From NCBI RefSeq assembly GCF_026914265.1, contig NC_069135.1, forward strand, positions 33,489,756 to 33,553,755: a DNA stretch of 64,000 bases. Reading direction: 5' to 3'. A program made the translations under genes and the position numbers. How positions within the stretch are numbered: position 1 is the first letter of the stretch; each line of letters opens with the position of its first letter. Below the pieces are notes generated by a model. The model was given only the letters and a program-made list of their open reading frames with translations, did not search any database and was not told where the DNA came from. Below are positions 1-64,000 of this stretch, piece by piece. Origin of the DNA: Mya arenaria (lineage: Eukaryota > Mollusca > Bivalvia > Myida > Myidae).

Positions 1-147
1 AAAGGTAATTACAATCAAATCATAAATAATAAACTGTTTTCCTAGAGTGTAGACACAGCAATGAGGGTTATTTTTATACTATCGTAAAACTTAACTATAT
101 CGAATGACTAATACCGATCTGATAAGCATTTGAAAGATAGCTCTCTC

Positions 148-636
148 AGTGTGTGTATACCACGTGAAAAATTGCATCATAAATGCTACGTTGATAGGCA
201 ATATTTTGCCTCGAATAAAGACTTTAAACAAAGATAACTTCACTATTTCTTCACCATTTTGAATGAAACATAGCAGTCTAGGCCGCTTACGGAGCCCCGC
301 CTTCGGTCTTTTACCAGAGTTTGATTGAGAGTTTTATGTCATAAAACACTTCGACAATCCTGTTTACAAAACAAAACGGCCGTCTGACGGAGCACTGTCA
401 AAACTATTTTGGAAACAGGTTTGTCGAAATGTTTGATGAAATTAATGACATTATTAAACTTCGGTAATAAAACGAAGGCAATTCTCTTTAAGCGGCATAG
501 ACTGCCTTTGTTTTATTTAAAAAGGTGTAGTAAAATAAAAGTTATCTTTGATTTAAGTGTTTATTTTAAGCAAAATGTTGCCTTCCGTCGTAGCATTTAT
601 GACGTAATTTATCACGTGGTATACACACACTGTGTC
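148..636. mobile_element. MITE with long terminal inverted repeats
   Basis: The stretch at about 148-300 is repeated in inverted orientation at about 485-636. Both ends carry the same outer motif (GGTATACACACAC on the right, its complement on the left), followed by a CACGTG, a 'cataaatgctacg' block and an 'agttatctttg' block. The loop between the arms has no ORF. Solo arms of the same family occur at 46615-46680 and 51728-51848, so it is a dispersed family. No transposase is visible, so it is non-autonomous. The superfamily is not determined and the exact ends are good to about 10 bases. Confidence 0.7.
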
Positions 637-726
637 TGTTTTATTGCTCATTATTCAACTCATTTTAAATATAATTCCTACGAAGGATTTCTTGATAAGA
701 AAAATTATAATTAAAGTAGTTAGTTG

Positions 727-1511
727 AAATAAATATTTTAAAACATGGTTACGAATTACCTCTAGCGAAATATCAAAAAAATCAAGAGTGTCAATAAATA
801 AAAATATTACTATTAATAATAAATCACTTAAACAACTGACAAACAAGGATATATATTCGTATTTGATTAAGGACAAGGTTATCAGACCTCATGTCCATCG
901 CTTTTGGAAACATTATTTTGATAAACAAATAGCTTGGGATTCATTTTATAAAACTATTTATGCCATACCAGACAACAGAATAATACAATTCAAATATAAA
1001 GTTTTAAACAACATTTTTCCGTGCAACGTTATAAAGCATAAGTGGGGTATGAGTAACTCACCAAACTGCAATATTTGCAACACGTGTGAGACATATGAAC
1101 ATGTTTTCATAGATTGTTTAGCAGTCAACTCTGTTTGGCAGATCTTTTCAAATGCCTTTTCAAAATACGGGGTATACAAGAATATAAGAAAGATTGAATA
1201 TATTGTACTTGGATACAATATTTCTAATCCTGAATATTTTTATTTAAACCTAATATTCGCCACTCTAGGTTATAGTATATATAAAGCATATTTCATCAGC
1301 AATAGTAGACGAGAACCTGTAGATATTATGCATATCTTTAAAAATGAATTTGTCATTCTATTCTCATACTATAAAAAGCATAGAGTCACAAACAGATGTT
1401 TGAATAGTTTTGCTGAATATTTCGGCATCATTTAAAGATTTAGTGCATTTCATGTATTATAACATTGTTGTTTTGTGTTGAATAAAATTTGAAAAAGAAA
1501 AAAAAAAAAAA
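727..1511 (+). mobile_element. 5'-truncated LINE insertion with poly-A tail
   Basis: This is a textbook target-primed insertion. The 14-base target site AAAGTAGTTAGTTG is present at 713-726 and again at 1512-1525. The right end is a poly-A run (about 1490-1514) behind an AATAAA at 1481-1486. The left end starts abruptly inside an open reading frame. Only the last quarter of ORF2 is present. The perfect duplication and the open frame point to a young insertion. Confidence 0.88.
728..1435 (+). pseudogene. LINE ORF2 C-terminal fragment (zf-RVT type)
   Basis: The frame is open from the insertion boundary to the stop at 1433-1435, so the fragment is the tail of a longer ORF2 rather than a gene starting at the GTG at 788. 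The predicted 235 residues contain the C-terminal region found after the reverse transcriptase in many LINEs: an FK-KVLNN-FP block, then CNICNTC...HVFIDC, which fits the CxxC-HxxxxC zinc-binding motif of the zf-RVT family. There is no reverse transcriptase or endonuclease domain. It has no function of its own. Confidence 0.8.
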
Positions 1512-1611
1512 AAAGTAGTTAGTTGTTATTCCTTCAAATTCGTTTAAACGTTAATTTCAGCTTGTGATTGATTGTAACATTTCGTGTTTTGCTATTTTGT
1601 GACGAAAGGGT

Positions 1612-3815
1612 GAATATGCGAAAATGTGCCAGATGGTGAAGTAAAATGCAAGCATGCGCAAAATGATCGGACAAAATGGCGCAGTCATCATGCGCAGAAC
1701 TGGAATCGGTATTCAGTGGATGTGTACAGTTATATTTGTGCATAAATGTATTTTCTCCAAAATTCCGACGTGCACAAGAAGAACAATTCGTATTCATAGT
1801 TAGAACGACCGTTGACCGAGTTGTTTCCCTTACACCAATAGTGCATTGTTTTCAATGATTATAACCCTACACTTATGGTCGCATAGCCACAAACAAAACC
1901 CTTGGTATTATATACGAGAATATAACACACAAGAAAAAGTTTCATTACCCAGGCTAATACACATCTGCAGATACACACGACACAAAAGTGATTGCTCTTA
2001 TAGGCTATTTTTTACTAAGTCAAGGGCCATAACTCTGTATTCGCTGATGCGGCTGCACACAAAACCTATATTCGCATGCAGCTTTACATTCTTGTCTACT
2101 TTCAAATTTGTATGTCCCTTTGAAATATCGGAGGCATAAACAAAGTAAGATATAAATAAAACCATCTATGAACAGTTCATTAGAAGAAAAACAACTTTCT
2201 CGTCCTAAGAAGGATTTGAACTCATATTCGTAGGGTCTCAGTCAGTGCATTGAATTCACACGGTTAAATGAAACACATAATTATTGAAACCACGCAAATC
2301 AAAGTTCTGGACTTAAAAGTATTCATGTTTCATGAGTTTTGCGGTCAAGTTAATTAGTAATAACGTAGCGTTTAAATTCCTGTTTAAACCCACGTGCAAG
2401 TTTTTTCATCGTTTTCTTTTATTCGAAATCAGAATGTTAACAAGACTGAGGTGGAGTTTAACCGTGACATAACCATAGTGCGGATAAATGACAACGCTAT
2501 TCACTTATACCGCACGCTATTTATTGAACGTTGTCAGTGACAAAATTATACAACACAGTTTTGTCACGGACTACCTAACACGTGTATGAAACTGTCAAGA
2601 GCCGAAGTACACTCTAGACAAGAAATCCTTAAAAAAGCATAACATAAAGGAAAAATTTGTAAAAGGCAGTTTTCGAAGAACCTTGTTTTGTACGTTATTA
2701 TGAAGATACACCTATACGCGTATTGGACCGTCTATTGAGAACACTTGATTTTTCACAACCAAATGAGAATATTTTTTCTCCGCATACATCTACGGATTTG
2801 ACAAAACACAGTGAACTGAGGACATAGTTCCCACTGGTGGGAACATTCCACTGGGGACGTCACTCTAACTGAAGACACAAAACACAAACCGTCTATTGAG
2901 AACGCACAGAATGAAAACATGCAATTTGAAACAATTGTTATAAACAGAAGTTTCAAGTTTCATGTTGTGTCCAGAAGGCCATGGCCCATGTGGACAAATA
3001 CATATGAGTTCAAATCCTTCTTCGGACGAGAAAGTTGTTTTTCTTCTAAATGATTTCTCTCAACTTAAACTTTGATATTATTAATATCAATTTATTTCAA
3101 ATCTTCTTATCATAATAGATATTTAAATGTTTCAAAATGGTTCAAACTGTTCATAGATGGTTTTATTTATATCTTACTTTGTTTATGCCTCCGATATTTC
3201 ACAGGGACATACAAATTTGAAAGTAGACAAGAATGTAAAGCTGCATGCGAATATAGGTTTTGTGTGCAGCCGCATCAGCGAATACAGAGTTATGGCCCTT
3301 GACTTAGTTAAAAAACAGCCTTCACTAGAAAAAATGTTTTATAGCATGTCCTTTCGTGTTTTTCTCCAAATGTTTATCATTTTGAGTAAAAAAACTTCGC
3401 AAGAATGTTCAGCAGCATGATAAGTTGTGTACCTAGTGTTTTGGTTGCGATCACAAGTGCATGGTTAAAATCCTAAATTTGATATTTCGAACATTCGCTT
3501 ATTCGATTTTTTTTTCTAATTGTGCAAGGCCTAAAGAATCATTTAAAAACACACTGATCATTTTTGCTGCGAAAACAATGCACTATTGGTGTAAAGGAAA
3601 CAACTCGGTCAACGGTCGTTCTAACTATAAATACGAATTGTTCTTCTTGTGCACGTCGGAATTTTTGAGAAAATACGTTTATGCAAGAATATAACTGTAC
3701 ACATCTACTGAATACCGATTCCCATTCTGTACATGATGACTGTGCAATTTTGTCCTACCATTTTGCACATGCTCGCATTTCCGCTCCATCATCTGGCACA
3801 TTTTTGCATATTGCG
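1612..3815. mobile_element. Large inverted-repeat (foldback-like) element
   Basis: Two blocks of the left arm recur in inverted order on the right: 1612-1860 pairs with about 3570-3815, and about 2020-2260 pairs with about 3005-3310. Shared landmarks include the run around 'gaccgttgaccgag' and its complement, and the block 'agggccataactctgtattc' with its complement. The segments between the blocks (1860-2020 and 3310-3570) do not match, so the arms are mosaics. The 2260-3000 core has no convincing gene; it holds the direct repeat ACCGTCTATTGAGAAC at about 2727 and 2889 and small palindromes. The right end abuts a TG microsatellite, so the right boundary is uncertain. Confidence 0.65.
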
Positions 3816-3850
3816 TGCGTGTGTGTGTTCGTATGTGTGTGTGCGTGTGT

Positions 3851-3898
<48 letters not shown>

Positions 3899-3917
3899 GT
3901 GTGCGCGCGTGTGTGTA

Positions 3918-3954
<37 letters not shown>

Positions 3955-3973
3955 GTGTGCGCGTGTTTGTGTA
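3815..3973. repeat. (TG)n microsatellite
   Basis: Long alternating purine-pyrimidine run of TG/CG/TA dinucleotides. Apparent ORFs of Cys-Val or His-Thr across it are artefacts of the repeat. It sits at the right edge of the inverted-repeat element. Confidence 0.95.
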
Positions 3974-4078
3974 TTTCTTGTGACGTAAACTTATTTTGAT
4001 AGTAAAATGGAATCAAACACCATGCACAGAGGCATTCCTGTGTATTAATAATTTTACCACCAATGCCCTGAACATCAC

Positions 4079-4365
4079 GGTGCGTATCCATATCGGTAAC
4101 CTCTTTGCTATTGATTTTTATAGCACATGTAACCTCTCTCTCATAGTGGAGTCGCTTTGCAAGTAAATGACTGAGTTACTTCCAGCAATTCTAACAAAAT
4201 TAGAACACGCCGGTAAACATGCTGAGTTTTGTCAGTTTCTACGACTGATAGCCGTAAACAAGTTTCCGTTAAACAACAGATCATTCTTGCTAATGCTTGA
4301 AAAAAATGAGAGAGAGGTTACCTGTGATATAGAAAATCAATAGCAAAGAGATTATCCGTGCCGCT
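4079..4365. mobile_element. Short MITE with about 65-bp terminal inverted repeats
   Basis: The left arm (about 4079-4142) contains 'ggtaacctctttgctattg' and 'taacctctctctcat'. The right arm (about 4303-4365) contains the complements in reverse order. The 160-base loop has no ORF. No transposase is visible; the superfamily is not determined. Confidence 0.6.
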
Positions 4366-4628
4366 GTGAAACAGAAAGTAGGGTATTTTATTGAATTTAC
4401 ATATGTGTTTGACAAATTATTGCAATTTGTATGAATATGATATATAAATGAATACATGTTATATGTATGGTGTGTACATAATCAAACCAGTGGTTCATTT
4501 CCGTCCGCAGAATATGCAGAGGCGGTGGGCGAGGCAAGACAAATCTATATTGTGTAGCGTATTGTGGAGTTGCAGTAATTGAAAAAGGGCACATCACAAA
4601 AAAAAACATAGCTACAAAATTCTAGTGT

Positions 4629-4760
4629 TCCGTGGTATACCTTTTTTGCACATGACATATCTCCTTTCATCAGTAGAATGAACATAAACTTGGTTGTTGT
4701 ACATCTCCGATTTATTTTCAGCAGAGAATGAACGGGACATGTGCAAAAAGGGTACCGTTT
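4629..4760. repeat. Imperfect inverted repeat
   Basis: The block with 'ttttttgcacatg' at about 4640 is complementary to 'catgtgcaaaaag' at about 4738, each flanked by a matching GGTA-type edge. It may be the remains of a small palindromic element. Nothing else recognisable lies in 4366-5116. Confidence 0.4.
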
Positions 4761-5116
4761 CAGTAGATTTCGAAAAGATAGTACCGATATGAATACGCAC
4801 CATGAATATGTGAACTGTCAGATAACTTCCTCGAAATATGAAACATAATATTATTGTAATTGAGTATTTAAAGAAGAAGTAGAAATTTCCAAAAAGTTAA
4901 ACTGACACTCTAATTCAAAATCAATACATACACATGAAATAACAAATATCAATTTTGCCTGTTAAACCTTAAACTACGTACGAAATAATGCATTGGTGGA
5001 TAATATTAATTACTGATAACAAGAAAGTAACCGTTTATTTATCAGCAGAAAGCGCAACAATATTAAATGATTGGTGAATGCTAAAATATTTACTGTGGTC
5101 TACCATAGCCCGATAG

Positions 5117-6110
5117 GTAGAAATACCGTGTTATATGCTCATTTCTTTCAAATTAACCAACCTTAGTATCCTTCATAAGACATTTATTCACATTAGATAT
5201 ATGAATATAATTAAATACTGGGTAAAATTATTGTATACAGATAATAACAAATACATAAAAAAGGTTTATATAATGCTTAAAAATGACATGGAGCGAAATG
5301 CAAACAAGCCGAATTGGTGTTCACTTACTAAAGACCTTCTTTGTAGTTTAGGTTTATTTGATGCATGGTTTTATCAAGAAATAGGCAATGTCGAATTATT
5401 TTTGTCATTAGTGAAACAGCGGCTAAAAGATAATTACATCCAGGATTGACATGGTAGACTTATTGCATCGAGTAGAGCTCGATTTTATATTAATGTATCA
5501 AGTTTTAGACTTCAGCCATACCTCAAAATATTAAATGTTACAAAGTTCCGTAAGTCTATGTCTAATTTGCGGCTATCCTCACACAGATTAAGCATTGAAA
5601 CAGGTAGATGGAATAGACCGCAATCAACACCATTAAACGAACGTATATGTACCATTTGTAATTTATTAGAAGACGAGTATCATTTTGTTTTAGAGTGCAC
5701 ATTGTATACTGAACTCAGAGTTAGATATCTACCTAGGTATCATAGACAACGTCCCAGTATGTATAAATTAATGGAACTCTTTAATATCGAAAATGAAGCT
5801 ATTTTGAATTGTTTATATTTTTAAAGCATTTGAATTAAGAAACTCTACGTTGTATTCCATGTAATGTGTAAAGGGTTGTTGTAATTGTCGTCTATTTGTT
5901 TGTAAAGAAGTACACAGTGTCAGTGTACCTCTCTATACGTGTATAATTATGTATTTATTTATGTTATTTATCTATATGAGTTATATTTCATAAATTTGTG
6001 TTTATTGTGTTATTGCTTTTGTCGCCATTATATATGTACATGTTTTGCCAGATGGGTCTATGACCTTCTTGGAAATAAATGTTCTGTTCTGTTCTGTTTT
6101 ATTCGTCTTT
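5117..6110 (+). mobile_element. 3' end of a second LINE (CR1/L2-like tail)
   Basis: One frame runs from about 5117 to the stop at 5822-5824, interrupted by a single TGA at about 5447 between YIQD and HGRL. The second half holds a zf-RVT-type tail: a LSSHRLSIETGRW block, then CTICN...YHFVLEC. It is followed by a 3' UTR and a short tail of TTCTG units at about 6085-6105. A short tandem tail instead of poly-A is typical of CR1/L2-type LINEs. The 5' part, with endonuclease and reverse transcriptase, is missing. Clade assignment is an inference from the tail type. Confidence 0.68.
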
Positions 6111-6225
6111 TTTAATAAAAAAAACAATATAGAAATTGTGGTAAATATATTAGAGTGCATCTTAATTATTGTTGTCTTATTTTGATGTTTCGTTTCTCTA
6201 TCTTTATCATTATACACAAGATGAA

Positions 6226-7997
6226 GGCTGAAATCTATAGCATTGTGAACAACATAAAGGCTGATAAACTCTATCTATAGCATTGTGAACAACATAAAGG
6301 CTGATTAACTCTATCTATAGCATTGTGAACAACATAAAGGCTGATTAACTCTATCTATAGCATTGTGAACAACATAAAGGCTGATATCTATAGCATTGTG
6401 AACAACATAAAGACTGATATCTATAGCATTGTGAACAACAAAAAGGCTTATTAAATCTATCTATAGCATTGTGAACAACATAAAGGCTGATATCTATAGC
6501 ATTGTGAACAACATAAAGGCTGATTAACTCTATCTATAGCATTGTGAACAACATAAAGGCTGATTAACTCTATCTATAGCATTGTGAACAACATAAAGGC
6601 TGATAAACTCTATCTATAGCATTGTGAACAACATAAAGGCTGATATCTATAGCATTGTGAACAACATAAAGGCTGATAAACTCTATCTATAGCATTGTGA
6701 ACAACATAAAGGCTGATATCTATAGCATTGTGAACAACATAAAGGCTGATAAACTCTATCTATAGCATTGTAAACAACATAAAGGCTTATTAACTCTATC
6801 TATGGCATTGTGAACAACATAAAGGCTGATATCTATAGCATTGTAAACAACATAAAGGCTGATAAACTCTATCTTTAGCATTGTAAACAACAAAATGGCT
6901 GATATCTATAGCATTGTGAACAACATAAAGGCTGATAGACTCTATCTATAGCATTGTGAACAACATAAAGGCTGATATCTATAGCATTGTGAACAACATA
7001 AAGGCTGATTAAATCTATCTTTTGCATTGTGAACAACATAAAGGCTGATATCTATAGCATTGTGAACAACATAAAGGCTGATAAACTCTATCTTTAGCAT
7101 TGTAAACAACAAAAAGACTGATATCTATAGCATTGTGAACAACATAAAGGCTGATAAACTCTATCTATAGCATTGTGAACAACATAAAGGCTAATATATA
7201 GCATTGTGAACAACATAAAGGCTGAATAACTCTATCTATAGCATTGTGAACAACATAAAGGCTTATTAGCTCTATCTATAGCATTGTGAACAACATAAAG
7301 GCTGATAAACTCTATCTATAGCATTGTGAACAACATAAAGGCTGATATCTATAGCATTGTGAACAACATAAAGGCTGATATCTATAGCATTGTGAACAAC
7401 ATAAAGACTGATAAACTCTATCTATAGCATTGTGAACAACATAAAGGCTGATATCTATAGCATTGTGAACAACATAAAGGCTGAATAACTCTATCTATAG
7501 CATTGTGAACAACATAAAGGCTTATTAGCTCTATCTATAGCATTGTGAACAACATAAAGGCTGATAAACTCTATCTATAGCATTGTGAACAACATAAAGG
7601 CTGATATCTATAGCATTGTGAACAACATAAAGGCTGATAAACTCTATCTTTAGCATTATGAACAACATGAAGTCTTATTAACCCTATCTTTAGCATTATG
7701 AACAACATGAAGGCTTATTAACCCTATCTTTAGCATTATGAACAACATGAAGTCTTATTAACCCTATCTTTAGCATTATGAACAACATGAAGGCTTATTA
7801 ACCCTATCTTTAGCATTATGAACAACATGAAGGCTTATTAACCCTATCTTTAGCATTATGAACAACATGAAGGCTTATTAACCCTATCTTTAGCATTATG
7901 AACAACATGAAGGCTTATTAACCCTATCGTTAGCATTATGAACAACATGAAGGCTTATTAACCCTATCTTTAGCATTATGAACAACATGAAGGCTGA
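6226..7997 (+). repeat. 33/40-bp minisatellite array
   Basis: About 45-50 tandem copies of a unit around 'agcattgtgaacaacataaa'. Two unit lengths alternate: 33 bp, and 40 bp with an extra 7 bases (AAACTCT, TAACTCT or TTAGCTCT-like). From about 7640 onward the units are a distinct, more uniform 40-bp variant with 'agcattatgaacaacatgaa'. A composite block starting at 7221 is repeated starting at 7480, giving a 259-bp higher-order period. The array is not protein-coding. Confidence 0.95.
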
Positions 7998-8967
7998 TGA
8001 TGGCGAAATTCGACCTTCGGAAGGCGTGATAGCGGGATAAAATACGATCTTACACTGCAATCAACAAATACCCCGTGTATCACAGGGCGACTGTCGTTAC
8101 TAATCATGTTTTGGTCGTGTGTTTTTGCTATACACAGAAGTTTTTCGATATAAACCAATGAAACATTTTTTATCAATGAAACGTTTTTTTAAAGATTAAA
8201 CTATATCATCGCATGTGTGTTTGTATTCGACAAAAAGAACAAGATCCTTGATGCGATTGAATTGTGACTTCATTGATATTCCTGGAAATGTCGTGCACAA
8301 GCTAAGGACAGCTTCTTTGGTTTAAACTATACCCAGTGTATTAAAGCATTAAGAAAGTAGGCAAATAAAACATTCAATTGAGAGAAGAAAACCATAGAAT
8401 GCTTTTCATCCCCCTATTTATAAAATACAAAACGTTATTATATCATATTATACTATATTGCATTATACTTATTTATGTTATTTATTTTTATATTATAGTA
8501 TATTATAAGTTCCATTGGGGTAAACAAGGTTTGTTTAAATTTGTAAACGTCTTAATAAATTGCATACAGTAGCTCTTTATGTGATTAAAGCAAATAATCA
8601 ACATTCCTGTGTGATATGTATTGTATAGGTACGTATTTACGCACTCCCGTGATAATTGCGGTTTATCATTTTTGTATGCTATGATCGTATTACTATTAAA
8701 CATTCCATTTTCATACAAGTTTGTTATAATATTTTGTATGCGATAATAAGCTGTAAATGCTTACATAAAAATATAAACCTTATTTTATGTTATGTTATGT
8801 TACAAAACGTTATAAGGATGGACGCTCGCAAGCTTTAAGGAAATGCATGTTGGCCTGAGCATTAAAAAAATCGAATGACTGCCCCCAAATTGATAACATG
8901 CATATTTCTTTATAAATAGTTATTAATAGTTATTCACTATTAATATTTACAAAATTAAATACCTTAA
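7998..8967. other. No recognised gene
   Basis: AT-rich non-coding DNA to the right of the minisatellite. The short ORFs here have no recognisable domains or splice context. Confidence 0.6.
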
Positions 8968-9035
8968 TCATTTATGTCATGCGTTTTTGCTATCACACAT
9001 TTATTATCCACTTTTCATATGTTTGTGTTAAAAAT
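8968..9035 (+). repeat. 68-bp direct repeat, copy 1
   Basis: Identical over all 68 bases to 11259-11326, in the same orientation. The flanks are unrelated. This copy lies about 1.5 kb upstream of the cGLR start codon. Confidence 0.9.
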
Positions 9036-10560
9036 ACCGCGTAATTAGAATACAACCTACATTTTCAGCCAATGAGATTGCAAATAGGCAACTATTAAGT
9101 AGTAGACTAATCATTTATAATTTCAACGTTCGCGCGCCCCGCCCATTCTTAATCATTAAGATTCACTTCACGTCATCTAACTATTACGTGGTAGAAAATT
9201 CTAAGTCTAATTATACGTATACCGCTATTGGAAATTTACTTAGATGTAGGACAGTTTAAAAATAGAGAAAGGTCATGTCTTAAGCGTTTATTTGAATACC
9301 AACCGACTCCGTAAAATCGGCCCGACTTAAGATGAAATGACCATATGCAGTGTGAATTTTTTTATTCGTCTATTTTCCACATAGAGCGTTAGTAGCCAAA
9401 ATGTGCATAGTACAGAATATATATAAAATCTCTACATATCTACCCACTCCTTAAAACATGATTAGCGTAACAGCAAACACACACGTGTGGCCTAATGAAT
9501 ATTTTGTTACTAAATGGTAATATGATACCCTTTTAACGCAACCATCTGTTCATGCTTTGCAGCTTTTATTAATATTGAATAGCACGTCTTGTAATAACAA
9601 CGCACATGACAAGTGGAGTATGAGTCAATGGTTTTTCAATTCGTCTTGCGTGAGGCAACATAATTATGCTTAATTCTGGCTGTGAAATAGGAACAACTGC
9701 CATTATTGATATACACTAATTATCAGCCTTCAAAACAAGTTATTAGATTGCAGCTAAATAGTGTACATTTCAAATGAAAATTGAGTCGTTAGAATGTATT
9801 TCAAAATGTTCTGATATGAGAAGGGAAACATTATACACTGTTATGAGAATGAAAGATAAGGAGAGATAATGTTGGATGAAAGGAGAGGAACCGGCTGGCT
9901 AGAAAACCCTTGTGCATAATGAAAAGAAGCGGGATATTCGTTGATAACGTGCTTATGAACATTGTTCTGATTAAAGTCGATAAAACGTGTGTTTAAAAAA
10001 ATAGAAAAACAAATTTGCCTACGGATATCGCCATAATTATACACGTTACTTTATGATGATTGGTTTTATTTCAAATTGTTGTACCCAAAAAGTCATTTTT
10101 GTCAACATTATTTTAGTTATATATAGGATCAATTTATTGATTTGTGAGTTATAAGATAGTCGTGCATTCGGAATTTCACATACTCTGATTACATGTGATA
10201 TTGCATACATGTTATTAAAAAAAAGAATATAATTATATTTCTTGATTGCAAAATATCAGTTGAACCTCCAAACTGATTATAAATGAAGTTTAAAAAGTTT
10301 AAATGATTGGCTATTACCATCTCGTTTTATCTGATAAAGAGCTATATTTAAAATCTATTCAACCGTTTTTACTTTAATATTATTATGAAATGTACTTGAA
10401 CTTACTTATGACAACAGGTGATAGCACATAGCCTGATTAACATAACATAATTAATTTCATATTAAGATATACACACCTACAGTAAGCAGACGTTTTTACT
10501 CTTTGTGGTCTAACTGTGTGCATATTATCAGCAGCCATTTTCAATAACATTGCGTTCAAG
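9036..10560 (+). promoter_or_regulatory. Upstream region of the cGLR gene
   Basis: No coding exon is recognisable here. It must contain the promoter and 5' UTR of the downstream + strand gene, but I see no confident TATA box or immune-type binding site that I would call. The start codon at 10561 sits in a favourable context (CAAGATGG). Confidence 0.35.
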
Positions 10561-13324
10561 ATGGCTATGGCAGAATTATTAGCAGATATAAGCGATTTAA
10601 AGGTAACTGATTTACAATACTTTATATTTTATTGTAATTGAATTTCTTTTGGCATTTATGTCAAAATTGCTTTCTTTAACTTTGCTTAATTAAATGACAT
10701 ACAGATTGAAAAAAGTTATAACCAAGGTTTATTTGTATTCAGCATTCCTTTCGTCATTGTCAGGCCAAAAAAAAAAATTGGTTAAGGTAACATTTTTTTC
10801 AAAAACAGGTTGAACATGCAGGCTTTTTATTAGGCTTTATATATGAACGTAATTGTCATCTTTTTGAAATGGTGTTAAAGTAATCTTCTGAATAAAGCTT
10901 TTGAAAATTTTAAACTAAATATTAAAGCACAGACTTAAAAAAATACACTTATTATTTTTCGTTTTTTTTTTCTAATTTTCTTTACCAACTGGCAATAAAT
11001 ACGGTAGGGTAAGCGCCTATTTCGTAGGTAGGGTCGGGTTACCCGAACCAAATGTTTTTTAGGCTTCGCATGTTTTATAGTATTTTGACGTAATGGGAAA
11101 GTCCTTTGGGGCTTTTTATTTTCAATTTTAAATAGAGTTGTTGTCTTCATACCGTTAGTTAAATCATGATATTTGTAAAAGGTAACAAAATAAAATGAGT
11201 AGCAAATAATATTGCGCCGGAAGTAGGTTTCGACCCTGGTTACTAATGCACAAAGTTGTCATTTATGTCATGCGTTTTTGCTATCACACATTTATTATCC
11301 ACTTTTCATATGTTTGTGTTAAAAATCTATGTTTTCACTTCTATCAATATGTATTAAAATTCCATAATTTCAGCTGAGTGCAGGGTCCCTAGATGTCAGC
11401 AAAATCGGTGCACGATTCAACCAGTGGGTAAAACCAATCGCTAAATTTACAACTTCTGACAGTGAATGGCTTAAACAACTGAGAGCATCGCCCTATATTG
11501 GTACGTGTTACAATTCTCTAACATTCAACTTGCCTCTTAAACAAGAATCATTAATTAATTCATCTGTTATAAATATGAGGGTATTGACTTCCACATGTAT
11601 ATAATTTATTCAAAAAGATTTGGCCGTTACTAATGTTTGGAAAACTCGTTATCAAATTCCTTTTCCATGTCAATTTTTATATGAAACCGTAAACAATGCT
11701 TGCTCCCACTGTTTCATCTCCTTAATAGTTTTCTTTATAATATATTGTGTAAATATATCTTCATGCATTGAAATATGATTGGATAAAAAATAAGATTGAT
11801 AAGTTCCATGTTTATGTTATTGATAGCTATGTGGAAACATGACTGTTTCCCCGACTTTTATCTGTGATTTTCTGTTGACCGTTCATGTTATTAATGCAAT
11901 GTGTTGTTTAGATTTATTAAATCTTTCCATCCGTGTATCATTGAAGGTTTTGTGCTAACTAACGCGGTTGTCCCAGGAGTTTCTATGACAGTACGTATAT
12001 GTCTATGTGGTTTTATATTTCAGGAGAAATTGATTTCGGATCGAAAGACTGGGCAAGGTCTCGGGAAGCCGTTGATTACTTCATGGACAACTTACTGATA
12101 GAGATGAGAAAGGAAGCAGATAAATTTGAACATATAAAGCTAGAATCATACGTCCGCCAAGGCAGTTCAAGGGATGGTCTGAAAGTAATTGCGCCTGATG
12201 AGTATGACACGGTGGTTCAGTTTCATATACAAGGCACCCACATCAAACACGTCAAGGTCACAAATGATAAAAACGAAACAATCCCTGGATTTTGTTATAT
12301 GCAAGTACATGATACGATGGAAAAGCTTGAAAAGAAAATGCCTCGACTATACAACAAACAAATCTTTGAGAAGGTCGGTGATGTTGTTTATGTCAACACC
12401 AAGAATTTACACGAAAGGGTTCTCACATCGATCGTTGATAAAGCAACCCTGGCGGTGGAAGCAACTTTAAAGACAAGAGAAAACGTCAAGTTCAGCATTA
12501 GACGAAAAAAGAAACCACCAGCTATTAACATTACACTGTTGCTAAATGACGAAGCCCATGAGGCCTTGATGAAACAAGGAAGAATGAAAAATAAAGTGGA
12601 TTCTATTAAAGAGATCGATCTGGATATAGTGCCTGCCCTAAAGCTCAGTGTCGACGACAGCACCAGATACGAAGATATTCCTCTGAACTGTCCGATTCAT
12701 GCTGTTTGCAAATGGGTAGAGGGTGATATGGTCCGAATGCTTGAATTTATTCCACACAAGCCGCTAATTTGGCACGTAAACTCCTCTAGCTACGAGAGGC
12801 ATATGCTTGATGTAGCTAGAACTTCATCAAAAGGTCAATGCATTCTCACAGCCTTGCGGATAATGAAGACGTACTTCGTTAGAACGAAGGCCATAGCTAA
12901 AGAAAATAAAGAATCACCACAGCAGCTTGTAAGTGTTCTCAAGTCATACAACCTCAAGCAGATAGCTTTTTACGAGATCCTGTTTGCGTGTCACTTGATT
13001 CCGACGATACCGATAGAGAACACACAACAAGCGCTTCAATTCTTTGTGTTCCTTCTTGAAACATCACTTTCATCTCAGCGCTTGCCACATTTCTTCTATT
13101 CAAACTCGTTGGTTTCAAAAATGTTTTCGGGTCTTCCTGCTCAAGAAAGATTGAAATACAACCTATTTAGAAAAGCGGCATCGGATTCTCTTGTCCAAGC
13201 GTTGAAATCTCTGCAGAACCATTGCATGCCAAATGTGCATCTCCCGAGAGTACAGCCAAATAAAGCAATTGCCAAGGCACTGACAATGTTCAAGTCAGAA
13301 ATAGAACGTGGACCTTACTTTTGA
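10561..13324 (+). CDS. cGAS-like receptor / Mab-21 domain nucleotidyltransferase
   Basis: Three exons with matching phases: 10561-10602, 11374-11500 and 12024-13324, giving 489 aa. All four splice sites are GT/AG. The protein has the cGAS/Mab-21 nucleotidyltransferase core: G103-S104 in QGSSRDG, then E116 and D118 in PDEYDTVVQF, and a third acid at about D257 in IDLDIVPALKL. All metal-binding positions are therefore present, suggesting an active enzyme. The C-terminal helical half follows, with the usual GQC-ILTALR-MKTYF stretch. The zinc ribbon of vertebrate cGAS (H...CC...C) is absent, as in invertebrate cGLRs. In this family nucleic acid sensing produces a cyclic dinucleotide that activates STING; that role here is inferred from the family. 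It is convergent with the K2P gene. The 3' side has an AATAAA at 13612. Confidence 0.88.
11259..11326 (+). repeat. 68-bp direct repeat, copy 2
   Basis: Exact copy of 8968-9035, lying inside intron 1 of the cGLR gene and ending 47 bases before the start of exon 2. Upstream of it is a GGTTTCGACCC string resembling a degenerate tRNA B box, too weak to call a SINE. Confidence 0.9.
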
Positions 13325-13417
13325 TAACAACTCGATTTATGATGCAAGACAGGTGGATTTATTTAACATTGCAAATGACGATGATGGGGATGAATGTGAA
13401 CAACACTTTGCATGAAC

Positions 13418-13418
13418 A

Positions 13419-13463
<45 letters not shown>

Positions 13464-13545
13464 ATGCGTGTGTGTGTGGCGCGTGTGTGTGCGTGCGCGC
13501 GCGCGCGCGTGTGTGTGTGTGTATGTGTGTGTGTGTGAGAGATGT
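13418..13545. repeat. (TG)n/(CG)n microsatellite in cGLR 3' region
   Basis: TG run with an internal CG core (about 13493-13508), starting about 95 bases after the cGLR stop codon and before the candidate AATAAA at 13612. It is probably in the 3' UTR. Alternating CG/TG sequence can adopt Z-DNA. Confidence 0.9.
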
Positions 13546-13755
13546 AGCAATATAAAGTGATTATGACGTCAACACGTCTTTCTTTTAGGGGAGGCTAGTG
13601 TACATATGTAAAATAAACATTATAATAAGTGCTAGTTTTGGAGGGATACAATTTATGTACGTTACAACCCAGTATCGTTATATAAATGATAACGTGTATG
13701 CATGAATAAGCTTTGCATTTGCACCTCACCATTTATAAGTTTCCCTGTGTGTTTC

Positions 13756-13882
13756 AGTTTCAATTTTTGTCAGCAGTCTTATATGACTGGTTTCCTTGCA
13801 TTTTCGTATAAACTGGCTCGTTCCAAGACAAAAATTAAAAAAAAGTTGTCAAAACGTTCAATCTGTGAGAGTGCAGCTTTAA
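13756..13882. mobile_element. Half copy of TTAA-ended MITE (family of 49595)
   Basis: Matches the right half of the elements at 49595-49958 and 52693-53053, with the shared 'gtcagcagtcttatat' block and the terminal 'gagagtgcagctttaa'. The left half is missing. It lies between the convergent cGLR and K2P genes; 13883-14798 holds nothing else I recognise. Confidence 0.7.
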
Positions 13883-14798
13883 ACCCCGGCTTCATATTCG
13901 CAAATTGATCAAAAGGGTTGATCATTTCCAGAAACAATATTATAATAATTCAAAATTCCTCTAAATGACATTTGCAAACATAATTCATATTTAATTAATT
14001 TTCATTTTGTTCACAAGTTTCAGATATCATATACAATCGGGGATGTGAACAGTTTATATCGGGTTTATTCTCTTTGCGGGATAGACGTCATGCGTGTGCG
14101 AAACGCCTCGGGTATTTCCATCAAACGTCATTAATATACGCTTTAATGAAAATGTTTAATGGTGCGTCGGATGTGACTCGACGTCAATCATTACCAACTA
14201 TATTTGTAATGCCTTACTTTTCAATTTTCTTTGTGTTTGATTTGCAGTCTTACATAAATACAAACACTTTTTATATGACTTTTAAAGATATTTTAAGACA
14301 GTGAAAATTATGGGATTTAAGAAGAGTACGCCAAACATAACATCATATTGGAAATGACATCGTTTAAATTGTCGCCCATCCCTTTGCGCGCTGGCGCTTG
14401 ATTTGGACATGACAGCGAATTAAAGTTAAGAACAGTGAGAAATATCAAATTTATATATTCAGTAGTGAACAATCGCGATTTATTTCGCTGCTAAATATCT
14501 AAAAACAACGGAAAGCATTATAACAAAATATCCACATTCATTCTGTAGCGTAAAAAACTGACGTTGCTCAGAATAAATCCGCTGCAGAACTCGTTACTTT
14601 ATATTCACATAAATTCAATGACCTATTCATCATTTTTCACTGATTTGTTTTTGCTTATTGAAGAAAGAAACATGTATTCGAGGTTAATAAACATAACACA
14701 TGCCATTAGATGCAAACGATTCAATGTCTAACATACGTGTTATTCTAAAACATATTAAACGAAGTTATAAGTGCAAAAAATTCGGAAACAATCGCTTT

Positions 14799-17273
14799 TC
14801 AATTATGATCATAACTGTCCAACATCTTGGATATCTTTTCTTCAAATAATCCAATTTTGATGGCCATTTTACGACATTTGTGTCGCACTTCCTCTTGTAT
14901 TAAGTGAAACGACATTGCTATAAGGGCCATTCCGAAAAGAAGATATAAGGTAACAAAAATCTGACGAACTTCGTTATCAAGCCTACCCATCCCTGGTACA
15001 AAGTCTCCAAAACCGATCGTGGTTAACGTGATGAAACAGAAATAAAAGCCTGTCAAGAAGTCCCACTCCTCCCAAGAAGTGAAAATCACTGCACCAAATA
15101 TAATATAAGCGGTAACGAGAAGCATGCACACTGATATCGGTACTAAATCTCTTGTAGATTTCAGTCTAGCTTTCATCTTCCTTGCGTCGTCGTCGAAATC
15201 GTTCAAACAAAGAGAGCTGATTGTTGGGGATGTGGAACCTTCACAATCTTCAAGCAGCGGTGTAGCTTTCATGTCTTCGTTAGTAACTTCGACAATTTCG
15301 TCCTCAGGAATAGCTGATAGTTCGTTTATTGTCGTTCTGGCATGACTTTCTGGCGGTTTTATAGAGAGGGAAAATGTACGGGAAATCTTTACTACGCGAT
15401 CAACTGTATCGCTTAAAAGAGCACTCTCTGAATGACGTCTTGGCGAATTACTTTTTGAATCAGTTATGTCGTCCAATGTCTTTGTAATATTATCAAAGGA
15501 TTGGGCGCTTCTAACTACACCGTAATCTTTAACATCCTCGTTAAACGTCACGTCATGTTCATTGTTATCTGAAGGTATTGATGATGTATGATCGTGTAAG
15601 TGAAGAACAGATGAAACCAACGACTGGTTTCGTTTTGCCCATTCCTTCATACTTTCCGCTTTCTTGTGCAAGCGCTTTAAAAATCTATGCCGTAAACGCC
15701 GACGCCGTAGTTTTATATATTGGTACGTCATATTTACACACGCAAAACGATACATGACTCTAAAAATACCGGCCATGAGGTCCCCTAAGTTTCCTAGGCA
15801 TAGCATAGCGAGTGGTATTCCAAGAATACCGTACAATATGGTTACCAATCGTCCTCCAATCGTCTTTGGTGTAATGTTTCCATACCCTGCAAATATAAAA
15901 TAATATGAAGGCAAAGCATTTTTGAAATAAAATGTTACTATTTTTGATAAATGAAAATATGTCTTCAAAGTTTAATTATTATTTCACTAAATGATATTCA
16001 TGAGGTTATCATAAATTGAGTAAGATATATTAAGGCATTTTAAAAGCAATATCGATGATTTTAACATGAAATGAATATTTGTTTGGTTTAAACTAATGGA
16101 ATATTTACCAATGGTTGTGATGACTGTGACGGAGTAAAGTAAAGCCTCGGCAAAAGACCATTGGAAATCGTCTCCTTCAAATTGACCATTCCAGTCTCGC
16201 TCTTTTGTAAATTTGAACATTTCTTGCTCATAGTTCTGAAAATGAAAGAAATAATACTTGGTTCAATGTTCGATCATTTTGTTCCCATTTATTTAAAAAA
16301 AAGATCTCCAACCGATGTTTTTCGCATTTATTTACTATGCATACTATGATTACTAATGTGGCCATACTACTGTCGCTAGGAACAATGTTCCGACTATTTA
16401 TATTACTGAATTAGGCATACATGTTGATTTGACCACATAATGATATAGCAGTTGAAACCCGTTATGTCGAAGTCGTCGGGACCTTTAGAAACACTAAAAG
16501 ACAAGGAGCATTCCAAACATTCGATATACATTATTTATACCAGTTATTTTAATTTCAATAAAAATGAAAATAAAATTACTGAGTAAACTATCAAATGTGC
16601 ATGCAGTGATAATGTTGTTAAACGATGATTATATTTTTAAAGTTCGTTTACAATAAAATAAATGATCATAATGCTATTTTTGATAATTAATTTTTGAATA
16701 GATGATTGATTTTTAACTTCTTAAAATATTAGACAAAATAAAATGAATTTATGAATATCTGTTACTTAAAACTGCACTGCTGCCTCTGAATGCATTACAC
16801 ACATGCACCGATTTAAAGAAATAACTCACCTTTAAAAGTTCGTTTACTTTGTTATTCCAAGTTGACTTTTCCAAAACATTTTCAATATTTGAACTTTCAT
16901 AGAAGTCCACAATTTTGTCAACATACACATCTTTCCGTGCAGCCACTTCATCCCGGGTAGCTTTCTCCTGTGGTAATTCAATTCCCTTAAAAATCAAACC
17001 ACCGAGTATCGCGTATCCAACGGTTAGGCTTGTCACTCCAATGATGGAGAATAGAAACGTGATGAACCTCTTAAATCCCCAAACAAACCGACGGAAGAAT
17101 ATCTCCAAATAGTGTGAACAGTCTGTTTCCTCGTCAGCTTCTTCGTATTTAATACCTTCGTTGATAGTATCTCCATCATCATCAAACTTTTGTGACAGAC
17201 CTTTGAACTGTCCGCTTCCTCTGTTCTTTTTCTTGCGTTTTCGTTCGGCCCGATTTGAATTAGCTTTAACCAT
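14799..17273 (-). CDS. Two-pore-domain potassium channel (TWIK/KCNK-like)
   Basis: Three exons on the minus strand, 17273-16830, 16235-16109 and 15886-14799, join in phase to give 552 aa. M1 lies at about residues 70-95 and is followed by an extracellular cap loop. The first pore filter, TIGYGN (residues 189-194), is split by intron 2. M2 follows (LVTILYGILGIPLAMLCLG), then a long cytoplasmic loop rich in Ser, Asp and Glu. M3 is next, then the second filter TIGFGDF and M4 with a short C-terminus. Two pore loops and four membrane segments are diagnostic for K2P channels, which carry background K+ current as dimers at the plasma membrane. The M2-M3 loop of roughly 190 residues is much longer than in vertebrate KCNKs but common in invertebrate TWK channels. 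I chose the Met at 17273; the frame is open to a Met at 17417, which would add a hydrophobic 48-residue leader. Confidence 0.9.
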
Positions 17274-17417
17274 TGTTAATATTATAATGGTATTGATCTC
17301 ACAATTATGCTTTCTAACATTAAGAGAATTATCAGTCGAACCATCTGCGTTATAACACAGAATAATAACAGACATAATAATTAGTGCAATATATGATGTA
17401 TTATTATTCTTGGACAT

Positions 17418-18039
17418 ATGTTTTGCATCGAGAGATTACTTTTATCTCATTGAATATTTGTCTTGGACGTAAAACCTGTGTTGATTACGTAAACTTCATA
17501 GAAGCAGACGCCTTACATCATGGGAAGTTTATCGACTACGATGTATGATAGAACATTTTGCTGTTTAAATTTAATCCTTTAAATATCGAGAAAATAGTTT
17601 GGTCTCGTTAAAGTAAATTATAGCTGATTTACTGAAGGCTTAAACAGTCTCATTGATCGTGCAAAGACGATTACAACTAAATATATACCAGTGAAACTAT
17701 TTTGATACATGTGTTATATGTGTATTGTCTTTTAGCGTCATATGTCTCTTGTTTGGTAAATGTATGGCTTGGATCTGTATGCCGTTAAACAGGATCTAAT
17801 TTAAATATTTTTACGTATAAAATATCCGCACATCAGACATTATAAAGTTCAATAACATAAGATTTGTATAATGTCAACCCAAGTGAAGAATAAAATGCAT
17901 ATGTGAAACCAAATTTAAATAGTAATATGCACGATTTGGTATTTAATATATCAGTCATATTTAAATCTTAACTTCAATTTTATCTTACCTTTAGTCACAA
18001 GTCGAATGTTATATCATGCGACATTGATGGTCTGTTAAT
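17418..18039. other. Upstream flank of the K2P gene; nothing recognised
   Basis: AT-rich, no exon or repeat that I can identify. It presumably contains the K2P promoter and 5' UTR. Confidence 0.4.
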
Positions 18040-18560
18040 CGAGCATTAGGATCATTCCTCACCTTCCCACCCAGTTTCATTACCATCGCTTTCTTTGCTG
18101 GTTGAATTCTTGGTGTCTTTCACACGGAATACTGCTATTTGGGGTCATTATTGCGTAACCATGTCTCGTCTAGCGTTTTGATGCGCTCCAGAAATTATTC
18201 CCCACCATTGTCATATCTTTCTAAGAACTCGAGACCCGTTTGGTTTTATTTTCTAGATAGAAGCCCCTGCCGCCTTCTAACACTCTTTATTCATGTAATT
18301 TTTCAGAATTCTATCAACAGAATTCCTTTAAGTTCGAAGCCCAGTCACCAACATTCTAACAGTGAAACGCATATCTTTGTGGATAATGTCTCTGACTTTC
18401 CACACAATCGTTATTCACACTTTCGATGAACGGTCACAACGTTCATCCTCTGTGATAGTGACGCCCGTTCTTAAAACGTCCTTGCCAATTTAATACAAGA
18501 GAACTGCTGCAATTCTTGCAATACTTCCATTCGTATTTATGAATACAAAACAAAAGAAAG
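18040..18560 (-). pseudogene. Mariner-family transposase remnant
   Basis: Minus-strand translation, moving between frames, shows typical mariner transposase pieces in the right order: a helix-turn-helix-like stretch with VDRILKNYMN, then RYDNGGE-FLERI, then TLDETWLRNNDP, then PAKKAMV. DETW and the xDP that follows it match the catalytic region of mariner transposases. There are several stops and frame changes, so it is an inactive fossil. No terminal inverted repeats were identified. On the + strand the same bases give a meaningless 96-aa ORF. Confidence 0.72.
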
Positions 18561-18868
18561 GCGAAACCGTTCAACGATTACAGTGCCAATCTGTAATGGC
18601 TTGAAAATGTTCCTATATTGTCAATTAATTAGGGGCGGACTAGGATTTGACATCAGAGATGGAGCAAGGTAAGGCGTACATTTGAATGAATGTCCGTTTC
18701 CCAAAATTACACTAAACATTTCCGAAACATATATCGGCTCTACACGTTGAATAGATCCAGGAGAACAATCAGCATATTTCACTCTTAAGGAATTCGGTGT
18801 TCAATTAATATGTGAATTTAGTGTGCCCGTTGACCTATTATTATTTTGGATTTTTTAAAGGAGCTCAT

Positions 18869-18944
18869 CGAGGAGTGAAAGCGAAAAGGTTCTATCTGCT
18901 TCTTTATTTAATGTCACTTAGAACCTTTTCGCATTCACCCCTCG
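18869..18944. mobile_element. 76-bp hairpin element, copy 1
   Basis: The 76 bases begin CGAGGAGTGAAAGCG and end CGCATTCACCCCTCG. About 25 bases at each end pair to form a hairpin around a 26-base loop. TCAT precedes and follows the element directly, giving a 4-bp target duplication. A second copy at 53734-53809 differs at one base. Confidence 0.85.
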
Positions 18945-21900
18945 TCATGAGTACAATAATTATGCAAACATGGCCTAAAACATATAACGAAACAAAAAAT
19001 CGAAGAGATTGCAAAAAAGTCCATTTGAAATGAAAAACAATTCAAACTGCAATAACTTAAGTAATGATGTGTCTTCTTTTCGAACAATTAGCCCGATAAA
19101 GATATTAGTTATACCTATACAATACCACCTCAGGTATCATTAATCATGTTGGCTTCAGGTAAAATTTTGTATAATTAATCTGCGAGATCTGTGTAGGTAT
19201 AAGTTACTATACAAATGTTTCGTTGAAATTTGTAATGCTTTTAATTGAACAGTTAAATCTGAGTTCAACTATATATTGTAAAATTATATATCATTTGCAA
19301 TACGTTCATATAACGCAAAATAGAACAGACTAAGAAATACAAAATATACGAAAGAGCAGAGCTTTGAAAAAGGAAATTGGGTGAGTATTTACTCAAAATA
19401 TGTCCGTTTTGGCAATATGACTTATGCCATATATCAGCAAACTTTATCGAAAGCTGCTACTAGCAAACCTTTTAAACAAATCGACATAAAGTCACATTTT
19501 GAAAATAGTTATCTTTCTAAATTGACCTTGAATAAAAATCATTTTGTGCACCATCAAACGATTCTTGGATATGCCTTTCTGACTTTTTTCCATTTTTTAC
19601 ATTTTGTCCGGTCGAACGGCAATACGTTTTTATATAACGCAAGTCGACCAAACTGCGTTCATTCAGGTACTGTCAGATTATGACCCGTGAACCTTGACCT
19701 TTTGTACCACCCAATCGAAACAAACTTAAATACTATGGGAACATCATTTTGGAATATTATCTTTCAAGAGCTACTAACCCTTTTATTATTAATAATTATT
19801 ATTTGAAATACTGCATCATCTTTTTGACAGTGGCATATACAGCTTACATATTTTGTTACTAAGTAATTCGTTTAAACATTTAAAACAATCATATTTATCA
19901 TATGCTTTATTAAATTTACTCAAAATGTGGAATCATCCGAAACTCGGATGATAGACTAATTACAATGCTGGCGCGCATGCACCAGCCTAAAATCCACAAA
20001 TACCCTGGCAGTCTGCTCATGGTGCTGTTTAATCTGTGTTATCAAGAGCGATGTTCTATTACTTGCTGCGAGAAAATAACATATAACAAGGATATATACT
20101 GAAAGTGTGTGAGATAACTCGTTTATAATCTGTGGAAAATGTTGTATTTACTTTTGATTAGTATAAGCCATAAGGTCAGGATGTGCTTCCCTAACATATA
20201 GACATGAAATGTTTACTTGGACGAGTTTTAGCTTCAGACACGTGCACCCGCCCCCTCCCCCTTCCCCGTTGAACCCATGAAATGAAACCAGAATAGTCGC
20301 TCTTCGAACAGGATCACAACTTTTATGCAAATTTGCTCACAATTAATATATTTGACTTTGTGTACAGCATTCTGTAACTGTAGTTGGTATTTACATTTAG
20401 ATCGAAAACAAAATCAAACTTATGTATCATTTTTAAAGAATATATCGAAGCAAATGTTCCAAAACAACTTTCTTAAATGCTACATGCTACTGACTTGCCT
20501 GATAAACAAAAACAAAATTTCTATTTATTATTCAATGACTTAGACATATCTATTTTTTCTTATTACTGAAAAGGATTTCATTTATTTGCAAAAAGCCTCG
20601 TTCTGGTGTTTTCGTGTCATAGTTTCAGATATTCGGATTTAAATCATGCCCTTTAAGCTACGGCAGTGAGTTATGCATACGTTTGGTCAAACAAAGTATT
20701 TCGGATAAAACCTGCAAAACATGGAAAGAATGCAAATCATTTATATCTTCACATTAATTGATCACAAACACTTGGAACGGAAGTATATTCTTATTCTCAG
20801 AACAGACAATTTACGATTATCTAATTATATAAAGTCTCTCTATACAGTAATATGATTAAATGTTTGTTCTCACCGCGGGAGAACGATCATCTGATAAGCT
20901 CTGCACTTTGAATTGAATTATTGCTGTAGTTGTAGTAAAATAATATGAAAGAATATTTTTTAAGCAAAACTTGTTTATGTTCACAAAAGCAATTAAAGAA
21001 GAAAACGCAAATAATTTAAAAATGAACGCGTTATGAATTAAAATATAATTATGTTTATATATGTTTACTATACATTTTGGCTGCGCCGGGAATCTAGAAC
21101 TACCGGTCTGAAATCGAAATTGCGTCATAGGTTTCGGTGATGTTCATTCCCCTTAATTAACCCTGAAAACTCGGTAAAACCCAAGAAAATAAGGACCGTA
21201 TTGAAAAAGCAATTAAATGCTCGTTTGGCGTAAGATATCAAAAAAATATTTTAAATGAAATTATAATATATCATTTCATCCGATTACATTTAAGTTCATT
21301 GTTTTTCAATCAATACTATAGTGTCTATGTTAAAAAAGCCTTAAATCGACTTGACAATTTCTAATCAAGGTTGTAAGTGTGTACTTACACAAAATACATG
21401 GTTATCCGATTCTGTCAAATCATAAAAAAGTCAAAGTCATAGCGCCTATAGTTGCAAATGATAAAGGTACGTGTATTGTCATTTTGCGATAACAATAAAA
21501 ACGGGTTTATTAAAAGAAGGAATTAAACAAAATGAATGGATATCAAACTTTGTCAATTTATAAAATAGTCGTAGTTTGCAAAAGCTCGAGATACTATGTA
21601 TTGTTATTTTGCACCAACAATAAAAACGAGTGTATTACAATAATGAAATATTAAGTTCATTTTAGAGTAAATTACATAGCAATATTTGGCTATGATATAA
21701 AAATGTAACATAAAACATATGTTTTATGCAGTGTTTATTATTGTTCAGGCTTACGCTAAAATTAAAGGCCATCGTTGTGGTATGTTCATAATTTAAACCC
21801 TTTTCGTTTTGTCAAGAAAGAAGTACCTTCTAATTGTGGTTTTTTTCTCATGTTAGCTTTTGTCATGTAAGCAGAACATTGAAAATGTTATGTTTTGTCA

Positions 21901-24500
21901 TGTAAGAAGTACATTCAAAATGTTTTGTATTGTCATTTAAGCAATAACTTTGTTGGTTTTAATCATCTTGAAAAAATAAAGAGCGTTATACACTCAATTA
22001 GCAAAAGTTCATGCCTGAACAATGAACTAGCACGTATTCCTCACCCCAAGTTCAAGTACTCACAAAACCACATGCGTCTTTACACCATGTGATATTTAAT
22101 TATATGCGCTGCGGGATTGCTAGTTTGACTTGCTGAACTTCATCGCTTATAAACTAATCAAACCCCGATAAAAATTGTATGACGTATAGGAATGTTTTGT
22201 AATCTATAAACACGCGCAAACATAAGTCCTCGCAGATCCATTTGACCATGTCGGTAAATGTCTGCATTTTCCATTTGATCCATTCCGGGATTTTTATATT
22301 GTACGCAACAAATAAATCAAACGCTGCGGGTTTATCTATACAGCAGTGATATGCTGATGACTTATAACATACACGCGTGGGTTATAAAAATATCCCTTTG
22401 AAACAAAACTAACCATAGCAAACTGAATGATGACAAACACCTATGAAATAATCATTGGGTATGTATTTTGTTCTTTGTACAATGTAATATTATGTATTAT
22501 ATCTGCTCAAAAGATGGTGACTAACTCAAATCTATGTTTGTGTTTTAGAGGCATCTCCATAAACTACAGTTACTCACTTTGTTATCGTGAGTAAAGTAAT
22601 TTTTACAAATTTAAATTGTTCAAAACAACAGCATAACACTATAAGACAAAACTAGGAAAAATGCTCGTTGTTGGCCACAATTTTCACAATGGAAGATAAA
22701 TAGATTGAATAACTGACTTCGTACTCGCTGGGTCACATCAGAAGCGTTTTCCTCAACTGAATTGATGCTAACGTCTAAAATGCATAATGCAAATCACATA
22801 ACTTATCATTAATGCACTACAGAACTTTCGAAATAATGAATGTATTCAATTAAGATTCAAAGTTAAAAAGTATTTGCAAAAGACATGCAATAATATCATA
22901 TAACATTGTCATAAATACGTCAATTTTATGTAGATTATTACAAGATTATTCAGGCGAATGTATAAATTTAATTTTGGAAAAATAGTTTGCTTAAATGCAA
23001 AAGTGCAAATAATATTGATAAAGGCAGATTGGCAAATATAATCAAACACATCGTATTGCTGACATATCAAAGCATATTCTGTAGTACCTAGTACATTTGG
23101 AGCAATGTTGATGTAGTCTACAAAGCATGTAAAAACTACATACTTATACCTCAAAATGTTAATTCGTCAAAAAATAACTGATATTATTAAAAGAGATGAC
23201 ATAAAACAGACAAAAATATCATTAATGTAAAGTACTAGTAGCTTATAAAACAAGGTATTGTTATTTATAACGACACATAGTACACTTGCATTTTCGTCCT
23301 GACAAGGTGTTTATAAGTCTTTTGAATCAACTTTTAAGTAGCATTGTGTTCATAGGAATTACAGCATGGTAAAGCATAGAGCAGTTTGTCAAAATGTTAA
23401 ACATAATTATGTCTTAACGTTTTTACTAAGGTAAGAAAAACATTTTTAGAAAATGTTGCTTGGAGGTATTTAATTAGTTATGTAATTCAAATGAATCTTA
23501 ATATTGCTGACATTATAAGAAGCAGTAGTATACAAAGATATGGTTTATCCACTTCCCATCTAAAGTTAACAATCTCCAAATCGACCTGACGATATCAGTA
23601 CATGACACTTTGTAGTAGTCTTAATCGAATATACCAAATCCTAACACCTTAATAAAACCTGCCGAATAAAACGAAAAGTGGTTAGATGTGTTTGATGAAT
23701 GTTAATGATTAAAGAATTTGAATTTGTAAAAATTAATTATTGTTATATAACTTAGAAAATTAATATTCATTTATATTCTGTTATTTGAATACCACATCTT
23801 GTCCAGTGAGTGTTAGCTATCCTACTGAAAACGAAACTTCTATTCCGATAAAACAAAGGATAAAATATATTCAGTGAACACCTGATAAATCTTTCATTTT
23901 TATCATTCCAGGTACGGATCAGCCCTCAAAATGTTAAACAGTTTTGAAAGCACCTTAGTTCCTATAAGAGGTTGTTCAATACCAGGCTGGCCTGAAAGCG
24001 GAAATAATTCATCCCGTATTAAGTTGTTCTTGCTGATTGCACATATCCACAGTTTTTATATCTGAGATCAATATAACATGTCTAAAATGCTACTATGTTT
24101 TAAACATATTATGGTGAGACACCATACAAACATTTGTACGTTTCAATAGCGATGTACCTTACCCTGCTCAATTGTTTGTTTTGGTAATTGAACTCTATGA
24201 AGAAGATTATTAATAGTTGACTTGTTATCATTAAAATACTTTTTAACGCTTTATGTTTTAATCATAAGCGTATTTGTTTTCTGTCTTGGTCTTGCTATCA
24301 AAATGACAAAGAATAATAAATTGAATCTGGTAAACTATTTAAAGATAATAAGCATTGTACTGAATGTCAAAAATTTGCTTAGTCGTTGAAAGACATTCAG
24401 TTGCTTAGCTGCTTTTTCCACATTTTAGAATGGGATAAAATATCATCAGCATCATATGTTTTGGTTATATATTAAGTAAGTGCCCTTTGATTTTCTGATT
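18945..24500. other. Gene-poor AT-rich region
   Basis: No exon, tRNA or mobile element with a recognisable domain. There is a weak tandem similarity between parts of 21370-21650 ('caataaaaacg' context repeated at about 125 bp). The short ORFs lack domain similarity and splice context. Exons of unknown genes cannot be excluded. Confidence 0.5.
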
Positions 24501-26561
24501 GTGCACGTATTGTGCCATTTATGTCCTGGCTATTAATTAGCAACCTTGTTTGTTAAAGGTCAAGGTCATAATTCTAGGTTTTCTATTTTTATGTCTGCTC
24601 CATATAAGCACCACCTGTTTAAGGATTTGTTATGAAATTTAGCCAAAGGTTCTTCTCATCAAAGCAATGTGCACACTTCAGCTGGATCTATGTCACAAAA
24701 GCAGCTATAGTCTATTTTTGCTACAAGTCTCTTTCGCCTTTTGAAGTACATGTGACATAAATGATGAAAATGTTTTGGTAACAATCAACGCATACACATC
24801 AATACAAGATACATTATCTATAGTTGGAATATCCTTTGGTCAACGTAAAGATCACAGCACGGTCAATATCAAGATAACAGTAAGGTCAAAGGTCACAACA
24901 CTATGGTGTTGGCTTTGAGCCTTGGGTTAAAGTCCATTCCATATAATTAGTACTGAGTGAAGGATTTTCATGAAAAATTGCTTTCATGCCATTGCTCTAC
25001 TCCTGAAGGCAGAATCCTTTTTCAAATCTCCCAAGGTCACTGTAAAAGTCACAGTATTAGGGTTTGACCATGTGTACATGTTTTGTGTCCCTTTATAATT
25101 TTCTAAAACTAAAAAGAAACATCGTAATGAATCGTTATGATTTTCCCATCAATATGATGTGATCGTCATTTTGTCATGCGTCAAGGGAATATGGCTGCCT
25201 TGTTAGAAGCGTTATGGCCCTTTGTTGTCCCCAATAATGATATGTCACGAAAAGATATCACAATCACTGTCTTATGTGTTTTATTTTTATTTTCTAAAAC
25301 CTGTTTAAGCAGCATCACCAATCGGGGAGCATACGTTGGTTCAACCAATTGCCTCATTTCATTCCTCCGTCACATAAGAATAAGGGCAATATAGAAATGC
25401 ATCCCTGGAGTAGCTTTATGTGGTGAGGTTGTACAACCTTCATTCTTATTACTTTGTTCATGCTTTATGGATGCTATTTTAAATCATCCTTAAAAAGTGA
25501 TTGTTTGCAGTGGTCAAACACAGACTTAAAGATAATTATTATCCCCTCGAATCAAAGTTTAGAGAGAATACAGGAGTAAGATTGTCGGTCAGACATTCCC
25601 ATGGTTGGTTGGTCTGAGTCTGTTGGTTTTGTCGAATGAGCCGGCAAATATAAACAACTTTTGGTTAAACACCATACGATAAAGGTTAACTTATTATTTT
25701 ACAGAAATTATTTTTTTAGTGTCTGAGAACAAATCATATAGTTGATCTATTTTTAGAATTTAGCCAAATTTCGTTTACATTTTTGGATTATTTTTTGTGT
25801 TTAATCAAATGTTCAAGAAACATGACAAATGTGATTATGGCTCATTTTGCGTCACAAACTGGCTCGCTATGTCAAATCAATGATATGAATTCATTTATTT
25901 TGAAATGCAACAGTCTTCATGAAGCTTGGTCAGATTATTTGTTGACATTATATTTAAAATCAGTGAAAATATGTGTTAGCTCAGGTCAAACATTAGGTCA
26001 GACCTTTTATATGGGTTAGAACAGCCTCTACTTTCTCTAGTATAAACATACATCCTGCAAGCCCACATATGAAAATGAAAAATCCAACAATGCAGTTGCG
26101 GCATTAACCACGGGCTTGTAATCAAGAATGTTTTAGCACCATTAAATACAAGTCAAGTCTTACTTTGGTTACCAAAAAATAAATTCTGACAAATTTGTGT
26201 CCCCTTTTCAACTTAGAATTTCCCAATATATACTGTCTGGATAGTAACGCATTAAGAAGTTTACAGATTTGAAAAAAACAACAACCTTTTTATCTATGTT
26301 TAACGCCATAAAATAGAGATCAACTTATCATATTCGAATAAGTCACGGTTGCATTGCAACTTAGAATGTGATGTGCCAGAACTTTGACGATAACTTGTTA
26401 CAGGAACAAAGGATTTGAAGACATTTGGCTACAATACAAAATACAGAACAAGCTATCCACCATATTTTGACAGAGTTATGGCCCCTGTTAAAATAAAAAG
26501 TTTAACATTTCTGTGTACAGATGGGTTTTGGGCATACTTGTCACTCCTGGGACAGCTCTTG
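24500..26561 (+). mobile_element. Decayed interspersed repeat ending in a Helitron-type 3' terminus
   Basis: The 24500-25100 part is rich in 'aaggtca'/'tgacctt' strings seen in the other Helitron-like repeats here. The right end, about 26440-26561, reads 'ggcatacttgtcactcctgg', then GACAGCTCTTG|T. It shares a terminus of about 80 bases with the Helitron ending at 35944. A hairpin just before CTTG fits the Helitron 3' rule (CTRR, inserted before T), with CTTG a small variation. The left end is not located, and the region may be composite. Confidence 0.45.
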
Positions 26562-26755
26562 TTTTTATGATTGTGTTTTGATTTAGAGTGAAACATAAGA
26601 AATTCAGGCAAAATATGTTTATCTTGTCCATTTGGTTAGTCTTTTTTAAGTTAAAGGTTGAGGCAATTTGTTTTAAGTTATAACCTTGGTGTTGTTTGCG
26701 TGCAATATTTTAGCCTCATATCATAACTAACACAATTCAAGGTTTTTACATAGTT

Positions 26756-26785
26756 ATACCCCCACAAACGAAGTTTGAGGGGGTA
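26756..26785. repeat. Hairpin at start of tandem-array element
   Basis: TACCCCCACAAAC and GTTTGAGGGGGTA pair around a GAA loop. It is followed by a GTCGGTCGGTCGG run. A degraded copy of the same start lies at 25530-25620. This looks like the end of a non-autonomous element that contains the following tandem array. Confidence 0.55.
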
Positions 26786-26844
26786 TATAGGAGTGAGCTT
26801 GTCGGTCGGTCGGTCGGTCTGTCGGTCGGTCGGTCTGTCGGTTT

Positions 26845-27860
26845 TCATGGTTTCCGGACGATAACTCATGAAAGGCTAGACAGATTTGAAAAAAAATGGT
26901 ACACAGGTGCAACATCAGAAGATACAGCTAAAGTTCGATATTGGGGCTGGTGGGGCCAAGGTCATGATCACTGTTACTAAAAATAGAAAAACGGTTATCG
27001 AACGATAACTCATGAAAGACTTGACAGATTTGAAATTTTTTGGTACACAGGTGTAACATCAGAACATAAGGGTCAAGATCGATATTGGGGCTGGTTGGGC
27101 CAAGGTCAAGGTCACTGTTACTAAAAAAGAAAAACGGTTTCCGGACGATAACTCATGAAAGGCTAAACGTATTTGAACAATTTTTGGTACACAGGTGTAA
27201 CATCAGAAGATACAGATCAAGTTCGATATTGGGGCTGGTGGGGTCAAGGTCACTGTTACTAAAAATAGAAAAATGGTTTCCGGACGATAACTCATGAAAG
27301 GCTTGACAGATTTGAACAATATTTGGTACACAAGTGTAACATCAGAAGATACAGGTCAAGTTCCATATCAGGGCTGGTGGGGCCAAGGTCAAGGTCACTG
27401 CTGCTAAAAATAGAAAAACGGTTTCCGGACGATAACTCTTGAAAGGCTTGACAGTTTTGAACAATTTTTGGTACACAGGTGTAACATCAGAAGATACAGG
27501 TCAAGTTCGATATTGGGGCTGGTGGGGCTTACTAAAAATAGAAAAATATTAAAATGTTTCTGCTCAGTAACTTAAGTTAGAAATGACATATTGTGATAAA
27601 TCACACTCTATATACAGCTTTTGTAATGTTGACGCTTGAAATTTGGGCCAGTGGGGTCCATGTCAAGATCACTGTTACTAAAAATAGAAAAATGGTTTCT
27701 GCTTCATAACTTTAATTGGGCATGAGATATTGTGATGAAACTTGCTGTATAGGCAGCCTCTGTGAAGACAATGCTTGCGATTGAAAATGGGGCCAGTGGA
27801 GTAAAGGTTTTTGTACACTGTTACGAAAAATAGAAAAAACGGTTTCCGGACAATTCCTTA
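26845..27860 (+). repeat. 144-bp tandem array
   Basis: The motif 'ccggacgataactcatgaaa' recurs at about 26852, 26996 (variant), 27140, 27279 and 27423, a period of 139-144 bp. Each unit also contains 'ggtacacaggtgtaacatc' and 'ggtcactgttactaaaaata'. Two or three more diverged units continue to about 27860. It is non-coding. Confidence 0.85.
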
Positions 27861-28369
27861 TGAAACGTTTCACAGATTTTCATGAAGTCTGAGAAGAACA
27901 TTATGTGAGTATAAAGTTAACTTTTTTCATACACTAAACACAATATATAATCGATCACATGGCACCTTTAAAGTTTAGTTCCATTATAATTGAATATTTT
28001 TTTTACCTTTCCTGCGATATTTCTTTTCACAACTTGGCTTGTGAAGTAAGGGTTTACAACTGACATTTATTTTGAAATCTTCTGTTATATACAATGGAAC
28101 ACAGCTTGAATAAATGGCTACGTTCTCGTCGTGGTGCAGAACTTCATGCATCCAGTCTCTATTTCTGTTAATTCATCCTCCATTTTATGTGGATACATTA
28201 ATAATAATTATGTCACAGTCAACATAATTTGATTGTGTTGGTTCTATTATTTTTCAAACTTTCTTGCCGTTCCTATGTGATCCACTAATTTACCATTCGC
28301 ATTCAACATTGAGTGCATGTAGACTAAAGCCAAAATCATAAACTTACATTTCTTATGTTCTCCCTTTCA

Positions 28370-28760
28370 GACTTGTGGAGTACAATAAAGATGTTTACAT
28401 TTGGACTTCTTACAACATGTAGGTGTCCATATATTTTTCTTATTTATATCGCTTGTAGACAATAGAAAAAGAAGAATTTTCTTTGCATGCTATATTATAC
28501 ACCGCTTATCAGTATTGCTTGTAGAGAGTAGATGCATGGTGATTGGTATTCCACAGGAAGTCTTCCCTCCACACTATTATCAAAAAATGTATATGCTTTA
28601 GATGCTTTATTACAGGTATTGGGAAAGAAGCAAACTATGAGACATAAAGCTAGTCTCATTGTTGTTAAAAATGTTTCACTGAAATTTAGCTTTTTCAGAG
28701 AATTGTCTCATAAAGATTTCCATTTAATATGGTACTTCTATTTTTTGTCTAATTAATCAT
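28370..28760 (+). other. Possible exon-like segment, unrecognised
   Basis: A polypyrimidine tract and CAG at about 28370 precede a short open stretch, and another open frame (28401-28756, two overlapping frames) includes CMVIGIPQEVFPPHYYQK. The composition looks more protein-like than its surroundings, but I do not recognise it and cannot define exon ends. It could be an upstream exon of the coiled-coil ORF at 29308 or a decayed element gene. Confidence 0.25.
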
Positions 28761-29307
28761 CTTATTAAAATAAACGAAGAGACTGGTCTCATAGGTAAAA
28801 TATTTTTCCCAGTGCCTATGTATATCTAGCCATGTTCAAAGTCATGCTTTATCAACTTTCACATTGTATGTGCATGGTTTATGTGTGTATAAAAAGTGAA
28901 ATATGCATATATATCCTAATCTTTGCTGTTCTGTGGTGGCTGTGTAGGTCTTGTTGTTGTATACTGTAACAAACTCAACCAACAGTTATTCCACTCGTAG
29001 CCAGTAATCTACCTCACTTTTATGCTGTTTTATATTAAGGTCATCTGCTCAGCAGTGCTGCATAACCAGACTTACTGATATTTAGCCCAGTTTCCCAGCT
29101 AAAACCTTCAATTCTAATTTGTTGAAAGTTTGTTACCTATAAACATAGACCATATCTGTATTTTCAGGGTAACAGCTATATTTCAAATTATTCCATAAAT
29201 AAACTAATATAAAAAATAAACATGGAGAAAAAAACACAGCTGCCACTTCCCCTACTGACAAAGGCACTCCATGCAATAAAGTGCATGGTGTAAGCTGTTC
29301 CTCCAGC

Positions 29308-29880
29308 ATGTCTCCCCAAACTGATTCACAAAGGGAGGATTCTGAAAAAGAGGTGACAAATTTGTATGGCTCTTACACGCTTGCTGTTCCTCGTCGAAAT
29401 GAAGAATTTACACCTACCAAACGCACAGCTGTAGCTGAGGAAAATGTTACGCCAAATAAGAAAAGGATGGAATGTTTAAAGCAGCTACTTAGTGATTCAT
29501 GTACTCAGATTGACACAAGCATAACGTCAGCATTGTACAACATCAGCAAATCACAATGCAACAAAGCTACCATAACTCTGGAGAGGACAAGACGACTTGT
29601 CAAAATCCAGCAACATAGAGCTACTGCCCTACTTGATGAAATGCATCTTGAAAGGTCTGCCAATGTAAAAAAGCTTGATGCACTGTCTGCTCCGGAACTA
29701 TTTCTGCACAGGGAGAATGTGAAACAGGCATCTGAGATTAAAGCCCTGAAAGAGGAAAATCTGAAGCTGAAGAGTGAAAACACCTCCATTTGTGAAGAAC
29801 GTTCATTCCAAAAATATTCAGCTTCAGATGATGACCTTTTTGCTTTGAGTATTTCATCTGCTTTGGAAGAAAATAATTAA
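29308..29880 (+). CDS. Predicted coiled-coil protein, possibly Helitron cargo
   Basis: The frame is open from 29203; the first good Met is at 29308 (MSPQTDSQRED), giving 190 aa. The protein is hydrophilic: a Ser/Thr/Lys-rich first third, then a helical stretch with NKATITLERTRRLVKIQQHR, then a likely coiled coil (EIKALKEENLKLKSEN), and an acidic end. No membrane segment, signal peptide or known catalytic motif. I do not recognise the family. The ORF is intact and more balanced in composition than the flanks. It ends 450 bases before a Helitron-type 3' terminus at 30337, so it may be cargo of a transposon. A preceding CAG at 29167 suggests it may be a last exon. Confidence 0.5.
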   Translation: MSPQTDSQREDSEKEVTNLYGSYTLAVPRRNEEFTPTKRTAVAEENVTPNKKRMECLKQLLSDSCTQIDTSITSALYNISKSQCNKATITLERTRRLVKIQQHRATALLDEMHLERSANVKKLDALSAPELFLHRENVKQASEIKALKEENLKLKSENTSICEERSFQKYSASDDDLFALSISSALEENN

Positions 29881-30314
29881 TGCACATTAATGACTATGTC
29901 TTGCACATTGATCGCCTTCTGAGTGCACAGGGACATTCTTTTGACAATTTTATTTTGCTTTGTCTGTAACTAACAGTATATAATGGTTTTCACTTCTTTC
30001 TTAAGCTTTTGAAAATGTATGCCATGAGTGTTGTATATGCCAGCAGTATATACTATGCCTTTTTTCCTTTGCATTTTGCATACAATTCATCTGCACCTTT
30101 TTATTCCCTGTGAAACAATGTAAACTTGATGTTCCCTGTTGAATTGTTCATCTTTTATGTTAGTCTCCCCTTTACACTTTCAAAGTTTAGTTTATGATTC
30201 TTGTATTTGAATGGACTTCAGAAAACTGAGAGAAATGTTTAACCTCACAGGACTTTAAGAGTATTACCTTCATCTGCAGTTTATTTGACGGCCATTAGAA
30301 CTTAGGTGACCAAT

Positions 30315-30337
30315 TCAAGGCCATAATGGCCCTCTTG
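30315..30337 (+). mobile_element. Helitron-type 3' terminus (GGCCATAATGGCC hairpin)
   Basis: GGCCATAATGGCC forms a hairpin and is followed by CTCTTG|T at 30337. The same terminus, on the opposite strand, is present at 42698-42715 (GGGCCATGATGGCCC). The element it ends would extend to the left and could include the coiled-coil ORF at 29308-29880; its 5' end is not located. Confidence 0.55.
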
Positions 30338-30651
30338 TTTATGATTATATGTTACGTGAAATATACATTCAGTTTTAATAATTCATGTTACTTCAGCTAA
30401 TTTGTCTTATTCGTCTTTGTTACATACAAAATTCCCATATTTGTAATAAGCTTTTTAGTAACATTTCTGGTGTATACTTTTTATAATAATATTTATAATA
30501 TTTTTTAATGTACTGAAAGTATCTTTCACAGGAAAGATGGATATATCCAATACATCTGTCTTTCCTTTAAATATTGTTCTTTGTATATAAAAAAAGATTG
30601 AAATAAATTTCAGGCTGATGTACAGATGCTGTAGATAGTAAAAGGACAAAA

Positions 30652-31627
30652 ATGCCAAAACTGAAGAAGAAACCACAAAACATGATAAAGAAAGAGGACA
30701 AGTTCAGGAAACAGGTACCTGCATGTTTATTATGAGTATTACAGATTAATATGAACTATTTGAAGAAATTATAGAATCTAATTAAGTCCACTTGATATGC
30801 ACATTGTATATAATCTTGTGAGGTTCAATAATTGTAATTAATTATGGTTATGAAGGATAAAATATACATTACCAAATGTTGCGACTTTGAAAAGTCTCCC
30901 TGTACTTCATCCCGATGTCATATTTTGTAGTCCTTTAAGAATTTTGATTGCATCAGATTTAGTTCTAAAAATTGAATTGCGCTTACGTCGGTGATATGGG
31001 GCATTTTTTTTTATTGCTGCTTATGAACAGACTCGCTGAAACCAAGTCTGCAGTATTCTCAGATTGCTATGTTGTATCATTCTCAAAGGATCACCCTATT
31101 TCATAATTTATTTTCTGATGTTCATTACCATTCACTTGTTGACTCTTCTTCTAATCTGTATAACCACTTAAGTAAACATTAAATCTAGAAACTAATCTAA
31201 TTCATAAATGTTACAGGTCCCTCCTGACACAGCCTGTCAATCCACACAAGAGAGTGGAACTCACCCAGCACATCATTCCTTACTACCAGGAGCTCTGGTT
31301 CTTCATGATTTTATGTTCCATGGATTGAACCCAGACAGTGTTCTCAGGGGAGACATTGACATCCTAAAGAATCAATTTGGACAAATGCATGGATTAATTC
31401 CACCATCTATAATTTACCAACAGGAGTTAATAAGTGAACAACCATATGAAGGACAACTAGTTCCAGAAGGCAGTGATGCTGTCCAGATACATTTTCTTAA
31501 CAGCCACTATGTTATTAGTTCCAAATCAGACCAAACGATCACTATCTATGATTCACTCAGAAACTCTGGTCGAGTAACACTGCTCACCTCACAACTACGT
31601 CTTGTATATCGTGATCTAAAAAAATGA
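30652..31627 (+). pseudogene. Helitron Ulp1/C48-like protease, N-terminal part
   Basis: Two exons join in phase: 30652-30714 (MPKLKKKPQNM...FRKQ, donor GTACCT) and 31217-31627 (acceptor TTACAG), giving 157 aa. The second exon has IHFLNSHYVISS followed by ITIYDSL, the layout around the catalytic His of Ulp1-type (C48) cysteine proteases found in many Helitron proteins. Downstream, 31640-31965 carries the rest of the domain in other frames, with SVDC (the Cys region) and a SLRQHLRLCLQSL stretch. The gene is therefore broken inside the protease domain. Confidence 0.6.
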
Positions 31628-32029
31628 ACATCAATTATGTAGTCCCGCAAGATCAAGGTGCGTCTGTGGATTGTTGATTTTTGCTGCAGCAAATGCCTAT
31701 TTTTTTGTTGACAGGCATGTCTCCATGTCAATTAACTCTGAACCAGAATAGTTTAAGACAACACTTACGGCTATGCTTGCAATCACTAACTATTACAGAC
31801 TTCCCTCACAGAATTCATACATTCGGTAACTCATTACTGGATAACTACTTGAAGGATCAAGCACACCGACAGAGAATAGTATGGGATAAGTCAAATCATG
31901 CTGAACTCAAACTAAAAACAGAATGTGAAAAGATAGCAACTGAAACACTCCAACTATCTCATTAAGAGAAATTAAAACAAAATGAAAAAGATATGGTTTT
32001 TAAAAAAGATCAATCTATGAATCCAGGAA

Positions 32030-33826
32030 GAAGATCCAAAAGAAATGAAAGAGAAGCATTGGCACAGAGGAAAAAAAGGGAAGATCCAGCAGTACAAAGA
32101 AAGAGAAATGAAAGTGAAACACCGGCTCAGAGGAAAAAGAGGAAAGATCCAGCAGTACGAAGAAAGAGAAATGAAAGTGAAACACCGGCTCAGAGGAAAA
32201 AATGGAAGATTTAGAAGTACGAAGAAAGAGACATGAAAGTGAAACACCAGCTCAGAGGAAAAACAGGGAAGATTCAGAAGTACGAAGAAAGAGAAATGAA
32301 AGTGAAACACCAGCTCAGAGGAAAAACAGGGAAGATTTAGGAGTACGGATAACGAGAAATGAAAGTGAAATATCGGCTCAGAGGAAAAAAGGGAAGATTC
32401 AGAAGTTAGAAGAAGGAAGGATGAGAGAGAGAGACCTGCAAAGAGGAAAAAGAGGGAAGATCCAGCAGTACGAAGAAAGAGAAATGAAAGTGAAACACCA
32501 GCTCAGAGGAAAAAAAGGGAAGATCCAGCAGTACGAAGAAAGAGAAATGAAAGTGAAACACCAGCTCAGAGGAAAAAAAGGGAAGATTCAAAAGTACGAA
32601 GAAAGAGAAATGAAAGTGAAACACCAGCTCAGAGGAAAAACAGGGAAGATTCAGAAGTACGAAGAAAGAGAAATGAAAGTGAAACACCGGCTCAGAGGAA
32701 AAAAAAGGGAAGATTCAGAAGTACGAAGAAAGAGACATGAAAGAGAAACACCAGCTCAGAGGAAAAAGAGGGAAGATTTAGGAGTACGGATAACGAGAAA
32801 TGAAAGTGAAATATCGGCTCAGAGGAAAAAAGGGAAGATTCAGAAGTTAGAAGAAGGAAGGATGAGAGAGAGAGACCTGTAAAGAGGAAAAAGGGAAGAT
32901 CCAGCAGTACGAAGAAAGAAAAATGAAAGTGAAACACCGGCTCAGAGGAAAAAAGGGAAGATCCAGCAGTACGAAGAAAGAGAAATGAAAGTGAAACACC
33001 AGCTCAGAGGAAAAAAAGGGATGATTTAGGAGTACGAAGAAAGAGAAATGAAAGTGAAACACCAGCTCAGAGGAAAAACAGGGAAGATTCAGAAGTACGA
33101 AGAAAGAGAAATGAAAGTGAAACACCAGCTCAGAGGAAAAACAGGGAAGATTCAGAAGTACGAAGAAAGAGAAATGAAAGTGAAACACCAGCTCAGAGAA
33201 AAACAGGGAAGATTTAGGAGTACGAAGAAAGAGAAATGAAAGTGAAACACCGGCTCAGAGGAAAAAAGGGAAGATTCAGAAGTAAGAAGAAGGAAGGATG
33301 AGAGAGAGAGACACCTGCAAAGAGGAAAAAGGGAAGATTCAGGAGTAAGAAGAAGGAAGAATGAGAGAGAGACACCTGCAAAGAGGAAAAAGGGAAGTTT
33401 CAGGAGTAAGAAGGAGGAAGAATGAGAGAGAGACACCTGCAAAGAGGAAAAAGGGAAGATTCAGAAGTAAGAAGAAGGAAGAATGAGAGAGAGACAGCTG
33501 CAAAGAGGAAAAAGGGAAGATTCAGAAGTACGAAGAAAGAGAAATGAAAGTGAAACACCGGCTCAGAGGAAAAAAGGGAAGATTCAGAAGTACGAAGAAA
33601 GAGACATGAAAGTGAAACACCAGCTCAGAGGAAAAACAGGGAAGATTCAGAAGTACGAAGAAAGAGAAATGAAAGTGAAACACCAGCTCAGAGGAAAAAC
33701 AGGGAAGATTCAGAAGTACGAAGAAAGAGACATGAAAGAGAAACACCAGCTCAGAGGAAAAAAGGGAAGATTCAGAAGTACGAAGAAAGAGAAATGAAAG
33801 TGAAACACCGGCAAAGAAAGAGAGAG
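32030..33826 (+). repeat. 63-bp tandem array coding for 21-aa STPR-like repeats
   Basis: About 28 units. The main unit encodes EDSEVRRKRNESETPAQRK plus two basic residues, 21 aa. A shorter variant with 'gatgagagagagagac' and 'ctgcaaagaggaaaaag' is interspersed. The pattern of a basic stretch followed by NESETPAQR resembles the STPR repeats (about 23 aa) seen in Helitron-linked and some DNA-binding proteins. Indels between units move the reading frame, so no single frame spans the array. The complementary strand shows Phe/Leu-rich ORFs that are only its shadow. Confidence 0.85.
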
Positions 33827-33837
33827 AAGAAAACCAT

Positions 33838-34395
33838 CAGGAAATCTGCAAACAGCTTTAAAAGCTTTCAAAACTGGCATACAAAATGGCCCAACTTTTA
33901 TCTGCACTGTTTGTAATAGGATATTGTATCGTACGACACTCAAAAGGTATAATTGAAATAATTATGAAGGAGACATGTTAAACTGTTTTACAGACAAGCT
34001 TTCACATGATGCTATCGAGTATGTTTGTTCATTTTGTCACACATCTCTGAAACAAAACAAATTGCCATCCCTTGCAGTAAACAATAATTTGGAATTAAGT
34101 GAAGTTCCGTATGAAATTGACCACATAAATTCGCTTAAATGTATATCTATTTCAAGACGGATACCTTTCATGAAATTATTAGCTTTTCTTCGGGGAAAAC
34201 AAAAAGCTGTGCATGGGTGTGTGGTGAATGTGCCGATAGAACCTGATCAGTAAGCATCGGTCTTGCCAAGAGTACCATCTGCTGACACATTCATTACAGT
34301 AAAACTCAAAAGGAAATTGAAATACCGAGGCCATTCATATATCAGTACAATTAGACCAGAGAAAATAAATGATGCACTTCACATCTTGAAAAATT
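33838..34395 (+). pseudogene. Helitron Cys-rich N-terminal segment
   Basis: Fragments ICTVCNRILY and YVCSFCHTSLKQNKLPSLAVNNNLE (cut here as two motifs: CxxC at each) are followed by SRRIPFMKLL. This is the layout of the domain that precedes the Helitron N-terminal domain in bivalve elements. Stops interrupt the frame. It has no independent role. Confidence 0.6.
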
Positions 34396-34424
34396 AACTC
34401 AAAAATCCTCTTTATGAACATGTT

Positions 34425-35129
34425 GTGTTAAATGAGAACTGGATTGAAGACAGTTGTGATGTGGATCCAGAGCTATGGGGCTCCCTTGTACAAAACAATC
34501 AACTTTTCAGTAATCATGAAAACAATGAACAGTTGACAGACGAAGACATAGACACAGAGGATGAACTGGAAGATAATAGATCAAAACTCAGTGGAATCCC
34601 TTTTGACTCGTGCGTACAACCCAAAGATATTGTGGATGAAAGTGTTTTGAGCATTGCACCTGGGGAGGGGAAAAGACCAATCAGTTTTGCCCAGAATAAA
34701 TATGCAGAAGAAATGGCTTTCCAACAACTATTTCCTACAGAAAAATTTGGATTATCCCATGAACGCCCAACCGAACTGTCTATGAAGAAGTACTTTCAAG
34801 CTAGACTTCTAAACTGTGATGGTCGCTTTGCTAAAAACATTGATTACATCTTCTATGCACAGTATCGAGTGGAAGCAAAAGAAGTATATGACAGTATAAG
34901 TCTGAGTCTACGAAAAGGAAAACAGCAACACATCAGTGCTGGTGACTTGAAAACCAGAGCTGCAGAATTTGCACGAACAGACTTGGGAATACATTTCATG
35001 CAGAAACGTCGTGGATCTCCAGCATTCTATAACAAAATGTTTTATGACCTTCTTGGTATGATTCGACAGTTGGGGCCCTTTACATTGTTTGTGACACTTT
35101 CAGCAGCTGATCTGAAAAACAAGTACTGA
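34425..35129 (+). pseudogene. Helitron_like_N-type domain
   Basis: This 234-residue open frame includes an acidic linker, then MKKYFQARLLNCDGRFAKN, an RRGSPAFYNKMFYDLL block and QLGPFTLFVTLSAADLK. The last two blocks are a hallmark of the Helitron N-terminal domain (compare GTPAYW...DLLAM..QLG.PT.F.TLSCADL). The frame stops immediately after this block, and the downstream nuclease part is absent. Family assignment is firm; function is lost. Confidence 0.75.
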
Positions 35130-35439
35130 CATCAATCCAACATATTACAGTGATCATTTTATTGTATCCAGTGTGATACCGTTGAATTCACTACAGTGAA
35201 ATCTGAAAAAGTTCAACCTGTTGCTTTGAAACCATTTGTGTTAATATATGAAATAAAAACCTGGTTTTTGGAATTTCCATGCTTATGCCATTGATTTCAA
35301 TCATTATTACTACAATCAAGAATTGTGTCAGTTTCATCAGAACAATATCCAGTATACAGTACTAACATGTTCACAAGTAACCAGTTGAAGAATTCACAAT
35401 TCACAGATCCTTTAAAAACTAAATGAGCAAATATTTACC

Positions 35440-35760
35440 TTAAAAGTAATTGACACTTGGAAAGATGAACAAACAAAACAAATCCAGCATGCAATATTTG
35501 AACCAGATGCCAGTGGAATACCAGCAGAACTTAAGTATGGCATATTTGCCACAGTAGTGCTTACTACAAATATTGACCTGTCAGATGGACTTGTTAATTC
35601 GGCTACAGGAACAGTCCCGGGATTTATTCCCAGGTGGATAAGGATGCATTCAAGCCCAAATATGTACTTGTAAAATTTGATGATGATCGTGCTGGAAGAA
35701 AAGCCCTTGAATGCTCTAGATGTCTTATTCCAGAAGAGATCAGCTAGAGCATCAGCTAGT
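35440..35760 (+). pseudogene. Pif1-like Helitron helicase C-terminal scrap
   Basis: A broken frame with IDTWKDEQ near its start and VVLTTNIDLSDGLVNSATG further on. The latter matches the conserved TxNxDxSDGLVNGATG motif near the end of Pif1-type helicases. The Walker A/B portion is missing, which shows a large internal deletion between this and 35129. Confidence 0.7.
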
Positions 35761-35944
35761 TTTTATTGTCAGCAGTGTAACTTCTAAATTACTCATTATA
35801 TTTAAATAAAACAATACACGCATGATAAAAGAAGATGCAGTGTGCAGTAACCTTGGAGTTATGGCCTCTTTTCAAAGGAATGGTTTGCCATTTCTGTGTC
35901 CAGGCGGCATTTGGGGGTATTCGTCACTCCTGTGACAGCTCTAG

Positions 35945-37896
35945 TTGTTTTTACACATGTCAAAAATAAAAATATTCACAATTTTATATCGATTTTAGCG
36001 TCATATTTCCCTAAGTGATTATCCAATTATAACCATTATAATGTTAATAAATGTCTGATACAATAACCAAAACATTAATATTGGCTGTAACTCACAAACC
36101 ATTCAACATATTCATTGGAGCTTAGTACTGACATGGTGTTCAATATGCAATTTAAACACTATTATGGTTAAAAATCTTTGATGGTTCCATTTCTTATATC
36201 ATTCAATTCCATTAGCTACATCAGTTTTTGATTTTTTTAAAAACCAAGACCATCCCGTATTAATTCTACGTTAGGCGTCAAACTGTCAAGGAAAAGTATT
36301 TCAGACTGAAAAAGAAAACAACAACAAAAAGTTAACAAAACAAAAAATTTAGCGCATGGAGCTTCTTATAATGATAATAAGGATGAACTCTGGAAAACAC
36401 TATTAACTAAGAAAAATCCAATTTCTTGTCAGATATGGACCTAGAGAATGTATATTACCTTATCATTTAGTTTCTATTGTAATATAAGCTAATGGAGTGC
36501 TTGTTGTCTAAGAAACTTCAAGATAAAAGTGTTGTTTTTTTTCAAGGCAATTTGTTTAATCTTTCCAGGAGGCAAATCTTTTAACTGGAACCTAATAAAC
36601 ATATAACCAGTTTGGATTGCTCATTACTGAATACGAACCAGATGCTTCCAATGACAAATACGTACGCACATGTAGCTTCGGGAAAATAGCATGCACAAAA
36701 GTAACCTTGGCCGTTACTCACTCACTATTAAAGTTACTCACATGAAACGAAGCGACAACATGCACATGTGTTTATGTCTGGAAACTCTGGCCTAGATAAC
36801 TGTTTATGCTCCATTTATTTCTGACAAAGGTTATGGTGAACTTAGTCATAACCCAATAACCATTTAAATTATTCAAATGAAACTTAGTATACATTTTAGA
36901 AGTAACAATATTCTCAGTTATAACAAAGTTCAATACTCTCGCTTATATAATGACTGATATATGTTTGAATCTTCTTTGGACATAATATGAATAATATTCC
37001 GAATATTCACATGCAAATGAGTACACATGTTACATGTGCCATTAGATAAATGTGTAGCATGACAAATAACTCTAACATAATTGAATGTTAAATTTGCTAT
37101 AGTCCTTGAAAGACAAGTTCGCTATACCCCTTGCTAGACGAGCGTTGGCAATTACTTGTCGTGCTCTTACTTTGCATGGTACAGGACTGGTGTTGAACAT
37201 ATATTAGTCAGCATTTTAGATGAGTCATTCAAGTCATTGCAAACAAAAACAATATATATGGCGTTTGCATACGATTAAGAAGTAAACGATTAACATTTTA
37301 TTTCATTTTGACATTGTATGTATTGTTATGTAGGAAAGTGTAAGCACTACAATGTAGTGCTATGACAATTTAAGAGACAATCTTTCATACAATGCGGACA
37401 GTCCTGAAATGATTGTTGGTTTTTGAACAGCAGCTCATTTTCGCGGGGTCTGGTGAGCAATATTATTATTATATTGCTCACCTCCGTATGATCAGATTGT
37501 GTATCCTCAAAGGCAAGAGGACAGTTGTCTCACGGTAGTTGTTTGTGATTCACTTTTTGGGATATGTTTGAGCAGTATCAGCATTTTCTCCCTTCTTTAG
37601 ACAGGTCCAGTATAGTGATCATTGCCAATTGCTGGCCTCCTAACATTCAAGCCATTTACTTTGGTGGAAGTCTTGAAAGTACGGAATATTGAGACCACAC
37701 CATGATCTATAATGTGTACAGTTTAGATCAGCAGATCAAAGGTCAAAGTCACGACATAATACTATGCTTGTGCTGAAAATGATGTGTCGACAGTTAAGTC
37801 ATTTCATATTGTCAATATACCTCATCAACTCTATAGCAACATTTAGAACAGGTTTATAACTAAACATACTGCCCGTAAACGTTTCGGGTTGTTAGT
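35945..37896. other. No recognised gene
   Basis: AT-rich non-coding DNA right of the Helitron. The only structure seen is a small hairpin at 37449-37481 (GGTGAGCAATAT pairing with ATATTGCTCACC), possibly a terminus of a short element. Confidence 0.5.
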
Positions 37897-38110
37897 TTAA
37901 AGGGACTGTGTCACAGATTGGCACCAAAAACAGTTTTTTTCTGTAACGAATCTCAGGACAATTATCTAATAGAATGTGTTACGCTTTGATATCATAATTG
38001 TTAAAAAAGTACCAAAATGGAAAAAAAACACACAATAGGTCGGAGATCGGGTTTGAACCCGCGTCGCCAAAATTGAAGTCCAGCGTCTTTCTCACTGAGC
38101 TACAAAGGCT
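37897..38110 (-). mobile_element. tRNA-derived SINE
   Basis: On the minus strand the head (38110 to about 38036) reads as a degenerate tRNA: A-box-like TAGCTCAGTGAGAAAGACG about 8 bases in, then a B box GGTTCAAACCC. It is too diverged, and lacks the full cloverleaf, to be a tRNA gene. A non-tRNA body follows to about 37897, ending 'gtgacacagtccctttaa'. No target duplication was found. It lies just downstream of gene 38425-53272. Confidence 0.72.
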
Positions 38111-38424
38111 TATTCTTATCGGGTGACACACCTATCTCGGTAATATCACGTGATAACGCCGACTAGCCAATCATGCACAAGGAATGAATTCTACCTTGTA
38201 GACATACCCAGTAATCTTTTTAATGGAAAATACGAAATAACTGCTGAACTTAATATATATGCAAAAAGCTACAGAAACATGCTCAGTAGCAAAAAGTTTA
38301 AACATAAACCCGGTTTAGTGGCAATGGGCAACGCCAAAGACATAGAACACAAATTCACAAACAAGAAATATATATATATGAATCCGTGGAAACAGTAACG
38401 ATGGTTTAATATGTGGTATGATTG

Positions 38425-41400
38425 CTAAAACAAAATGGGAATAAAACAATAAACACAAAGTCCAAAGAAAATCGTGTGCAAGAAAGCAAACATCCCCTTT
38501 CCAGAAGATACCGTGCTTGGTGTGGTCGACAATGGAACCATTGTTTGCTTACATGTTTCTGAAAATAAAAAAAAGTTTTTGTATGCAAATCAAGTAGTCA
38601 TAAAATCATAAGTAGTATAAAAAATCATATATGAATACAAAATTCATAGTACAGTCTAAAAACAGGAATTGTTTCTAAGTACAAAAAATGTTAAAAATAC
38701 TATTTAAGTAAAAGATAAAGTTCATGTAATCGTGTTTATTGTATGGTATTATGTTTAATAAATGCAGCTTAAACATCGAAATCCAAACGTTACACTATAA
38801 AATCGAAATGGAATATTGCTAAAATGCGATAAATAAGATAAAGTTTTAAACGGGGAAGTTACATATTACACAAAATTACACTCTAGAGATAAACAAATTA
38901 AAAAGAAAACCTTTTCTAGAAAATCTTACTGGGCAGTTGCCTAATTCCGGATCAATTTTGAAGTTTTCTTAAAATACTGTCGGAATTAATGAACATAAGT
39001 ACATGAAATTTTGATATAGTAATGTTGGGACCGATACTAACCAAAATGGAAAAAAGAATTAAACAAAACAAAATTAATTATAATATGATATTCAGAACGA
39101 AATGAGGACATGAACGACGTCCGAAAACATGCATTCAGAGCCTAAATATTCGGATTTTTTAAAAGAACACAGTTAACATCATCAAATCAATATACAAATA
39201 TTTAAATGCTATTTAAATATAAATCATGCATTAAATTTTATCCTTCTCCGAAGTATTCGTATGTGTATTTTCGGCCTATCCGAACTACTAATATGTCTGA
39301 ATTTGCAAAAGTACGAATCTGCTTCATTTTTGCTTCGTTTTCATATCAAATGCTGCACAACACAAAAACAATGGCATCGTCAATTTATTTACTTTATATG
39401 TATTTGGCATTGTATTTCCTGATTGACGATAAGTCATAAACTTCGTGTAGTAGGTCTAGTGTTAAAGACAACCCTGTCGAACCTCAATATAAAAGCTCGC
39501 GCTGTGTGACGTCATCCCCCAATATCGTTCTTAAAAAAGAAATAGATTTTCGGTATCCATATCGAAACTAAACACACAATTATAGAGACACTATCCCCAC
39601 ATTCAATGCCTATTTGAAATACTTAACTCTCAGACAAAACAATGTCAGATTGCTGAAGGACATATTGTAGTACAAAAAGATAGATATGATTCACAAACTC
39701 TTTCAAGAGTTTGTGAATCATATCTATCTTTTTGTACTACAATATTGACAAGTTCGTGAAAAATCTTGTGTTGTTAATGTTTAATAGTTAATGTTCAAAA
39801 CCTGTTTGTAATTGCTTACAACGCAAAATGTTATATCATGTTATGTATCTAGTCATATGTTAACCAGGTATATATAGTATGTATGTTAAACATGATACAC
39901 CCTAGCCTCTAGTTTAATGTTTATGTATATATATATATACATGTTTAAATTCATTATATGATGTTCAAATGAGATATCTTATTAAGATAATTTACGATAC
40001 ATTTTCTTGTAATTTACGGGACAATTTTTTAAATCAAATAGAAATTGATTGTTTATTGACAACATAATCCATGTTTAACATGTTAAAATGAAATGATTTG
40101 ATGTATCAAAAAAGCTACTGATATGATTTAAACATGTTTGTTTGATTTACTATTGTTATGTTACAGTTAGAATTTCAAATTAAAATTAGAAAAATAGAAT
40201 AAACGAGTTCGTTTTTTTGCCAATTTCATCAAAATACACAATAAATAAACATAAAGTATTTTGATTCATTTCAGAATATATATCTAGTTTCAGAATTTGA
40301 CACAAAATGACACTCATTTAATAAGTAACAGTGGTTTACTTTGTATTTGTTTTTTGAAGGTGTGACTCGAAAATTACTGCAAGAAACTCGACAGTGGCTA
40401 CCTAAAAATGGCTATATATTTAGTTTCAGAACACTTGTACTCATAAAATTTTGCCAAATGATCGGATATATACTTATTATCATTGCAAGCAATACAGATA
40501 ATGTAAATACTGTTGTTGAAATTTTGACATTTTGCTGTATGCTATTGTCACCTTTAAGTGAGACTGAATCTTAAATGGAATGTATTGAAAGTATAATTTT
40601 AAAATTAATCCTCGATTCGATTGCATCCAGAACCAAAACGCATATTATTAGTATAGAAGAATACTTTTTACTTAACAAAACCATACAGGAAAAGCATGCG
40701 CGCGCGTGCGCGTGTGTGTTTTGATTTTCAAAAAAATAGGAAACAGCATTGATGTGTTCTGATTTCTGCTATTGAAAGTGTTTGTTATTTAGGTATCATT
40801 ATATAAGTTATCTATGTTCAAATTCAATGAGAAAAAAAAAGAAATAAGATCACTCACCATTAGCCGACAATTCGAGCCTGAACCCGGATGTTGGGACGGC
40901 GGACGCAGTTTGACCGGAAGCACACAGGGACGGGGATACACTGGCGGACGTTTTAGTGTCGTTGTTTAGGTTGTCAATCACCTAGATGGGTGAAGCAAGA
41001 ATTTAGTACCTATTGCATAACAACACTACATATCTAATATACAGTTTTACATATTTTAAATAACTTTATCAAAATGTTTTTTTCTTTTTTTTCTTGATGA
41101 CGTTTTCTAAGACTTCCATGGTCGATCCACAGGAGTTTCTATCGAACTTTTTTAACTCTATATGTATTTTCTATACATACTATTTTTTAATTGAACAATG
41201 TGATTCTTTTCAAACAAAATATAGAATGAAGACAAGTAAGAAAGAACTTATGAGAGAATTTGAGTTCGCGCAAAAAATAAAATATAGAACGCCGAAATGC
41301 AACGAGACAAGTTTTTTTATATGGGCAGTCAGAAAGTATAGCTAATTAATTTCTTGTTTGAGTAAGGACTAAGTAGCAGCCTAAAGTAATTTTGCAGAAA

Positions 41401-44400
41401 CCATTTTTCAATTTGTTGTTACAGTGACCTTGCCTTAAACCTGGCCCCCTCTAAAGCAAAACCGTACTCTTCACATAAGCCTCCTTCACATTTTTTTTAT
41501 TTACTTTCATTACTACCCATCAATGCTAGCTTAGTTTATTTCTTAGCTTTCTCTTCACGTTCTATCTACATTTCATATTTCATTTATATCCATCAATTCT
41601 TACTTAAGTTATTGGGCGAAAACTATTTTTCTATTCAGTAATAGTGACCTTGACCTTGACCGTAACCCCATCCCCCTCAAAAGCAATCCCAAGCTAGCTC
41701 TTCATATAAGCTACATACATAACAGCTTTCATTAGTATCCATCCATTCTAACTTAAAGTTTTGGACAGAAAACCATTTTCCCATTTTAAATTACAGTGAC
41801 CTTGACCTGCCCCTCTCAAAAGCAATTCCAAGTTGGCTCTTTACATGCGCTACATACACACCTACTTTTATCACAAATAGTCTATGGAATATATGGCTAA
41901 CCATTGGTTTCCGCCCAATAACTTAAGCTAGCATTTGCCCTAGGGTTTTTTCATGTCATATAAATGCAACATTAGCTAGCAAATGTATGTCTTACCATAC
42001 AAAAGAAGGGTGATGTTGCACCACTGTCTTTATTGTACAACATCAGAATGATGTTATTCCCGTCCGTACTTGTATTAAAGCTGAATAAACAGCCCAGCTG
42101 ACCATCCGCTGAAAAAAAAGAAAAACAAGGATGAAGTAAACTTACAGACATGTTATCAAAGTCATTGCAATTATTATATTTTATTGTAGCTACAGAGATA
42201 CAGTTGTTCACGCAGTTCGAACAGATCCGCGTAAGGTTTGTTTTTGCTAAACTAGTATTAGAGCCGGTGATTAACTTAGTTGATAAAGGAGAACTACATG
42301 TTGTAATAAACTCAAACATTTAATATTGTTCAACATTTGTGAAACGAATTATTAACTAATCAAAGATAAATTATATGGTGTACTCTTGGTGGTACGAAGT
42401 TACGATAAAGTGGGGACATTCGTTTTGGAGGATACCGGAATAAACATTCGGAGCTCCTCGACCATTTTTATCGAAAACAACCTCGGATGTATTTGGACGG
42501 TTTACATACTCAAAAAGTGGTACGTTTAAGTCCGCTGCAAGTAGATCGCGTTGTAATTTTAGCAGTTAAACTTTGTGACATTACTCTTGGGAATCTTTAT
42601 TATGTTTGTAATACTACACTTCACTGGCAATCAATTAAAACTTAGATCGATAAATACAACTCTAAAACACTACATTTAATTCATGATATAATTAAAACAA
42701 GAGGGCCATGATGGCCCTAAATCGCTCACCTGAGTAAAAGAGTTTAACCTTTGTTATTAATATAGCTTGTTTCTCAAAGAATATTGAACAAGAGCTGTCA
42801 AAGTATGTGACAAATGCCCCCCAATGTGACATTGATCTATGAACAAGTACATAAAAAGTTGATCTTGCCTTTATGTGTCAAATACATATTGCAAGTTATA
42901 TTAAATTGCCTCTGAGCATAGAAAAAAACAACCAATCATACTAAATGACAGCCAACACTCTTTATGTCCTCATATTCAGCATTCCATTGTGAATAAACAC
43001 TTAGTGTATCTTTCACCTTAGAGGTAGGGACATGGGTCTTGCACACGACACGTTGTCTTGGTATGTCGAAAACATATGGCAAGTCATATTAAAATCTGTC
43101 CATATAAGAGTAAGTCACAGCGCGGACACGACAGCCTATATTTTCCTTCAGGTTGCCATGGCAACCAGAGTTCTGCATGGAATTAATTTTTTTGAACAAT
43201 TTTGAAAAAGCACCAACCAAGGATCATTCCTATGAAGTTTCATCAAAATTGTCCAAGCGATTTAGGAGAAGAAGATGATTGTAACCAATTGTTGACACTT
43301 TTCCTTTAGGTTGCCATGTCAACCAGAGTTCTACATGGAATTAATTTCTTTGAACAATTTTGAAAAAACACCAACCAAGGATCATTCCTATGATGTTTCA
43401 TCAAAATTGTCAAAGCGGTTTAGGAGAAGAAGATGATTATAACCAATTGTTGACATTTTCCTTTAGGTTGCCATGGCAACCGGGCCAAACAAAATTATGT
43501 GAACAAATTTAAGAGAGGTCCATGCAAGGACACTCCAAACCAAATTTGCTGAATATCTATCAAGGGGTTCATGCGAAGAAAATGTTAAGTTTTTTTTACT
43601 AATTCTAGCTCTGGTGGCCCTTAAAAGGGGCCAAACAAAATTATTTGAATAGACCTGACAGAGGCCCATGCTAGGATGCTTCAGACTTGAAGATCCATCA
43701 AGCAGTTAATAAGATCAAGTTGTTTAAAGGTTTTTCTATTTTTTGCTCTGGTGACCCCTAAATGGGGCCAAACAAAACCATTTGAACAAAGTTGAGAGAG
43801 GACCATGTAAGGATGCTACATATCAAGTATGGAGTCATTCTGACCTTTACTTTCAGAGGAAAAGATATTTAAGTGACAAGACAAGATTTTATAAGTTTTC
43901 ATCATATACATATATAAGAAAACCCATGACCGCCCGGGTGGGGCCATTTTTTGACCCCAGGGCCAAAGATTGAACAATATTGGTACAAGTCAACTAGATG
44001 ATATATCATGCCAAATATCTAAGCTCTTGTCACTACTTGATTTTACGTGTGTATCTATATATGTATATTTGTTATTAATTGTTGTATGTGGCCCATATTG
44101 AAAATTGGTATGTGTACTAAATATGTTATCCAGTTTAAATTAAGACGTTACTTGTCTTTGTGAGTTCGGAGAAGATTTTTTTTAGTTTTCACTATAACAC
44201 ATATAGAGAAAACCCATCAGCCCCGGGGTGTGGCCAATTTTGACCCCAGGGCCATAATTTGAACAATCTTTGTAGAGGTCCACTAGACGAGGAATCATGC
44301 CAAATATCTAAGCTCTAAGCCACTAAGTTCAGAGGAGATGATTTTTGAAGTTTTCACTATAAACATATAGAGAAAACCCATGACCCCCGAAGGGGGTGGG

Positions 44401-47400
44401 GCCAATTTTGACCCCAAGGCCATAATTTGAACAATCTTTGTAGAGGTCCACTAGACGAGAAATCATGCCAAATATCTAAGCTCTAGTCCAAGTAAGTTCA
44501 GAGGAGAAGATTTTTGAAGTTTTAACTGTAAACATATAGAGAATACCTTAACCCCCCTGGGCGGGGCCAATTTTGACCCCAAGGCCATAATTTGAACAAT
44601 CTTTGTAGAGGTCCACTAGACGATGAATCAAGCCAAATATCAAAGCTCCAAGCAACTAAGTTCAGAGGAGAATTTTGATTTTTTTCAATATAAACATATA
44701 GAGAAAACCCATGAACACCCAGGGGCGGGGCCAATTTTGACCACAGGGCCATAATTTGAACAATCTTTGTAGAGGTCCACCAGACGATGAATCATGCCAA
44801 ATATCTAAGCTCTAGTCCAAGTAAGTTCAAAGGAGAAGATTTTTGAAGTTTTCACTACAAACATATAGAGAAAACCCATGAACACCCAGGGGCGGGGCCA
44901 ATTTTGACCCCAAGGCCATAATTTGAACAATCTTTGTAGAGGTCCACTAGACGATGAATCATGCCAAATATCTAAGCTCTAGTCCAAGTAAGTTAAGAGA
45001 GGAAGATTTTTGAAGTTTTAACTATAAACATATCAAGTATACCCATGACCCCCCGGAGCGGGGCCAATTTTGACCCCAAGGCCATAATTTGAACAATCTT
45101 TGTAGAGGTCCACCAGACGATGAATCATGCCAAATATCTAAGCTCTAGTCCAAGTAAGTTCAAAGGAGAAGATTTTTGAAGTTTTCACTACAAACATATA
45201 GAGAAAACCCATGACCCCCCGGGGCGGGGCCAATTTTGACCCCAAGGCTATAATTTGAACAATCTTTGTAAAGGTCCACCAGACAATGAATCATGCCAAA
45301 TATCTAAGCTCTAGTCCAAGTAAGTTCAGAGGAGAAGATTTTTGAAGTTTTAACTATAAACATATAGAGCATACCCATGACCCACCGGGGCGGGGCCAAT
45401 TTTGACCCCAGGGCCATAATTTGAACAAACTTTGTAGAGGTCCACTAGACGATGAATCATGACAAATATCTAAGCTCTAGTCCAAGTAAGTTCAGAGGAG
45501 AAGATTTTTGAAGTTTTAACTATAAACATATAGAGCATACCCATGACCCCCCGGGGCGGGGCCAATTTTGACCCCAGGGCCATAATTTGAACAAACTCTA
45601 TAGAGGTCCACTAGACGATGAATCATGACAAATATCTAAGCTCTAGGCCAAGTAAGTTCAGAGGAGAAGATTTTTTAAGTTTTCACTATAAACATATAGA
45701 GAAAACCCATGACCCCCCAGGGCGGGGCCAATTTTGACCCAAGGGCCATAATTTGAACAATCTTGGTAGAGGACCATTTGGTGATCCTACCTACCATATA
45801 TCAACGGCCTAAGCCTTGTGGTTTGGGAGAAGAAGATTTTTAAAGTTTTTCCTTTCCATTGCCCTGGCAATCAGAGTTCTGCATGGAATTCAATTCTTTG
45901 AACAATTTTCAAAGGGGACCACCCAAGGAACATTCCTGTGAAGTTTGGATGAAATTGGCTAAGTGGTTTATGAGGAGATGTCGTTTAAAGTAAAAGTTTA
46001 CGGACGGACGGACGGACGACGGACGGACGCCGGACAAATTGTGATCACAAAAGCTCACCTTGTCACTATGTGACAGGTGAGCTAAAAATAGGAACTACTT
46101 CAACTGATGTACCGGCATACATCCGAGGTTGTTTTCGATAAAAATGGCCGAGGAGTTCCGAATGCGGAGTAAACAGAGGTAACCTACTCGACCGTCTGTT
46201 GAACACATATCAAAATCACAAACACCCGAGCCGATAGTTTGATGATTTAACCCGTCCGGGATGCCTTACTATAAAAAAGTGTACAAGCTACTGCCATAAC
46301 AACCGATTAAAATCTGTATTTAAATGCACATCAATTTTGTTAAAAACAACAATAAGAACCAACGCACGTACTCGTCGAAAAAGGGTTTGCCGTACAGTCG
46401 GAAGTGGTATTGACTTGGAGCTTGGTTTTGTTTTGGTCCTCACATGATGCTATGAACCCTGTGTAGTTTGACGAACAGTCCACTGTGCTAGAACTTGTGA
46501 TGTAGTTGAAAAAGTAGTACCCGAGGAGCGGGTCCGGGCATTGGTCATCTCCAGTTGTTTCTGTACCTATAACCGAGAAACTAGATTGTTAATAACCTTG
46601 TTGTTCAGCATGTGCGTCATAAATGCTACGTCGGAAGGCAACATTTTGCTCCGAATGAAAAATTAAAACAAAGAAAAACACACAGGTTCACCCATTCTCT
46701 CTCATAAAAGGCTCGAACACTTAATCTGGGACAGCATCTCTACACACTACCACCCACCTCCTCTGATGTATGGCTTGAACGCTTTATCAAGGATCGCCTC
46801 ACTACACACGTTCACCCACCTCCTCTGATGTTAGGTTTGAATATTGTGTCCAGGACCGCCTCTCTACACACGTTCACCCACCTCCTCTGATGTTAGGTTT
46901 AAATACTGTGTTTAGGACCGCCTCTCTACACACGTTCACCACCTCCTCTGATGGTAGGTTTGAATATTGTGTCTAGGACCGCCTCTCTACACACTATCAC
47001 CCACCCCCTCTGATATAAGGTTTAAATACTGTGTCAAGGACCGCCTCTCTACACACGTTCACCCACCTCCTCTAATAAAAGGTTTAAATACTGTGTCTAG
47101 GACCGCCTCTCTACACACTTTTACCCACCTCCTCTGATGTAAGTTTTGAATATTGTGTCTAAAACCGCCTCTCTACACACTTTTCACCCACCTCCTCTGA
47201 TGTTAGGTTTGAATACTGACTCTAGGACCGCCTCTTTACACACGTTAACCCACCTCCTCTGATGTTAGGTTTGAATACTGACTCTAGGACCGCCTCTTTA
47301 CACACGTTAACCCACCTCCTCTGATGTTAGGTTTGAATATTGTGTCTAGGACCGCCTCTCTACACACTATCACCCACCCCCTCTGATGTAAGGTGTAAAT

Positions 47401-50400
47401 ACCTCTCTACATACGTTCACCCACCTCCTCTGTTGTAAGGTTTAAATACTGTGTCTAGGACCGCCTCTCTACACACCTTCACCCACCTCCTCTGATGTAA
47501 GGTTTAAATACTGTGTCTAGGACCGCCTCTCTACACACTTTCACCCACCTCCTCTGATGTAAGGTTTAAATACTGTGTCTAGGACCGCCTCTCTACACAC
47601 TTTCACCCACCTCCTCTGATGTTAGGTTTGAATACTGACTCTAGGACCGCCTCTTTACACACGTTAACCCACCTCCTCTGATGTTAGGTTTGAATACTGA
47701 CTCTAGGACCGCCTCTTTACACACGTTAACCCACCTCCTCTGATGTTAGGTTTGAATACTGACTCTAGGACCGCCTCTTTACACACGTTAACCAACCTCC
47801 TCTGATGTTAGGTTTGAATACTGACTCTAGAACCGCATCTTTACACACGTTAACCCACCTCCTCTGATGTTAGGTTTGAATACTGACTCTAGGACCGCCT
47901 CTTTACACACGTTAACCCACCTCCTCTGATGTTAGGTTTGAATACTGACTCTAGGACCGCCTCTTTACACACGTTAACCCACCTCCTCTGATGTTAGGTT
48001 TGAATACTGACTCTAGGACCGCCTCTTTACACACGTTAACCCACCTCCTCTGATGTAAGGTTTGAATACTGACTCTAGGACGGCCTCTTTACACACGTTC
48101 ACCCACCTCCTCTGATGTAAGGTTTAAATACTGTGTCTAGGACCGCCTCTTTACACACGTTAACCCACCTCCTCTGATGTTAGGTTTGAATACTGACTCT
48201 AGGACCGCCTCTTTACACACGTTAACCCACCTCCTCTGATGTTAGGTTTGAATACTGACTTTAGGACCGCCTCTTTACACACGCACACACTCACCCACCT
48301 CCTCTGGTATTAGGTTTGAATACTGACTCTAGGACCGCCTCTCTACACACACTCACCCACCTCCTCTGATGTTAGGTTTGAATACTGTGTCTAGGACCGC
48401 CTCTCTACACACTTTCACCCACCTCCTCTGATGTTAGGTACGGTGTCTAGGACCGCCTCTCTACACTCTTTCACCCACCTCCTCTGGTATTAGATTTGAA
48501 TACTGTGTCTAGGACCGCCTCTCTACACTCTTTCACCCACCTCCTCTGATGTTAGGTTTGAATACTGACTCTAGGACCGCTTCACTACACACACTCACCC
48601 ACCTCCTCTGATGTAAGGTACGGTGTCTAGGACCGCCTCTCTACACACACTCACCCACCTCCTCTGATGTTAGGTTTGAATACTGTGTCTAGGACCGCCT
48701 CTTTACACACACTCACCCACCTCCTCTGGTGTTAGGTTTGAATACTGTGTCTAGGACCGCCTCTTTACACACGCTCACCAACCTCCTCTGGTATTAGGTT
48801 TGAATACTGTGTCTAAGACCGCCTCTCTTCACACACTCACCCACCTCCTCTGATGTTAGGTTTGAATACTGACTTTAGGACCGCCTCTTTACACACGCAC
48901 ACACTCACCCACCTCCTCTGGTATTAGGTTTGAATACTGACTCTAGGACCGCCTCTCTACACTCACTCACCCACCTCCTCTGATGTTAGGTTTGAATATT
49001 GTGTCTATGACCGCCTCTCCACACACTCACCCACCTCCGCTGATGTTAGGTTTGAATACTGTGTCTAGGACCGCCTCTCTACACACTTTCACCCACCTCC
49101 TCTGATGTTAGGTTTGAATACTTTATCTAGGACCGCCTCTCTACACACGCTCACCTACCATTACGGATGAAAGGCTCGAACAATTCGTCTGGGACCGCCT
49201 CTGTACAAACGTTCACAGCCGCGATGGTGTCAGTCACCTTGTACCCGTGTATCCGTTGGCCAGAATAATAATCTTCTTCCACTGTAAAATTAAAGTACAA
49301 AGACAAATAGAAGTTTCAATACCATTAAAAAGACATGAAATCGGAGGTAATGAAAATATCACATAAACAATAAAATACTACAGATCTTCACTTCTGAATA
49401 TGAAACAGTTTATACTGAAGTTAACACCAAAATATTGGTCTTTTTTACATACAATGTATATGGGTTTTCTATGCTTTTGTGCGTGACGTTTGTGGACACA
49501 TATATAAAACACAACAGAATATCTCCAAGATTAGAAAGTGCTTTACTTTTCTTTATAGCGAAATTGACGTCGCTATCAAGAAACAATATATCCTTTAAAG
49601 CTGCACTCTCACAGATTGAACCTTTTGAAAACTTTTTTCATTTTTTGTCTTGGAACGAGCCAATTTTTACGAAAAACCATGGAAACCAGTTATATAAGAC
49701 TGCTGAAAAAATTTAGATCGCATATTTTTATATTTAAGTTAAAAAATATGATGTTTTATGCATTTTTCTTAAACCGTAAGTAACGGTTTAAGCCATAAAA
49801 CATTAATTTTCGAATGGAAATATGAAAATCTCCGATCTGATTTTTTTCAGCAAACTTATATCATTGGTTTGCAGATATTTATGCAAAAATTGCTCTTTCC
49901 AAGACAAAAAAATAAAAAAAGTTGTAAAAATGGTATATCTGTGAGAGTGAAGCTTTAAACACATGTATCACTATTTCAATAACTTTTGATGTGACGTCAT
50001 AATTGAAGCGCGTTCAAAAAGTGCAAGCTACATATATATCGAAATTGTATTTAAATAGCGCTGTAAATCCTACAAAAAATTGTTATGAATATAAACAAAA
50101 TATCACATTTGCGGTCATACAGTATAGATAAAATTCATAATTGATGCATGTTTTTAGAAAACATTGTTTAATTCTATAGATACAGTAAGCAATAAGCCAT
50201 TGCATTACATTAATTTGACCTTAGGCACAGTGATTTGATGGGAATGGACTCCTGTTTTGGTGTCATTTGACCTGTACAAAATTTAGTGACATTTCACCTA
50301 AAATATGTTTTTCTTCAGATTTATTAAAGGGGTCACTCCTAACAACTATCTAGCATAAAATAACTATGAATTACTGTACTTAACAATGTCAGAAAATCTC

Positions 50401-53272
50401 GAAAGGAGTGACCCCTTTGATAAATCTGAAGAATTTTTTTATTATAGGTTAAATGCCACTAAATTATGTACAGGTCAAATGACATCAAAGCAGGAGTTCA
50501 TTCCCATCAAATCGCAGTATTCATAGGTCATGTTGACCTATTTCATATATGTATTGTTAAGTACATGTATATTTCTTTAAACAAACTTTTTTCTTCTTCT
50601 ATGAACTTTATCCAACTCGTTACGATTACTAGCAAAATTTCGCCGTGGCTCGATTTTATCAAATTTAAAAAAAAGACTTGTTTAACAAATTCTTTATGAA
50701 AATAACCACGCATGTAAATTCTTCTAAATATTATTTAATAAAGGAACGAGAGAGGTCATACGTGAATTAAAGTAGACGTAATATGCGTCTGCCCTGGCTT
50801 CCACGACACGCAGACACATCCAGGAAGCATAGATGTCACTCAGAGCAAAAGGCTTAAAAGTGGTCGTTGATCTGGAAAATATAAGCATGGATGCCCGTTT
50901 CATAAATCTGAATGTTCTGTAAGGGTAATAGTTTGATATCAATAAATGCTCAATCAAGCATACCGTCAACGTAGCTCACACATAGATTGGTAAAAATGCT
51001 TACACTCTTAACTATCATTAGGTATTGGTATACACGCAAATTGCTTAATAGTAACGCTGCAGTGTGTTCAGTAGGGCGAGAGTTTACTTTACGCAAGAAA
51101 ACCGTTTTGTTTTGAATCCATATAGCAAAGAAAGGCATGCAATTCAAGCGGGGAACCAAGGTTCATCATGTTGAGCCCAAAACAACTTAATGGCAACATG
51201 AATTTTTTCATAGTCAGTCAAATAAAGTACAGAATGTTGAACAGTACAGAGCAGAACAGTGCATAACATATTAATTATGCACCAGTCAATTGTACCCCCC
51301 CCCCCCCCCCAGGTCAGGGGAATAGCGGGGACTTTGACTTTCGGTCCAGCAAACCCCGGGTAAAATCACCGCCATGCGGGGACGACCTGATGGTCAAATC
51401 CCCGCCAAATGACCCCGCACCACAGGGTGCCTAGGTAAGGCCCATTCCCCGCTATATTTTGTGCGAAGACAAAACCACCGCATTCACCCGGCACTGCGAG
51501 GCCACCTGAATGGGAAAAACACGGCCCATTTCCTCGGCTATCCCCGGTATACCCCCGGACCTGGGGGGCCCGTGGTTACAATTGACAAGTGCATTACAAA
51601 CTCATAGTCATACAAGCACATATACAAACGAAAACATGGCATGTGACAGAACTATAATTCTTATAAATTGAATTTCTTAAACACGCAAAAGACACACATG
51701 GCAAGTAGGGAAAAATTCCATTTGTTTCATTTAAAATGGTGTTGTAAATGAAAAGTTATCTTTGATTTAAGTCTTCATTTTAGGCATTTTTTGCCTTCCG
51801 ACGTACTATATATGACGTAATTAATCACGTGGTACACACACACTATACACGTACCAGCCATAATTCACCAGGAGCTATGAAGGTTTCCAAAACTTGGACA
51901 TGAATGACAAGTTATTAAGAATGATGTTTCAAACTTGGGCTTAAATTACATAATTGTTAACATGAGTATCTCAAACTTGGCCATATATTACGTAATTTTA
52001 AACATAAGTTTCTCAAACTTGGTAATAAATTACATAATTGTTAACATAAGTTTCCCAAACTTAGCCATACATTACATAAGTTGCATATTCGGTATATAAG
52101 ATTTTAATTCTTGGACATGCATACATAGCGCTGTTTAAAAAATGAATAATATTAACATACTTTTTTCGGATTAGGTCAGGGTCATTGTTTAATATTGATC
52201 TTATCCTTATCCTAAGACAAGCTTCAGTGATTCCACTCAGCCTATTGGTTAGCTAAATATACCGGCCAATCAAAAAACTTAAACTCTTATCTTAAATTTA
52301 AGTTCCATCTAAGTTGCTTATTGAATACAGCCCCAGAAATAACTTTTGAAACCAGTGCAAAAAAAAACGTTCATACTTGACAACGAAGACCGATTCTCCA
52401 TTGTATGTATCATTTTCTATACACTCAAACTCGTTCGCGATGCTTGCATAAGCCGCAAGTGTCGTATCCACGGTGATATGCGTGGAGTTGACCGTCCATC
52501 TACCCTGGCTGGAGGTAATCCATACTCCAGAAAAACCATCCGGAAAAGGACAAGAAGCTGGAATGAATGGGGAAGGAGAGCTGTCATTACAATTATACGA
52601 GCTTAAAAAGGATGAAAAGCGGAGAATTTGGCTAAGCGGAGAAATCTTCTCGGAACAACATCGTGCAGACGTCACGACTTGGGATTTGTACATTGAAAGC
52701 TGCACTCTCACAGATTTACCATTTCTACAACTTTTTTTTATTTTTTGTCTTGGAAAGAGCATTTTTTTTGCGTAAATATCTGCAAACCAATGATATAAGA
52801 CTGCTGACAAAATATCAGATCGTAGATGTTCATATTTCGGTTCTAAAATTAATGTTTTATGGCTTAAACCGTTACTAACGGTTTATGATAAATGCATAAA
52901 ACATAAATTTTCGAACTTAAATATAAAAATTTGCGATCTTATTTTTTGTCAGCTGTCTTATATAGCTGGTTTCCATCGATTTTCGCAAAGATTCGCTCGT
53001 TACAAGACAAAACAAGTTGTCAAAACGCTCAATCTGTGAGAGTGCAGCTTTAATATGGTTTATCAACAACGAATGTGATCTCTTAAAGTCGGCTTAAATC
53101 TGGTGCGGCAAAATGACATCGTAATCTTGAAATACTGCTAAAAACGGTTTAAAGTCAGAATTAATTATCAATTTCATTTTTTTATTTATATAAAATGGTA
53201 TGTAAATGCGAATAAAAACATGTACAACTTACTTGAAAAATGCAGTAGTCCAAACAATATAAAATGTCTCAT
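38425..53272 (-). CDS. Secreted Cys-rich, probably GPI-anchored protein (DUF7042/7044-like)
   Basis: Eight minus-strand exons join with agreeing phases: 53272-53233, 52557-52377, 50871-50762, 49281-49159, 46566-46372, 42108-41996, 40981-40858 and 38558-38425. Total 1020 nt, 339 aa. Residues 1-15 form a short signal peptide (MRHFILFGLLHFSTS). CPFPDGFSGVW (16-26) matches the start of the DUF7044-type extracellular domain. A second segment begins CPDPLLGYYFFNY at 161. The mature part has 12 Cys and nine N-glycosylation sequons. A Ser/Thr stretch and SSG (313-315) are followed by a 22-residue hydrophobic C-terminus, the layout of a GPI signal; a C-terminal membrane anchor is the alternative. The ligand is unknown. 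The introns are full of repeats (see 39662, 42698, 46688, 49595, 50216, 51285, 52693). Exon calls rest on phase and splice consensus, not on transcripts. Confidence 0.72.
39662..39745. repeat. Perfect hairpin, 41-bp arms, 2-base loop
   Basis: 39662-39702 is the exact reverse complement of 39705-39745, with TC in the loop. It lies in the last intron (40858-38558) of the secreted-protein gene. The flanking bases do not pair further. The loop is too short for a typical miRNA precursor. It could be a small foldback element, a recent inverted duplication or an assembly artefact. Confidence 0.9.
41411..41950. repeat. Degenerate tandem repeat with 'tgaccttgacc' motifs
   Basis: Two and a half diverged units of roughly 200 bp, each with 'agtgaccttg', a C-rich stretch, 'aaagcaa' and 'ctcttcatataagc'-like strings. 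It lies in intron 6 of the secreted-protein gene and resembles other non-autonomous repeats in this window. Confidence 0.55.
42698..46080 (-). mobile_element. Non-autonomous Helitron-like element in intron 5
   Basis: Read on the minus strand it starts TCACCTGTCACATAGTGAC at 46080, just inside a stem with AGCTCACC arms. It continues through a GTCCG-rich stretch and ends at 42698 with hairpin GGGCCATCATGGCCC, then TCTTG|T. A second, different Helitron-type 3' end (AGCTCTTG|T, minus strand) is nested at 42789. It has no transposase ORF. Most of the inside is a 166-bp tandem array. It lies wholly within intron 5 (46371-42109) of the secreted-protein gene. Confidence 0.6.
43930..45780 (-). repeat. 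166-bp tandem array inside the Helitron-like element
   Basis: About 11 units. The GCGGGGCCA motif recurs at 44561, 44725, 44892, 45059, 45224, 45390, 45556 and 45722, a period of 164-167 bp. Each unit also has 'ggccataatttgaacaatc' and 'gccaaatatctaagctc'. Units at the left edge are more diverged. It is non-coding; short ORFs across it are repeat artefacts. Confidence 0.92.
46615..46680 (+). repeat. Solo arm of the 148-636 MITE family
   Basis: 'cgtcataaatgctacgtcgg' followed by 'aaggcaacattttgc' matches the left arm of the MITE at 148-636. No second arm lies within 500 bases. It sits between exon 5 and the 62-bp array in intron 4. Confidence 0.65.
46688..49145 (-). repeat. 62-bp minisatellite derived from exon 4 and its 5' splice site
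   Basis: About 40 tandem units fill most of intron 4 of the secreted-protein gene and touch the end of exon 4. Exon 4's last part plus donor (49146-49207) has exactly the unit length and matches the common unit at 45 of 62 positions without gaps, counting by eye. On the minus strand each unit keeps a donor-like GGAG|GTGGGT at the place of the true ATG|GTAGGT. Outer units, such as the first at about 46690 ('aaaggctcgaacac'), resemble the exon more than central ones do. A few units are shortened or contain an extra 'cacacgcaca'. It is not a CRISPR array: there are no spacers. Confidence 0.93.
49595..49958. mobile_element. TTAA-ended MITE, copy in intron 3
   Basis: The 364 bases start TTAAAGCTGCACTCTCAC and end GTGAGAGTGAAGCTTTAA. 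The inverted repeats extend inward through 'ttgtcttgga' and its complement, with a central 'aaaccgtaagtaacggttta' palindrome. TTAA-like ends suggest a piggyBac-like or similar helper, which is an inference. It lies in intron 3 of the secreted-protein gene. Confidence 0.78.
50216..50535. mobile_element. MITE with about 125-bp inverted repeats
   Basis: 'gatttgatgggaatggactc' and 'aaaggggtcactcct' in the left arm (50216-50345) recur as complements in the right arm (about 50405-50535). The short loop has no ORF. It lies in intron 3 of the secreted-protein gene. Confidence 0.72.
51285..51586. mobile_element. GC-rich MITE
   Basis: The ends are GTCAATTGTACCCC and GGTTACAATTGAC, with paired CCAGGTC/GACCTGG blocks inside. 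The interior is rich in CCCCGC and GCGGGG strings, in sharp contrast to the AT-rich intron around it. It has a C17-type homopolymer near the left end. No ORF. It lies in intron 2 of the secreted-protein gene. Confidence 0.65.
51728..51848 (+). repeat. Solo right arm of the 148-636 MITE family
   Basis: 'aagttatctttgatttaag', then 'gccttccgacgta', then 'tgacgtaattaatcacgtgg' matches the right arm of the element at 148-636. It ends at a 'cacacacac' stretch as in that copy. Confidence 0.7.
52693..53053. mobile_element. TTAA-ended MITE, copy in intron 1
   Basis: About 361 bases, same family as 49595-49958: it starts with 'gctgcactctcacagatt' and ends 'gagagtgcagctttaa', with the central 'aaaccgttactaacggttta' palindrome. 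It lies in intron 1 of the secreted-protein gene, between the signal-peptide exon and exon 2. Confidence 0.78.
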
Positions 53273-53733
53273 CCTAAGAGGCGAAGAATGTATCATTATC
53301 ATTTCCTATAATTTAGAGCTACTTGTCTGGTAACGTTTTAATAATTTAACACAATTATGAATAGGTCCGCCATGTTTTGTTTGCGAGTGAAAATAAATAT
53401 TGTCACTAGGACTACTAAGGCAACCGAAGGGACTCAATTTTCTCTGTTTCCATAAAACAAATTTAAAACGGTTAACATCAAAGGAACTGATGTAAATACT
53501 GCTTCTTCTGAAGCAAACTATTGTAAAATTAGAATCACATGATGTTAAAAAGAGAGAGTTAAAACTTTAATTTCCCTTTTGAAACCTCAAAATTTTGGGC
53601 TTTAAATATTGGGTATATTGTATTTCGGTGGTCTAATTATGAAATTCGGCATTGAATATAAACTAGTTGTAGCATTGAGCGGGACTTCACAATTCACCGC
53701 CTCAAGACAATAGACCAACTATTATTTACATAT
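53273..53733. promoter_or_regulatory. Upstream flank of the secreted-protein gene
   Basis: Lies directly 5' of the start codon at 53272 (minus strand). It must hold the promoter and 5' UTR, but no element is confident enough to name. Confidence 0.35.
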
Positions 53734-53809
53734 CGAGGGGTGAAAGCGAAAAGGTTCTATCTGCTTCTTTATTTAATGTCACTTAGAACCTTTTCGCATT
53801 CACCCCTCG
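53734..53809. mobile_element. 76-bp hairpin element, copy 2
   Basis: Identical to 18869-18944 except at the sixth base (G here, A there). Flanked on both sides by ATAT, a 4-bp duplication different in sequence from that of copy 1. The arms here pair perfectly at the outer end (CGAGGGGTGAA with TTCACCCCTCG, allowing one internal mismatch). Confidence 0.87.
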
Positions 53810-54154
53810 ATATATAAGTTATTTCATTGATTTGTTATATCATGAAGGAATTTCAAAAACAGTTCAACATTTTGAAGTTGATTGTCTGTGTAGGCTTCCT
53901 ATTCAGACAAACTACACATTCACTGGTACGTCTGAAAGACAGCATGGCGATTATGTTTTATTATTTTGAATGTTTTTCTCAGAAATGGAATGAAACTTGA
54001 AACATTTGGATAAGGCCTAGAATTTTTTTTGTTTGGTTAGGGTAACATCCTTTTCAAAAATAGGTAGGGTAGGTAGGCTTTATTTATTTTTTATTTTTTT
54101 ATTAGGTTTATATAAGAATGTCATTTTTTATCCAAGCGGAATGGTGTAAAAGCT

Positions 54155-54905
54155 ATCTTCTTGTCTCCCTTTGTAGTGCACCCTTCTTATCGCCATATGT
54201 AGTACACCCCATTTCTAGTCTCCTTTTGTAGTAAACACCCTTCTAGTCTCCCTTTGTAGTGCACCCTTTTTGTCTCCCTCTGTAGTGAACACCCTTCTTA
54301 GATATATATAGTCTCCCTGTGTAGTAAACCCTTCTAGTCTCTCTTTGTAATAAACCATTTTCTAGTCTCCCTTTTTAGTAAAAACGCTTATAGTCTCCCT
54401 TAGTAGTGCACCCTTCTTGTCTCCCTTTGTAGTGCACCTATCTAGTCTCCCTTTGAAGTACACCCTTCTTGTCTCCCTTTGTAGTACACCCTTTCAGTAT
54501 TCCGGTGGTGTACACCCTTCTAGTCTTCCTTTGTAGTGCACACTTCTAGTATCCCTGTGTAGTACACCCTTCTAGTCTTCCTGTGTAGTGAACACCCTTC
54601 TAGTCTCCCTGTGTAGTACACCCTACTAGCCTCCCTGTGTAATACTAAGTACCCCCTTCTAGTCTTCCTGCGTTGTACACCCTTCTAGTCTGTCTTTGTA
54701 GTGCACCCTTCTAATCTCCCCTTCTTGTTTCCCTGTGTTGTAAAAACCCTTCTAGTCTCCCTTTGAAATACACTTTTCTAGTCTCCCTTTGTAGTGCACC
54801 CTTCTATTCTTCTTTTGTAGTACACCCTTCTAGTCTCCCTTTGAAGAACATCCTTCTAGTCTCCCTGTGTAGTTAACACCCTTCTAGTCTCCCTATTTCA
54901 GTGAA
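54155..54905. repeat. 26-28-bp minisatellite
   Basis: About 27 units of the type 'cttctagtctccctttgtag' plus 'tacaccc', with many small indels. It lies between the secreted-protein and lyase genes. No exon or splice-site similarity was noticed, unlike the arrays at 46688 and 60192. Confidence 0.9.
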
Positions 54906-55000
54906 CACAATGATCAATTTATCATTGTATATATCAATGTTCTGTTCTGTGTTCTAAGATAATGAATACACGCATTTTTGTTGCTGAATCGGACTATTAG

Positions 55001-55576
55001 TATCTTCCATGGCCGAGAGTATAAGATAGGTTCATCCCGACCAGAGTGTAGGTTGTTTTGCGGAAACGAGGTTTCACGATAGATGCTTTTTTCTCCCACT
55101 TCAATTAAGTAAAAATGTACTTTTTTGTGCGTAGTGAAAATAAATGCGTATGCATTGCCAACTTTGGAGAAATCGGCTGAAGCGAAAGTGCCTATAGGGT
55201 TATATAGTAAAAAATATGGTTAAAGAGTTTCCACGAATTAGTCTTTTAATACGTGCAGTGATTCAGGTTATGTTAATAGTCAAATCGGTCTTTAAATAGT
55301 TCTGAGAGTGAAGCATTATTTCTTGAAAGATTCGTTAAAACTTTTTATGGTGACATTTGAAGCGAGAAATAATTAATAAGCATTCTAAATATTGCAACAA
55401 GACAAGGTTTCTATGTTGCTACAGACGACAGTCTTTAACAAGGGAGGTAATTATAACAATGTGATGACCATTAAAAAGGATTTCCATACGGGTACTTGTT
55501 TTATCTTTGCCCGTGGGCAAGATAAAAATTTCTAGCATGGTTGATTTTTTTATCTACTTATCTGAGGTGGGAGAAA
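55001..55576. mobile_element. Dispersed element, copy 1 (about 576 bp)
   Basis: Shares its full length with 59278-59870. Landmarks: 'cttccatggccgagag' near the start, 'ttttgcggaaacgaggttt', 'ccatacgggtac', 'cccgtgggcaagata', and inverted repeats TTTCTCCCAC and GTGGGAGAAA bounding the inner 485 bases. No ORF. It is a non-autonomous DNA element of unknown superfamily. Confidence 0.7.
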
Positions 55577-56244
55577 TGTTATTTTTATACAAGCTAAACA
55601 TTTATAGAAAAGTAACCCACTAAAGCTTCAATAACAACTAGACAATATTTAAGTTAAACGTTTTATTACCAAAAATCCATGGCAGATATATCTTTATGGT
55701 GCATAAAGCATCAATAATCAAACACCACACGAGATTCAAATACTCAGCAAAATACGTTGAAGCATTTAGTACATATATCTAAAGCACATTTATACATTAA
55801 TGAAGCAATATTTAATCAAATTGATATTTAGGTTATTATCTAATACTTCAATTAATACCACAATTTATACTTAATACTTAATCAAAACATCATTCTTTAT
55901 TGTGTAATACTTCAATGAACTCAATACTTAATCAAAAGCTTAAATGGTATACTTCATTTCAACATAATATATATCGAGAAACAAATTATTTTCTTGATTA
56001 ACATATGTGACCGTCATTGATTGTAATTATTTAGTTGATTTCCTTTTATCTTCCTCACACATTCCTCACATACTCCCTTCATTTTCTTGCCCTCACATTT
56101 TATAGAATGCAACATTAAAAAGCATGTTCTGGTATAAGGCTTTATACACGGCAGTTTGTCTGAATTCGTGTTCATTTTATCAACTTGATCCATTGCCCAT
56201 GATAACAAAAAAATTTCTGGAACAAATGTTTAACTAAATAGTTT
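55577..56244. other. Downstream flank of the lyase gene
   Basis: AT-rich with no recognised gene or repeat. It probably includes the 3' UTR of the lyase gene, read on the minus strand. Confidence 0.4.
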
Positions 56245-59200
56245 TCACATTCCTTTCACAGTGCTTTCCTTAATAAATCCGCCAGCAACAAGGTCTGCTT
56301 TCATCAGCTGCATGTCACGTGATTCCATGGTTGGCAACGGTAACCTAGGACCTCCGACCTTGACACCGGATATCAGTTCAAACATCGCCTTGGCACTAGT
56401 GATGCCTCCGCCTGAAAAAAGGTTATCAAAACACTTTTTACGTGAAAGTTTCAACAAAATTGAATATTTAGCTATTAGATAAGGAGTTATTACTAAATGA
56501 ACTTGTAAGACGTAAAATATCTCTTTTGTTTACACAAACCCGAATTTAAACCTATTTTGTTCATCCCCACCCAACACATTTTTTTTTAGTTTTGATCGAG
56601 ATGTGAATTTTTAGCAATTACATAAATAAACGAATTTATTTGAGTGAATATGTTTAAATTTGATCATTTAAATCTTTCTACAATAGTCAATAGTAATAAC
56701 CCTGATAGAGGTCGATTTGGTGCAAAATGTCTGCCCCCCCCCCCTCCCCTCCCCCCTCCGAAAACCCCCACTCTTTTCTTCATGAAATGTTAGTAGATAA
56801 AAAAATATACACGACATAACCATTATATATTATATCGGCAAAGACTCGAGCGGTCTGAAAGGACTTACCATATTTATTTTGAATGTTTTTTAACTGCAGG
56901 GCTTTCACCTGCAATCAGAAACAAACGGTGCAGATATTACAAAAAAACAACAACAACATGTACTAGTATACTAATGGGTGGGGTATATAAGCTTATTTAT
57001 ACTCGCACACGGGCAAGGCCCATTCGGCGATTGCTCCGATAATGCCGTTAGTCATTTTAGGTTTTTGTAGCATAGTGCACAAGCTGACCGTAACCCTGGT
57101 TCAAGCTCTTTAACGGGCCCAGTGTATAGCACTAAATCGATAAACTGTATTTAACATAAATATGAACAAACAGATGGAATAGAGGGCTAGCTGCGCCCTG
57201 AAATATTTAACATTTATTCAATATACTTAAAATATACTTAAATATTTCACATTCTATTGAAAAGTAGATCTTCAATGTATGTTAAATATTTCACATTCAA
57301 TGATCGATTTACCTTGTTTGATTTCAACTTTGATGTATGCTTTATTTGATTTTATCAAAAAGGCACAAATAACTCTTTTATTTAAGAGCCTTAAAATGGA
57401 TTTTATGTTATGTTCGCATTTTGAATATAACTTCACTACCTGTGCAGCTTGGGCGGATTTTAAATCACCCTTGGCGACGGAATATTTTACATCGCGGAAG
57501 AACTGGCCCATGTACGCCGAAGTGATGCAATCAGGGATGCCAAGACTGAGGGATGGTAAGAACAGCTGAAAGAGCATAAAATCCATATATTGCATATTAT
57601 TATACAACTGACAAACGTGTTTTAAGAATAAAATATAATTTCCATCATTTCTGACATCACATTTGGTTATTACAGGAAGCAAAATAAATCTCGATTCAGA
57701 TAGGATTATCGCTTTAAGTTTAAGTTATCGCGTTATTTTTATATTAATTTTAACAAAATATAACACAGGCTAAGGGGGAAAATGGTACACTATACTCGAT
57801 TACTGAGCGATATGTTGAGCAATTTATATTTTTTCAAAAATCGTGGGCATATGCTCGGAATGTCTAAATATTGTTTGTTAATAACCAAATGTGACGTCAC
57901 AAACCACGTTGTATGTCCACACTGAAAATAGCTTTATCAATAAATGATTGGATATCCGCATTGGAACATTCAGAGAAACACGGAGTTTACGAGTTCACTC
58001 AAGTTAATTAATCACCACGAGGATACCATGGAAAAATACATATCTCTTCGATATTACAGTAAGAAATATTGGTTTTACAGCATCTGCATTACGAATGAAA
58101 AACATATATTCTTCATTTGGATATCAATCTTGGGCTGGTATTCAATATTCAACGTAAGTTGATCTTACGGTAATACATCATTTACTTCAATCACTATAAA
58201 GGTCAGTTATTTACAAGAAAAACTGTGATACAAAGTATCACAGCGGGCCCACAAACATATCTACCATGTAAATATTTTGAATTTGGTGATGGCTGATGTC
58301 GAGTCAAGGCTATGAAGAAATTCAAAGAGACCTATTTTGGTAAAACATTAGTCTATGCACAACTACAGTTTATATTAAACACTTCTTCCAGGTTTCAGTA
58401 CAACTATAAGTTTTACAAGGGACAAAGTTTTGTGACAGACAGACAGCACTAAATCAATATGTCTCTTGCTTACTCGGAAAAAGACATAAACAACTCAAAC
58501 TATTTTCTTAACCTAAAGCATACCGCCAACAACAGAGATCTTTATCCGATAATGATACCTTTAAAAGGCAATAAAAAGCGGTCATGTCATAATGAGATTA
58601 GTCATCTGATAACATCACGGTAGCACATAATCCGATATCGAAGTGGTACCGGGTGATACCGGATACCGGCTTTTAGCACCACCCGCCAGAAACGTTGCGA
58701 AAATCAAAAACTCGCGCGCTTTTGTCAAACGTACGAAAGACAACTCTGTAAAAAAATAGACTGTGTCAACATTATTAATGTCAAAAGTAACACCGTTTAT
58801 TTAATGACGAGACAATCATTATGGTAAGAACGACAACTCATGTATTCAAGGGAAAAATTGACTGTGTCTACATTTTCAGCTCAAAAGTACTTGATTTTTT
58901 TAGGAAAAAGAGACACATATTTTCAACCAAGTTCTTAAGTCGCCATAAACCTTTTACTCACCACGTCTTAAATATAGCGGCCCGCACCGCTGCAGCGGCC
59001 CGTAATAACCAGTACTCCGATAAACAAAATCGTTCTTATATCAAATAAAGACCTATAATGAATATCAGCCCTTATGCAATCCACATCATACCGTTTCAGT
59101 TCCATAAAATATTTTATATTTTCTGTTGCAGGCCAGAGTGCAGTTGAGCGCTGAGTTAAGGTCAGCTGTGGTGTGCTTTAAGCCGTAAAACGTTGGAATT

Positions 59201-61099
59201 CTATCGTCTACCATGTTCAACAGCTTTGAGATATTCACTGCAGAGAGAAAGAATGAAGCAGTGATAATGATTATAATTATCTTCCATGGCCGAGAGTGCA
59301 AGATAGGTTCATTCCGACCCGAGCGTAGGGTGTTTTGCGGAAACGAGGTTTACCGAGTTTCCACAAAACACCATGCGCGAGGGTCGGGATGAACCTATCT
59401 TACACGAGCGGCTATGGTAGATGCTTTTTCTCCCACCTCAGTTAAACAAAATTAAGTAAAAATGTATCTTTTTTGCTGGAACTCTTTTGTGCTTAGTGAA
59501 AATAATTGCGTACGGATATGCGATAATTCGTGGTTGTCATGGATATTCGCGCAGTGATACAGAGTATGTAAATGGTCTGATCGGTCTTTAAATAGTTCTT
59601 AGAAGAGTGAAGCATTATTTCTTGAAAGGTGCGTTAAAACTGTTTTCTGGTGACATTTGAAACGAGAAATAATTAACTAGCGTTCTAAATATTGCCACAA
59701 GACAAGGTTTCCATGATGCGCTACAGACGACAGTCTTCAACAAGGGAGGTAACTACAATTGGTGACCATTAAAAGAAGTTCCATACGGGCATTTTATCTT
59801 CGCCCGTGGGCAAGATAAGAATTTCTAGCATGGTTTAATTAATGGATATACTTTTCTGAGGAGGGAGAAATCAATATCTTTATATATGCATACGCATATC
59901 CATTTCATGTAGTTTTACTGTTTAAGTAATTTGGCTCCTCTAGGCAATAAAACCAGCCGTAGCAATCCACGTAAACATATCAATCTAATCGCTAATTGAC
60001 CGACATACATACTCTAAAATATAAGTTTTTAATAAAAAAAATTGACTTTATTTAGCAGTGTCTTGAGAATAGCCGCTTAAAGGTCAAATACTTAAATGTC
60101 CTACTGTATACGCCTGAGGCGACGTCATATTCATAGTAGAGAAATGGTGTGTTAGGTGCAGCTGCTGCCACCTCGGCCAGATAGTCAGCCAGGAGCTCTG
60201 AAACATTGGAGAAGTATTTATTGGAGGTCTGAAACATTGGAGAAGTATTTATTGGAGATCTGAAACATTGGAAAATCATTTATTGGGGCTCTTAAACATA
60301 AGAGAATAATTTATTGGAGCTATGAAACATTGGAGAATAATCTATTGGAGCTATAAAACATTAGAGAACAATTTATTGGAGGTCTGAAACATTGGAGAAT
60401 CATTTATTGGAGCTATGAAACATTGGATAATCATTTAGTGGAGCTCTAAAACATTAGAGAATAATTTATTGGAGCTATGAAACATTGGAGAACAATTTAT
60501 TGGAGCTATGAAACACTGGTGAAGAATTTATTGGAGCTAGCAACATTGGAGAAGAGAAGTATTTATTGGAGCTCTGAAACAATGGAAAATGTGTTGTCTA
60601 ATACGTACATCGAAAACAAGAATAGTACAACGTTTTCAAAACATATATTTTGAAAGGAGTGTATAGTCTGTCTTCTTTGCTTTGTGACTTTGTGTGTGTC
60701 TCGTTAATTGTAAATAAGGACTTTGCTGTATGCCTATACACACAGTCTTCCTAAATTATGATAATAAGCAAGACAAAAATTACAGGAATTACAGTTCGAT
60801 AAACCTACTAGTTTCCATTGACGGCTTGACAAATGATTTGAAAAAATGAAAAGGCTAACACCGTAGTAAAATATATTTTCTTTAATACACATTTGTTTAT
60901 AAGTACGATTTCAGAAATCATTTTAATAAAATATAATAATTGGAATGCGTTATATCTTCCCTTTAACCACTCTCTTATAGATATACAAACATACATATAA
61001 AGACTGCATAATTGAAGCACTACCTTCTGACGGCGGCTTATGGTAGGTAGGAGGTAGTGCGGAGATACCGTCAACTCCGAGACTTTCAGCATGACGCGC
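56245..61099 (-). CDS. N-acetylneuraminate lyase-like protein, 3' six exons
   Basis: Six minus-strand exons join in phase: 61099-61024, 60197-60105, 59237-59092, 57565-57440, 56908-56869 and 56411-56245, about 215 residues. They align without length change to the second two thirds of human-type N-acetylneuraminate lyase (class I aldolase, sialic acid to ManNAc plus pyruvate, cytosolic). Landmarks are HAESLGVDGISAL, AEVAAAAPNTPF, IPTFYGLK with the Schiff-base Lys, and SGVKVGGPRLPLP. The Tyr equivalent to E. coli NanA Tyr137 is kept in PFLYY, but the usual (H/N)IPAL that follows is EYDVA here. That suggests a diverged paralogue. The N-terminal exons (GTTGE region) are not visible; they lie beyond the window or upstream of the reverse transcriptase fragment. 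The stop is at 56247-56245. Confidence 0.78.
57566..59091 (-). other. Lyase intron, no feature recognised
   Basis: Intron between exons 59237-59092 and 57565-57440. Short ORFs inside have no domain similarity. Confidence 0.5.
59278..59870. mobile_element. Dispersed element, copy 2 (about 593 bp)
   Basis: Second copy of the element at 55001-55576, in the same orientation, inside a lyase intron. Here the first 60 bases also have an inverted copy at about 59350-59412, making a hairpin that copy 1 lacks. The inner part is again bounded by TTTCTCCCACCTCAG and CTGAGGAGGGAGAAA. Confidence 0.7.
60192..60597 (-). repeat. 31-bp minisatellite derived from a lyase 3' splice site
   Basis: Thirteen units at 31-bp steps (60192, 60223, 60254, 60285, 60316 and on to about 60569). 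On the minus strand the unit ends CCAATGTTTCAG|AGCTCC; the last copy is the real acceptor and the first six bases of exon 60197-60105. Most units keep an AG at the acceptor position, either as CAG or as ATAG. The array lies within the intron directly upstream of that exon. Confidence 0.92.
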
Positions 61100-61281
61100 C
61101 TGCGGATTGAAGCAATCTATTCTTGAGCCGGGTACAAAACAAGATGGCCGACAGACGGTACCCATTTACTGCTTTTATGTTTAACATACCACACTGATGC
61201 TCTAATACATTGAACAATATGTAAGCACATTACATTATCAATTTATATATATATATATATTCAATTGCATTTGAATGAAAA

Positions 61282-61384
<103 letters not shown>

Positions 61385-61989
61385 GGTATGAATTGGTATG
61401 TTTATCAAGAATTGTTAAGTACCGCCTTGGAACGGTCAGTAAAATGTAAATTTACTGGGGGTTTAAACCAGTTTATGTGCACAAACCTCACTCTTATCCC
61501 AACAATTCTTAATAAAGATAAACGCAAAAGTTAATCTTATCAAAGTTAACTTGAGAAAACTTATCAATAAAACAAATAATAATAAAAAACGAAAAGGTAA
61601 ACCCCAAGTACTTCAATGATCAGAGATCCCAACTCTATCTGCAGACGGAGGGAAACAATTCAGAGTACCTAATGCAAATACTTTTCAAAGATACAATGCA
61701 GTCATCGTTAGACACCAAAAGCTTCACACACAGTCTTTCTTAAAAGGTTTAAAACTGTGTGATCATAGAGTTTCATAATAAAAAGCATCATTGTACTAAA
61801 ACAGGGAACAAATAAAGAAAAACATTATTAAAAATAAAAGCGACTAGTATATGCTATTCTCTCCTTCAAATGATTTGAAAACGTAAAATATTTGAAGAAA
61901 TTTAAGTCACAGCCAAAACACTCGGAGTCAGTCAACACGTGTCCGCCAAAAACGGTTTTAAAGATAGCATGAATTAGCATTTTTTTTCC

Positions 61990-63145
61990 ATAAAAATCAA
62001 AGCACTGAAAGTTTAGTTATGATAGGATGCTATATTCAACCCAATATTTTGTTTCAGGTATTCATCTTCAAATACAAGAAGGCAAGTGCTCTTCAAAATA
62101 TTGCCTTTATATCCACGGTTTAAATAAAATCCAAGTAATTCATTAAGTCTATCTGCCCAACTGCCTGCTGGAAACATTTTAATTTTACGATTTTTTTTTA
62201 AAACATCACCATAACAATCGGGATGAGCAATACTATCAGCAATGAGCGATTTAAGACTACTATTGTACTTTGATATGAGATTATAATGACCATTAACAAA
62301 TTTAAAGAAAGTTTTCCTTAATTTAAAATATCGGAAACCCTGTTTTAGAAGTTTTTGCGTCATAAGTTTACTGTGAGAGCTGATTTTTTACATCTGTACA
62401 TATTCTAGCAAATCGTATTAACTGTGCAATAAAAACACCATACGATGGTGAAATAGGAACATCACCATCTAAAGAAGGGTAATTAATTATTTTAAAATTA
62501 AAATCATCACGTTTATCATAAAGATTGATGCTCAATATATCTTCCTTTACTTCTAGTTGCAAATCTAAATAGGATGCTTTTAAAACGGATGTATTAGATT
62601 TATTGCAATTGTGAAGGGTATATCGAATGAATGTTATCTGTAAACACAGGATTATCTTAACTGAGCTAGATCTCCAGACTTAAATAATTTTAACATATAT
62701 TCACTTTCATAGCAGTATAAAAAGAGGTTTGCAAGTAAAGGTGCGTAATTGGCTCCTATTCGAATTCCAATAGTTTGCTTATATAAACATTTACCAATTT
62801 TAAGAAAAGAATTATTGAGTACAAAATTTAAAACTTCAATGACATCTGTGCATGTCCAATAGATATATTTAACTGAGTGGTCATTAGTAAAAATGCCTAA
62901 AATCAATTGTACACTAGGTGGTACTTCAGTTAGTAGGTTTCAATGCATTTTACACATCGAAGTTTATGTGAGTATTTTACAATTATTTGTTTTCGATATC
63001 TTATCATGCGTGAGACAGCCCGTTTAAAGCCCAAATGATCCCCACATAATTTAATGTGAAATGATTTATTATCCACCATCAAGGAATACAGGCCTAATTC
63101 TTTCGCTGCCAATCCTCTATTAAGGAGTACATGCGTCATTCCTTC
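61990..63145 (-). pseudogene. Reverse transcriptase fragment, possibly Penelope-like
   Basis: Minus-strand open pieces in order contain IGIRIGANYAPLLANLF, then LYDKRDDFNFKIINYPS, SYGVFIAQLIRFARIC and LKQGFRYFKLRKTFFKFV. These match the palm and C-terminal part of a reverse transcriptase common in bivalve genomes (GIPMGxNCAPLLADLFL type). I assign it to Penelope-like or related non-LTR elements with limited confidence. It is a broken fossil with several breaks; both ends of the element are missing. It may separate the lyase gene from its 5' exons. Confidence 0.6.
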
Positions 63146-63470
63146 ACTGCCAATGCACAGGTCCTATTCGTCAGCTGCAAATCCACTATCGAGGAATATA
63201 AGCCACATTTCTCAGCTGAAAATCTACTATCAAGGAATACAAGCCTTATTTCTCGGCTTAAAATCTACCTCTAGGAATACAGGCTTCCTTCCTCAGCTGC
63301 AAATCCACTATCAAGGATTACAAGCCTCATTTCTCAGCTGCAAATCCACTATTAAGGAATACATTCCTCAATATTTCGCTGCCAATCCACTAGCAAGGAA
63401 TGCATGACTCAATACTTTGCTGCCAATTCACTATCATTGAATGCATGACTCATTCCTGCAGGCCTCATGA
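63065..63470. repeat. 41-bp minisatellite at the edge of the RT fragment
   Basis: About nine units of 'ctgcaaatccactatcaagg' plus 'aatacaagcctcatttctcag', period 40-41 bp (CAGCTG-type landmarks at 63172, 63213, 63254, 63294). The leftmost units overlap the end of the reverse transcriptase similarity, so the unit appears derived from that sequence. 63471-64000 holds nothing recognised. Confidence 0.8.
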
Positions 63471-64000
63471 GATTGATGATGCTAACCACTGTTTAAACCA
63501 TCATCTGTATTCTTAGAAAGTAGACTCTTGTTTAATAATCGCTTTACCCCTACAGCCTATTTTGTTTGGAGATTGATGCTACGCTCTAAGTGTCAAACAG
63601 GTATTGATGCTTTTCGAATATGCATTTATTATAAAACACATTACTAACTTTTTGCATTTCTAAATGGATTATATATACCTTTAATGCCAATTCTTGTATA
63701 ACACTGCGTATGGTAAAGTGTATGGTAAATGTGTTATCGTTATGATGAAAGCAATATTCAATGTGGTTAAACAATACCAGCTTTTCTCCATACATAACTT
63801 TTCACAACTAGTTGACGTTTATTTTGAATTAAAGGAAACATAAGCAGACAATAATAACAAAAGAAATACACAGGAATTATGCGAAATGGCTGCATATGGC
63901 TGATATAACTTGTTTTCGTTTTTTCAAAGGGACAAACTAACATTATACTTGAGAACCTATTAACGTCTAGTTTTTTTAGAGTGAAGGATAATATGATTTT

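Follow-up and report, generated by a model that had tools for sequence, protein, structure and literature searches.

Minisatellites that repeat an exon-intron boundary are known from amphioxus as "mirages", in Adh, the globins BflGb6 and BflGb9, PGBD5 and TnC, where they were studied by RT-PCR; the BflGb6 mirage has 6 and 3 copies in two haplotypes, according to the available part of that report (PMC3902484). The human CBS gene carries the 31-bp VNTR c.1444_1467+7(16_21), with 16 to 21 copies, whose unit by its name consists of 24 exon and 7 intron bases and likewise spans an exon end, but which is only 31 bp long and is polymorphic in people, as far as the accessible text goes (PMC2630376). 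Minisatellites, some of them at exon-intron boundaries, also occur in recent human segmental duplicates, where they are said in the excerpted account to form novel introns, whereas the paralogs discussed below share the boundary (PMC2812944). Other intron repeats of invertebrates, such as the length-variable 27-bp array in an abalone TSSK1-like intron (62 repeats as shown) and the repeats in intron 1 of an earthworm metallothionein gene, are not said to stem from an exon boundary in the portions of the two papers available (PMC6905558, PMC12783039). No boundary-derived array in a bivalve was among the matches listed in our literature search, which does not prove absence in print.

In this work, a 62-bp array in an intron of a gene on contig C14 was analysed within its window (the whole stretch of 64,000 nucleotides under study) and in the searched genome of 1,216,080,610 bases in 18 contigs. 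We hypothesize, with a probability of roughly 85%, that it is a boundary-derived intronic minisatellite of the mirage kind, which would have come from the end of exon 4 and its donor. It is like the amphioxus mirages in repeating a boundary, in carrying a splice signal in many of its units and in the concerted evolution of its inside; it differs from them in that it lies in a bivalve-type genome, reaches 40 and 23 copies, is known here from sequence alone, and is present in both members of a duplicated gene pair, in which it has turned over separately (compared with the available part of PMC3902484). The boundary-derived intron minisatellite is thus a known kind that is rarely described, and what is new is its occurrence in a bivalve-type genome, its high copy number, its separate turnover in the two copies of a gene and the boundary arrays at two more exon ends.

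The host gene lies on the minus strand, and its hand-joined protein matches DUF7042 of Pfam over the cut-off (E 3.8e-06), while DUF7043 (0.0011) and DUF7044 (0.033) stay below it. Exon 4 of this DUF7043+DUF7042-type gene covers 123 nt (49159..49281). It is preceded by exon 3 (52367..52591) and followed by exon 5 (46367..46566, of which only the acceptor side, 46567/46566, was placed) and exon 6 (41996..42217), the boundaries of exons 3 and 6 being approximate, all on the minus strand. The reading frame runs across the joint of exons 4 and 5 as ...FIRNGTETTGDDQCP. The original prediction had let exon 4 end in a GT donor, which held, although its position had to be corrected to 49158-49157: the reading frame, the exon ends of paralogs and U1 pairing agree on ATG|GTAGGT at 49157..49158 (minus strand) as the authentic donor. 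A second GT at 49154, 4 nt past the true one, makes the donors overlap; its predicted pairing with U1 is nearly equal (-9.5 vs -9.6), and its use would put the frame out of register. The array itself occupies 46686..49148 on the minus strand and makes up about 95% of the intron from 49158 to 46567. As in the mirages, the repeat crosses the exon-intron boundary: wraparound alignment places an exon unit at 49210-49149, followed by 40 units of about 62 bp, 32 of them exactly 62 bp, which agrees with the roughly 40 copies expected, with TRF and with the unit tables. When ten arrays of the window, this one included, were compared with exons 3-6, the sole match was that of the 62-bp array to exon 4. 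The next intron of the gene has a 166-bp array (window 44168-45776) that lacks a match to exons 3-6. At 59269-59879 the window also holds a dispersed repeat of about 600 bp, whose copies among the matches listed (40 scored of 4805 candidates) are mostly 95-97% identical.

The gapless homology to the exon, earlier put by eye at 45 of 62 positions, was computed as 44/62 for the majority unit (36/52 exonic and 8/10 intronic). None of 20,000 dinucleotide shuffles, each taken at the best of 62 rotations, reaches 44 (maximum 34), and the best likeness elsewhere in the window is 30/62 among 122,678 places. According to the wraparound alignment and the shuffle test, the stretch 49149..49210 (minus strand), which holds the end of exon 4 and the first 10 intron bases, would be the unit copy that remains exonic. 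The likeness of the peptides VCREAVLD and VCTEAVPD that had been pointed out follows from this homology when it is read in frame, and the claim that a donor-like motif is kept was borne out: the aligned donor position is GT in 39/40 units here and in 21/23 units of the second copy on C17, where mirages also have a splice signal, and GAGGTGGGT is present in 34/40 and 18/23 units, respectively. Coding constraint on the units was considered and rejected because C17 units (B12, B24) carry stops and the unit length of 62 is not divisible by three; the inferred changes in the units are distributed over the codon positions as 43/23/47 (permutation p 0.012 for position 2). Differences between the exon and the edge units of the two arrays fall mainly on third codon positions (7/10 in B25 and 8/13 in A42), an excess that is explained by constraint on the exon.

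The genome search with the array also matched C17:35998287-35999841, where the same exon is joined to an array of 23 units. The C17 unit agrees with the exon end at 39/62 positions (shuffle maximum 33). By comparing C17 with the window, 120/123 bases of exon 4 are identical, as are 297/304 aligned bases at the end of intron 3 (41 gap columns left out) and 112/118 in the distal intron flank (24 gap columns left out), so that the intron flanks overall are 95-98% identical between C14 and C17. The homology of the two regions is interrupted and spans about window 38382 to at least 61200. The unit consensuses, in contrast, differ at 7/62 positions (11%). The presence of the same array beside the same exon, with near-identical flanks and a diverged unit consensus, argues that the array is older than the C14/C17 gene duplication; it is conceivable in principle that the C17 and C14 loci are wrongly placed haplotypes instead of duplicates. 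Judged by their units, each gene copy appears to have been homogenised separately and to have altered its array length independently, to 40 units on C14 and 23 on C17 in the two gene copies compared within one genome. The homogenisation of the inside that had been predicted is supported, since 59/63 units are strictly nearest to another unit of the same array and 4 to one of the other array, with no ties. As in the mirages, this concerted evolution leaves out the distal edges; the proximal edge is not distinct. The distal edge unit A42 (46686..46747, minus strand) has lost its donor GT, and the edge units A42 and B25 are mutually nearest (6/61 differ) and cluster together with the exon at a support of 0.935. 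The expectation that outer units are more exon-like is correct for the distal-most unit but not for the proximal units, which are ordinary (43 for A03, 40 for B03). The distal edge is clearly more exon-like on C17, where the last unit matches the exon at 49/62 positions and the 17 other full-length ungapped units at 38-41, and slightly so here, by one base (45/62 ungapped in A42, 39-44 in the 31 others).

Arrays of this kind were found at three boundaries in the genome, two in one gene family and one elsewhere. Two 57-bp arrays on C3 (L060:1993-2653 and L065:1973-2945), in paralogous loci about 47 kb apart, repeat the end and donor of an exon other than exon 4; their exon ends read ...KFSCV, and the units contain the last 17-21 nt of the exon, the donor and the intron start, in 12 (L060, the last one short) and 17 (L065) copies with the exon's own included. 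They are regarded as a separate event because the boundary differs from that of exon 4. Beyond the array, L060:2658-2737 is an inverted copy (95%, 80 nt) of the preceding exon start and acceptor region. A 52-bp array on C1 (L078:1648-2930, locus L068/L078; 24.6 copies by TRF) repeats an exon end and its AAG|GTAAGT donor outside the family of the window gene. The candidate exon is a 190-nt open stretch after TTTTAG, ending ...EAFKGVSKIQ|GTAAGTGG, and its end is identical to the next 52-bp unit at 49/52 positions. This frame is the only open one among three, with a Pfam E of 0.077 and neither a PDB match nor a paralog found, so the open frame alone suggests that it may be coding. Unlike in the window array, the proximal units on C1 retain the donor, whereas most distal units have GC or are otherwise decayed.

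The persistence of the donor in the units of the window array can be read in more than one way. The donor block might persist as a recombination-prone G-rich core, GGAGGTGGG, so that donors of this type seed and drive arrays. The frequency of GAGGTGGGT given above fits this reading, GGAGGTGGG is absent from the raw distal edge units, and TGGTAGGTG occurs at the exon donor of the window gene as well as at that of L065. GGAGGTGGG resembles the human minisatellite core. That core was, however, not found in our literature search, the exon donor of L060 is TGGTAAGTG and the C1 array has AAGGTAAGT, and the reading was made post hoc, so we consider it improbable, if the best of the alternatives.

A second alternative is that the units act as a functional decoy or sink, with donor-like sites recruiting U1 within the intron and so slowing intron removal, protecting against premature polyadenylation or controlling a non-productive isoform. 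The original prediction of tens of decoy 5' splice sites agrees with the energies of pairing with the U1 5' end, which are a rough proxy for donor strength, and its support is limited to this prediction. The true donor has -9.6 and the usual unit donor GAG|GTGGGTGA has -10.8, and 36/40 unit donors pair no less strongly than the true one. In the window array, 45/301 GT sites reach -9.6 in donor register (36 unit donors and 9 homologues of the second GT), against 12/3482 on the same strand outside the array; 17/144 do so in the C17 array, 0/135 on the opposite strand of the window array, and a mean of 2.5 and a maximum of 6 in 100 mononucleotide shuffles of the array. Furthermore, the nine donor columns have 11 inferred changes vs a mean of 20.2, the fewest of 62 windows in a tie with three others. 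This conservation is borderline against random columns (p 0.055), the entropy rank of the columns is uneven (2/62 in the window array, 13/62 on C17), and homogenisation suffices to account for it. The donor density, moreover, is explained by ancestry and homogenisation alone, and the same boundary lacks the 62-bp array in three paralogs. A role as a U1 sink, in any of these variants, is therefore quite unlikely. Several donors of the human CBS VNTR are usable. Here, reading exon 4 past its donor to the donors of A03, A10 and A41 ends in ...FIRNGR*, and an in-frame TGA lies within ten bases past exon 4 in both gene copies, so close that the premature end would apply to all unit donors, and it is this stop at which a controlled isoform would terminate. 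Coding use of the unit donors is unlikely because this TGA precedes the first unit, and decoy use would probably yield a single truncated product as a target of decay.

The direction of the change is indicated by paralogs, whose introns were placed from open frames. The window exon end VCTEAVPDELFEPFIRNG corresponds to LCSRDLGASGSEFKVMIKSG in L024 (LC..FKVMIKSG), VCSSTPDMSEFHTMIKTG in L025 (VC..FHTMIKTG) and ICGSVTVPTEDFHFMVKTG in L065 (IC..FHFMVKTG), each followed by GT. TRF found no 62-bp array at these three loci: L024 has none at all, L025 has trinucleotide and dinucleotide runs, and L065 has a 49-bp array besides the 57-bp array at its different boundary. Since three paralogs have the matching exon end without the 62-bp array, it is well supported by these comparisons that the exon end is the older part and that the array arose from the end of exon 4 and its donor. 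A 124-nt dimer of the unit gave 44 listed matches in the genome, a lower bound, all within the C14 and C17 loci. The earlier suggestion that the array grew from the exon is thus upheld by the paralog exon ends, by the dimer matches in two loci and by the grouping of the distal edge units with the exon. That the array is older and exon 4 recruited its end and donor from a unit is barely credible: the alignment itself has no direction, and the local alignment of exons 4-5 with the single-exon DUF7043 paralogs L026, L028, L029 and L031, which falls short of significance (116 to 244 of 300 shuffles score as high), says nothing on the age of the exon end, but the three array-free paralogs and the restriction of the listed dimer matches to two loci speak against it. 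Intron gain by tandem duplication of a proto-splice site, which calls for a new intron position, was also rejected because the exon end is followed by GT in the three paralogs.

We propose that the boundary-derived minisatellite formed when a segment of about 62 bp, containing the last 52 nt of exon 4, the donor and about 10 nt of the intron, was tandemly duplicated downstream of the working donor. The founding event would be old, and the length given for its segment is a guess, because the units differ from the exon on average at 32% of positions in the window array and 34% in the C17 array. The upstream copy may have been kept exonic by coding constraint, while the downstream copies turned intronic and diverged. 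Amplification to 40 and 23 copies could have proceeded by unequal exchange or conversion, which would also homogenise the inside and spare the distal edge, as the observed pattern shows. The array would be tolerated because splicing is predicted to use the first donor, which closes the 123-nt exon, and because any transcript using a later donor would carry the TGA just past the exon. No function is needed for the array, and any role in splicing, be it an effect on splice choice, the cryptic exons or the splice-site sink that had been suggested, is hypothetical.

The wider occurrence of such arrays was surveyed with a pattern of three AGGTAAGT at 35-65 bp spacing over the whole genome, in which long arrays contribute many matches each. 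The pattern gave 2131 matches vs 1372 for the backwards pattern (1.55-fold), and a dinucleotide-matched permuted motif gave 1187 vs 860 (1.38-fold). By counting distinct arrays on the stretch shared by both listings, C1 plus the initial 44.7 Mb of C2, 17 were obtained with the donor motif vs 6 with the permuted motif (two-sided p 0.035), an excess that is weak because some of the 17 resemble mirrored copies. Among ten donor-motif arrays sampled as the first listed on C1/C2, with their edges judged by eye, L068 is the clear boundary array described above and L069 is ambiguous, with no Pfam match; the remaining eight showed no evident exon by eye, though two of them contain an open stretch (87 aa in L070, 45 aa in L072). 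It is possible, though doubtful, that minisatellites repeatedly arise at exon-donor boundaries in this genome and that its introns partly grow by amplification of their own 5' splice sites, the odds being lowered because the permuted motif also exceeds its backwards control. If this were true, the spliceosome would have to pass over tens of strong decoy donors in many genes.

In the literature, as far as the available text of the sources goes, such arrays are described mainly in amphioxus. The present case stands out by its copy number, by three separate cases and by a natural duplicate pair within one genome. It offers a natural test in which the spliceosome has to choose the first of tens of near-identical donors, each predicted to be strong, and the two gene copies with differing array length can serve for such a test of splice choice. 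Should boundary-derived arrays turn out to be frequent in bivalves, they would be one way in which introns lengthen, and would give rise to copy-number variation linked to splice sites.
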